43,616 nucleotides of DNA. Origin: Lactobacillus taiwanensis DSM 21401. Lineage in GTDB: Bacteria; Bacillota; Bacilli; Lactobacillales; Lactobacillaceae. Below the pieces are notes generated by a model that made no database searches, was not told the DNA's origin, and saw only the letters and a list, made by a program, of their open reading frames with translations. This document shows, one piece after another, positions 1-43,616 of the stretch. The position numbers were made by a program, and so were the translations under genes. Location: positions 1 through 43,616 of the forward strand of contig NZ_AYZG01000042.1 of the NCBI RefSeq assembly GCF_001436695.1, given 5' to 3'. Numbering within the stretch: the stretch's first letter is position 1; each line of letters starts with the position of its first letter.

Positions 1-64
1 AGTTGCTTGATTCTTTTTCAAAACTATTCATCAACAGGATTTGACAAACAGCCTTTTAATATTC

Positions 65-421
65 TTAGTTCAAAGCTTTCTTAGCAGCATCTGCTAAATC
101 AGCAAAAGCTTTTTCATCGTTGTAAGCAATGTCAGCTAACATCTTACGGTTCATGTCAATACCAGCTACCTTTAAACCGTGCATTAACTTAGAGTATGAA
201 AGACCATTTTGTCTTGCAGCAGCATTGATACGAGCAATCCACAATTTTCTGAATTCACTCTTACGCTTCTTACGGTCACGGAATGCATATTTACGTGATA
301 CAAATACTTGAGTACTTGCTGCTTTAAATTGTAAGTGTTTTGAGCCACGGTAACCCTTGGCTAACTTCATGATCTTCTTACGACGAGCGCGTGTTACGGT
401 TCCACCTTTAGTTCTTGGCAT
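65..421 (-). CDS. rplT: 50S ribosomal protein L20
   Basis: L20 binds 23S rRNA early in assembly of the large ribosomal subunit, and in Firmicutes it also represses its own operon through the leader upstream of infC. The 118-residue protein has the usual L20 length, begins [19 protein letters not shown], and carries the very basic N-terminal extension followed by the globular C-terminal RNA-binding half. It is the last gene of infC-rpmI-rplT, 33 bases after rpmI, with a GAGGAAT-type ribosome binding site just ahead of the ATG. No terminator is visible before the left edge of the window. Identification is secure. Confidence 0.98.
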
Positions 422-454
422 CTAAAATTCCTCCTCAAAAAGTCTTCTAAATAA

Positions 455-655
455 TTAACGCATTTGGGAAAGCATCTGTTTGATGCGCTTTAAGTCACTT
501 GCTGAAACCATAGCAGCTTTTCTCAAATGACGACGTTGTTTCTTAGTCTTACCGTGGAAACGGTGTCCAGTGTAAGCATGGTGACGCTTTAAACCACCAT
601 TAGCAGTTCTCTTGAAACGCTTTGCTGAAGCGCGGTGTGTTTTTTGCTTTGGCAT
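455..655 (-). CDS. rpmI: 50S ribosomal protein L35
   Basis: A small, strongly basic large-subunit ribosomal protein of 66 residues, the normal size for L35. It starts [17 protein letters not shown] and has the typical run [20 protein letters not shown] in the middle. It sits between infC (18-base gap) and rplT (33-base gap), the canonical operon order, and shares control by the L20 leader. A GGAGGAAT ribosome binding site precedes the ATG. Confidence 0.98.
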
Positions 656-673
656 ATCTATTCCTCCAATTAA

Positions 674-1204
674 CTACTTTTTCTTTTTGTCTTTCTCACT
701 TAATGGAGCAAGCATTAAGAACATTGAACGACCTTCCATCTTAGGCTTAGTAACTACATTAGATAAGTCACTAGCTTCTTCGGCCATCTTTTCTAAGACC
801 TGTTTACCTAACTCCTTGTGAGTAATTGCTCGACCTCTAAAGCGAATAGAAACTCTAACTTTAGCGCCTTTGGTCAAGAATTTACGAACATGCTTTAACT
901 TAGTGTCAAAGTCATTACCTTCGATTGTTGGACTTAAACGGATTTCTTTAACAGCCATAACCTTTTGATTCTTACGGTTTTCTTTGGCTTTCTTTTGTTG
1001 TTCAAAACGGAATTTTCCGTAATCCATAATTCTAGCAACAGGTGGCTTAGCATTAGGAGAAAGCAAAACCAAATCAAGGTCAGCATCGGCTGCTTTACGT
1101 AAAGCTTCATTCTTAGAAACGACACCAACTTGTTGGCCATCGACTCCAATTAAACGAACTTCACGAGCACGAATATCTTCGTTTAAGATCATATTTCTTG
1201 GTAT
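674..1204 (-). CDS. infC: translation initiation factor IF-3, probable AUA start
   Basis: IF-3 binds the 30S subunit, keeps it apart from 50S and rejects non-canonical start codons and wrong initiator tRNAs. The body [16 protein letters not shown] and the C-terminal half are typical IF-3. The first ATG in frame (1192-1190) lies 21 bases from the only strong ribosome binding site (GGAGG, 1218-1214), which is too far. An in-frame ATA at 1204-1202 lies 9 bases from it, and an in-frame TGA at 1213-1211 rules out anything further upstream except one ATA too close to the site. I therefore place the start at the ATA, giving a 176-residue protein that begins (M)[12 protein letters not shown] or AUA starts are known in infC of other bacteria and let IF-3 repress itself. 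A conventional ATG reading would be 674-1192, 172 residues. The function is certain; the start is an inference. Confidence 0.93.
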
Positions 1205-1210
1205 GAGTAT

Positions 1211-1346
1211 TCACCTCCACGTTAATTTCGAGGACAAGAAAAAAGCGGGCAAAGTTAACGCCCGCTTTTAATCAACAGATATTATCGATCAGCCCAGAGG
1301 TAATATTAACTTAGGCGAGAAGCGGGAGCTTCTTCTTGTTCTCAAC
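1211..1346 (-). promoter_or_regulatory. L20-type leader with attenuator hairpin (infC operon)
   Basis: About 135 nt lie between the promoter and infC. The leader holds a strong GC-rich hairpin (1241-1270: GCGGGC paired with GCCCGC, loop of about nine bases) followed on the minus strand by a run of six T, which is an intrinsic terminator placed before the ribosome binding site. In Firmicutes this position carries the L20 leader (Rfam L20_leader), where excess L20 protein favours termination. Placement and the terminator are seen; the L20 mechanism is taken from the family. Confidence 0.75.
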
Positions 1347-1352
1347 TTCTAA

Positions 1353-1380
1353 ATTATACCATCTAATCAATTTACGTCAA
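1353..1380 (-). promoter_or_regulatory. promoter of infC-rpmI-rplT
   Basis: Minus-strand TTGACG (-35) and TATAAT (-10) with a 16-base spacer. The predicted transcript would begin near 1346, just ahead of the leader hairpins. Confidence 0.75.
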
Positions 1381-1387
1381 GAAGTAA

Positions 1388-2395
1388 TTAAATGCAACTA
1401 TTAATTTTTTGGTATCGATTAAATTCCACTGGTAAATTTATCAATCGGTCAGCATTTTCTTCTAATACTTCTCGCCTTTTACCATACATCATCCAAACTG
1501 TAACAGCTAATGGAACTAAAACCATTAGAACTTCAGAAATGTAATCTGTAGGCCAGCCATTAAATTGCCAGCCTGCAGAATTCCAACCACTCTGCAAGTT
1601 TGCAAGATAATCCATCAAGAAGTGAAAAATCATTGGTATCCAAAGTTTCCCACTATAAAGGTAAAGCACAGCCCATAAAAAACCACTTCCCATTACTCCA
1701 ATCACTTGAGCAATTGTAGCTTCAAAGGTTTCACCATTCCAACCAACGTTTCCTAGATGAGATAATCCGAAAAGAAGCGCAGAACCATAGATAGCTATTG
1801 GTACACGCCAACTACGATATCGCTTAAAACCAGCAAGTAAAATTATAATAGCCAAATATCTTTCAGTTTCTTCAAGAATGCCTGGTTCTAAAGCAGCTGT
1901 AAAACTTGCAATGGTAACATATTTTTTCTGCAAATCGATTGAATATTTAAAAAATGCAGTCCAAATTTGCTTATCATAGCTGATAAATGCATTGTAAAAC
2001 ACATCAATAAATGCAAATAGCAAAAGTATTATTAAAATTGAATATTGAAAATTACTACTTTTTATAAACTTCAAATTAGGATTAAAATGAAATCCCCACT
2101 CTTTTCCTAAAAAACAAGCTAAAATTAATAGAGCAAACGCTGCAATTACTCCTTGGCTAGTAATTGAATGGAGCCACGGTAAATTCTTGCTAATTTTTAA
2201 TAAAGAATCAGGACCATATTGTGTTCCTAGAAGACCAACCCCTACTAAACGTAAAAACCAATTCTTCAAGCTGCCCACAAATAAAATTGCGAGAGGTAAT
2301 AGTAAAACTAAATAGCTCATCCAGAGCAAAAGAACCCATAGAATTTCTAGCTGAGGGACATTTTTTAAACAGTAATTACCTATTTCTACCCACAC
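1388..2395 (-). CDS. CPBP-family intramembrane protease
   Basis: A 335-residue polytopic membrane protein with about eight hydrophobic segments. The second half carries the CPBP (Abi/Rce1-like) glutamic protease signature: Glu175-Glu176 with Arg179 in LEETERY, His213 in FGLSHLGN, and His258/Asp262 in FHFLMDY. The first motif has one residue fewer between Glu and Arg than the common EExxxR. In lactobacilli such proteins are linked with bacteriocin self-immunity or prenyl-protein-like processing, but the substrate here is unknown. The start is uncertain: the GTG at 2395 has no clear ribosome binding site, and the frame is open upstream to about 2490 without ATG or TTG. Translation may be coupled to the small gene at 2452-2649, which has a strong site. 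Confidence 0.8.
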   Translation of the reverse strand: MWVEIGNYCLKNVPQLEILWVLLLWMSYLVLLLPLAILFVGSLKNWFLRLVGVGLLGTQYGPDSLLKISKNLPWLHSITSQGVIAAFALLILACFLGKEWGFHFNPNLKFIKSSNFQYSILIILLLFAFIDVFYNAFISYDKQIWTAFFKYSIDLQKKYVTIASFTAALEPGILEETERYLAIIILLAGFKRYRSWRVPIAIYGSALLFGLSHLGNVGWNGETFEATIAQVIGVMGSGFLWAVLYLYSGKLWIPMIFHFLMDYLANLQSGWNSAGWQFNGWPTDYISEVLMVLVPLAVTVWMMYGKRREVLEENADRLINLPVEFNRYQKINSCI

Positions 2396-2451
2396 ACTTG
2401 GGAATAAAGTACTTAGGCCAAATAAATTTAGCCATCTTACAATTTCAAAGA

Positions 2452-2649
2452 TTATTCCATTCGTTTTTTTGCTCTTTGAACATATAAATTAAGTCCAAAA
2501 ACTATTATAAAAAAAGCTCCTTGAATTAAATTCTCTAAACTATTTTTATTATGAGATAGAGCCTCTAAAAATATCCAGATAAGTGTAATTAATAATTGCA
2601 CATCAAAAATTTGTTGCCATCTTTTATGTGACAAAGTAAAATCCTTCAT
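2452..2649 (-). CDS. small two-helix membrane protein, unknown function
   Basis: 65 residues starting MKDFTLSHKRWQQIF, with two hydrophobic helices (about 17-30 and 44-57) and a basic tail ending KKRME. A strong GGAGG ribosome binding site sits 6 bases before the ATG, which supports real expression. It lies directly upstream of the CPBP protease gene on the same strand and probably shares its transcript. I do not recognise a family. A small hydrophobic partner or immunity-type peptide is possible given the neighbour, but this is only inference. Confidence 0.65.
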   Translation of the reverse strand: MKDFTLSHKRWQQIFDVQLLITLIWIFLEALSHNKNSLENLIQGAFFIIVFGLNLYVQRAKKRME

Positions 2650-2727
2650 TCTATTCCTCCAGTTAGTTATCTAGTTTTTTTATTATAATGATCTTTCAAT
2701 TTTTTTAAAGATATTTCATGCATAATA

Positions 2728-2756
2728 AAAAGAACTCATCTGCTGTGAGTTCTTAA
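2728..2756 (-). terminator. hairpin between thrS terminator and small membrane gene
   Basis: An 8-bp perfect stem (AGAACTCA / TGAGTTCT) with a 7-base loop, flanked by A runs on the left and a short A run on the right. It can act as a terminator on the minus strand for thrS read-in or on the plus strand. Direction is uncertain. Confidence 0.5.
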
Positions 2757-2821
2757 AAACTAATCAAATTTTCCTTTTTGTTTTACTTCATTCCATAGAC
2801 AAATGGTTATTTTTTCTATAC

Positions 2822-2858
2822 AAAAAATCCGCTGGGATCTTCTTCCTAGCGGATTTTT
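2822..2858 (-). terminator. intrinsic terminator of thrS
   Basis: An 11-bp stem (AAAAATCCGCT / AGCGGATTTTT) 22 bases after the thrS stop, ending in a T run on the minus strand. Confidence 0.85.
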
Positions 2859-2879
2859 ATTATCTATCAATTATCAAAA

Positions 2880-4811
2880 TTATTTTTCTCTTGAGTATGA
2901 CTTAACATCAGCATCAATTTCAGCGATAAAGTCATCTAAACTCTTAGAAATTTGTTCTTCAGTACCGTAGCGACGAACATTAACGCCATTTGCATTCATT
3001 TCTTCATCACCAAGAACTAAAGTGTAAGGAACTTTTTGAGTTTGTGATTCACGAATCTTGTAGCCAAGTTTTTCATTTCTGTGGTCTACTTCGGCTCTAA
3101 ATCCACGCTTAGCTAATTCAGCACGAACCTTGTCAGCATATCCACCATGGGCTTCTTCGTTAACTGGAATAATTTCAGCTTGAATTGGAGCAAGCCAAGT
3201 TGGGAATGCACCCTTGTAAATTTCAGTTAAGTAAGCAATGAATCTTTCCATAGTACCAACAATACCACGGTGAATCATAACTGGACGGTGTTCTTCACCA
3301 TCTTGACCTACATAAGTTAAGCCAAATCTTTCTGGAAGCATAAAGTCAAGTTGGATAGTTGACATAGTTTCATCGTTACCCAAAGCAGTCTTAGTTTGAA
3401 TATCAAGCTTAGGACCGTAAAAAGCAGCCTCACCTTCTGCTTCAACGTAGTCAAGACCAAGATCATCCATAGCTGCTTTAAGCATTGATTGAGATCTTTC
3501 CCACATTTCGTCATTTGCGTAGTACTTGTCAGTATTCTTTGGATCACGGTATGAAAGTCTGAAGTAGTAATCAGTAATGTCAAAGTCCTTGTATACGTCC
3601 ATGATTAACTTCAAAACTTTAGCAAATTCTTCACGAATTTGATCAAGTGCTACGAAAGTGTGACCATCATTCAAAGTCATTTCACGTACACGTTGTAAAC
3701 CAGATAAGGCACCTGATTTTTCATATCTGTGCATCATACCTAATTCAGCAATACGGATTGGCAATTCACGGTATGAACGAATGTGGTGCTTATAAATTTG
3801 AATATGTGAAGGACAGTTCATTGGACGAAGTTCAAGCATTTCGCCATCACCCATGTCCATTGGTGGGAACATATCATCTCTATAGTGTGCCCAGTGACCA
3901 GAAGTCTTGTAAGCATCTACGTTCATTAAAACTGGAGTATAAACGTGTTCATAACCGTCAGCAACTTCTTTATCAACAATGTATCTTTCAACAACGCGAC
4001 GAATAGTTGCACCCTTTGGCATCCAGTAAGGAAGACCAGCACCAACTTTAGGATCAACAAAGAACAAGTCTAAATCTCTACCAATAGTTCTGTGGTCTCT
4101 TTCCTTAATTTCAGCACGGCGCTTCAAATCTTCATCTAAAGCAGCCTTCTTGAAGAATGCAGTACCAAAAATTCTTTGAAGCATTGGGTTAGAAGACTTG
4201 CCTAACCAGTATGCACCAGCAACAGATAACAACTTGAAGTTCTTAATTTTACCAGTGTTTGGCAATAAAGCATCAAAACCAAAGTCTACAAAGTCACCTA
4301 ATTTATAAACTGCAACTTCGTCCTTTTCATCTTTCAAAAGATCTAACTTGAATTGGTCATCTTTAAAGATATCTTCCAATTCGCTCTTCTTCATTGAAGT
4401 GTATTCAATCTTTTCGCCATTCTTGATAGCTTTTTGCATTTCTTTTTCAAGTTCTGGTAATTCAGTGATCTTAATTTGATCTTCCTTATCAGTATCTACA
4501 AAGAAGCCACCTTCATCTGCTTCATGCATACCTAAACGTAATTCTGGGTACTTACGCTTTGCAACAGCTTCAAGTAAGAATGCGGCAGTAGCACGTAAAA
4601 TGTCTAAACCTTCTTCATCCTTATCAGTAATAATAGCTGCTTCAACATCTTCATCAACAACGTAATCTAAAGGCTTCATTACGCCATTAATTTTTGCACC
4701 AACAGCAGCTTTTCCTAGAGAAGTAGCAATAGAAGATGCTAATTCCTTAACAGAAACTGCCTTGTCAAAATCTTTCTTTGAGCCGTCTGGCAAAGTTACA
4801 GAAAAACTCAT
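2880..4811 (-). CDS. thrS: threonyl-tRNA synthetase with degenerate editing site
   Basis: Charges tRNA-Thr. The 643 residues follow the full bacterial layout: TGS domain (about 1-62), N2 editing domain (63-225), class II catalytic core (240-535) and anticodon-binding domain (540-640). The aminoacylation zinc ligands are present: Cys333 (MNCPSH), His384 (NDGHTF) and His514 (MIHRG). The editing domain is different. Where E. coli has HSCAH there is ATAAF (74-78), and where it has CRGPH there is GFDAL (178-182), so both His of the first motif and the Cys and His of the second are gone. The surrounding fold is kept ([23 protein letters not shown]). From family knowledge this enzyme should charge threonine but be unable to clear Ser-tRNA-Thr. 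The gene is monocistronic behind a T-box and has its own terminator. Confidence 0.97.
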
Positions 4812-4829
4812 AAAATTTTACCTCCAAAT

Positions 4830-5046
4830 AAAAAATCCCAGCACTAAAAATAGTGCTGGGACGTTAAAATACGTGGTTCCACCCGAAATTCGAATTAATC
4901 GTAAAAATTAATTCCTCTAAAGGTCGTTAATGGTACCTAGCCAAATATAAAAAATTTCAGGAATGAAATTGGGGTTCTCTTCTAATCAGGAGCTTCCAGA
5001 ACTAGGCTCCTGTCTCTGAGTTGAAGAAAATCATGTCTTTCATTGA
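4830..5046 (-). promoter_or_regulatory. T-box riboswitch (threonine) upstream of thrS
   Basis: The leader on the minus strand contains the T-box core GGGTGGAACCACG (4871-4883) and then a strong terminator hairpin (4831-4861: CCCAGCACTA paired with TAGTGCTGGG, T run toward thrS). The stem I region (about 4960-5040) contains GAGAACCCC, where ACC is a plausible threonine specifier codon. Uncharged tRNA-Thr is expected to stabilise the antiterminator and switch thrS on. Confidence 0.92.
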
Positions 5047-5051
5047 CTTTC

Positions 5052-5079
5052 ATTATACTAGCTCATCGAAGAGATGCAA
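5052..5079 (-). promoter_or_regulatory. promoter of thrS leader
   Basis: Minus-strand TTGCAT (-35) and TATAAT (-10), 16-base spacer, placing the transcript start at the 5' end of the T-box leader. Confidence 0.7.
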
Positions 5080-5092
5080 GAGAAATTTTAAA

Positions 5093-5992
5093 TTAATTTC
5101 TACGATTTTTACCACCAACAAAAACTTCTTTACTCAAAAAACGAACTCGCTCCATTAATCGTTTGGCTTTCACTTCATCTACGTTATTTCGTATTTCAGC
5201 AAAGTGCTCCATTAAGTCATCCATGGTCATATTTGAGCTAAAAAAGGTTGGTAAGACATTATCCATACGTTTTTGTAAAATCACACCTAAAACATCGTCA
5301 CGCGACCATTCACTTAATGTTTCTGCTCCAATATCGTCAAAAATTAAAACGGGAGCAGAAGCAATACGATCAATTTCATCATTTAGGCTATTATCTTGAA
5401 AATGACTTCCTAAACTAGCTATAAAAGATGGTACATGTAGAAAGACTACTCGGTTTCCTTGACGAGCAATAGTATTAGCAAGACCAGCTAAAATATAAGT
5501 TTTACCAACGCCAAAATCCCCAGTTAGATATAATCCTTTGATATGCTTATTTTTCTTAAAATTAGCTAAAAACAAGGCTACTTCATCCAAAACCGCGTCA
5601 CGTTCTGGTGTTGAATCGATATTTGCTAATTCGACATGACGCAATTTACCTGGTAAATCAATTAATTCAATCCTGCGCTCTGCACGTGCTTTTGCTTCAG
5701 AATCCAATTTATCTTGAGTAGGCACATAAGTAATATCAATTACATTACCGTTAAGAAAAAGTCTAGGCTTGTATCCCTTCATCACAGGATTTGGCGCCTT
5801 AATCTGCTCAACATAGTTAAAAATTGTAGGAAGCGAAGCCTGGACAATTTCCTTATTTAATTTATCCTTATTTTGTTTAAAAAATGTCTGAACACTTGGA
5901 TGCTTTATTGCCGTTCTAGCAATTTTTTGACCATCCTCATCTAATTTTCGTTTTTTCAAAATTCGTGTAATTACTTCAGAAATATCTTCCAC
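5093..5992 (-). CDS. dnaI: primosomal helicase loader DnaI, without zinc ligands
   Basis: DnaI is the AAA+ ATPase that loads the replicative helicase (DnaC in Bacillus naming) at oriC and at restart sites together with DnaD and DnaB. The 299 residues have an N-terminal helicase-binding domain and a C-terminal AAA+ module with Walker A GDFGVGKTY (158-166), Walker B VLIFDD (215-220), sensor FFSSN and the terminal box containing RLMERVRFLSKE. B. subtilis DnaI has a Cys/His zinc site in the N-terminal domain just before the segment MKGYxPxL. Here that segment is conserved (MKGYKPRLFLNG, from residue 71) but the whole protein contains no cysteine, so the metal site is absent. It lies 14 bases after dnaB and ends the polA-dnaI run. 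Confidence 0.95.
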   Translation of the reverse strand: MEDISEVITRILKKRKLDEDGQKIARTAIKHPSVQTFFKQNKDKLNKEIVQASLPTIFNYVEQIKAPNPVMKGYKPRLFLNGNVIDITYVPTQDKLDSEAKARAERRIELIDLPGKLRHVELANIDSTPERDAVLDEVALFLANFKKNKHIKGLYLTGDFGVGKTYILAGLANTIARQGNRVVFLHVPSFIASLGSHFQDNSLNDEIDRIASAPVLIFDDIGAETLSEWSRDDVLGVILQKRMDNVLPTFFSSNMTMDDLMEHFAEIRNNVDEVKAKRLMERVRFLSKEVFVGGKNRRN

Positions 5993-6006
5993 CAGTACAA
6001 CACTTC

Positions 6007-7347
6007 CTATTCATTTTTACCAAATTCGCGAAAAATTCGGTTTCTTTCTTCAGTAGACATTGTTTTTCTCTTAGTCTGATTCTGCTTTTCATACTTCGAC
6101 CAATCAGTTGTTTTACGCACAGTCTTTTTAGGTGCACGATAATACTGACGCTTGCGCGTATTTTTTCTTTCTTTTAGATAGGCAATTGCTTCAGCTGGTG
6201 TAGTAATTCCTTGCTGAAGCCAATCATTAGCAATTCGGTCTGCAAGATTAGCGGTCAATACAGTATCATATTCAAAACATGCATAAACAATCATATTAAT
6301 TAAAGGCGGAGTTAGTCCCATTTGACCTTGTAAACGAAAAATGACTTTCTTTTCATTTGCAGTTATATAGCCACCCTTTTTTTCTTTTAATTCATACAAG
6401 TAATCAGTTGGCACTTTACTATCTACAGCCTTCAGTAAATCTGCATCTGATTGGGATAATTTCTTAATAGTCCTATTCGCATCTTTAGGAACTTGTTGCA
6501 ATTGCTTTTTAACCATCTTTTTATTGCGATTAAGTCCGAAGTTCTCGTTAACAGCGTTTTGAATTGCATACATATTCAGTTTTTCTGAACCAGCTGACAT
6601 AGTAATTAAAGCCGTATCCACAAATTCTTGCTCTGTTAGATGATAAAAATCAATAATCTGTTTAATTTCGACTTGATGCTTTAAAACTTCGCCCTTATCG
6701 ATGTGATAGCTCGCAAATAGGTCTACCAAAAAGTTCCAATCAATTTTTACTGGTTCATTGCCCAGCTTTATTTTGCTCTTATTATCCTTAGGAACTTCGC
6801 CAGCTGCTTCTTTAACTTCGACAGGAGCATCAATCGCACTTTCAGCACTTAAATGAAATACATCAAAAAATCCACTAGTAACCTCTTTAGCATCTTTTAA
6901 ACCGACAAAAGTACGTGGTGTAAATTTCTTTACTAAACGATTAAATGCTACATTCCCTACACGTTCAAGTAATAAACTTGAAAGTAAAAAGGTATGAAAA
7001 AATTCACCTGCTGAAGGAACTTTTTCAACTTCAAAAATTAATACTTCGCCTAGAACAGGATTTGAACCTAAAAAAGTCTTAACTAAACCTGTCGCTTCTA
7101 AATGATGCAATGTAGAAAATAAATCCTCTAATTTTAGATTTGTCTGATCTTGAAGTTGATATAAGGTTTTATAATCTTTAGCAAAAGGCACTTCATCAAA
7201 TTCCTTTGTTAAAGTTATGTATAATCCCACTCCTTGAATTCCTACTAAGGGTTCAAAAAGAGTTGTTAGAACCTTAATATTTTCCTCACTAACAGCTATT
7301 TGATTAGCCACATAAAAAGGCTGCTTAGGGTCAGCACTTTCAAACAC
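6007..7347 (-). CDS. dnaB: replication initiation and membrane attachment protein DnaB
   Basis: The Firmicute DnaB protein (not the E. coli helicase) acts with DnaD and DnaI in loading the replicative helicase. The 446 residues have the DnaD/DnaB-like winged-helix N-terminal region (about 1-150) and the C-terminal DDBH2-type segment (about 300-410, including PPLINMIVYACFEYDTVL), and end in a basic, probably disordered tail. The gene lies between nrdR (7-base gap) and dnaI (14-base gap), the conserved Firmicute order. An acidic/alanine-rich linker near 185-205 separates the two halves. Confidence 0.95.
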   Translation of the reverse strand: MFESADPKQPFYVANQIAVSEENIKVLTTLFEPLVGIQGVGLYITLTKEFDEVPFAKDYKTLYQLQDQTNLKLEDLFSTLHHLEATGLVKTFLGSNPVLGEVLIFEVEKVPSAGEFFHTFLLSSLLLERVGNVAFNRLVKKFTPRTFVGLKDAKEVTSGFFDVFHLSAESAIDAPVEVKEAAGEVPKDNKSKIKLGNEPVKIDWNFLVDLFASYHIDKGEVLKHQVEIKQIIDFYHLTEQEFVDTALITMSAGSEKLNMYAIQNAVNENFGLNRNKKMVKKQLQQVPKDANRTIKKLSQSDADLLKAVDSKVPTDYLYELKEKKGGYITANEKKVIFRLQGQMGLTPPLINMIVYACFEYDTVLTANLADRIANDWLQQGITTPAEAIAYLKERKNTRKRQYYRAPKKTVRKTTDWSKYEKQNQTKRKTMSTEERNRIFREFGKNE

Positions 7348-7354
7348 AGGCTAC

Positions 7355-7819
7355 CTACTCCTTATCATGTTTAGCCATCATATCTTCCATGGCTTCCATA
7401 AATCCTGAAACATCTTTAAATTGACGATAAATACTTGCAAAACGAATGTAAGCTACATCATCTAAATTAGCTAACTCTTTCATCACTAAATTACCAATAT
7501 CTTTAGATGAAATCTCATTAAGACCTTGCTTACGAATTTCATTTTCTACATGGTCAACTAAAGTATCTAATTGCTCACTTGAAATCGGTCTTTTCTGCGC
7601 AGCCATCACTACACCATGCAAAATTTTATCGCGGTTAAAGGCCTCACGAGTCCCATCATTTTTGATTACTAATAAAGGTGATCGCTCTACCCTTTCAAAA
7701 GTAGTAAACCGAAAACCACAATTTTCACATTCTCTACGTCGTCTAATTGCTCTGTTTTCATCGCTTGGACGAGAATCAATTACTCTTGAAGCATTCTTGT
7801 GACAGTTTGGACATTCCAT
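7355..7819 (-). CDS. nrdR: transcriptional repressor NrdR
   Basis: NrdR represses ribonucleotide reductase genes in response to ATP/dATP. The 154-residue protein has the N-terminal zinc ribbon (Cys3, Cys6, Cys31, Cys34; CPNC and CENC), a basic stretch AIRRRRECENCGFRFTTFE, and the ATP-cone domain (about 49-139). It sits between coaE and dnaB, the usual Lactobacillales location, and links dNTP supply with replication genes. Start ATG with ECPNC right behind it is typical of the family. Confidence 0.97.
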   Translation of the reverse strand: MECPNCHKNASRVIDSRPSDENRAIRRRRECENCGFRFTTFERVERSPLLVIKNDGTREAFNRDKILHGVVMAAQKRPISSEQLDTLVDHVENEIRKQGLNEISSKDIGNLVMKELANLDDVAYIRFASIYRQFKDVSGFMEAMEDMMAKHDKE

Positions 7820-7824
7820 CTTCT

Positions 7825-8421
7825 CTACCTGCCTATCTTTTGTAATAAATCGGATAATCTTTTCTCTAAATCATTTATTGTACCAGTATTCGCTACAACA
7901 TAGGTAGCTCTTTTTTCTTTTTCACTTAGTGGCATTTGATTATTTATTCTACTTAAAGCTTCTTTTTCAGTGAAATTATTCCGCTTCATCAGTCGCTTAA
8001 GCTGCAACTCTGGAGAAATCGAAATAACTAATACCCCATCACATAAACTTTCAAAGCCAGATTCAAATAGCAATGGCACATCAATTACAACCAATTTTTC
8101 TTGATTTAAACGATACTGCTCCATCTGTCGTTTAATTTCTTGATGAACAAGTGGGTGGGTTAAACTGTTAAGCTTCTTTAACTTAGCTTGATCGTTAAAA
8201 ACTATCTCACCTAACTTGCGACGATTGATTGTTTGATTATCAGTAAGAATCTTTGATCCAAAATAGTCAACAACAGCCTGATACCCAGCTTGTCCAACTT
8301 CCATTATCTTATGGGCAATCAAGTCGGAATCAATAATTGGAATATTTTTCTTTTTGAAAAAGTCATCAGCCGTACTTTTACCACTGGCAATTCCACCAGT
8401 TAAACCTAAAAAATATGTCAT
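7825..8421 (-). CDS. coaE: dephospho-CoA kinase
   Basis: Final step of CoA synthesis: phosphorylates the 3'-hydroxyl of dephospho-CoA with ATP. The P-loop GLTGGIASGKST is near the N-terminus, followed by DSDLIAHKIME and the lid region with LKRLMKRNNFTEKEAL. I chose the ATG at 8421, giving 198 residues starting MTYFLGLTGG. It overlaps the mutM stop as ATGA and has AGGTG upstream. An ATG nine codons further up (8448) would add a non-conserved leader inside mutM. Confidence 0.95.
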   Translation of the reverse strand: MTYFLGLTGGIASGKSTADDFFKKKNIPIIDSDLIAHKIMEVGQAGYQAVVDYFGSKILTDNQTINRRKLGEIVFNDQAKLKKLNSLTHPLVHQEIKRQMEQYRLNQEKLVVIDVPLLFESGFESLCDGVLVISISPELQLKRLMKRNNFTEKEALSRINNQMPLSEKEKRATYVVANTGTINDLEKRLSDLLQKIGR

Positions 8422-9248
8422 TTGTACAACACCTGACAATGTGAACAAAAAGTAGTGCCACGTCCGTTTACTTTAATCTTTTCTAAAACAGTACCGCAGC
8501 TGCTACACTGTTCACCTGCATGACCATAAACTTGAAGCATATTTTGATAACCACCAGTTTCTCCATTTGCATCTAAATAAGTATGAACAGTTGTACCGCG
8601 TTCTTTAGTTGCTACAGCAATCGTATGATTAATATTTCGATATAAATCAGCCACCTTATCGGATGGTATTTTTTTAGCGCTACTTAGGGGATGAATTTTA
8701 CTCTGCCACAACACTTCATCAACATAAATATTACCTAATCCGCAAACTACTGTCTGATCTAAAATTGTATTCTTGATATTTTTCTTTTTTTTACTTAATG
8801 CATCCCTAAAATATTCAAGACTAAACTCATCAGTATTTGGTTCCGGTCCTAGGTGTCGAATTCCAGTCGTCTGACGTTCTGTTCCAGTCTCGACTAAATG
8901 CATTCTTCCAAACTTCCGCACATCGTCATATCGTAAAGCTGTTCCATCTGTAAAGATAAATTCCACATGTTCATGCTTTTGCTTAGGAGCATCTGGAGTA
9001 ACTAAATGATATTTACCTTCCATGCGCAAATGTGACACCATTGTTAAGTCATCATTAAATCTAAACAGTAAGTATTTACCATAACGATCAATCTTCAAAA
9101 TTTTCTTATTTGTCAGTTTTTTAACAAACTCATCTGGATCATTAACTATAATTTTAGGATACCAAACAACAATTTTTTCAATTGTTTTTCCTTTAACTAA
9201 TGGCGTTAAAGTCCTCCTGACCGTTTCAACTTCTGGCATTTCTGGCAT
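8418..9248 (-). CDS. mutM: formamidopyrimidine-DNA glycosylase (Fpg/MutM)
   Basis: Bifunctional glycosylase/AP lyase that removes 8-oxoguanine and other oxidised purines. The start at ATG 9248 gives MPEMPEVETVRR, so after Met removal the N-terminal Pro is the catalytic nucleophile and Glu is next, as the family requires. A TTG one codon upstream would destroy this. The C-terminal zinc finger is intact: CSSC, 16 residues, CSHC. The 276-residue length is normal. It overlaps coaE by 4 bases and lies 15 bases after polA, so the three are translationally linked. Confidence 0.96.
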   Translation of the reverse strand: MPEMPEVETVRRTLTPLVKGKTIEKIVVWYPKIIVNDPDEFVKKLTNKKILKIDRYGKYLLFRFNDDLTMVSHLRMEGKYHLVTPDAPKQKHEHVEFIFTDGTALRYDDVRKFGRMHLVETGTERQTTGIRHLGPEPNTDEFSLEYFRDALSKKKKNIKNTILDQTVVCGLGNIYVDEVLWQSKIHPLSSAKKIPSDKVADLYRNINHTIAVATKERGTTVHTYLDANGETGGYQNMLQVYGHAGEQCSSCGTVLEKIKVNGRGTTFCSHCQVLYK

Positions 9249-9263
9249 CAAATCACCTACTTT

Positions 9264-11924
9264 TTATTTTGCATCATACCAATTATGACCCCAGTTTGAA
9301 TCAGCAATCAAAGGTACATCTAATTTTACAGCTGATTGCATAACCTCTGGCACAATCTTCTTAATTGTATCTAGTTCATCCTTAGGTACATCAAAAATCA
9401 ATTCATCGTGTACTTGCAAAACCATCTTAGTCTTTAAATGTAATTCATCAAGTTTTTTCTGCATGTTAATCATAGCAATCTTAATGATATCAGCTGCTGA
9501 TCCCTGAATTGGTGAATTAATCGCAGTTCTTTCCGCAAAACTTCTTACATTAAAGTTCTTAGAATGAATGTCTGGCAAATAGCGTCTTCTATGCATAATA
9601 GTTTCTGCATAACCATTTTCACGCGCTTTTTTAATTGCTTCATCCATATAATTTTTAATTTGTGGATATTGTTCAAAGTAATTTTCAATAAACGTCTTAG
9701 CTTGCTTACGACTAATACCTAAGTTTTTAGATAAGCCATAGTCTGAAATACCGTAAACGATACCAAAGTTAACAGCTTTAGCATGTCTACGCATTAATGG
9801 CGTTACTTCATCTGGAGAATCTAAATGGAAGATCTTCATTGCAGTGTGGGCGTGAATATCATACCCCGACTTAAAGGCTTCCTGCATATGCTCATCACCA
9901 GAAACATGAGCTAGTACTCTTAATTCAACTTGTGAATAATCACAAGAGAAAATATATCCATCTTTAGTTGATGGAACAAAAGCCTTTCGAATTTGCTTTC
10001 CTTCATCAGTTCTAGTTGGAATATTCTGTAAATTAGGATCTACTGAAGAAAGACGACCTGTTGCAGTCAAAGTCTGTAAATAACGAGTATGGATTCTGCC
10101 ATCAGGCTGAATACAATCAAGTAGCCCTTTAACATAAGTATTTTGAATTTTAGCAATTTGACGGTAGTCCAAAATTTCTGAAACTATTGGGCTCTTCATC
10201 TTCAATTGCTCTAATACCTCAACAGATGTTGAATAGCCTGTCTTGGTCTTCTTAATTGGAGGTAAGTTTAACTTTTCAAAAAGAATATGGCCTAATTGCT
10301 TAGGTGAATTCAAGTTGAATTCTTCACCAGCTTGTTGATAAATCTTTTGCTCTAATTCTTGTAATTTAATGGCGAATTCATTACCAAGTTGATTCAAAAC
10401 TGATGCTTCAACCTTAATCCCAGTAATCTCCATCTTTGCTAAAACAAAAGCAACTGGAATTTCGATTGTTTCATATAAGTCATCTTGTTCATGATCTTTT
10501 AATTTTGCAAGAAGCGGCTCTTTTAGCTTTTCAATTACAGCAACTTTTGCAGACAAATGTTCAAAAAATTCCCCATCTTCTGGAACAGCTTGCTTTTTAC
10601 CCTTACCATAAACCTCTAAATCGGTCTTAACTGAATAATCGTCATATAGATGCGCCACCTCACCAAGATCATTGGAATTATTTTCATTATTAACCAGATA
10701 AGAGGCTAAAAGCATATCATAATCTAGCCCTTCAGCTTTAATGTCTAGTCGATTCAAGCCCACATAAGTACGTTTAATATCAAAAACATTCTTTTTAATA
10801 TTCTTATCTTCTAGCATTTGACGAAGCGGATTTTCTTGCAATAAAACAACGTCTTTTGAAACATAAATCTTATTGCCAACTTTTAATGAAAATCCTTCTA
10901 ACGGTGCTAAATGATAATTATCACCCAACATTGCTAAATAAAAAGTAACTTCTTTTTCATTAATATTGTCCAATTCGACAATATTTTCTTTAGTTAATTC
11001 AAGATATTCATATTTTTCAATTTCTTGTTTATTACTATTAGTAGCAGACGCACCTAACTCAGCTAAAAATTTCTTGAATCCTAACCGTTCATACAAGTTA
11101 CGCAAGTCTTCAATGTTTGGATCTTGAAGTTTAGTATCAGCTAAAGTAACTTCAACAGGAGAATCACGATCAATAGTTGCTAATTTTTTAGCTAAAAAGG
11201 CCTTGTCTTTATCGTTAATTAAATTCTCTTTTAACTTGGACTTCTTCATTTCATCCACATGTTCATAAAGTTTTTCAACTGAACCATATTTTTGAATTAA
11301 GCGTGAAGCAGTCTTAGGACCGACCTTTGTTACACCAGGGTAATTATCAGAATTATCACCCATCAAAGCCTTCATATCAATAAACTCTGTCGGAGTAACA
11401 CCATTAACTTCTTTCATATGTTCTGGCGTATAGGCTTCAGTATCACCAACACCGTTTTTAGTAATTAAAACGGTTGTCCTATCAGAAGCAAGTTGTGTCA
11501 AGTCTCGATCTCCAGTTACAACATCAACTGTATATCCTGCATCTTCACCCATCTTTGAAAGAGTCCCAATAATATCATCTGCTTCATAATTTTTTAGTTC
11601 ATAACTCTTAATTCCTAAATCTTTAAGCAATTCACGGATAACAGGAAGTTGCTCCGATAATTCACTTGGAGTTTTTTGTCGACCACCCTTATAATCTTGA
11701 TACATCTTGGTTCTAAAAGTAACTTTCCCAGCATCAAAAGCAACTAAGACATTAGTCGGCTTTGTCTGCTTCATAATTGCATCAAGCATATTCTTAAAAG
11801 TAAAAATTGCATTTGTATGCAAACCGTCTGGACTAGTAAATCTATCTAACTGACGGTACAAAGCATAAAAGGCACGAAAGGCCACTGAATTTCCGTCAAT
11901 TAAAAGCAATTTCTTTTGTGCCAT
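9264..11924 (-). CDS. polA: DNA polymerase I
   Basis: Fills gaps during repair and Okazaki fragment processing. The protein has an N-terminal 5'-3' exonuclease domain (about 1-290, with LLIDGNSVAFRAFYAL and MGDNSDNYPGV), a middle domain of the 3'-5' exonuclease fold, and the family A polymerase domain with motif A DYSQVELRVLAH, motif B RRHAKAVNFGIVYG and motif C QVHDELIFD. The middle domain has no DxE metal-binding motif, so proofreading is probably absent, as in other Gram-positive PolA. I chose ATG 11924 (MAQKKLLLIDG, 886 residues), which has AAGGAG 6 bases ahead. The ATG at 11954 would start inside the upstream hairpin. Confidence 0.97.
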   Translation of the reverse strand: MAQKKLLLIDGNSVAFRAFYALYRQLDRFTSPDGLHTNAIFTFKNMLDAIMKQTKPTNVLVAFDAGKVTFRTKMYQDYKGGRQKTPSELSEQLPVIRELLKDLGIKSYELKNYEADDIIGTLSKMGEDAGYTVDVVTGDRDLTQLASDRTTVLITKNGVGDTEAYTPEHMKEVNGVTPTEFIDMKALMGDNSDNYPGVTKVGPKTASRLIQKYGSVEKLYEHVDEMKKSKLKENLINDKDKAFLAKKLATIDRDSPVEVTLADTKLQDPNIEDLRNLYERLGFKKFLAELGASATNSNKQEIEKYEYLELTKENIVELDNINEKEVTFYLAMLGDNYHLAPLEGFSLKVGNKIYVSKDVVLLQENPLRQMLEDKNIKKNVFDIKRTYVGLNRLDIKAEGLDYDMLLASYLVNNENNSNDLGEVAHLYDDYSVKTDLEVYGKGKKQAVPEDGEFFEHLSAKVAVIEKLKEPLLAKLKDHEQDDLYETIEIPVAFVLAKMEITGIKVEASVLNQLGNEFAIKLQELEQKIYQQAGEEFNLNSPKQLGHILFEKLNLPPIKKTKTGYSTSVEVLEQLKMKSPIVSEILDYRQIAKIQNTYVKGLLDCIQPDGRIHTRYLQTLTATGRLSSVDPNLQNIPTRTDEGKQIRKAFVPSTKDGYIFSCDYSQVELRVLAHVSGDEHMQEAFKSGYDIHAHTAMKIFHLDSPDEVTPLMRRHAKAVNFGIVYGISDYGLSKNLGISRKQAKTFIENYFEQYPQIKNYMDEAIKKARENGYAETIMHRRRYLPDIHSKNFNVRSFAERTAINSPIQGSAADIIKIAMINMQKKLDELHLKTKMVLQVHDELIFDVPKDELDTIKKIVPEVMQSAVKLDVPLIADSNWGHNWYDAK

Positions 11925-11939
11925 ATTTTTCTCCTTAAA

Positions 11940-11981
11940 TAAAAAAACTGTCAAATAGTCTCTTAACTATTTTAACAGTTT
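11940..11981 (-). terminator. hairpin with T run just before polA
   Basis: An interrupted stem (AACTGT and AAATAGT paired with ACTATTT and ACAGTT) followed on the minus strand by seven T and then directly by the polA ribosome binding site. It most simply terminates transcripts from the decayed gene upstream, but if the polA promoter lies further right it would be an attenuator in the polA leader. Confidence 0.65.
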
Positions 11982-12026
11982 TTGATACATCATTTAATTA
12001 TCTACTTTGCTTTAGTACTTAAATAC

Positions 12027-12188
12027 CTAAAATGGATTATTTTCATCACCAACTTCACGATAATTATCAGTACCACCTTCAGTACTTAAGACAATGATTC
12101 TTGAATTCTCATCAAGGCTTAATTCTTTACGATAATTTTCTAAATCTGGGCTAGACAAATAAGAACCAGTTGATCGAATATTCGATTG
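12027..12188 (-). pseudogene. C-terminal remnant of a diaminopropionate ammonia-lyase-like gene
   Basis: A 53-codon open stretch with no start codon or ribosome binding site, cut off on its 5' side by an in-frame TAG at 12191-12189. Its sequence contains SPDLENYRKEL, LDENSRIIVLSTEGGTD and ends EVGDENNPF. The LSTEGxTD segment resembles the end of PLP-dependent fold II ammonia-lyases of the diaminopropionate ammonia-lyase type (YgeX/DpaL). Everything upstream is missing, so this is a deletion remnant. The family assignment is from memory of the motif and is moderate. Confidence 0.55.
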
Positions 12189-12239
12189 CTACTTATCGTG
12201 GTGACTTAAACTCTTTTATAATTGATCTTAACCGCTAAA

Positions 12240-12272
12240 AAATAGAAACGTACTTAAACGTTCCTCTTTTTA
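12240..12272 (-). terminator. terminator of TauE-family gene
   Basis: A 7-bp stem with one G-T pair (GGAACGT / ACGTTTC on the minus strand), 6-base loop and a T run, 17 bases after the stop of the exporter gene. Confidence 0.7.
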
Positions 12273-12288
12273 ACGATCTTTGATGATT

Positions 12289-13065
12289 TCAACGAATAAA
12301 TTTCATCCCAATCATAATAATTCCTAAACCTATAAAGACCCAAGCAACAACCTTATTGAGCTTTTGCTCATCAATTTTATTAGCAAAGCGTGAACCAATA
12401 ATACCTGCTACAACTGCCCCTAACGCTATCCAAAGGCCATATTTCCAATCGACATTGCCTTGTCTTGCGTAACCTAATAATGATGATAATGCTGTAATTG
12501 CCATAATAACGGTTGAGGTTCCAACAGCTTGATGCATTGGATAATGCAAAATAAAAATAATAGTCAATAACACCATCACACCGCCGCCAGCACCAACTAG
12601 TCCACTAATGATCCCAATACCAAAGCCTAATCCTAGTAATGCCATTGTTTGTGCAAATTTCGACTTAAAATGAACACCTTTGTTAGGATCAAACGAATTG
12701 TTCTTCTTTCGCAGCGTCGAAATCCCTGAAATAATTAACATTATCGCAAAAATACCGCTTAGTTTCGTATCAGAGATTATCCCAGCCCAGTGACTTCCAA
12801 GTTGAGCTCCAATAATTGACCCTACTGTAATCCAAATACTAGCCTGCAGCCTGACATTCTTATGCTTGATATAATCAATTGAAACAACGATACTTGTAAT
12901 CACATCAACTAATAAGCTCGTTCCAATTGCTAAATGAGAATTAATTCCAAAAAGCAACGTTAAGCTAGGAACAACAACGGTAACACCACTCGCTCCAATT
13001 AAACTAGTGATAGTCCCTGTTACTAGACCAATACAAATTATCTCTATAATTGCTAAAATTGACAT
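12289..13065 (-). CDS. TauE/SafE-family sulfite/organosulfur exporter
   Basis: A 258-residue polytopic membrane protein with about eight helices arranged as two homologous halves. Each half begins with a Gly-rich helix, GLVTGTITSLIGASGVTVVV near residue 13 and GFGIGIISGLVGAGGGVMVL near residue 147, the signature of the TauE/SafE (DUF81) family. Members export sulfite, sulfoacetate or related anions; the substrate here cannot be told. It stands alone between the decayed region before polA and murC, with its own terminator. Confidence 0.88.
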   Translation of the reverse strand: MSILAIIEIICIGLVTGTITSLIGASGVTVVVPSLTLLFGINSHLAIGTSLLVDVITSIVVSIDYIKHKNVRLQASIWITVGSIIGAQLGSHWAGIISDTKLSGIFAIMLIISGISTLRKKNNSFDPNKGVHFKSKFAQTMALLGLGFGIGIISGLVGAGGGVMVLLTIIFILHYPMHQAVGTSTVIMAITALSSLLGYARQGNVDWKYGLWIALGAVVAGIIGSRFANKIDEQKLNKVVAWVFIGLGIIMIGMKFIR

Positions 13066-13145
13066 CCTTCACGCCTCAATGCTTAACAATATTCCCTGTC
13101 TACATTGTATTAGTCTTTCAACTACAAACCAACAATTACGACAAA

Positions 13146-13180
13146 AAACGCTCAATTCTAATTATATTAATTGAGCGTTT
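13146..13180 (-). terminator. intrinsic terminator of murC
   Basis: An 11-bp perfect stem (AACGCTCAATT / AATTGAGCGTT), 11-base loop and a T run on the minus strand, immediately after the murC stop. Confidence 0.85.
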
Positions 13181-13187
13181 AATTTAA

Positions 13188-14501
13188 TTATAGTAATTTT
13201 TCATATGCGTCTTCATACTTAGGAATGTCACCAGCACCCATAAATACTACAACAGCATTCTTATGCTTAGTTAAATCAGCAATATTGTCTAAATCAATTA
13301 CTTCTGAACCAGGAATATTGTTAACTAAATCTTCACTTGAAATATCGCCACTTGCTTCACGTGCAGAAGCATAAATTGGAGTAATGTAAGCCTTGTCTAC
13401 ATCACGTAAAATTTCTTCAAAATCTTTTTGATATTTCTTAGTTCTTGAGAAAGTATGTGGTTGGAAAACTACCACTAATTCTTTATCTGGGAATTTTTGA
13501 CGAGCAGCTTGAATAGTTGCACGCATTTCTGTTGGGTGGTGAGCATAATCATCAATTACTGAAACATCGCCAAAATCTTTTTCAGCAAATCTTCTCTTAG
13601 CACCCTTGAAAGTTAAAAGTCCCTTCTTAATATCTTCCATTGGAACTTTTTCAGTATAAGCTACTGCAATCACAGCAGTAGTATTTAAAATACTGTGATC
13701 ACCAAATAAATGAATTTCAAAGCGACCCAAATCTTTTCCATGTGCTAAAACATTGAACTTAGAACCAGTAGTAGTCTTTTCAATATTAACTGCTTGGAAG
13801 TCATCAGTATCTTTGAAGCCATAAGTATATTTAGGAATATCAGTCTTAAGACTTTGAAGACGTTTGTCGTCTCCCCAAACAAAGAGAGCCTTCTTAGTTT
13901 GATCAGCAGCAGTTTGGAAGGCACTAGTATAGTCAGCTTGATCCTTAAAGTAATCTGGGTGATCAAAATCAATGTTAGTCATAATTTGGTAGTCTGGGTG
14001 ATATGCTAAGAAGTGACGACGATATTCATCGGCTTCATAAACAAAGAAACGTGAACCCTCTACTCCTTTACCACGACCATCACCAATTAAGTAAGAAGTA
14101 GGAGCAACTTCACCTAAAACGTGTGATAAAAGACTTGTAGTTGAAGTCTTACCATGTGTACCAGAAACTCCGATTGAAGTATGCATCTGAACAATTTCTT
14201 CAACAGTATCAGGATAGCTTTGCCATTCAACATTTTTGTCCAAGCAAGCTGCTACTTCAGGATTATCTTGCTTAAAAGCATTTCCTTTAACAATTACTTG
14301 TTCTGCATTGCTCTTAATATTTTTTGAGTCAAAGTTTTTTACTTCAATACCAGCTTTTTCAAGAGGAACTTGAGTAAAGGTGTACTTTTCAATGTCACTA
14401 CCTGCAACATTATAGCCTAAGTCGTGCAAAACTAAAGCTAAGGATGCCATACCAGTTCCTTTAATGCCAATGAACCAAATTTGTTTATTTTTGTCTAACA
14501 T
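13188..14501 (-). CDS. murC: UDP-N-acetylmuramate--L-alanine ligase
   Basis: Adds L-Ala to UDP-MurNAc, the first amino acid of the peptidoglycan stem peptide. The 437 residues have the Mur-ligase layout: Rossmann UDP-binding domain (IGIKGTGMASLALVLHDLGY), central ATPase with GVSGTHGKTSTTSLL (about 115), and C-terminal domain with DDYAHHPTEMRATIQAAR and VVFQPHTFSRT. An ATG start with GGAGATAG-like site upstream fits. Single gene with its own terminator. Confidence 0.97.
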   Translation of the reverse strand: MLDKNKQIWFIGIKGTGMASLALVLHDLGYNVAGSDIEKYTFTQVPLEKAGIEVKNFDSKNIKSNAEQVIVKGNAFKQDNPEVAACLDKNVEWQSYPDTVEEIVQMHTSIGVSGTHGKTSTTSLLSHVLGEVAPTSYLIGDGRGKGVEGSRFFVYEADEYRRHFLAYHPDYQIMTNIDFDHPDYFKDQADYTSAFQTAADQTKKALFVWGDDKRLQSLKTDIPKYTYGFKDTDDFQAVNIEKTTTGSKFNVLAHGKDLGRFEIHLFGDHSILNTTAVIAVAYTEKVPMEDIKKGLLTFKGAKRRFAEKDFGDVSVIDDYAHHPTEMRATIQAARQKFPDKELVVVFQPHTFSRTKKYQKDFEEILRDVDKAYITPIYASAREASGDISSEDLVNNIPGSEVIDLDNIADLTKHKNAVVVFMGAGDIPKYEDAYEKLL

Positions 14502-14561
14502 ATTATTACTATCTCCATTGTTTGTGCCAAAATATTCGTTTTAATTCTACCATTTTTAGCA

Positions 14562-14594
14562 CAAAAAAAGAACATAACACAACGTTATGTTCTA
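14562..14594 (-). terminator. terminator upstream of murC on minus strand
   Basis: A 10-bp stem (AGAACATAAC / GTTATGTTCT), 5-base loop and seven T on the minus strand. It would stop transcripts coming from the decayed region to the right before they reach murC. Confidence 0.75.
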
Positions 14595-14598
14595 ATTA

Positions 14599-14638
14599 GA
14601 AAGTAGTTAGCTCATCCTTACTCCCTACTTTCTTTTAT
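14599..14638 (+). terminator. weak plus-strand hairpin
   Basis: An 8-bp stem (GAAAGTAG / CTACTTTC) with an 18-base loop followed by TTTTATTT on the plus strand. No plus-strand gene precedes it, so its role is unclear. Confidence 0.35.
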
Positions 14639-14708
14639 TTACAAAAATTCTTTTTCAAGCCCTAACATATAAGTAGTTTTAGATCATCAATCCGCGCCAA
14701 ATCTTTCT

Positions 14709-14844
14709 TTATGTAATTACTAACTCAAAACGATAATCATCAAAAAAATTTCTCATATCTTTTGGACTTGGTCGATAAGGGGCCTTATACCCCCCCCAGA
14801 GTTTTCAGAGGCTCGCCTGCTAGCTTAGCTGTATTATACTTCAT
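14709..14844 (-). pseudogene. frameshifted small ORF with an 8-G homopolymer
   Basis: On the minus strand an ATG at 14844 begins MKYNTAKLAGEPLKTLGG and then stops at TAA 14787-14785 because of a run of eight G (14797-14790). With seven (or ten) G the frame continues as YKAPYRPSPKDMRNFFDD and YRFELVIT to a stop at 14709, giving 44 residues. An in-frame TGA just upstream of the ATG shows this is a separate small gene rather than the end of a longer frame. The ribosome binding site is poor. I do not recognise a family. The first 18 residues end in Gly-Gly, which recalls double-glycine leaders, but the hydrophobic spacing fits that consensus only with three Gly codons. It could be a slippage-controlled gene, a dead gene or chance. 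Confidence 0.4.
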
Positions 14845-15095
14845 ATATGTTATCTCGTTCCCTCACTTTCCGTTCACTATATATAACACAAAAAACATCA
14901 TTCTTACCATTTTTACTATAACACTTATTGTAATTAAATAGCATAATAAAGATTCATATTATTTAAACATCTTCTTACCAATAGTAAAGGAGATACAACA
15001 AAAAATGTCATATAACTTATCAAAAGAAACTTAAGAGCACATAATATTAAGTTTTAAATAATGGCTTCTTATCAGAAAAATAATCCAACCTCTCC
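14845..15095. other. AT-rich intergenic stretch with a truncated ORF start
   Basis: No full gene is visible. On the plus strand a good ribosome binding site (AAAGGAGA, 14986-14993) precedes ATG 15005, which opens MSYNLSKET and stops after nine residues at 15034. This looks like the surviving 5' end of a lost gene. Nothing recognisable follows it up to the inverted repeat at 15096. Confidence 0.45.
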
Positions 15096-15133
15096 AACAC
15101 AACCCGAGATTTATATGAATTTCGGGTTGTGTT
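15096..15133. repeat. perfect 12-bp inverted repeat
   Basis: AACACAACCCGA and its exact complement TCGGGTTGTGTT flank a 14-base loop. Neither side has a long T run, so it is a poor intrinsic terminator although it lies 20 bases after the ytpR stop on the minus strand. It may be a terminator weakened by mutation or a leftover element end. Confidence 0.7.
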
Positions 15134-15153
15134 ATATCTAGTTCGAACAGATG

Positions 15154-15801
15154 TTAAAGGCTAATTTGACCACTAGCTAGTAATTCATCACACTTAGTTG
15201 GTTCAAATTCATCACCAGCTTTAAAGTCGTCAGGAACAACCATAATACCACGCTTTTGAGGAGCGTGTGCTAAGTCTAATTCGCGTGCTGAACAAATCAT
15301 ACCGTATGAATCAACACCACGAAGTGCACCTGGCCAAATTTGTTGACCATTTGGCATTAAAGTACCAGGAAGTGCCACAACTACCATTTGGCCTTGAGCA
15401 ATATTTGGAGCACCACAAACGATTTGGTGTTCTTCACCATTTCCTACATCAACAGTAGTTACATGTAAGTGATCTGAATCTGGATGTGCTTCACAAGTCT
15501 TAACGTAACTATAAACAAGCGTTGGCTTTCCAATTTCTAGCTTAGTATCGAAGCCAGCTTCAGCAATTTTCTTGTTTAAAGCATCAACTAATTCTTGTGT
15601 TGGTTTAACTTCACCATTTGGTAGCTTATCATAATCTAAAAAGCTACTTACGTTAAAGAAATTAAATCCAATAACTTCGCTATCTTCATTTTCAACTCTT
15701 GTAACTTGATCTTTCTCTGTGAATTTACTACGACCCTTATCTTGGTCCAAAATCACAATTAAAGTATCAGGGTAACTTGTTTTATTGGTAGAAATAATCA
15801 T
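15154..15801 (-). CDS. ytpR: YtpR-family tRNA-binding domain protein
   Basis: A 215-residue stand-alone protein with an N-terminal DUF4479-like segment (about 1-95) and a C-terminal tRNA-binding OB fold of the EMAPII/PheRS-beta type (about 98-205), including HPDSDHLHVTTVDVG, IVCGAPNI and SYGMICSARELDL. It resembles the N-terminal part of bacterial PheRS beta subunit and B. subtilis YtpR. Its exact role is unknown; tRNA or structured RNA binding is inferred from the fold. It follows the thioredoxin-like gene by 24 bases, the same pairing as ytpP-ytpR in other Firmicutes. Confidence 0.9.
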   Translation of the reverse strand: MIISTNKTSYPDTLIVILDQDKGRSKFTEKDQVTRVENEDSEVIGFNFFNVSSFLDYDKLPNGEVKPTQELVDALNKKIAEAGFDTKLEIGKPTLVYSYVKTCEAHPDSDHLHVTTVDVGNGEEHQIVCGAPNIAQGQMVVVALPGTLMPNGQQIWPGALRGVDSYGMICSARELDLAHAPQKRGIMVVPDDFKAGDEFEPTKCDELLASGQISL

Positions 15802-15825
15802 TTCTAGTAAATTTCCTTTCCTAGA

Positions 15826-16146
15826 CTATTTGAGAGAGTTAAGGAAGCTTTCTACTTCTTCTTTAGTCTTTCTGTCCTTATTTACTAGTCTACCAATTTC
15901 TTTGCCATCTTGGTAGACAACAAAGCTAGGAATTCCAAAGATATTTAATTCTTTTGCTACATCAATTGATCCATCACGGTCAATTTTATAGAATTTTGAA
16001 TCAGGATTATCTTTTTCAATTTGTGGTAAAAATGGGTCTAAGAAGCGGCAATCTGGGCACCATGTAGCTGAAAACAATAATACTACTCTTCCATTTTTGG
16101 TAATGTCTTTTAACTTCTCAGGAGTTAATTCTTTGATTTCTTCCAT
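15826..16146 (-). CDS. thioredoxin-like protein (YtpP type)
   Basis: A 106-residue thioredoxin-fold protein with the active site WCPDC (Cys28 and Cys31) in place of the usual WCGPC, and the conserved cis-Pro segment FGIPSFVVYQDGKEI. It has no signal peptide, so it acts in the cytoplasm. A CPDC site suggests a redox potential different from housekeeping thioredoxin; B. subtilis YtpP is its likely counterpart. It is the first gene of a two-gene run with ytpR. Confidence 0.9.
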   Translation of the reverse strand: MEEIKELTPEKLKDITKNGRVVLLFSATWCPDCRFLDPFLPQIEKDNPDSKFYKIDRDGSIDVAKELNIFGIPSFVVYQDGKEIGRLVNKDRKTKEEVESFLNSLK

Positions 16147-16280
16147 TTATCTCACCTTTCCTTACTTTTTATAAGTCATAATTATTTTACATCCTTTTAT
16201 TTCAAAAATCTAGTCTCAAATCTTTTAGCTTAGATTAAAAACGCTCTACAATAAAAATATAAAAAGAAGGTATTAAAATA

Positions 16281-16655
16281 ATGGTTGATATGAATAAGGA
16301 ATTGCTCCATGCCGGTTATCGATTAAACTTAGTTTTTGATGAAATGGTTCAAGATATTAGAAAAGATCTTGATAATTGGATTATGATTAATGAAAAAAAT
16401 ATCGACCAAATTTTCTCATTAATTTCTGCCTATCATAAAATTGCAGCTACAATTACCACCAATACTCGAAAAAATGGACTCCCTGCACACTTAAAGTCTG
16501 CTTCAGATGATACCTTAAAAGTGATGGATACATTTAATGATGAGATTCTTACTTTTGATAATTTTGCAAATAGTAGTGAGCATATCAAAGCTGGTACAAG
16601 ATTTTTTAGAGCTGTTAATTATACAAATGAATTACTTTTAGAATTAAAATTATAA
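16281..16655 (+). CDS. conserved hypothetical protein
   Basis: A 124-residue, mainly helical, soluble protein starting MVDMNKELLHAGYRL, with no signal peptide, membrane segment or recognised motif. AGAAGG lies 10 bases before the ATG, and a bidirectional terminator follows, so it looks like an independent expressed gene. Codon use matches its neighbours. Probably a Lactobacillus-specific family; no function can be inferred. Confidence 0.75.
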   Translation: MVDMNKELLHAGYRLNLVFDEMVQDIRKDLDNWIMINEKNIDQIFSLISAYHKIAATITTNTRKNGLPAHLKSASDDTLKVMDTFNDEILTFDNFANSSEHIKAGTRFFRAVNYTNELLLELKL

Positions 16656-16672
16656 AGTAAATAATTATATTA

Positions 16673-16711
16673 AAAAAGTGTCTAGAATTTAACTTTCCTA
16701 GACACTTTTTT
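16673..16711. terminator. bidirectional terminator
   Basis: Stem AAAAAGTGTCTAG / CTAGACACTTTTT with A and T runs on either side. It serves the plus-strand gene ending at 16655 and the minus-strand trmB ending at 16736. Confidence 0.88.
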
Positions 16712-16735
16712 GCTTTTTAAAATGTTTTTATCAAT

Positions 16736-17392
16736 TTATTGTACAAAATGTGCATGTAAGCAGTAAATCGGATTACCCTTAGCTGCAAATTTATGTTCAT
16801 ATTCAGTCTCAACATTTCTTTCAAAAACTTCGTCATTTGCATTATGTAAATCTAGACTTACATAATCAAATTTCATCCCATAATTGTTAAGACTTACTAA
16901 ACTATATTCAAATAATCCTTGATTATCAGTCTTAAATTCCAAATGTCCATCTGGTTTTAAGATACGTTTATATTTGTCTAAAAAGCTCTTATAAGTCAAC
17001 CGACGCTTTTCATGACGTGTTTTTGGCCAAGGATCAGAGAAATTTAAATATATAATATCTACGCTATTTTCTGGTAAATACATTGCAATATTTGCTGCAT
17101 CGGCACACATTAATTGGAGATTATCGATCTTTTCCTCTAACTTAGTTCTCAAAATCATTCCTGCAGCTGTAGTTTGAAGCTCAACCCCAATAAAGTTCTT
17201 TTCTAGATGTTTTTTAGCTAAAGTCGTAATAAACTGACCTTTACCAGAACCGATTTCAATAGCAAGAGGCTTAGAAAAATCATCGAATCTTTCTTCCCAA
17301 TTAATTTTTTCTTCCGGATTTGGCTCATTCAAAATTGCTTCTGGATGTTCGACTACTAATTTTTGAGCCCAAGGTTTATTTCTTAATCTCAT
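16736..17392 (-). CDS. trmB: tRNA (guanine-N7-)-methyltransferase
   Basis: Makes m7G46 in the variable loop of tRNAs using S-adenosylmethionine. The 218 residues contain the SAM-binding segment IEIGSGKGQFITTLAKK (about 46), NFIGVELQ, and the family signature NFSDPWPKTRHEKRRLTY (about 119-136). It lies 11 bases after the EcsB gene on the same strand, so it is probably cotranscribed with ecsAB. Confidence 0.96.
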   Translation of the reverse strand: MRLRNKPWAQKLVVEHPEAILNEPNPEEKINWEERFDDFSKPLAIEIGSGKGQFITTLAKKHLEKNFIGVELQTTAAGMILRTKLEEKIDNLQLMCADAANIAMYLPENSVDIIYLNFSDPWPKTRHEKRRLTYKSFLDKYKRILKPDGHLEFKTDNQGLFEYSLVSLNNYGMKFDYVSLDLHNANDEVFERNVETEYEHKFAAKGNPIYCLHAHFVQ

Positions 17393-17403
17393 TTTTTCAC
17401 AAC

Positions 17404-18615
17404 CTAATATCTAACTTTTTTAAACAACTGTTCAATTTTACTTGGTAAATAGAAATATAGCAATAAGAATGTTAAGGCAAGAAGTAATAATACTCCTTCA
17501 AAGGCTTCTAATTTTTGAGGAGAAAAGATTATCAAGCCAAGACTAACTAATCCCCATTCAAGCAGCATTCCCTTTTGTAAAACCTTTCTTAAAGCCTGCC
17601 CTCTTGACTTAAACGGAATCGGCATAACATGGTACATCATATTATGTTCATAAACCGTACCCAACGGAATCAACTGATAAAGTGTTAAGAAAATAATCAA
17701 AGCTCCGCTTGCTATCGCCCAGCGTGCATCTTGTAAGCAGGCAATTAACAATAAAGCAAAAATAATCATCCGAATTAATAAATTGCTATACTCAGGATCT
17801 CTTAAAAGTACCCGCTGATAGATGTACGTATTTGGTGTTTGATTATCTTTTTTAATCAAAAAGTCCAGATATTTTCTTCTTGAAATATGAACTTTCTTAT
17901 CTGCTACATCGGTAAACATACTATAAAAGTTATTTAAGAGATCGACTCGTCTTTCTTCATAGTCTAAAGCCTTGTACCAGTCAAATATTTTACCACGTGG
18001 TAAGTAATCCACTCCAATCCCGCCTGCAATTGCTAACGTAGTATAAATAAGCGGATTAGGATAATGACCTAAAAAGGATAAGTACAAGACTATAAAATTT
18101 ATCCCTAAAAAAAGCCAAGTATTGTAGTAATCATGCTTATTAAAATAAAAACTTCTAACAATCAATTTAAATTGCAAATTTTTACTTGCAATTAAACCAA
18201 TCATTATAAAAATAAGTCCTCCAATTGAAAATCCTGCTCTCATTGTCGCAAATGGTAATAAAATTCCTGTAATCAAGATAATCAAAACAACTGGAAGAAT
18301 CATATTGTGCAGATATAGCGGCTTGAAATAATCCTTCATTTCACTATCTTGATTAAAAAGAAAATGCTCATCTGCTCGATTAAATAAAGTTGCAAAATGT
18401 CCAATTCCTAATGTCGTTGTCCAAATCAAGGCAAGTAGCGGTTTATAAAACCAAAGATTATTCGGCCATTTCTTAATATTTTGTGCATACCAAAACATTA
18501 AGGCTCCGAATAGAAAAATTAATGCCAAGATAAAGAAATCGTTAAAAACCAACGTTAAATAATGCGTCTGCTTTTTAAAATTCTTATTAAGTCTATTCTT
18601 AATTAAATCAGTCAT
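17404..18615 (-). CDS. ecsB: EcsB-type ABC transporter membrane protein
   Basis: A 403-residue membrane protein with about nine to ten hydrophobic segments and a central cytoplasmic loop (about 205-275, DYLPRGKIFDWYKALDYEERR and following). This is the EcsB architecture. In B. subtilis the EcsAB exporter is needed for normal protein secretion, sporulation and intramembrane proteolysis by RasP; its substrate is not settled. The start overlaps the end of ecsA by 8 bases. Confidence 0.9.
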   Translation of the reverse strand: MTDLIKNRLNKNFKKQTHYLTLVFNDFFILALIFLFGALMFWYAQNIKKWPNNLWFYKPLLALIWTTTLGIGHFATLFNRADEHFLFNQDSEMKDYFKPLYLHNMILPVVLIILITGILLPFATMRAGFSIGGLIFIMIGLIASKNLQFKLIVRSFYFNKHDYYNTWLFLGINFIVLYLSFLGHYPNPLIYTTLAIAGGIGVDYLPRGKIFDWYKALDYEERRVDLLNNFYSMFTDVADKKVHISRRKYLDFLIKKDNQTPNTYIYQRVLLRDPEYSNLLIRMIIFALLLIACLQDARWAIASGALIIFLTLYQLIPLGTVYEHNMMYHVMPIPFKSRGQALRKVLQKGMLLEWGLVSLGLIIFSPQKLEAFEGVLLLLALTFLLLYFYLPSKIEQLFKKVRY

Positions 18616-19354
18616 GCTTCTTCACCGTTTCCTGATTTAAAATTTGATATAAACGATCAAATGAATCGCTAGGCTTTAAGCCATAAAACTGTCTAATTTC
18701 AGTTAAACTGCCTTCAGTTTCAATTGTGCCGTTATTGAGTACTGCAAAAGTTTGAACAGCTTCTTGTGCCTCAGCTAAAACGTGAGTAGTCATTAAAACC
18801 ATTTTTTGATTAGCAACGGCTTCTTTAACTAAATCAATAAAGTTAGCAACCGCCAATGGATCTAACCCAGTAAATGGTTCATCAATTACTAACAAATCCG
18901 CATTTGCTAAAAAGCTAGTAACAATCATGACTTTCTGTTTCATTCCTTTAGAAAAATTAATTGGTAACCAATCTAATTTATTCTCTAAACGAAACATTTT
19001 GCATAATTCTTTAGCTCGTGCCCAGGCCTTGTCCTTGTCTAATCCATATGTAAGCATTACGAGCTCAAGATGTTCTTTTAACGTTAATTCTGGATATAAA
19101 ATTGGCGTTTCAGGAATATAAGCAATCATTTTCTTAAATTCAGCGGGATTTTCAGTTAAGCTAACGCCATTTAGAGTAATCGTGCCCTTCTGCATTCTCA
19201 ATAGTCCAAGTAGATGTTTAATTGTTGTAGACTTACCTGCACCATTTAACCCAATTAAGCCAACCGCTTGGCCAGGTTCTATTGTTAAATTCACATTCTT
19301 AATGACATTAATTCCGGAATAACCACCAGTTAAATTCTCAATTTTAAGTGCCAT
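18608..19354 (-). CDS. ecsA: EcsA-type ABC transporter ATP-binding protein
   Basis: ATPase partner of EcsB. The 248 residues contain Walker A GLNGAGKSTT (about 36-45), signature NFSKGMKQK (about 133), Walker B LLVIDEPFTGLDP (about 155) and the H-loop in MTTHVL. It lies divergently from hit across a 95-base promoter region, the arrangement found around ecsA and hit in other Firmicutes. Confidence 0.93.
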   Translation of the reverse strand: MALKIENLTGGYSGINVIKNVNLTIEPGQAVGLIGLNGAGKSTTIKHLLGLLRMQKGTITLNGVSLTENPAEFKKMIAYIPETPILYPELTLKEHLELVMLTYGLDKDKAWARAKELCKMFRLENKLDWLPINFSKGMKQKVMIVTSFLANADLLVIDEPFTGLDPLAVANFIDLVKEAVANQKMVLMTTHVLAEAQEAVQTFAVLNNGTIETEGSLTEIRQFYGLKPSDSFDRLYQILNQETVKKHD

Positions 19355-19449
19355 AGATTTTTCCTCTCTACTGCAAATACTTCCTTATTATGATAGCATG
19401 AACATAAGTTAAACTAAATTTTCTTTTCATTAAGAAAGGAGCCGGTCTC

Positions 19450-19884
19450 ATGGCAGAATTAGAAAAAGATTGTTTATTTTGTAAGATTATTAGAGGAGAA
19501 GTTCCTTCTTACACAGTTTTTGAAAATAATGATGTTAAAGCTTTTTTAGATATTTCTCAAGTAACTAAAGGTCATACTTTAATTATCCCTAAAAAGCATT
19601 TAGTAAATTTCTTTGATTATAGTCAAGAAGATGCAGCACGCTTTTTACAATATATTCCTCTCGTTGCTCAAGCAATAAAAAAATCAGACCCTACTATTAA
19701 AGGGATGAACGTTGAAGTTAATAATGGCGAAATTGCTGGTCAAGTTGTTATGCACTCACATATTCACTTAATTCCACGTCGGGGAGAAAATGATCCTATT
19801 TCTACTCCTCATGTGAATAATGCTGATAAATATTCAGAAGATGATTATCAAGCTGTTGCAAACGCTATCAAAAATAATCTATAA
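19450..19884 (+). CDS. hit: HIT-family nucleotide hydrolase/transferase
   Basis: A 144-residue histidine-triad protein. The active-site motif HSHIHLIPR (His at the three alternating positions) is near residue 103, and the N-terminal CLFCKII segment keeps the two Cys of the zinc site seen in many members. HIT proteins hydrolyse nucleoside phosphoramidates or dinucleotides. AAAGGAG lies 8 bases before the ATG. It is divergent from ecsAB. Confidence 0.94.
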   Translation: MAELEKDCLFCKIIRGEVPSYTVFENNDVKAFLDISQVTKGHTLIIPKKHLVNFFDYSQEDAARFLQYIPLVAQAIKKSDPTIKGMNVEVNNGEIAGQVVMHSHIHLIPRRGENDPISTPHVNNADKYSEDDYQAVANAIKNNL

Positions 19885-19910
19885 TCTCAGTAATTTTCCC
19901 TTTAATGCGG

Positions 19911-19916
19911 TATAAT
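19911..19916 (+). promoter_or_regulatory. -10 element ahead of the YtxH-like pair
   Basis: TATAAT on the plus strand, 51 bases before the ATG at 19967; no good -35 at 17 bases. The two small genes may be transcribed from here as well as by read-through from hit. Confidence 0.4.
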
Positions 19917-19966
19917 AAAAGTGGTTATTAAGTTAAAAATTATTGAATAGATAAGAGGTATATATT

Positions 19967-20455
19967 ATGTCTGGATTTTTATTAGGGATTCTTACCGGTA
20001 CAGTTGCAGGTGGTTTATTATCATACGCTAAAAACCCATTAAGTGGTAATTCAATCAGAAGTGATGTTAAAGATTCGGCAGATAACTTTACTGACTCAGT
20101 TCACCGCGTTAAAACTATTTATGACGAACTAGAAGAAAAAAGAATGGAACAACCTGAGGAAACTCAAGATGAAAATGCTGATACAACTGAAGCTCCAAAT
20201 GAAAAGGAAGAAGTTGAAGTATCTGAGGGTCCATCTCTTAAAGACAAGGCTCATGATCTAGTTGATGCATTCTCTGCTGCCTCATTTAAAGCTGTTGATC
20301 ACAATCGTGTATTTGCTGCAGTAAAAAACAAGTTAAATGAAGCCAAAGACGAAATCGAAGATGCTACTGAGGATGTCAAGGATGCTACCCAAGATGAAGA
20401 ATCTTTAGATAGCAATTCTGATGCGAGTGAAGAAGAACATAAGGAAGAAAATTAA
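19967..20455 (+). CDS. YtxH-like small membrane-anchored protein
   Basis: A 162-residue protein with one N-terminal hydrophobic segment (FLLGILTGTVAGGLLSY), then a Lys/Asp/Glu-rich helical, probably coiled-coil region and a strongly acidic C-terminal tail rich in Glu and Asp. The start resembles YtxH-family general stress proteins (Gly-rich helix, then helical tail). Function unknown. It overlaps the next gene by one base (TAATG), so the two are translated together. Confidence 0.75.
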   Translation: MSGFLLGILTGTVAGGLLSYAKNPLSGNSIRSDVKDSADNFTDSVHRVKTIYDELEEKRMEQPEETQDENADTTEAPNEKEEVEVSEGPSLKDKAHDLVDAFSAASFKAVDHNRVFAAVKNKLNEAKDEIEDATEDVKDATQDEESLDSNSDASEEEHKEEN

Positions 20456-20805
20456 TGAAATTTTTTGCAATAGGCTTAGGCATTGGTAGTTTGGCAGGGG
20501 TAGGTATTTCTCTTCTCCCTAACCCGCAAACTGGTCACAAAGTTAAAGAAGATGTGCGTCAATTTTTAAATAATACAAAAAATGATGCTACAACTTTAGC
20601 AGCTAGCAAAAATCAAGCACAGGCTGCTGCCAGTCAATTAATGAGTGAATTACCCAAGGCTGAACAGTCAGTAAAAGATATACAAAGTAGCGTAACTAAT
20701 TTTCAAAGTTCAATTAAACCTGAAGTAGACCAAATGAAAGAAAATATTTCTCATTTATCTCAAGAAGTAAAATCTACTGCTGATAAGGTTAAAAATGAAC
20801 TTTAA
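20455..20805 (+). CDS. YtxH-like small membrane-anchored protein, second copy type
   Basis: A 116-residue protein with a short hydrophobic N-terminus (MKFFAIGLGIGSLAGVGISL) and then a polar helical tail rich in Gln, Ser, Lys and Val with heptad-like spacing. Its opening Gly-rich helix and the motif PNPQTGHKVKEDV parallel the preceding protein (KNPLSGNSIRSDV), so the pair probably arose by duplication. It is translationally coupled to its upstream partner and followed by a terminator. Confidence 0.7.
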   Translation: MKFFAIGLGIGSLAGVGISLLPNPQTGHKVKEDVRQFLNNTKNDATTLAASKNQAQAAASQLMSELPKAEQSVKDIQSSVTNFQSSIKPEVDQMKENISHLSQEVKSTADKVKNEL

Positions 20806-20841
20806 TTTTAAGATTTGTTAGTATTTTTTATAAATATATAG

Positions 20842-20878
20842 AAAACTCTTATTGTCCATTGGGATAATAAGGGTTTTT
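20842..20878 (+). terminator. terminator after the YtxH-like pair
   Basis: Stem AAAACTCTTATTGTCC / GGATAATAAGGGTTTT with a short loop and T run on the plus strand, between the pair and prsA. Confidence 0.8.
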
Positions 20879-20927
20879 ATGTTATATTTGAAACTGTGAA
20901 TTAAACAAAGGATGTGCAAATTAACTT

Positions 20928-21824
20928 ATGAAAAAAATGTGGAAAAAAGCAGCTGCTATTGTAGCTTTTGCTGGTATTGCTTTAGGAGCTACCGCTTGTT
21001 CTGGTGGCAAGGCTGTAGTTACTTATAAAGGTGGTAAAATCACTGAGAAACAATATTACGACAAGATGAAAGAATCTCAAGCAGGTCAATCTACTCTCGC
21101 CAGCATGATTGTTTCTGATGCCTTAGAAAGCCAATACGGTAAGGATGTCACTCAAAAGCAAGTTGATAAAGAATATGATAAATACAAGAAACAATACGGT
21201 AGTCAATTTGATTCTGTTCTTGAACAAAATGGAATGACTGCTTCTACTTTTAAAGACAATTTGAAGACCAATCTTTTAACTGAAGCTGCTTTGAAGCACA
21301 TTAAGAAGATTACTCCTGCTCAAGAAAAGAAAGCATGGAAGAACTACCAACCAGAAGTTACAGTTCAACATATTCTTATCTCAAAAAAGAGTACTGCTGA
21401 AGACATTATTAAGCAATTACAAAATGGTGGCGACTTCAAGAAGTTAGCTAAGAAGTATTCAACCGATACTGCTACTAAGAATGATGCTGGTAAATTACCT
21501 GCATTCGACTCTACTGATAGCACTTTAGATTCTAGCTTCAAGACTGCTGCATTTAAACTTAAGACTGGTGAAATTACTACTACTCCAGTTAAGACCCAAT
21601 ACGGTTATCACGTAATTAAAATGATTAAGCACCCAGCTAAGGGTAGTTTCAAGGATCACAAGAAGCAAATTGATAATCAAATCTATCAATCAATGTCAGA
21701 AGATCAAAACGTTATGAGAAGTGTAATTGCTACAGTTCTTAAACGTGCCGATGTTTCTATCAAAGACAAAGACTTAAAGAACGTTCTTTCACAATACGTT
21801 TCAACTGACAGTCTTTCTAAATAA
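20928..21824 (+). CDS. prsA: PrsA foldase lipoprotein (peptidyl-prolyl isomerase)
   Basis: Extracellular membrane-anchored chaperone that helps exported proteins fold. The 298 residues begin with a lipoprotein signal (MKKMWKKAAAIVAFAG, lipobox ending ATAC with Cys24), then the NC chaperone domain and a parvulin-type rotamase domain (about 141-235; VQHILISKK, GDFKKLAKKYSTD, TQYGYHVIKM). Its neighbours EcsAB, also linked to secretion, fit this role. Confidence 0.96.
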   Translation: MKKMWKKAAAIVAFAGIALGATACSGGKAVVTYKGGKITEKQYYDKMKESQAGQSTLASMIVSDALESQYGKDVTQKQVDKEYDKYKKQYGSQFDSVLEQNGMTASTFKDNLKTNLLTEAALKHIKKITPAQEKKAWKNYQPEVTVQHILISKKSTAEDIIKQLQNGGDFKKLAKKYSTDTATKNDAGKLPAFDSTDSTLDSSFKTAAFKLKTGEITTTPVKTQYGYHVIKMIKHPAKGSFKDHKKQIDNQIYQSMSEDQNVMRSVIATVLKRADVSIKDKDLKNVLSQYVSTDSLSK

Positions 21825-21832
21825 TATTTCTA

Positions 21833-21872
21833 AAAAAATACCGAGATCATGAAAAGTGATCCCGGTATTTTT
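21833..21872. terminator. bidirectional terminator between prsA and yhaM
   Basis: Stem AAATACCGAGATCA / TGATCCCGGTATTT with A and T runs; ends two bases before the yhaM stop. Confidence 0.88.
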
Positions 21873-21873
21873 A

Positions 21874-22851
21874 TTATTCTAATTTTGGAGCCTTATCTAA
21901 GGCCTCATCGCTTTTGGGACGGTAAAATCTGCGATTATCTTGTGACTTAATACTCTCAGTAAATTCTCCTGGCTTAGTTTGTTGCAAAGCATTTGTAATC
22001 GCATAAACGGTAGCATCTAAATCATCAATCTTGTGTAAAACTTCTGCTTCAAGAACAACTGGTCGATGTGCTGCCCCGTATTCTGGTAGACCATGATGAG
22101 ATAAAACCAAATGTCTCAATAGCATCAAATCTTCACTATGTTCATCAATCTTTAATTCATGTGCAGCAAGCATAATTTGTTCATCAATTAAAACTAAGTG
22201 TCCAATCAAATTTCCCTCAGTTGTATAGCTTGTTGCTACAGGACCTGACAATTCTATTACCTTTCCCATATCATGCAAAATGCATCCCGCATAAAGGAGT
22301 GAACGATTAATTTGCGGATATGTGTTAGCAATTCCTTCTGCATCTCTTAACATTGAAACAGTGTGAAAAGCTAGCCCATTTTTAACAGCATGGTGGTTCG
22401 ACTTACCAGCTGGAAATGAGAAAAATTCTTTATTCCATTTTTTGAGTAAGTAACGCACAATTCTATTCCAAGTTGGATTCAAAATTTCGAAGACACGTTT
22501 ATTAATTTCTTCTTCAAGATCCTTCTGTTTGATCGGAGCTGAATGAACAAATTGACTTAGGTCATAACCTTCATTTGGACCCACAACTCTCAAATCATAA
22601 ATTCTAATCTGTGGTCGTTCTTGATATTCTTCTCTTCTTCCACTTAATTCAACAATCGTTCCTGAACTAAAAGTATCCGCATCTTGCTTACTAGCATTCC
22701 AAAGATTGCCTCTAATTGCACCACTTGAATCACTAAATTGTAAAACTAAGTATTTTTTTCCATTTTTACTAGTGCGAAGACTTGAATCCTTGATTAATAA
22801 AACCAGATTCATATCCTCACCATCATTATAATCAAGCAATCTTTTTATCAT
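21874..22851 (-). CDS. yhaM: 3'-5' exoribonuclease YhaM
   Basis: A 325-residue nuclease with an N-terminal OB-fold (about 15-105, YLVLQFSDSSGAIRGNLW) and a C-terminal HD domain (about 155-290) with HHAVKNGLAFHTVSM and the HD pair in CILHDMGK. YhaM trims RNA 3' ends after transcription termination and can also act on DNA. It follows yhaN with a 2-base gap and ends the yhaO-yhaN-yhaM run. An internal ATG (residue 14, MNLVLLIKD) also occurs, but the first has the normal spacing to an upstream site. Confidence 0.95.
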   Translation of the reverse strand: MIKRLLDYNDGEDMNLVLLIKDSSLRTSKNGKKYLVLQFSDSSGAIRGNLWNASKQDADTFSSGTIVELSGRREEYQERPQIRIYDLRVVGPNEGYDLSQFVHSAPIKQKDLEEEINKRVFEILNPTWNRIVRYLLKKWNKEFFSFPAGKSNHHAVKNGLAFHTVSMLRDAEGIANTYPQINRSLLYAGCILHDMGKVIELSGPVATSYTTEGNLIGHLVLIDEQIMLAAHELKIDEHSEDLMLLRHLVLSHHGLPEYGAAHRPVVLEAEVLHKIDDLDATVYAITNALQQTKPGEFTESIKSQDNRRFYRPKSDEALDKAPKLE

Positions 22852-22853
22852 GA

Positions 22854-25292
22854 TTATTCCTTTTCTATTCTTATCGGATAAATAGTTAATTTCTCAACCA
22901 AATCTTTACGCGCCGTAAAAATTAAAACTTGCGTCTTCTTAGCTAATTCTTCTAATAACTTAACAATATAGTTTGTTCTTTGAGCATCAAAGTTTACAAA
23001 AGCATCATCAATTAAAATTGGCAATTCAATTTTATCAGAGACTTGTTCGACAAAAGCTAATTTTAAAGCAAAGTATAGTTGTTCACTTGTACCTCTAGAC
23101 AAATACTCAACGTCAAATTTCTTACCATCTGCTCGTTTAACTTTAAGTTGCTTATCTAAGTTAATGTCAACATATCTTCCACCTGTTAACAAGGTAAAGT
23201 ACTTTTTAGCATCCTCAAGCATTTTAGGAAAACGCTCATTTGAAGCTAAGTCTAATCCTCTCGCAATCCAGTTACTAGTTAACAAGTTAGCAAGATAATC
23301 TTTAACATTTTCAGCTAGTAAAGATTCTAGATCAGAAAGCTTTTGCTTTTCAGCAAAATATTTGTCCGAGTTAGCTAAAATATTCATTTGGTTTTCAAGT
23401 TTTGCACTTTCTGCATGTAAGGTATTAATTTGCCCTTGCTTTTGAGAAATTTGTGCTTCTATTTCTTGCTTTTCTTTAGATAAAGCACTTGGGTCTTGAG
23501 CAACCTTTTCTAATTGTGCTAAATCTTCTTGTAAATCATTTTGTAAAGCATCAACTTTCAATTTAAGTTGTTCTTGTGCTTCAGCCTGCTTCTTTAAGTC
23601 TGAAAACTCATCAAAATTAGTAACTTTATTCTTAGCAAAAATATTAGATAATTCTATTTTATTTTTAGCTAATTGATTTTTTCTTTCTTGTAATTGCACA
23701 GCAAGATCATTTAAACGCTGCTGAGCCAAATAATTTTGGTCTAATAACTTTTGAAGTGAATTTAATAAGTTGATAATATCTGAAAAAGTTTGGGCTTTTC
23801 CTTGAATAAATGGATTTAACTCTTGAATAAAGTTTTTCACTTTTTCATTTAATGTCTTTTGTTCTTGAGTTAATTGCTCTAAAGTTTGCTTTTTAGATTC
23901 AATTTGGACTACTTCATTCCATAAATTATTTAGATCAATTTCATTAGGATTAAGTCCATATTTTTCAATAAAAGTCTGCTCTTTTCGACTACTTTGATTA
24001 TTCTTTTGTCGTGTCCGAACAAATAAACCCATACTTCCAAGTGCCAACATTATTCCAATAAAGCGTACAAATAAATTACTAATTGCAATTGCACTAAAAA
24101 TCCCTGCAACCAATAAAATTAATGACAAAATTCCAGGTAAGTTATTGGCATCTTCTTTTTGCTTTTTCAATTCCTGGTAATCTGATTTAATTTGAGTTCT
24201 CGTTTCACTAGGCAATTTACTTAATTTAACAGCTTCTAGTTGCAGCTGCTCATAAGATTGTAAATCTTGATTAGCAGTCTCAACTTGACGCGCTAGGTCT
24301 TTACTTTCACTCTCCCAATGAAGGATTTCTGCTTTATGATCAACTAAAGCTCGAATTTTATCCTTATTAGACAGAGTATTACTTGACTCAACTTCTTGTA
24401 ATTGATTAGTCAAACTATCAAGACTTTCAGTCGAATCAGCAATTTTATTTTTAATTGCTTGCGCATTTTCATAAGATTCCTTAGAAAATTGAACTGGTTT
24501 TAATTCTCGTTTTAAGTCTTGATATTGCTTAAAATTAGTTAGCTTTTGCATCAATAAACTAACTTTTTGTCCCTGTTCATTTAAACTTGCTAATTCTACT
24601 TGTGACTTTGCCAAAGCAGCTTTTTCTTTATTTAGCTTTTCTTCTAATTCACGATAATTACTAAATTCATTATCAGTTTCCGCCAAAACATCTTTTTGAT
24701 CCTGAATTTGGTTAATTAGTTGATTAATTACAGGCTTACGCCCATTCTTTTTAAATAGCTTTTGTGCATTATTATTAAATTCATCACGTAAATCAAGCAG
24801 CTTATGACTCTGAGATGCACCTAAAAAGTAAATCTGTTCCATTAATTCAGCTTGTGACAGACTATTTATCTCACGCATCATATCTTGATTAAAAATAAAG
24901 CTATCAGTATAAAAACTGCCATCGATATTTTGAATACGATCAAAGAAAACTGATTCTGGAACTTCTTGTCCATTCAATTTAACTGTCAATACGCCCTTTT
25001 TGGGATCACCTTTTGCATATAGTCGATTTAAGACAAAAGTACCTGCTTCATCTTCAAAAGTTAGACTTCCACCCATCGGGCTGACATGATCTAAAGGTTG
25101 ATAGTTTTCAAAAAAGGGTGACTTATTAGTTCTTAAATGAAAACCAAATAATACCTGTTTAATAAAGGCAACAGTTGTACTCTTTCCAGCTTCATTCGCA
25201 CCCAAAAAGATCGTTAAATCTTTGTTCAAATTAAAAGTTACATCATTTAACTTTCCAAAGTGAATAATTTTAATTTGAGTTAGTTTCATCAT
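22854..25292 (-). CDS. yhaN: SbcC/Rad50-like AAA ATPase YhaN
   Basis: An 812-residue SMC-like ATPase. Walker A GANEAGKST lies near residue 32, the ABC signature LSRGTSEQLYFALKLAF and Walker B PILIDDAFVNFD are at the C-terminal end, and about 500 residues of coiled coil lie between, interrupted near 385-425 by a hydrophobic segment (ILSLILLVAGIFSAIAISNL and following). That central membrane-like segment is typical of YhaN but not of SbcC. Its start overlaps yhaO by 23 bases, as expected for a nuclease-ATPase pair. Confidence 0.93.
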   Translation of the reverse strand: MMKLTQIKIIHFGKLNDVTFNLNKDLTIFLGANEAGKSTTVAFIKQVLFGFHLRTNKSPFFENYQPLDHVSPMGGSLTFEDEAGTFVLNRLYAKGDPKKGVLTVKLNGQEVPESVFFDRIQNIDGSFYTDSFIFNQDMMREINSLSQAELMEQIYFLGASQSHKLLDLRDEFNNNAQKLFKKNGRKPVINQLINQIQDQKDVLAETDNEFSNYRELEEKLNKEKAALAKSQVELASLNEQGQKVSLLMQKLTNFKQYQDLKRELKPVQFSKESYENAQAIKNKIADSTESLDSLTNQLQEVESSNTLSNKDKIRALVDHKAEILHWESESKDLARQVETANQDLQSYEQLQLEAVKLSKLPSETRTQIKSDYQELKKQKEDANNLPGILSLILLVAGIFSAIAISNLFVRFIGIMLALGSMGLFVRTRQKNNQSSRKEQTFIEKYGLNPNEIDLNNLWNEVVQIESKKQTLEQLTQEQKTLNEKVKNFIQELNPFIQGKAQTFSDIINLLNSLQKLLDQNYLAQQRLNDLAVQLQERKNQLAKNKIELSNIFAKNKVTNFDEFSDLKKQAEAQEQLKLKVDALQNDLQEDLAQLEKVAQDPSALSKEKQEIEAQISQKQGQINTLHAESAKLENQMNILANSDKYFAEKQKLSDLESLLAENVKDYLANLLTSNWIARGLDLASNERFPKMLEDAKKYFTLLTGGRYVDINLDKQLKVKRADGKKFDVEYLSRGTSEQLYFALKLAFVEQVSDKIELPILIDDAFVNFDAQRTNYIVKLLEELAKKTQVLIFTARKDLVEKLTIYPIRIEKE

Positions 25293-26493
25293 CCATATCC
25301 TTTAACTTCTGTCCCAATTTAACTTGTGATAATTCCTTTACTTCCTCAATGAATTCTGGCTTTTTTAATAGATCAGCAACATAATCGCTCTTTTTACTTA
25401 AATCATTTGCCAGAGAATATATCTTTTCTAAAGCAAAAGTTTCACTTTCTGCTTGATTAAAAGCTTCTTTATCAGCTGACTTAAGTTGCAATTTTTCATT
25501 ATTTACTAGGTAAACTTTTACCAAACGAGAATCAAAATTCAAAGAATTTGAAAGTTGTAGCCAATAATCACTATCATTTACTAGTTCTAATTCTTTTTCA
25601 CTTAAATACTGGGCTCCACTAATAGTTAAACCAAATAAGGTCTTTTGTGTATTTTTTCTAGTTAAGATATCAACGATTTTTCTAGTTAAATCACTTTGAG
25701 AAATTTCATGATCTAATTCTAAATCAGCCATCTGCCAAATAATAGGTGCTGTTTTAACAAAATCTAAATTTATCTTTTTAGTTGTTTCATCTACTATACC
25801 AAGATAGACACCTTTAGCCTTACGTTCATTAATATGTCTACCTTGTAAATTTCCACTGTAAACAATTAATGGATCTTCAGATAAGCTTTGACGCAAATGA
25901 ATATGTCCTAAAGCAAAATAGTTATAATTCAAGTTCTTAATTTTGGCGACTGTAAAAGGAGCATAAACGTTTTTATGAGCATCTGTAGTTTTAGCTCCCG
26001 CATGCATCAAACCGAAAGTAAAGTTATTGCTCTTTTTAGGAAACTCACTGATTTTATCTGTTTCAATGTGATTATGTTGATAAGAGAACCCGACCACTGT
26101 ATAAGGAAAGCCAGTTTTAGTTTTAAATTGCGCCTCTTCTACTTTTTCATCAGAACCTAAAAGCTTAAAATATGGTGTTTGAGGTAAAATCATTTCTTCA
26201 GGATTTAAGTAATCATGGTTTCCCAGAATCATCACTACCTGAATTTCTTGATCAGTCAATCTTTTAATTTCATGATTAAAAAATAATTGACTCTGCGGGC
26301 TTGGATTAACCGAATCAAAAGTATCACCAGCAATTAATACTAAATCTACTTTTTGCTCTATTGCAGTATCAATCGCTTTAGTAAAGGATTTTTGAGTTGA
26401 CTCTTTAATATCGTTAAATTCATTAGATGGCAAAAAAGATAGTCCCTGGAAAGGACTATCTAAGTGCGCATCTGCTAAATGCATAAATTTCAT
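25270..26493 (-). CDS. yhaO: DNA double-strand-break-repair-type nuclease YhaO
   Basis: A 407-residue SbcD/Mre11-like calcineurin-fold phosphoesterase. The metal-binding motifs are visible: DAHLDS (Asp8, His10), AGDTFDS (about 56), LGNHDYL (about 93) and GHIHLRQ (about 197). It pairs with YhaN, with which it overlaps, and with YhaM. The SMC-like ATPase and nuclease suggest a role in DNA end processing, although the complex is poorly studied. Confidence 0.93.
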   Translation of the reverse strand: MKFMHLADAHLDSPFQGLSFLPSNEFNDIKESTQKSFTKAIDTAIEQKVDLVLIAGDTFDSVNPSPQSQLFFNHEIKRLTDQEIQVVMILGNHDYLNPEEMILPQTPYFKLLGSDEKVEEAQFKTKTGFPYTVVGFSYQHNHIETDKISEFPKKSNNFTFGLMHAGAKTTDAHKNVYAPFTVAKIKNLNYNYFALGHIHLRQSLSEDPLIVYSGNLQGRHINERKAKGVYLGIVDETTKKINLDFVKTAPIIWQMADLELDHEISQSDLTRKIVDILTRKNTQKTLFGLTISGAQYLSEKELELVNDSDYWLQLSNSLNFDSRLVKVYLVNNEKLQLKSADKEAFNQAESETFALEKIYSLANDLSKKSDYVADLLKKPEFIEEVKELSQVKLGQKLKDMDDETNSN

Positions 26494-26498
26494 ATTTA

Positions 26499-26852
26499 TT
26501 ATTTTGCCTTTAAATCATCGTATAAATCACCAATTGGCTTGGTCATAGCTTGTTGAACATCATTGATCATTTGGAAAAGAGCTTGTTCTTTAGTAATCAT
26601 ATCCTTTAATTCGTCGTTATTTTGAACTTCTTCATTGATCTTTTGATATTCTTTTCTAACTTCGTCTGAAAGTGGTTGGCCAGAATTTTGTGCAGCTAAG
26701 ATTTGTTGTTGAAGCTTATCCATTCTTTGATATAAATCTAAGCTTTCTGGATTATTCTTTAAGTTTTCAAGAGACTTCTTTAAATCTTTAAATTGTTCAG
26801 TTTCTTGTAAGTCCTTTGCCAATTGATTGGCGTTATCATAAATATTAACCAT
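26499..26852 (-). CDS. YlbF/YmcA-family protein (UPF0342, YheA-like)
   Basis: A 117-residue all-helical protein starting [17 protein letters not shown]. The helical hairpins and the segment [11 protein letters not shown] are typical of the YlbF/YmcA family, and the length matches the YheA/UPF0342 branch. The related YlbF-YmcA-YaaT complex in B. subtilis modulates RNase Y; this branch is less studied. It lies 5 bases before yhaO and 23 bases after the PBP gene. Confidence 0.88.
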
Positions 26853-26875
26853 TTTAAATTAATTCTCCTTTATTT

Positions 26876-28933
26876 TTACTGACCTAAAAGTCCTTTAAGA
26901 TTATTATACCATTCGTTAAACTTAGACCCAGTATCATTGATCCCTTTTTGTACTTGTTGACCTAAATTACCGAGCCAGTCAGAATTTGCCCCCGTATCTT
27001 TTGAAATTTGTTGGGCACTCTTCTCCTTAAATTGGGTTTGTGGTGTATACGGAAGCAGACGTTCTAATTCAGATTTATAGAGGTGGGTAATTCCTGTTTC
27101 AGAAATACCCTCCATATAATGCTCTTGATCAGTCTTATCAAATCCTACCCAAGTTGATAAGACAACATCTGGCGTGTAACCAACAATCCATTGGTCTTTA
27201 GTACCAAAGCCATAACTATCAGGTACTTCAGTTGATCCAGTTTTCCCAGCAACTCTAAAGCTTGCTGGCTGTGCTGATTTACCAGTACCAGAAGTAAATA
27301 CTCCTAAAAGCATTGATGTCATTTCTTTAGCAGTATTAGTTGAAATAATACGGTGATTACCAGGATTTTTGTTTTGAGCAATAACATTACCGCTTGCATC
27401 AGTAATCTTAGTAATACAGTAGGATTGATTTGGCAGATTCCCTTCATTTGCAAAAGCACTGTAAGCACGTGCCATTTGCATTGGAGATACACCAGTTGAC
27501 AATCCTCCTAATGCTAAGGCTAAATTTTGATCATTTTTATTTACATGAATGCCAAAGTTTTCAACGGATTGAACACCTTTTCTGACGCCTATCTTATCCA
27601 ATAACCAAACAGCAGGAACATTTTTACTCTCTGCTAAAGCTTCATACATTGGAATTTTGTTAGAGTACTGATTATCAACATTCTTTGGTTCATATCCATT
27701 CTTACCAAATTTTTGTAGCTTATTAGAAAGCTCAGAATCATAATGATAACCACTTTGCAAGGCTGGAGAATATACGGCAAGTGGCTTCATGGTTGAACCA
27801 GGTTGACGCTTCATTTGCGTAGCGCGGTTATAGCCACGAAAGACATGTTGTCCCCTGCCTCCTACCATCGCACGCACAGCACCAGTTTTGGGATCCATTG
27901 CTACACTGGCGCCTTGAACTTTAGTACCATCGCTTGCATTTGGAGGAAAATTCCAGCTTTCTTCAAAACTATCTTGCAAAGCACTCTGATAACCAGTATC
28001 TAGCGTAGTATAGATCTTCAGACCTTTATTCATCACATCTTCTTCTTTTAAGCCATAGCGATCAATTGCTTCATCAACCACCGCATCAAAGAAGTAAGGA
28101 TAACGATATCCATCTTCTTGAGAAAAAGTATCTTCTAAAGTTAAAGTAGTTCTTTTAGCATTATCTGCCTGCGTCTTAGAAATTTTACCTGTATCAGCCA
28201 TTAAGCCTAAAACAACATTACGACGCGCAATGGCATTATCCATATGATCAATTGGATTGTAGTAACTTGGACTACGAAGCATCCCTGCAATAGTTGCTGC
28301 CTCACCAACAGTAACATCGTTAGCGTTTTTACCAAAATACCGTCTTGCCGCATCTTGAACACCCCAAACTCCATTACCGAAGTAGGCATTATTTAGATAC
28401 ATAGTTAAAATATCTTTTTTAGAATAGACACGATTAATTTCGATCGCAAAAAATAACTCTTCTATTTTTCTAGAAAAAGTCTGCTTTTGTGTAAGTAACG
28501 CATTCTTTGCCAACTGCTGCGTTAGAGTAGATCCACCACCAACAATTCCGTGGTGAATTAGACTACTTACTGCAGCACGTGCCATTCCTTTTACACTGAA
28601 ACCAGGATTTTTATAAAAAGTCCGGTCTTCTGTTGCAATAACGGCATCTTGAATATAAGGCGAGATTTGATTCAATTCCACAAATGATCCTTTTTGCGAA
28701 TAAAGTGACCCTGCTTTTTGATTTTTATTATCATAGATAGTAGTTGTCGTAGAAAGTGCTGCCTTCATATTTGAAATATTTGAAGTTTTTACCTTAACGG
28801 TATAATAGGTACAAACAAATAAACAGCACGACAATAAAATTAAAATTAACCAACGCCAAATTTGAAAACGATGGTTGAAGTTTTTAATCGCTAAATGAAC
28901 GCGATGCCAAAACTCATGATTTTGGGAATGCAT
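26876..28933 (-). CDS. pbp2A: class A penicillin-binding protein (PBP2a type)
   Basis: Bifunctional peptidoglycan synthase. The 685 residues have a cytoplasmic tail and one membrane segment (about 27-47), a GT51 glycosyltransferase domain with catalytic Glu102 (TEDRTFYKNPG), GGGSTLTQQLAKN and RKIEELFFAIEI, and a transpeptidase domain with Ser380 (STMK), SKN (436-438) and KTG (564-566). The C-terminal 50 residues are a polar tail rich in Gln and Asn. It begins the pbp-YlbF-yhaO-yhaN-yhaM run and is divergent from the RluA gene. Confidence 0.95.
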   Translation of the reverse strand: MHSQNHEFWHRVHLAIKNFNHRFQIWRWLILILLSCCLFVCTYYTVKVKTSNISNMKAALSTTTTIYDNKNQKAGSLYSQKGSFVELNQISPYIQDAVIATEDRTFYKNPGFSVKGMARAAVSSLIHHGIVGGGSTLTQQLAKNALLTQKQTFSRKIEELFFAIEINRVYSKKDILTMYLNNAYFGNGVWGVQDAARRYFGKNANDVTVGEAATIAGMLRSPSYYNPIDHMDNAIARRNVVLGLMADTGKISKTQADNAKRTTLTLEDTFSQEDGYRYPYFFDAVVDEAIDRYGLKEEDVMNKGLKIYTTLDTGYQSALQDSFEESWNFPPNASDGTKVQGASVAMDPKTGAVRAMVGGRGQHVFRGYNRATQMKRQPGSTMKPLAVYSPALQSGYHYDSELSNKLQKFGKNGYEPKNVDNQYSNKIPMYEALAESKNVPAVWLLDKIGVRKGVQSVENFGIHVNKNDQNLALALGGLSTGVSPMQMARAYSAFANEGNLPNQSYCITKITDASGNVIAQNKNPGNHRIISTNTAKEMTSMLLGVFTSGTGKSAQPASFRVAGKTGSTEVPDSYGFGTKDQWIVGYTPDVVLSTWVGFDKTDQEHYMEGISETGITHLYKSELERLLPYTPQTQFKEKSAQQISKDTGANSDWLGNLGQQVQKGINDTGSKFNEWYNNLKGLLGQ

Positions 28934-29039
28934 AAAATTAAAACTCCCTTTTCGTCAATAAACCTAATATGACGATTTTAGCATATCTTTATTTGAAAAA
29001 TAGTATTTTAAAAGTTAAAAATTAGATAAGGTGGAAAAG

Positions 29040-29882
29040 ATGACCACATACCATTATTCTCTTAAATATCCCACTAATTTAAAACCAATAAGCGTTGATG
29101 ACTTAATGCGTAAGCTCCTAATTCCAAGAAAATGGCGTCATTTTTTACGTACTGAAAATAAAATACTAGTTAATGGAAAATACTTACCCTTAAATTTTTT
29201 AGTAAAGGCTGGCGACAAAATAGATATTTATCTTGATCAAGTAGAAAGTGAGCAGCAAACCTATCCTGCAAGTGGTAAATTACCAGAAATAATTTATGAA
29301 GATTCCGATGTCTTAGTGATCAATAAACCAGCTGGTCAAAAAACGCATCCTAACTTAAATGAAACAAATACTGCTTTAAATGATTGTGCAACTTATCTTG
29401 GCTACAGTCCTTATATTGTACACCGACTTGATATGCTTACCAACGGTCTTTTATTAGTAGCTAAAAATCCAGCAGTTGTGCCAATTTTAAATAGGCAGTT
29501 AACCAATAAAACATTGCACCGTGAATACTTGGCTTGGGTAAATAAATCTAGTAAGTTAAAACAGAGTGGCACTATTTCTTTTCCAATTGGTCATGACCCA
29601 AGTGATCAAAGAAAAAGAATGGTACGTGAAGATGGGCAAAAAGCTCTTACTCAGTATAAAATTATTGAAGAACATGATGATAAAGTATTAGTAAAGCTAA
29701 TTTTAGAGACTGGCCGCACTCATCAAATTAGGGTACATTTAGCTGCTCTAAATGCTCCAATTATCGGTGATCCGCTGTACAATTCTAATTACCACGACGG
29801 AGAAAAATTACAGTTAACTGCCTACCAACTTACTTTTATGAGGCCGTTTAAATTTGAAAGTAAAACTGTTAAATTAAGATAA
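29040..29882 (+). CDS. RluA-family pseudouridine synthase
   Basis: Converts uridine to pseudouridine in rRNA or tRNA. The catalytic Asp is in YIVHRLDMLTNG, and the C-terminal RTHQIRVHLAALNAPIIGDP is the family signature; an N-terminal S4-like RNA-binding segment (about 20-75) precedes it. The start at ATG 29040 (MTTYHYSLKYP, 280 residues) has AAGGTGG ahead of it; a GTG at 29031 lies inside that site and is rejected. The exact target (RluD or other) cannot be told. Confidence 0.92.
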   Translation: MTTYHYSLKYPTNLKPISVDDLMRKLLIPRKWRHFLRTENKILVNGKYLPLNFLVKAGDKIDIYLDQVESEQQTYPASGKLPEIIYEDSDVLVINKPAGQKTHPNLNETNTALNDCATYLGYSPYIVHRLDMLTNGLLLVAKNPAVVPILNRQLTNKTLHREYLAWVNKSSKLKQSGTISFPIGHDPSDQRKRMVREDGQKALTQYKIIEEHDDKVLVKLILETGRTHQIRVHLAALNAPIIGDPLYNSNYHDGEKLQLTAYQLTFMRPFKFESKTVKLR

Positions 29883-29886
29883 AAAT

Positions 29887-29920
29887 AAAAGAGATATGCA
29901 AAAATGCATATCTCTTTTTT
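29887..29920. terminator. bidirectional terminator between RluA gene and tRNA-Leu
   Basis: A 14-bp perfect stem (AAAAGAGATATGCA / TGCATATCTCTTTT) with 4-base loop and T runs on both strands, 4 bases from the tRNA 3' end. Confidence 0.9.
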
Positions 29921-29924
29921 CAAG

Positions 29925-30008
29925 TGCCTCAAACAGGAGTCGAACCTGCACTCACTTGCGTGAACAGCGACCTGAACGCTGCGCGTCTGCCAATTCCGCC
30001 ATTGAGGC
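29925..30008 (-). tRNA. tRNA-Leu (anticodon CAG)
   Basis: An 84-nt gene on the minus strand. The acceptor stem pairs GCCTCAA with TTGAGGC, discriminator A, D-arm GGCGGAATTGGCAGACGC, anticodon loop TTCAGGT, a long class II variable arm, and T-arm GCAGGTTCGACTCCTGT. CCA is not encoded. It reads CUG codons. Confidence 0.97.
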
Positions 30009-30019
30009 AACCTTTAGAA

Positions 30020-30056
30020 CATATCTATCATACCAAAAAGTTGATGAAGTTGGAAA
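30020..30056 (-). promoter_or_regulatory. promoter of tRNA-Leu
   Basis: Minus-strand extended -10 TGGTATGAT (30027-30032 for the hexamer) about 19 bases upstream of the tRNA 5' end; the -35 is weak (TTTCCA or TTCCAA). Confidence 0.5.
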
Positions 30057-30128
30057 GGTTAATAATAAAATATTAATACTAAAAAATCATAATTAGAATT
30101 TATATTACTTTTTAAGCCCATACTTCAA

Positions 30129-30914
30129 TTACCCAAATACTTCGGCAGCCGCAACAACTTTGAGCAACTCTTCATTTACCTTATCACGTCCATATGCATC
30201 AAGAAAGCGATCGCGATATTTACTAGTCTTCAAATTAAACCCAAGCGTCCAAACACCCCAAAACAAATCGATATGGTGATCACCCACACCTGCACAATCA
30301 AGATCAATGAATCCTGAAAACTTCCAGTTATCTAGAATAATATTCGGTAAACAGTAATCTCCATGCAATAAAACTTTGCTTTGCAAAGCATTTTTACCAG
30401 AAATTAAAACTTCATGAGCCTCTTCGGCTGAACGATAACCAAAACTATCCGGAAAACTCGACTTATCATAATTACCTGTCCGATAATTATTTTCCGCGTT
30501 TGCCAAATACTCTGTCGTTCGATCCATAATGAGACAATCACTATAGTCTATTTCGTGCAATTTTCTTAATTCGGTGGCAATCGTATCGCATAAGCGCTTT
30601 GGATTAGCTAAATATTCGCTATCTATACAATCATGTCCTACTACTGCCTTAGTTAACAGCCAATCATGATTATTTGAACTATAGTTCAATACTTCAGCGC
30701 CTAAATTCTTTGAGTAAAAATATTGCGTCATTTTAGCTTCTTTTTCAAGCATACCAGTTTTGGCGCATTTTAAATAATAACCGCCATCTTTATCAATAAA
30801 ATATACGCGAGCTTCAGGAGATGATGAACTATCATAAATATCCGCATCAGCAATAAAATGTTGCAATTCTTGTGGCACTTGATTTGAAATTTTCTTAATT
30901 AAAGTCTTTTTCAT
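30129..30914 (-). CDS. APH(3')-family kinase (aminoglycoside phosphotransferase-like)
   Basis: A 261-residue protein of the APH(3') family of antibiotic kinases. Visible motifs: ATP-site Lys49 in GGYYLKCAK, catalytic loop HGDYCLPN (His184, Asp186, Asn191), and the metal-binding IDLDCAGVGD (Asp204). The usual Gly-Arg in the last motif (IDCGRxGxxD) is Asp-Cys here, which may change substrate choice. The start overlaps the stop of the upstream serine hydrolase (TAATG), so both are translated together. Whether it phosphorylates aminoglycosides or another alcohol is not decidable from sequence. Confidence 0.85.
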   Translation of the reverse strand: MKKTLIKKISNQVPQELQHFIADADIYDSSSSPEARVYFIDKDGGYYLKCAKTGMLEKEAKMTQYFYSKNLGAEVLNYSSNNHDWLLTKAVVGHDCIDSEYLANPKRLCDTIATELRKLHEIDYSDCLIMDRTTEYLANAENNYRTGNYDKSSFPDSFGYRSAEEAHEVLISGKNALQSKVLLHGDYCLPNIILDNWKFSGFIDLDCAGVGDHHIDLFWGVWTLGFNLKTSKYRDRFLDAYGRDKVNEELLKVVAAAEVFG

Positions 30915-31945
30915 TAAAATAATCCCATATAATGATGAAGCAAATAATCAGATGCTTTCTTCAGAGTTAAGTAATTAATATTATTAGAAAACAGCATAAT
31001 CATTTCCTTAGTTTTGTAGTTAGCAACAAAACAAGCATTGTATCCAGGAATACTACCTTCTGCACGAATAACATCGTCCTTAAAATACACTCCACCAAAG
31101 TACGCTACTTCTTGATGCTTAGCCTGCTGAGCATATTCATTAATCATCTTCGGATCTTTTAAAACGCTGTTATACACAAATTTCCAGTAATCATTAGGTG
31201 ATATAAATAAATTTCCTGCTCCAAAATCAGATGATGTAGTCACAACTACTTTATGCCAGTCAACATTGCTACTCATTGGTTGAGGAATCTCATTTTGATT
31301 AACTTCAGAGTAATCCTTAATTTGACGCAGTTTTAATGGCTTAGCAAAATTCTTCTGAATATAGTCGTTATAACTTAAATGACTTTCCTTACTGATAATT
31401 GCAGCTAATAACTCATAGTCTACATCTTGATAATCCCAAGTATGAAGATGATCATTTTGCATATACTTAAGCATATAGGCAATTTGTTCTTCTTGATTTT
31501 TAAGTGGTTCAGATGGACGAGCATTATTGATTAATCCACTTGTGTGATTCATTAATTCACGAATTGTAATATCTTGGCTACCTGAAACTTGTGGATAATA
31601 TTTTGACAAAGGCGTATTCCAATTCAGCTGCCCTTTTTGCTGCAACTGATAAATTGCGGTTCCCGTTATAATCTTTTGAAGAGAAGCAGTTGGAAATAGC
31701 TGATCTGCATTCACTAAGTCATTTTTGTTGGAAGTCTCATTATTTTTAATAACGTTCGGTTGACCATCTTTGCCGCTAACGAGCATCACTCCATTTATAT
31801 GATGTGATTTCATATAATCTTTTAGCTGCTTTTGTGAATTTTTAAGTCCAGGGTCTATCCTACTTCTTGAAGGCACAACAAATAAACATACTGAGAATAT
31901 ACAGATAGCTAGGAAGATATAGAGGATAATTTTTTTCAGACGCAT
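30914..31945 (-). CDS. membrane-anchored serine hydrolase (class C beta-lactamase/EstB-like)
   Basis: 343 residues with an N-terminal membrane anchor (LKKIILYIFLAICIFSVCLF) and an extracellular beta-lactamase-fold domain. The nucleophile motif is SLQK (Ser88-Lys91). The second motif, normally YxN or YxS, reads Tyr172-Gln-Asp174 within WDYQDVDYELL. Members include D-Ala-D-Ala peptidases, esterases and FmtA-like wall enzymes; a cell-wall role is likely. The start at ATG 31945 (MRLKK) has GAAAGGA before it; a TTG at 31960 falls inside that site. Coupled with the APH-like gene. Confidence 0.85.
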   Translation of the reverse strand: MRLKKIILYIFLAICIFSVCLFVVPSRSRIDPGLKNSQKQLKDYMKSHHINGVMLVSGKDGQPNVIKNNETSNKNDLVNADQLFPTASLQKIITGTAIYQLQQKGQLNWNTPLSKYYPQVSGSQDITIRELMNHTSGLINNARPSEPLKNQEEQIAYMLKYMQNDHLHTWDYQDVDYELLAAIISKESHLSYNDYIQKNFAKPLKLRQIKDYSEVNQNEIPQPMSSNVDWHKVVVTTSSDFGAGNLFISPNDYWKFVYNSVLKDPKMINEYAQQAKHQEVAYFGGVYFKDDVIRAEGSIPGYNACFVANYKTKEMIMLFSNNINYLTLKKASDYLLHHYMGLF

Positions 31946-32062
31946 AGTTATTCCTTTCAATTATTACCTAAGGCAACTACGTTTTTTGCAGAATTTCTTT
32001 TTATCGTTTTTCTTTAATTGTATGCCTAAGATGTAAATGTACTCAAGCTAACAATGGAAAAA

Positions 32063-32110
32063 ATAAAAAGTGTACTAATTCCAATTATTTATGGAAAAGT
32101 ACACTTTTCA
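32063..32110 (-). terminator. terminator of RlmCD-like gene
   Basis: Stem AAAAGTGTACT / AGTACACTTTT with an inner TTCCA/TGGAA pairing and a T run on the minus strand, 15 bases after the stop. Confidence 0.8.
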
Positions 32111-32124
32111 CTGATAAATTCTAC

Positions 32125-33471
32125 TTATTTCTTCTCAAGCACCGCCACTGCTTCAACGTGCGGAGTTTGAGGGAACATATCAACAGGATCAATTTCGTTA
32201 AAGTCATAACCCTGCTCACGGAACAATTGTAGATCTCTAATCATTGTAGCCGGATTGCATGAGATATAAACAATCTTCTTAGGATCAGTTTCAACGGCTG
32301 CATCAATAAATTCTGGCGTTAATCCCTTTCTTGGTGGATCAACAAAGATCACATCAGTCTTAAGTCCTTCTTTAGCCCACTGAGGCATTACTTCTTCAGC
32401 TTTTCCAACTACATATTCCGCATTATCAATACCATTTAGCTTAGCATTTACATTTGCATCATCAACAGCTGGCTTAATAACTTCCATCCCTCGCACTGCC
32501 TTAACATGCTTAGCAACTGACAAGCCAATAGTTCCAATTCCAGAGTAGGCATCAATTACCACATCATCTGACTTAAGATCAGCCTTTTGAATTGCCAAGT
32601 CATATAAGCGCGGAGTTTGCAGTGAATTAATCTGGAAGAAACTTTGAGGTGAAATCTTAAAACTAACATCCCCAATTTTGTCGGTAATCTGAGGCTCTCC
32701 CCACAGCAAGTAATCTTTCTTACCTAAAATCACGTTAGTCTTTTTAGGATTATGGTTCAACACTACGCTTGTAACACCTTTAATTTCACTGATTTCTTTA
32801 GTCACTTTTTGCAATTGTGGAAAATCCTTATGCAAGCAGACCAAAATCACCATAATCTCTCCACTTGCTTTTGAGCGCCGTACATCAAGGTAACGCACTT
32901 CACCTTTATTGTGAATTTCATCATAAGCTGGTACATGATTCTTTCTTAAAATATCACGAACTTTAATTAAAACTCGATCAATTTCTGGATCCGTGGTAAA
33001 GAAATTAGTTAACGGTACTAAATCATGTGAATGCTTTCTAAAGAAACCAATATCAAGCTTGCCATGAACTTCACGAACTGGCACTTGTGCCTTATTACGA
33101 TAGCCTGTCTCTTCTGGACTAGGCAAAGTCTGACCAACCTTAATATTATCTAAGTCGGCCTTATGTAATAAGTTCACTACTTGATTACGTTTAAATTCAA
33201 GTTGCTTTTCATATTTAATATGAGCAAGTGAGGCTAAACCTGTTTGAACCCATTGACGAAGTTCAACGTTAATTCTATCTGGACTTTCCTTCTTAATTTT
33301 TTCAATTTTCGCAAAGGCAAAATTCTTCTTTACCTTTAAAATTTTAGCGGAAACCACTTCGCCTGGAAGAGCATTATTTACAAAGATAGTCATTCCGTCT
33401 AAGTGAGCAACGCCCATTGCTTCATAAGATAAGTCCGTAATTTCTAAGTCGACAATTTGATTTTTTTGCAT
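32125..33471 (-). CDS. rlmCD: 23S rRNA (uracil-C5)-methyltransferase, RlmCD/RumA family
   Basis: Makes m5U in 23S rRNA with S-adenosylmethionine. The 448 residues have an N-terminal TRAM domain (1-60), a central region, and the SAM domain with DAYSGIGTIGLSVAKH (about 309), DPPRKG (about 377) and the catalytic Cys in YISCNPATMIRDL. RumA-type enzymes hold a [4Fe-4S] cluster through Cys in CGGC before the QL(E)xK segment. Here that stretch reads TGLASLAHIKYEKQLEFK with no Cys, so the cluster is absent. Firmicutes use one such enzyme (RlmCD) for two positions; the symbol follows that and is inferred. Confidence 0.88.
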   Translation of the reverse strand: MQKNQIVDLEITDLSYEAMGVAHLDGMTIFVNNALPGEVVSAKILKVKKNFAFAKIEKIKKESPDRINVELRQWVQTGLASLAHIKYEKQLEFKRNQVVNLLHKADLDNIKVGQTLPSPEETGYRNKAQVPVREVHGKLDIGFFRKHSHDLVPLTNFFTTDPEIDRVLIKVRDILRKNHVPAYDEIHNKGEVRYLDVRRSKASGEIMVILVCLHKDFPQLQKVTKEISEIKGVTSVVLNHNPKKTNVILGKKDYLLWGEPQITDKIGDVSFKISPQSFFQINSLQTPRLYDLAIQKADLKSDDVVIDAYSGIGTIGLSVAKHVKAVRGMEVIKPAVDDANVNAKLNGIDNAEYVVGKAEEVMPQWAKEGLKTDVIFVDPPRKGLTPEFIDAAVETDPKKIVYISCNPATMIRDLQLFREQGYDFNEIDPVDMFPQTPHVEAVAVLEKK

Positions 33472-33518
33472 AATTTCAATTCCTTTTTAGATACTTGCTA
33501 CTATTTTACTAAAAAATA

Positions 33519-34202
33519 CTATTGCTTTTTAAAAGAATAGGCACTAAAGACACCTAAAATAAATCCTAAAATCAAACTACAAATGATTAAACTCCAGGAT
33601 CCTAAAACAAAGTCTCCCTTAAGCCACATATTGTTTAAAAGCATTCCCCAATCAAATGGCCACCATATACTCCAAGAAGTTCTACTTAAAAACATTGCCA
33701 AAATTGAACTTAAAAATCCAATTCCTAGGGCAAAATATAAGTTAGTAATACGGAAAAGCCATGAATAAAACGGAACTAGCCAAATGGAAGTTAAGAAAAT
33801 TCCAATCCCTGAGCAAAGCATCCAAACAATTTCTTCACTACTTGAAAAAATAAATCGTACACAAATTACCAAAGCTAAGAAAATCACGCTCATTAAAGCT
33901 GCTTGTAAAATTCCATGAATAATTCGCCCAACTTCGTAAGTAAAAAGATCTTGCGGCGAAGTTAAAATTTCTTTGAATTTTGTAGCTTGGTTTTGATAAT
34001 AAGTACTAATTCCGATTACGAGAGCAATTGACATATTTAACCAAAAATAACTCCATTGTCCCATCATTAATTGCACCGAATATTGATTATCCCAGAAAAC
34101 AGCAGTCATCATCAAAATGGCAATTAATGGCAAAAGCCAAATAAGCAAACGAATAATAGTATGCTTGTTTTTTAAAAATTCAACTTTTAAAATATTAGTC
34201 AT
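33519..34202 (-). CDS. ABC transporter permease, lantibiotic-immunity-like
   Basis: A 227-residue membrane protein with six hydrophobic helices. The opening (MTNILKVEFLKNKHTIIRLL), the helix layout and the size resemble MutE/EpiE/SpaE-type permeases of lantibiotic immunity transporters. Its start overlaps the end of the ATPase gene by 8 bases. Lantibiotic immunity systems often have a third gene (LanG); none follows here, so this is a two-component transporter with an unknown substrate. Confidence 0.75.
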   Translation of the reverse strand: MTNILKVEFLKNKHTIIRLLIWLLPLIAILMMTAVFWDNQYSVQLMMGQWSYFWLNMSIALVIGISTYYQNQATKFKEILTSPQDLFTYEVGRIIHGILQAALMSVIFLALVICVRFIFSSSEEIVWMLCSGIGIFLTSIWLVPFYSWLFRITNLYFALGIGFLSSILAMFLSRTSWSIWWPFDWGMLLNNMWLKGDFVLGSWSLIICSLILGFILGVFSAYSFKKQ

Positions 34203-34899
34203 GCTTTACGCCTGCCTTCTCTAGAGTTGAAATAAATAAGTCCTCCAAATCTGTCTTTTGGTCATAATCTTCTTCTAGTAAAAGCTCCCCATTACCTAAG
34301 ATAGCAATGCGATCAGCTACTTTTTGTATTTCAGAAAGCCTGTGACTAGCAATGATGATTGTTTTACCTTGCTTTTTTTCTAGCATTAATAATTCACGTA
34401 GTTCATGAATTCCAAACGTATCAAGACCATTTGTTGGTTCATCTAAAACTACTAAGTCTGGATTTCCCATAAAAGCGAGCGCAATACCAAGACGTTGTCG
34501 CATCCCTGTTGAGAATCCTTTAACCTTTTCTTGATTATGATCACCAAAGCCAAGCGTATTTAAAATCTGTTCTTGATCTTTGTTTTCAACATGATGAAGT
34601 TTTAATTTTAATTTGATATTATCTTCAACTGTTAAGTTATAAAATAAGCCCGGCTCTTCGATTAACGAACCAATTACTTTTAAATCTTCTCGCTTCCAGT
34701 TTTCGCCCTTAAAGTTAATCACTCCTTCGGTTGGTTTCTCAATTCCACTAATCATTTTCAAAAGAGTTGATTTACCAGCCCCATTTGGTCCCATGATGCA
34801 GTAAATTTTTCCTTCAGGAACATGAATATTGATTCGGCTCAGAACATGTTTATTTTTGAAGTTTTTCCCTAATTCTTTGGTGGTTAAAATATCAGTCAT
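34195..34899 (-). CDS. ABC transporter ATP-binding protein, lantibiotic-immunity-like
   Basis: 234 residues with Walker A MGPNGAGKSTLL (about 36-47), signature GFSTGMRQRLG (about 129), Walker B LVVLDEPTNGLD (about 150) and the H-loop in ASHRL. It resembles LanF (MutF/SpaF) and bacitracin-type exporters. It overlaps the permease gene and has no regulator or two-component system beside it in the window. Confidence 0.85.
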   Translation of the reverse strand: MTDILTTKELGKNFKNKHVLSRINIHVPEGKIYCIMGPNGAGKSTLLKMISGIEKPTEGVINFKGENWKREDLKVIGSLIEEPGLFYNLTVEDNIKLKLKLHHVENKDQEQILNTLGFGDHNQEKVKGFSTGMRQRLGIALAFMGNPDLVVLDEPTNGLDTFGIHELRELLMLEKKQGKTIIIASHRLSEIQKVADRIAILGNGELLLEEDYDQKTDLEDLFISTLEKAGVKHD

Positions 34900-34999
34900 C
34901 TTAATCCCTCAATTTATATTTATACTTTTTCTCTATCCATCTATTTTACCGCTCTAAGTCCATAATTCGAAATTCTAATCATTTTTATTAATAAATTCA

Positions 35000-35028
35000 T
35001 TGACATCTTTTTTTAAGCTTGTTATCAT
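35000..35028 (+). promoter_or_regulatory. promoter of the T-box leader before nhaC
   Basis: Consensus TTGACA (-35) and TATCAT (-10) with a 17-base spacer on the plus strand; the transcript would start near 35035. Confidence 0.8.
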
Positions 35029-35034
35029 AATTGC

Positions 35035-35248
35035 AACAATTATCGTCACAGTAGTGCTTATGTTAAGCGTCAGAGAGTTGGTGGTAAGGTGCGAACCAGT
35101 CAGGCATAAGTTATGAATTACAGCGATCAATCTTTTATTTGGCCACAATCAGTGCCGTTATCACCTGATGAGAGTGCTGCAAATATGCAGTAAATAGGTG
35201 GTACCACGGTAATGCGTCCTGTTGATTAATTTCAACAGGACTTTTTTT
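35035..35248 (+). promoter_or_regulatory. T-box riboswitch, probable tyrosine specificity
   Basis: The plus-strand leader has a T-box core AGGTGGTACCACGG (35196-35209) and a terminator (35216-35248, GTCCTGTTGA paired with TCAACAGGAC, T run). In stem I, ATTATCG (about 35039) pairs with CGAT (about 35116), and CTTATG with CATAAG. The internal loop's 3' side is TTATGAATTACAG, in which TAC sits where the specifier codon belongs (after GAAT, before a purine). The neighbouring AGAGAG and GGTGCGAACC match the usual stem I distal motifs. Tyr is therefore the best reading of the specifier. Confidence 0.88.
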
Positions 35249-35262
35249 ATGGAGGATTTTTT

Positions 35263-36639
35263 ATGAAAAAGAAAGTTTCTTTCTCAGAAGCAATTATTAT
35301 CTTACTGTTACTCCTAATTATTTTAGGTATTTCAGTAATTAAATTCGGCTTAATGCCAGAAGTTCCAGTTTTATTCACAGTCTGTTTATTAGTTTTCTGG
35401 CTCAGACTTAGAGGAAATGACTGGACTTCTATTCAAGACGGAATTAAAGAAGGGATTGGTGTTGCCATTATTCCTATCTTTATTTTTATTTTAATCGGGG
35501 CCTTAATCGGTTTATGGATCAAAGGCAGCATTATCCCTTCAATTATGGTGCTTGGCTTTCACTTAATTAGTGGACAATTCTTCGTTCCTTCCGTCTTCAT
35601 TGTTTGCTCAATCGTGGGTCTAGCAATCGGAAGCGGCTTTACAACTATTTCAACAGTTGGAATTGCTCTTTTTGGAATTGGTGCCAGTATGAATGCCAAT
35701 CCTGCACTTGTTGTTGGTGCAATTATTTCTGGAGCAGTCTTTGGCGATAAAATGTCACCTTTATCTGACTCTACTAACCTTTCTTCTGCTGTCGCAGAAA
35801 GTGAACTATTTGCCCATATTAAAAATATGATGTGGTCTACGATTCCAGCATTTGTAGTATCTTTAATTCTTTTTTGGATCTTAGGAAACAGTGGCTCAAT
35901 TGATGCTTCCAAGATTAATCATACAGCTTCAGTTTTACAACATAATTTCATTATTACTTGGTGGGCAATTGTTCCAATTATTTTAATGTTAATTTGTGCA
36001 TGGAGAAAGATTCCAGCTATTCCCACTCTGTTTTTAAATATCGCTGTCACTATCATTATGATTTTTATTCAAAATCCTCATCAATCCCTTACTGACTTAA
36101 CTAATCTAATTATGAAAGGTTTCGTTGCCAAAACTAGTGATGCTTCCGTTAACGTCCTACTAACCCGTGGTGGTATTTCTAGCATGATGGATACTGTGGG
36201 CTTAATTATTGCTACTTTATCTCTCGGTGGTTTATTAATGAAGTTTAATATCGTTCAAACTGCCATGGAACCATTAGTTGAACACCTTAAAAAGCCTGGT
36301 CGTTTAGTAATTACTACTATTCTTTCCGGTATCTGCATTAACTTATTTGTCGGCGAACAATACTTATCCGTAATCTTGCCAGGTCGCGCCTTTAAACAAG
36401 CATACGACAGAATCGGTCTTGCCCCACTTGCCTTGAGCCGTGTGTTAGAAGATGGAGGTAGCGTAATTAACTACTTAATCCCTTGGGGCGTGGCTGGATC
36501 ATTTGCTGCCTCTACTCTGGGGGTTCCAGTTTTAGCCTTTATCCCATTTACCTTCTTTAGTTTACTTTCTCCTGTTTTCTCAATTCTTTCTGGAGTAACA
36601 GGAATTGGATTAAAGTGGCAACCTAAGCCTAAAAAATAA
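35263..36639 (+). CDS. NhaC-family Na+/H+ antiporter-like transporter (putative amino acid transporter)
   Basis: A 458-residue membrane protein of about eleven to twelve helices with the NhaC signatures GAIISGAVFGDKMSPLSDST (about 151) and, near the end, LEDGGSVINYLIPWGVAG. The family was defined by Na+/H+ antiport, but T-box controlled members in lactobacilli are thought to carry amino acids; a Tyr-type T-box here would mean tyrosine (or a Tyr precursor) uptake. This is inference from the leader, not from the protein. GGAGG lies just before the ATG. Single gene with its own terminator. Confidence 0.88.
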   Translation: MKKKVSFSEAIIILLLLLIILGISVIKFGLMPEVPVLFTVCLLVFWLRLRGNDWTSIQDGIKEGIGVAIIPIFIFILIGALIGLWIKGSIIPSIMVLGFHLISGQFFVPSVFIVCSIVGLAIGSGFTTISTVGIALFGIGASMNANPALVVGAIISGAVFGDKMSPLSDSTNLSSAVAESELFAHIKNMMWSTIPAFVVSLILFWILGNSGSIDASKINHTASVLQHNFIITWWAIVPIILMLICAWRKIPAIPTLFLNIAVTIIMIFIQNPHQSLTDLTNLIMKGFVAKTSDASVNVLLTRGGISSMMDTVGLIIATLSLGGLLMKFNIVQTAMEPLVEHLKKPGRLVITTILSGICINLFVGEQYLSVILPGRAFKQAYDRIGLAPLALSRVLEDGGSVINYLIPWGVAGSFAASTLGVPVLAFIPFTFFSLLSPVFSILSGVTGIGLKWQPKPKK

Positions 36640-36648
36640 TTTTCACCA

Positions 36649-36697
36649 TAAAATCCGTACTATATACACTTACATAGTGAAATGGTACGGATTTTTC
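36649..36697 (+). terminator. terminator of the NhaC-family gene
   Basis: Stem AAAATCCGTAC / GTACGGATTTT with inner pairing and a T run, 10 bases after the stop. Confidence 0.85.
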
Positions 36698-36760
36698 ATT
36701 GACGAAACTTTTAATACATTGTAAATTATTAGTAATTAAAAACATATCAAAGGAGGAAGG

Positions 36761-37669
36761 GAAACAAATTATTTTCTAGTACTACAAACCGATTTCGGCT
36801 TAAAAGATGAGGCCGTTAGTGCCATGCACAGAGTTGCCCACATGGTTGTCCCTCACATCGTCGTTTCAGATTTAACTCATGAGATTCCACCTTATGATAT
36901 TTGGTCTGCCTCTTACCGCCTTTACCAAACTATTAAGTATTGGCCAAAAGGTACAAGTTTTGTTTCAGTTGTTGACCCAGGTGTTGGTTCAGAAATTTTA
37001 TTAAAAATAGCTGGCATCAAATGGAAACAAGTATCGTTTATCGTTAAGTTCATTATTGTTTTTGCGATTATCAATATTATTGCAGTCTTCATCTTTCAGC
37101 CAACTTATGGTGAAACGCTGTATCACTCACGAACAGTCCTAATTAATGCAGGTTACTTCACTTTGACTGCTCAAGAATTGTTTTATTTATTTAACGTTAG
37201 TCTGAAATACATCTGTTCTATTCCCCTAGTGCTGCTCTTTTTATTAACGACTAATCCTAGTCAATTCGCAGCTAGTTTAAATAAAATTGGCGTCAGCTAT
37301 AAGGTCTCTTATGCCGTTTCTTTAGCCTTGCGCTATATCCCTAACATTCAAGAAATTTATTGGTCAATTTCTGCTGCCCAGCAAGCGCGTGGTAATGAAT
37401 TATCTAAAAAAGCATCCCTGGGCAAAAGAATTCATGGAACACTAAACATCGTTACTCCACTTATCTTTTCAAGTCTTGACCGAATTGACACAATTAGTAC
37501 TGCTATGCAACTTAGACGTTTTGGCTCAAAGAAAAAACGTACCTGGTATGTTGCAGAAAGTTTTAGCTTAGCAGACTATTTAGTCACGAGCTCAGCCTTT
37601 ATTCTAGTTTTAGTCGTTATTTTGCTCTTTAAAGTTAATTCTGGACGCTTCTATAATCCCTTTGTATAA
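36761..37669 (+). pseudogene. deletion chimera: SAM hydroxide adenosyltransferase N-terminus fused to EcfT
   Basis: The frame from 36761 to 37669 is open throughout. The first part (36776-36991, LVLQTDFGLKDEAVSAM, then SDLTHEIPPYDIW and FVSVVDPGVGS) is the N-terminus of a DUF62 SAM hydroxide adenosyltransferase. From about 36992 it changes abruptly to the transmembrane component of an ECF transporter (EcfT): about four membrane helices, the coupling segment AAQQARGNELSKK and the second basic motif AMQLRRFG, but without the first ~40-50 residues. A good ribosome binding site (AAAGGAGG, 36749-36756) precedes the first part, but no ATG, GTG or TTG lies in frame near it; the first ATG is 36824. 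The missing middle would be the rest of DUF62 and probably the ECF S-component and ATPase genes. Confidence 0.82.
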
Positions 37670-37730
37670 AAGTTTCTTTTATATTTAATATACGTTAAAA
37701 TATACTAATAAAAAGAAAGAAGGAGAGCTT

Positions 37731-38444
37731 ATGAATAACTTTTCACAAGAACCAGAACGTCGTACAATTGTTGATGTAACTGGATTAAATAGATTCTTAA
37801 GCAGAATGTACGGTATGATGACAATTGCCGTTTTAGTGTCTGCTTTGAGCGCTTACTTAACAATGACCGTCTTTAGAACTCAAATTTTAACTTTATTTTC
37901 TAGTAACCCAGCAATGACTTGGATTTTATTGTTAGTTCCACTTGCACTAACTTTTGGGATTAGCTTTAGAGCAACAAGAAATCCGGTAGCTAGCTTTGTT
38001 ATGTTAATGGTCATGGCAATTGTTTACGGAGTCGAGTTTTCACTAATTGCTGGTGCTTACACTGGTCGTAGTATTGCTTCTGCATTCGTTGCTTCTTCAA
38101 CTGTCTTCATTACTATGGCAGTTATCGGTACAACAACTAAGAAGAACTTGAATAATCTTGGCTCTTACGCTTCAGCAGCTTTAATTGGATTAATTGTTGC
38201 AATGCTAATCAACATGTTCTTAAGAAATCCAATGGTTTCTTACATCTTTTCATTCATTGCAGTTATTATCTTCACTATCTTAACTGCTTGGGATGCACAA
38301 AGAATGAAGCAAATCTACGAAAACTATAATGGTCAAGTTTCTGTTGACGGCCTAGCAGTTGCTGGTGCTTTAGCTCTTTATTTAGATTTCGTTAACTTAT
38401 TCTTACAATTCTTACAAATCTTTGGATTTAGCGATAGAAATTAA
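37731..38444 (+). CDS. Bax inhibitor-1/YccA family membrane protein
   Basis: A 237-residue protein with seven hydrophobic helices after a short polar N-terminus (MNNFSQEPERRTIVDVTGLN). The family mark is the second half (ILTAWDAQRMKQIYENYN, GALALYLDFVNLFLQFLQIF), which carries the conserved acidic residues, including the Asp pair implicated in Ca2+ leak control in B. subtilis YetJ. Physiological role in lactobacilli unknown. AAGGAGAG before the ATG. Confidence 0.92.
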   Translation: MNNFSQEPERRTIVDVTGLNRFLSRMYGMMTIAVLVSALSAYLTMTVFRTQILTLFSSNPAMTWILLLVPLALTFGISFRATRNPVASFVMLMVMAIVYGVEFSLIAGAYTGRSIASAFVASSTVFITMAVIGTTTKKNLNNLGSYASAALIGLIVAMLINMFLRNPMVSYIFSFIAVIIFTILTAWDAQRMKQIYENYNGQVSVDGLAVAGALALYLDFVNLFLQFLQIFGFSDRN

Positions 38445-38454
38445 TATTCTACAT

Positions 38455-38503
38455 AAAAAGCTACTAAATCTTGGTATTCAAGCCTTGATTTAGTAGCTTT
38501 TTT
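38455..38503. terminator. bidirectional terminator
   Basis: A 15-bp stem (AAAAGCTACTAAATC / GATTTAGTAGCTTTT) with A and T runs, between the convergent Bax-inhibitor gene and the second glycosyltransferase gene. Confidence 0.9.
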
Positions 38504-38518
38504 GCTTAGTATTATTTA

Positions 38519-38866
38519 TTATTCAATTTTTCCAATAATCTCATTCTCATAAGTTTTATCGTGAACCGATTCAATATTTTCATCAAAATTAAATTCGGCC
38601 GTATGCTTATTTTTAAGCTTAACTTTATGAGTAGCACTCATCTTGAACCATTCATATTCTGAATCAATATGTCCCAAATCTATTAACTGATTCTTTAAAT
38701 CTTGGAGATCATCTACAATTAGCTTAGCTGTTGGCCCGAGCATCAACAAAATCAATCTATCTTCTGCATTTTCTCGAATCGTTTGTTCTATTTCGCTAAT
38801 CTTTTGGTACGCATTCTTCGATGGAGCAATAATTCTTTTAATTGATTTAGTATTAGCAAATAGATC
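38519..38866 (-). repeat. near-identical 3' segment shared by the two glycosyltransferase genes
   Basis: The last ~348 bases match 40544-40891 in the paralogous gene almost base for base; over the last 116 residues there are only 11 amino acid differences, whereas the GT8 halves differ at most positions. Such a sharp change in identity suggests recent gene conversion or recombination between the copies. Confidence 0.85.
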
Positions 38867-40543
38867 GTTTCCTAACCCTGAACGTGTAAAATTTCCTTCA
38901 ACAATTAAGATGTCTTTATCTTTCCAAATTTGTTTGAGTTTATCAAACCAGTGTGCACTTTTAGATTTATCAATTCGATCAATGTATGGTCTTGAAATAA
39001 AAGTATTACTATAAATATTTTCTGTTTTTTCTATTTCTTTTAGAAGATGCTGATTGTTAAAAAAGAAATTAGTTTCGTAAAAATCTTTTGTGTATTGACC
39101 ATAATTCTTTAAACTTTCAAATACATCTGGAAGAGCTACATCGTATTTATTATTACCTCCAGCAAAAAGTATCTGTTTTAATTGTCTCGACAAATTTTCA
39201 TCATATGCTTGATAGGTAATCCCCTTTCCATTAATCAAGCTCAGTTCTCCATCACCAAAGCGAATAATGGACTTTTTCTCATTAATAAGTCGATCAAGCG
39301 CTTCATCCATACCTCTGACATGAATATTAAAAAGCTGAGGAACGAATTGTTGAGTGATACTCTTTCCTACTTTCTGAATTCTATTAGCCATCTCATTAAT
39401 TTGATCGTCTTCAAATACTTGATAGTGCTCATAATCTAACTTTTTAGATTGTGATGAACTAAAAGATAAAATAGGAACTTTGCGATGTACAATCCGATCG
39501 AGCACCATTTTATTTTTATTACCATAATTAATATCAAGATAAACTGTACACTTATTAATAAGTTCAATTTGTTTTTTTGCAGTAACACTTGGATATATAG
39601 TTACATTGTCATATTGAGATAAATGACTTAATAAAAAGGCAACTGGAGTAAACGCAGCAATACTAAAGTGAATATTAGGTAATTTTTTTACTAGCTCTTC
39701 TAAATTTTGAACTTCAGCGACATTCGTAAATGTATAGGCCTCTCCATCAAAAGTCCTATCATGCTCGTTATTTAGTTCAAAGTTTCTGAAAATAATTTTT
39801 GTCCACTCTAGATTGTGATAATCCCACCATTTTTCTCTTAATTCAGTTGTATTAGTAACGTTAAATGGCTTATCTCGCTCAGTAAAATGAATAATAGCAG
39901 GCTCTTTTATATGATCAAAAAATGAATAAAAACTATCTTTATCATTCCAGTAACTTTTGCGTTCATAACCAATTTGATAATTATATTTTGGATTTAGCTT
40001 TCCATAGTTCTGCGCAAAACCTTCATTCATCATAACCTGAGTATTACTTAGATTATATCTCTTCCCTAAATCCAACAATTGATTTCCAATATTGTTGTTA
40101 TACCAAAATCTATTATTAATTAATAAGACTCCTGAATTAAATTGACCAGGATTAAAATAGTCGACTACAGTATAGAGAGGCCTATCTTCAATATTAGTTT
40201 CAAAAAGTTGATCTAAATTTTGGTCTACAATTACATCACTATCTAGATAAAGAACCTTATATTCTTTAATTAATTCGGGAATCAAAAATTTACCATACAC
40301 CATCTTAGAAATTCGATTTTCAGGATTTGGCATATCCTTAAAACGGCTAAGATCAATTTTTAAATCGATAACTTCTGAGTTCAACTCTTTTAAATATCGG
40401 TTAATATTCATAAACCACTCATGCGGAATATCTGGATTAATAATATAGGTTTTGATATCTTGATTACGCGCATAGATAGACTTTAAAGTTGTCTCTGCTT
40501 TATCAATCCAGTCGTAATCTACACTTAATGCAATTATCTTCAT
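38519..40543 (-). CDS. three-module glycosyltransferase (GT8 + GT-B-like half + GT-D), copy 2
   Basis: 674 residues, cytoplasmic. Module 1 (1-255) is a GT8-type GT-A fold: DSD metal motif (101-103, in VLYLDSDVIV), QFNSGVLLINN (135-144) and IIHFTERDKPF (217-227, the C-terminal HxxxxKP motif). Module 2 (about 265-395) looks like the C-terminal Rossmann half of Gtf-type enzymes of the adhesin glycosylation pathway (FSIAAFTPVAFLL, VYLDINYG, VPILSFSSSQS). Module 3 (about 405-674) is a GT-D (formerly DUF1792) domain with IRFGDGELSLI (427-437), LLMLGPTAKLIV and LGHIDSEYEWF. GT-D was first described in dGT1, which glycosylates a streptococcal serine-rich adhesin. The ATG follows the stop of the upstream paralogue directly (TAAATG). 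The likely target is the adhesin upstream; sugars unknown. Confidence 0.88.
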   Translation of the reverse strand: MKIIALSVDYDWIDKAETTLKSIYARNQDIKTYIINPDIPHEWFMNINRYLKELNSEVIDLKIDLSRFKDMPNPENRISKMVYGKFLIPELIKEYKVLYLDSDVIVDQNLDQLFETNIEDRPLYTVVDYFNPGQFNSGVLLINNRFWYNNNIGNQLLDLGKRYNLSNTQVMMNEGFAQNYGKLNPKYNYQIGYERKSYWNDKDSFYSFFDHIKEPAIIHFTERDKPFNVTNTTELREKWWDYHNLEWTKIIFRNFELNNEHDRTFDGEAYTFTNVAEVQNLEELVKKLPNIHFSIAAFTPVAFLLSHLSQYDNVTIYPSVTAKKQIELINKCTVYLDINYGNKNKMVLDRIVHRKVPILSFSSSQSKKLDYEHYQVFEDDQINEMANRIQKVGKSITQQFVPQLFNIHVRGMDEALDRLINEKKSIIRFGDGELSLINGKGITYQAYDENLSRQLKQILFAGGNNKYDVALPDVFESLKNYGQYTKDFYETNFFFNNQHLLKEIEKTENIYSNTFISRPYIDRIDKSKSAHWFDKLKQIWKDKDILIVEGNFTRSGLGNDLFANTKSIKRIIAPSKNAYQKISEIEQTIRENAEDRLILLMLGPTAKLIVDDLQDLKNQLIDLGHIDSEYEWFKMSATHKVKLKNKHTAEFNFDENIESVHDKTYENEIIGKIE

Positions 40544-42571
40544 TTATTCAACTTCTCCAATAATCTCATCCTCATAAGTTTGATCATGGACCGACCCAAT
40601 ATTTTCATCAAAATTAAATTCTGCAGTATGCTTATTTTCAAGCTTAACTTTATGAGTAGCTCCCATCTTGAACCATTCGTATTCTGAATCAATATGACCT
40701 AAATCAATGATTTGATTCTCTAAATCTTGCAAATCATCTACAATTACTTTAGCTGTTGGCCCGAGCATCAACAAAATCAATCTATCTTCTGCATTTTCTC
40801 GAATCATTTGTTCTATTTCACTAATCTTTTGGTACGCATTCTTTGATGGAGCAATAATTCTTTTAATTGATTTAGTATTAGCGAATAAATCATTTCCCAC
40901 TCCCGAACGCGTTAGTGCTCCCTCTACTATTAGCAGATTACGACCACTCCAAAGTTGTTTTAATTTATCAAAGTATGCTGCACTTTTACTTTTATCAAAC
41001 AAATCAATGTATGGTCTTGAAATAAAAGTTGAACCATACCAATTACCAGTCTGTCCAATTTCATTTAAGAAACTTTCATTATTTGGAAAGAAAGATGTCT
41101 TATAAAAGTATCGAGTAAAATCTTGATAACGTTCTAGTTTGGTAAATACATCTGGTAGACAAACCAAGGTATTATTAAATTGCCCCCGCAAAATAATATC
41201 TTTTAGTCGATTAGCAAGTTCTGAATCATAAGTTTGATAGGGAATTGAACCTCCTCTAATTAAATCAAATTCACCATCTCCAAAGCGAATCACAGATTTA
41301 TTGTCTCGCAAAATCAAGTCTAATGATTCGTCCATATCTTTTACTCTAATATTATATTTTGGAGCATTAGTTTTGACCGTCTCTTTAATCGCTTCTGCCA
41401 TTTCATCAATTTGATTATCACGAAAGACATGATAATTATCATAATCCAAATTTTGAGACTGAGTTTGATCGAAGGAAAAGATTGGAATATTTTTCTTCAT
41501 AATTCTTTCAATTATTTCATCAGCTTTAGGACCATAATTAATATCTAAATAAATATCTGCTTCATTTATTTCTTTATCCAAAGTTTTTCCTACAATAGTT
41601 GGGAAAAGTCTCACATTATCATATTGTGTTAATTTCAATAAAAGAAAAGCCATGGGGGTATAGGCTGCTATGTTAAATCTTATATTTGGTAATTTTTTTA
41701 TCAACTGTTCAATATTCTGTACCTCCGCCATACGAGTAAGCAAAAATGCCTCTCCATCAAAAGATGGATCTTTAATTTTACTCTTATTAAAACTACTATA
41801 TTTAGAAATAATTTCTGACCATTCTAGTCTTCTATAATGCCACCATTTGTTTCGTAAACTAACTGTTGATACTAAGTTAAATGGTTTATCTTCAGTAATA
41901 AAGTGGATTATTTTTGGTTTTTTAACTTTATCAAGAAATTGTGTAGTTTTTTGCAAATTTCCCCAAAAAGCTGCTTTTTCAAAACCAATTTGGTAATTAT
42001 AAGATAGATCTAATTCTTCAATTTTATCTTTAAATACTTCATTGATAACAGTTTGATCACCATTTCGAAGATTAGTATCTTTTGCTTTCTCTAAAAGTCT
42101 AGAAACTATGTTACTTTTCTTCCACTTTTTATTATTAATCAATAACACTCCCGAATTAAATTCTGCAGGAACTTGATAGTCACGCACACCACAAACCCAT
42201 TTATTTTCTAAATCAATATTAAATAATTCGTCTAAATTGGCATTCACAACTATATCACAATCTAAATATAGTACTTTATCTTCTTTAATTAATTCAGGAA
42301 TTAGTATTCTCGCAAAGGCAATATTTTTAATTCCTTTAAAAGAAGAATTAACGTCATTTAAATATGCCTGATCAATTTTTTTATCTACAATTTGTGACCC
42401 TATTTGACTGAGATATTGATTCAAATTAGTGAACCATTCGTGTGGAATATCAGGATTGATAACATAGATTTTTACTTTTTGATTATGATAAATAATTGAT
42501 TTAATTGTTGTTTCAATTTTATCTAAGAATCCATAATCACCATTTAATACTATCGTTTTCAAACTTATCAC
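40544..42571 (-). CDS. three-module glycosyltransferase (GT8 + GT-B-like half + GT-D), copy 1
   Basis: 675 residues if read from the GTG at 42571. Alignment with the downstream copy (MKIIALSVDYDW) suggests the real start is the TTG at 42562, which then begins (M)KTIVLNGDYGF; GAGTG lies about 7 bases before it. Module 1 (1-260): DCD metal motif (104-106 in VLYLDCDIVV), EFNSGVLLINN, IIHFITEDKPF. Module 2 (about 275-400): FNIAAYTPMAFLL, IYLDINYG, IPIFSFDQTQS. Module 3 (about 410-675): VIRFGDGEFDLI, LLMLGPTAKVIV, LGHIDSEYEWF. Same layout as copy 2, with a divergent N-terminal half that implies a different donor or acceptor. It is the first gene after the adhesin on the same strand. Confidence 0.88.
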   Translation of the reverse strand: MISLKTIVLNGDYGFLDKIETTIKSIIYHNQKVKIYVINPDIPHEWFTNLNQYLSQIGSQIVDKKIDQAYLNDVNSSFKGIKNIAFARILIPELIKEDKVLYLDCDIVVNANLDELFNIDLENKWVCGVRDYQVPAEFNSGVLLINNKKWKKSNIVSRLLEKAKDTNLRNGDQTVINEVFKDKIEELDLSYNYQIGFEKAAFWGNLQKTTQFLDKVKKPKIIHFITEDKPFNLVSTVSLRNKWWHYRRLEWSEIISKYSSFNKSKIKDPSFDGEAFLLTRMAEVQNIEQLIKKLPNIRFNIAAYTPMAFLLLKLTQYDNVRLFPTIVGKTLDKEINEADIYLDINYGPKADEIIERIMKKNIPIFSFDQTQSQNLDYDNYHVFRDNQIDEMAEAIKETVKTNAPKYNIRVKDMDESLDLILRDNKSVIRFGDGEFDLIRGGSIPYQTYDSELANRLKDIILRGQFNNTLVCLPDVFTKLERYQDFTRYFYKTSFFPNNESFLNEIGQTGNWYGSTFISRPYIDLFDKSKSAAYFDKLKQLWSGRNLLIVEGALTRSGVGNDLFANTKSIKRIIAPSKNAYQKISEIEQMIRENAEDRLILLMLGPTAKVIVDDLQDLENQIIDLGHIDSEYEWFKMGATHKVKLENKHTAEFNFDENIGSVHDQTYEDEIIGEVE

Positions 42572-42978
42572 TCATTTCTATTAATATTTAAACATCTAAC
42601 TTTCACTAATCGCATAATATATTATCTACTAAAAGCATATTATATAACACTTATATTCTATTTTCTTATAATCAGCTAATTCATTCAAAATAAGTTTCAA
42701 CATGTAAAAGAAAATAAATCAATAGCTAATCTATACCTACGTAACTTCTCATTAAAGTTATAGTTTTTCATTTCTTTATCAATTAAGAGAGAGGATTAGC
42801 ATGGTTATCCTATTTTTACATTTATCTCCGGAACTATGACTTGGTACAATTCACTATTTGATTTAGTTAAATTTCTATGCGTAAACTCAGAAGTCTCTTC
42901 TCTCACACATCGCATTACCACTATCGTTAACGATATCTGCATTTCAACAGACTAGATGTAAGTCTCCAAACACATCAA
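42572..42978. other. intergenic region between adhesin and glycosyltransferases
   Basis: AT-rich, no convincing gene. It should hold the promoter of the glycosyltransferase pair (TATAAC/TATAAT-like boxes near 42615-42660 on the minus strand). A 39-codon plus-strand frame (42836-42955, starting MTWYNSLFDLVKFLC) lacks a good ribosome binding site and a recognisable family; a 12-codon frame starts at 42801 behind GAGAGAGG. These look like remnants rather than genes. Confidence 0.5.
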
Positions 42979-43020
42979 CAAAGCCTCGAGTTTCCAAAAA
43001 AGGAAGTCGAGGCTTTATTT
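42979..43020 (-). terminator. terminator after the serine-rich adhesin
   Basis: A 10-bp stem (AAAGCCTCGA / TCGAGGCTTT) extended by TTCC/GGAA around a short A-rich loop, 18 bases after the adhesin stop. The T run on the minus strand is short, so some read-through into the glycosyltransferase genes is possible. Confidence 0.75.
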
Positions 43021-43037
43021 ATTATCTTTAAGATTTA

Positions 43038-43616
43038 TTAATCTTTATCTTTACGTTTCTTACGTCTGAAGCCAAGCAATCCACCTAAAGCAGTAATCAT
43101 TAATCCTAATAAATTAGAACTTGATTCTGCTCCTGTTTGAGGCAATTTACCTCTACGGTGATGTCTCTTAACCGTCTTATCTACAGATTCAGCATTTTCA
43201 TGTTGAGACTTAAGTGTATTAGTAGAAATTGTAGATTTAGCACCACTATTGTTTGGCGTTACTTTAGAACCATTATTGTTAGTACTATTTGTTGAAGTCA
43301 TCGTACTTGTTGAGCTAGATTGACTCTCACTCATCGATGATGAGTTGCTTAAGCTTTCGCTCATACTTACTGAGTTACTTAAACTTTCACTCATGCTTAC
43401 TGAGTTGCTCAAGCTATCACTCATGCTTACTGAGTTGCTTAAGCTTTCACTCATGCTTACTGAGTTAGATAGGCTTTCACTCATGCTTACTGAGTTAGAT
43501 AAGCTTTCGCTCATGCTTACTGAGTTGCTTAAGCTTTCACTCATACTTACTGAGTTACTCAAGCTCTCACTCATACTTACTGAGTTGCTTAAGCTTTCAC
43601 TCATGCTTACTGAGTT
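43038..43616 (-). CDS. serine-rich repeat surface adhesin, LPQTG-anchored (C-terminal part)
   Basis: C-terminal end of a large surface protein that continues past the right edge. The visible part consists of SMSESLSNSV-type decapeptide repeats, a Ser/Thr/Asn-rich spacer, a basic stretch (KRHHRRGK), and a sortase signal: LPQTG (43145-43131), hydrophobic helix (NLLGLMITALGGLLGF) and a positively charged tail (RRKKRKDKD). Sortase A would attach it to peptidoglycan. Proteins of this type are exported by the accessory SecA2/SecY2 system after O-glycosylation in the cytoplasm, and their genes usually lie beside glycosyltransferases, as here. The N-terminal signal and ligand-binding domains are outside the window. 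Confidence 0.93.
   Translation of the reverse strand, partial: NSVSMSESLSNSVSMSESLSNSVSMSESLSNSVSMSESLSNSVSMSESLSNSVSMSESLSNSVSMSDSLSNSVSMSESLSNSVSMSESLSNSSSMSESQSSSTSTMTSTNSTNNNGSKVTPNNSGAKSTISTNTLKSQHENAESVDKTVKRHHRRGKLPQTGAESSSNLLGLMITALGGLLGFRRKKRKDKD
43335..43616 (-). repeat. 30-bp tandem repeats encoding SMSESLSNSV
   Basis: At least nine 30-base units in frame, each coding ten residues (MSESLSNSVS, with MSDSLSNSVS and MSESLSNSSS variants), running into the right edge. Synonymous differences between units (TCA/AGC, CTT/CTC/TTA-type) show they are not all recent copies. The array can change length by slippage and is a likely assembly problem. Confidence 0.95.

Follow-up and report, generated by a model that had tools for sequence, protein, structure and literature searches.

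The window considered here, the whole 43,616-nucleotide stretch of a Lactobacillus taiwanensis DSM 21401 contig (C14), codes towards one end for two glycosyltransferases, P1 and P2, and for the 3' end of a serine-rich-repeat adhesin, SRRP2 (Table 1). P1 and P2 are encoded by two minus-strand open reading frames (ORFs) with zero gap between them, and in each chain a single N-terminal unit, made of a GT8 domain and a second module, the add-on domain, precedes a GT-D (DUF1792) domain. An earlier note, made from the sequence alone, had read the genes as adjacent tandem paralogues, each with a GT8 domain, a GtfB-like Rossmann half and a GT-D domain; the ORFs, Pfam and NCBIfam bear this out, and the domain and structure prediction it proposed, run on both proteins, supports the same parsing. 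Pfam recovers GT8 and GT-D in both P1 (1.4e-37 and 1e-83) and P2 (1.3e-24 and 2.5e-79) and no further domain C-terminal of GT-D, which ends at residue 651-652 of 674-675. The SP_1767-family model of NCBIfam covers the C-terminal 266 residues of both proteins, the GT-D scores of P1 and P2 (379.8 and 397.3 bits) exceeding the curated TIGR03728 cut-off of 290.75 bits. The middle part of each chain hits the GtfB model TIGR02919 in its C-terminal part (3.5e-28 and 1.8e-23), a match that is partial and far below the model cut-off; this middle part is 31-32% identical to the GtfB of the same genome and has structural counterparts in PDB 5e9t/5e9u. The GT8 and add-on domains superpose with GlyE as one unit. 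The predicted models have a pTM of only 0.61 and 0.53, and that of P2 superposes on GlyE with an rmsd of 13.1; given these values, the predicted arrangement of the modules is uncertain.

Table 1. Features of the glycosyltransferase pair and the adjoining adhesin (positions in the window)
Feature	Position	Strand	Remark
P2, tri-modular glycosyltransferase, 674 aa	38519..40543	-	P1 paralogue; abuts P1
P2 GT-D module, aa 405-674	38522..39331	-	
Gene-conversion-like tract, P2 copy	38522..38860	-	
P2 add-on domain, aa 241-400	39344..39823	-	
P2 GT8 module, aa 1-237	39833..40543	-	DXD kept; DQ replaced by TQ, with one-residue deletion
P2 TQ	40037..40042	-	replaces the GT8 DQ motif
P1, tri-modular glycosyltransferase, 675 aa	40544..42571	-	GT8 + add-on domain + GT-D; ORF, Pfam, NCBIfam
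P1 GT-D (DUF1792) module, aa 406-675	40547..41356	-	with RFGDGE motif
Gene-conversion-like tract, P1 copy	40547..40885	-	about codons 563-675
P1 add-on domain, aa 246-405	41357..41836	-	GtfB-like Rossmann half without E-x7-E motif
P1 GT8 module, aa 5-235	41867..42559	-	DXD and DQ motifs intact
P1 GT8 DQ motif, aa 172-173	42053..42058	-	aligned with LgtC 188-189
SRRP2, 3' end	43038..43616	-	serine-rich-repeat LPQTG adhesin, mostly SMSESLSNSV repeats; open at window edge

The two GT8 domains differ at one motif. The DXD metal motif is present in both, as LDCD in P1 and LDSD in P2, whereas the Asp-Gln motif, whose register against LgtC Asp188-Gln189 was set by the 1ss9 Q189E row, reads GDQ in P1 and lacks its Asp in P2. 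The Asp of this motif is needed for catalysis in glycogenin and LgtC. A GT domain without a donor site, which the earlier note had raised as an objection to its own reading, is thus found only in part: the P2 GT8 is without the motif Asp but has the DXD. The motif alignment comprises 75 rows, namely 63 proteins of 640-700 aa (from the best 120 of 1638 homologues), the two window proteins and 10 locus proteins. In a GT8 tree built by a quick method, DQ columns included, from the 60 distinct GT8 sequences of this alignment and 8 further rows taken from four of the 54 long proteins described below, the motif state is DQ in 36 rows, TQ in 18 and other in 6; the 18 distinct TQ rows form one branch with support 100, which requires a single change. 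Wherever the pair could be read (G000, G024, G060, L010, L011, L014), the TQ copy is the second, the first copy being split in L014; L013 is the exception, both of its intact copies having DQ. Seven tri-modular relatives (P0032, P0041, P0049, P0051, P0059, P0060 and P0069) show otherwise changed GT8 motifs with a constant GT-D motif: the His of H...KP is Asn in six of them, and DQ or NSG is altered in several. To judge from these motifs, this suggests repeated change of GT8 while the GT-D motif stays.

Between P1 and P2, protein identity is 47% for GT8 and 49% for the add-on domain, and within GT-D it is 54% across the first half but 88% across the second; nucleotide identity rises to 0.92 across codons 563-655, from 0.60-0.62 for the other modules, and the same tract is present in L010, L011, G024 and G060 (0.86-0.93). 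Copies 1 and 2 separate in the tract tree on a branch supported at 0.995, other supports ranging from 0.14 to 1.0; thus, the exchange looks to be mostly ancestral conversion older than these species, though this is not firm, and ongoing concerted evolution of GT-D was set aside on the same tree with the same reservation. P1 and P2 probably share, through the homogenised tract, one GT-D specificity and differ in GT8, of which P1 has the canonical motif set.

Contig C14 stops at the window edge, which leaves the ORF of SRRP2 open on that side. The pair does lie downstream of this serine-rich LPQTG protein, as had been claimed, the distance that was called direct being 466 bp. We infer from locus L010 that SRRP2 is one gene made up of an N-terminus on contig C43 (L077), repeats that also fill contig C25, and the window end, contigs that are not joined in the assembly: the L010 SRRP matches C43 at 96% and the window 3' end at 95%, but C39 at only 32-55%. 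On C39 lie in a row secY2, asp1, asp2, asp3, secA2, gtfA, gtfB and the N-terminal part of an SRRP, so that all the accessory genes which the earlier note had wanted sought in the flanking genome are present, on another contig. By the above identities the C39 SRRP is distinct from the window adhesin, and a join between the two was ruled out; the genome therefore has two SRRPs, SRRP1 beside gtfAB and SRRP2 beside P1/P2. The SLSNSVSMSE repeat has been described in SRRPs of L. johnsonii and L. reuteri (PMC6973325). Gtf3 has matches in 9 of the 11 genomes searched and none in our own genome or G023. Its loss from our strain was rejected: C39 breaks inside SRRP1, C3 starts about 0.5 kb short of the place of gtf3 in the sister genome G070, and among 23 own-genome matches to the L010 SRRP there is only one repeat-plus-anchor end, that of the window. 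Its absence from our assembly is probably an assembly gap.

On its reading frames and nucleotide matches, a remnant of a third enzyme in the 466-bp gap between SRRP2 and the pair was set aside, the three gene-strand frames being stop-rich. By blastn, the final stretch of the gap, about 120 bp, corresponds to sequence immediately upstream of P1 in G060/L011, and a match of 52-80 bp falls close to the end of a broken third gene of the same loci. A scan for promoters and terminators was unusable (20 promoter-like hits against 31.1 expected and 1 terminator-like hit against 1.6 expected). Elsewhere in the window, the ORF at 36824-37669 joins the N-terminal part (aa 1-57) of a SAM hydroxide adenosyltransferase and part of a CbiQ transporter; it is likely a deletion fusion or an assembly error, since in L011 and G034 the two genes are separate, with a 573-aa ABC-ATPase-like gene between them.

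GT-D is found in 14 of the 75 Lactobacillus genomes searched, our own included: six (G000, G024, G059, G060, G068 and G070) have two genes of tri-modular size (open-frame length 664-694 aa), four (G004, G021, G026 and G034) have one, and four (G010, G023, G061 and G069) have only shorter GT-D frames. Relatives of about 660-690 aa among the best 120 of 1638 homologues include entries named as L. reuteri, L. johnsonii, L. taiwanensis, L. gasseri, L. caviae, L. agrestimuris and Weissella confusa. The same 120 include 54 long proteins, all of which have two LxLDxD-type motifs and 49 of which have two DQ-type motifs by simple patterns; of 132 long proteins drawn from the matches listed, 124 have two DXD, 118 two DQ and none TQ by such patterns. 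Two long entries named S. pneumoniae (1077 and 1072 aa) have, by blastp, the order GT8, add-on domain, GT8, add-on domain, GT-D, and fail the strict pattern in the first GT8 and in GT-D. The proposal of a lineage-specific glycosylation system is thus unsupported, because several Lactobacillaceae share the arrangement and streptococci, S. pneumoniae among them, have a longer version of it.

Several loci represent genomes of this search a second time and are not independent counts (L010 is G070, L011 is G059, L013 is G068, L015 is G004, L016 is G023 and L017 is G026); seven short overlapping loci (L001-L007) were skipped. At the mapped lactobacillar loci with an enzyme gene, the neighbour is an SRRP or gtfB everywhere except in G024 and L015, the upstream flank of L015 being less than 1 kb. 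In L012 and L014 the enzyme genes directly follow gtfB and precede the SRRP, which supports the link to SRRP glycosylation; in L012, L014 and G034 the SRRP, enzyme and accessory Sec/gtfAB genes form one cluster, and the stretch read in G021 has enzymes, SRRPs and gtfB together. In the single-contig genomes G024 and G060, gtfB lies near 0.40 Mb and the enzyme pair near 1.54-1.57 Mb, and the identity of the client is not fixed by synteny because the SRRP2/enzyme locus is this far from gtfAB; Gtf3 lies about 8-19 kb past gtfB in G060 and G024. Further variation is seen around the enzyme genes. In L. johnsonii ATCC 33200 (L016, 10061-10852), SRRP2 and both enzymes are gone, and a 263-aa GT-D scar, nearer copy 1 (90-92%) than copy 2 (70-72%), is left, flanked by the same genes. 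L011 (845-2624) and the G060 stretch L071 (8684-10463) have, between the SRRP and the intact pair, a third tri-modular gene that is broken into a 140-aa GT8 piece and a 394-aa add-on/GT-D piece. In G024 (L069, 8886-11506) the SRRP2 position has two shorter ORFs of 433 and 462 aa that end without LPXTG; comparison did not recognise either as an SRRP, the second starts like the ORF beside the L013 SRRP, and SRRP2 may be broken in this genome. Two GlyE-like GT8-add-on genes of 405 and 414 aa, without GT-D, adjoin the tri-modular gene in G034 (L073, 14747-17214) and G021 (L075, 9702-12169). In L. selangorensis (L036, 3825-14445) five GT-D fusion genes of 507-614 aa are clustered, and by blastp their N-terminal part matches neither GT8 nor the add-on domain.

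The closest known systems are those of the SP_1767 family and pneumococcal GlyD, in which a GT8-add-on unit is likewise N-terminal to a C-terminal GT-D, and the lactobacillar relatives carry the SP_1767-family name at NCBI. Among the matches listed, GlyD-type proteins from S. pneumoniae, S. mitis, S. pseudopneumoniae, S. suis and S. sanguinis have 1070-1080 aa and, where checked, two GT8-add-on units, whereas the lactobacillar form has one such unit and is sometimes a tandem pair; the arrangement in the window is thus a shorter variant of this already known kind. The TIGR4 protein is known as GlyD, and activities have been described for it in reviews. Relaxed specificity has been reported for the pneumococcal enzyme, and the sugars are therefore unreadable from homology. 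SP_1767 is placed in the psrP locus (PMC5526788). GlyE (PDB 5gvv, S. pneumoniae TIGR4), unlike P1/P2, is without GT-D. In dGT1 of S. parasanguinis (DUF1792 domain, PDB 4pfx) the partner is a C-terminal GT-A (PMC5207161), which P1/P2 lack, having the N-terminal GT8-add-on unit instead. GtfD/GtfE/GtfF of L. reuteri 100-23 are comparable in that several DUF1792 fusions occur in one SecA2/Y2 cluster, one of them possibly split by a transposase gene, but are described as GT4 + DUF1792 (PMC6291802). GtfB shares its C-terminal part with the middle module, whereas its N-terminal part is missing from P1/P2 and it is itself unfused to GTs. The accessory Sec genes of L. johnsonii are reported to be rodent-associated (PMC12188725). 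No description of the lactobacillar GT8/add-on/GT-D form was found in the literature searched, which does not prove its absence from print; nor was one found, in the accessible portions of that literature, of the conserved motif change, the conversion-like tract or the satellite SRRP2 locus.

We consider it probable that P1 and P2 act in the cytosol as accessory glycosyltransferases of the SP_1767/GlyD kind, extending SRRP O-glycans in the following order. GtfA/GtfB, encoded on C39, would first put GlcNAc on the serines of the repeats, and Gtf3/GtfC, encoded near the gtfAB locus in relatives, would add a second sugar, after which P1/P2 would add hexoses, GT-D one sugar and GT8 another. If Fap1 and PsrP are a guide, the third sugar, added by GT-D, would be Glc or Gal (PMC6291802); GT8 would then add a further sugar, in a step at which P1 and P2 would differ, and the GtfB-like add-on domain would hold the acceptor and hand it between the active sites. 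The nearest client would be SRRP2, with SRRP1 a possible second one. In this explanation the modules, folds, motifs, loci, phylogeny and selection were computed; the step order, sugars, clients and acceptor role of the add-on domain are what we infer from them.

The earlier note had counted three sugar-transfer modules per chain, an assembly line in which module 2 would be a third active glycosyltransferase half. This module is predicted to be folded, Rossmann-type and related to GT-B proteins, as such a reading would have it, but a complete GT-B site requires two halves, and both glutamates of E-x7-E and the R...K stretch of the four GtfA rows are missing from the P1, P2, L017, streptococcal and GtfB rows. 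The count of three is unsupported because module 2 is without this GtfA motif and aligns instead with the GtfB half and the second domain of GlyE; GtfB is moreover described as a chaperone that interacts with the acceptor (PMC6973325). A third active half is therefore most improbable, and on its motifs each chain has two domains of catalytic type, the remaining one showing no recognisable donor site. The enzymes might alternatively serve another surface polymer, such as exopolysaccharide or wall teichoic acid, with the SRRP a neighbour by chance. The distance of the locus from gtfAB in G024 and G060 and the unrecognised ORFs beside the pair in G024 would agree with this, yet the middle domain is common to GtfB, an SRRP or gtfB adjoins the enzymes at the mapped loci other than G024 and L015, L017 has a serine-rich LPTTG adhesin at a distance of two genes, other GT genes intervene in G034 and G021, and G023 (L016), in which gtfB, Gtf3 and SRRP2 were not found, retains only the GT-D scar; we regard this alternative as very unlikely.

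That P2 is a redundant copy, kept P1-like by ongoing gene conversion and heading to loss, would fit the conversion-like tract, and likewise the presence of broken tri-modular copies in L011/G060, L013 and L014; the tract tree, however, parts the two copies, albeit with inner supports as low as 0.14, their GT8 and add-on halves are just 47-49% identical, and the orthologues are under purifying selection, so this fate is very unlikely. By Nei-Gojobori counts in three pairs among our own genome, G024 and G060, dN/dS is 0.05-0.09 in the P2 GT8, 0.14-0.29 in the P1 GT8 and 0.10-0.21 in the other P2 modules, the P2 GT8 being the lowest of the three P2 modules in all three comparisons, which are not independent. 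The P2 GT8 is thus not decaying. It could nevertheless be catalytically dead and kept as a structural or acceptor-binding part, with P2 adding a single sugar through GT-D: the Asp beside Gln189 is missing from all 18 rows of the P2 clade, a simple pattern picks up TQ in none of the 132 long streptococcal-type relatives, and separate changes of the DQ motif are seen in P0028, P0032, P0059, P0060, P0069 and L012. Against this stand the low dN/dS, although purifying selection also fits a structural role, and the retention of the DXD, the FNSG stretch, the Gln and the H...KP stretch; we hold a dead GT8 to be a serious contender, if short of an even chance. Conserved but altered as it is, the P2 GT8 probably has a different donor or linkage. 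A more elaborate and rather doubtful reading is that the P2 clade carries a GT8 neofunctionalised after a single Asp loss, this GT8 having remained the most constrained part of the protein and the GT-D end having been overwritten from or with its neighbour. The two enzymes would then work in line, with the GT-D step in common and a different GT8 step each; their satellite locus would include a second SRRP and be supplied from the distant gtfAB.

SRRPs and the genes for their export are important when L. reuteri colonises the gut (PMC12188725), and mutants in SRRP glycosylation are impaired in streptococcal biofilm formation (PMC5207161; PMC7661464). The donor specificity of SRRP glycosylation enzymes is unreadable from sequence, and P1 and P2 are a natural pair in which one catalytic module is largely common and the other differs at one motif residue, which would make them a clean test of that GT8 residue. 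The satellite SRRP locus likewise lets adhesin-specific glycan extension be asked about within one cell and, were the neofunctionalised reading of P2 true, a single cell could bear two adhesins that differ in their glycans.
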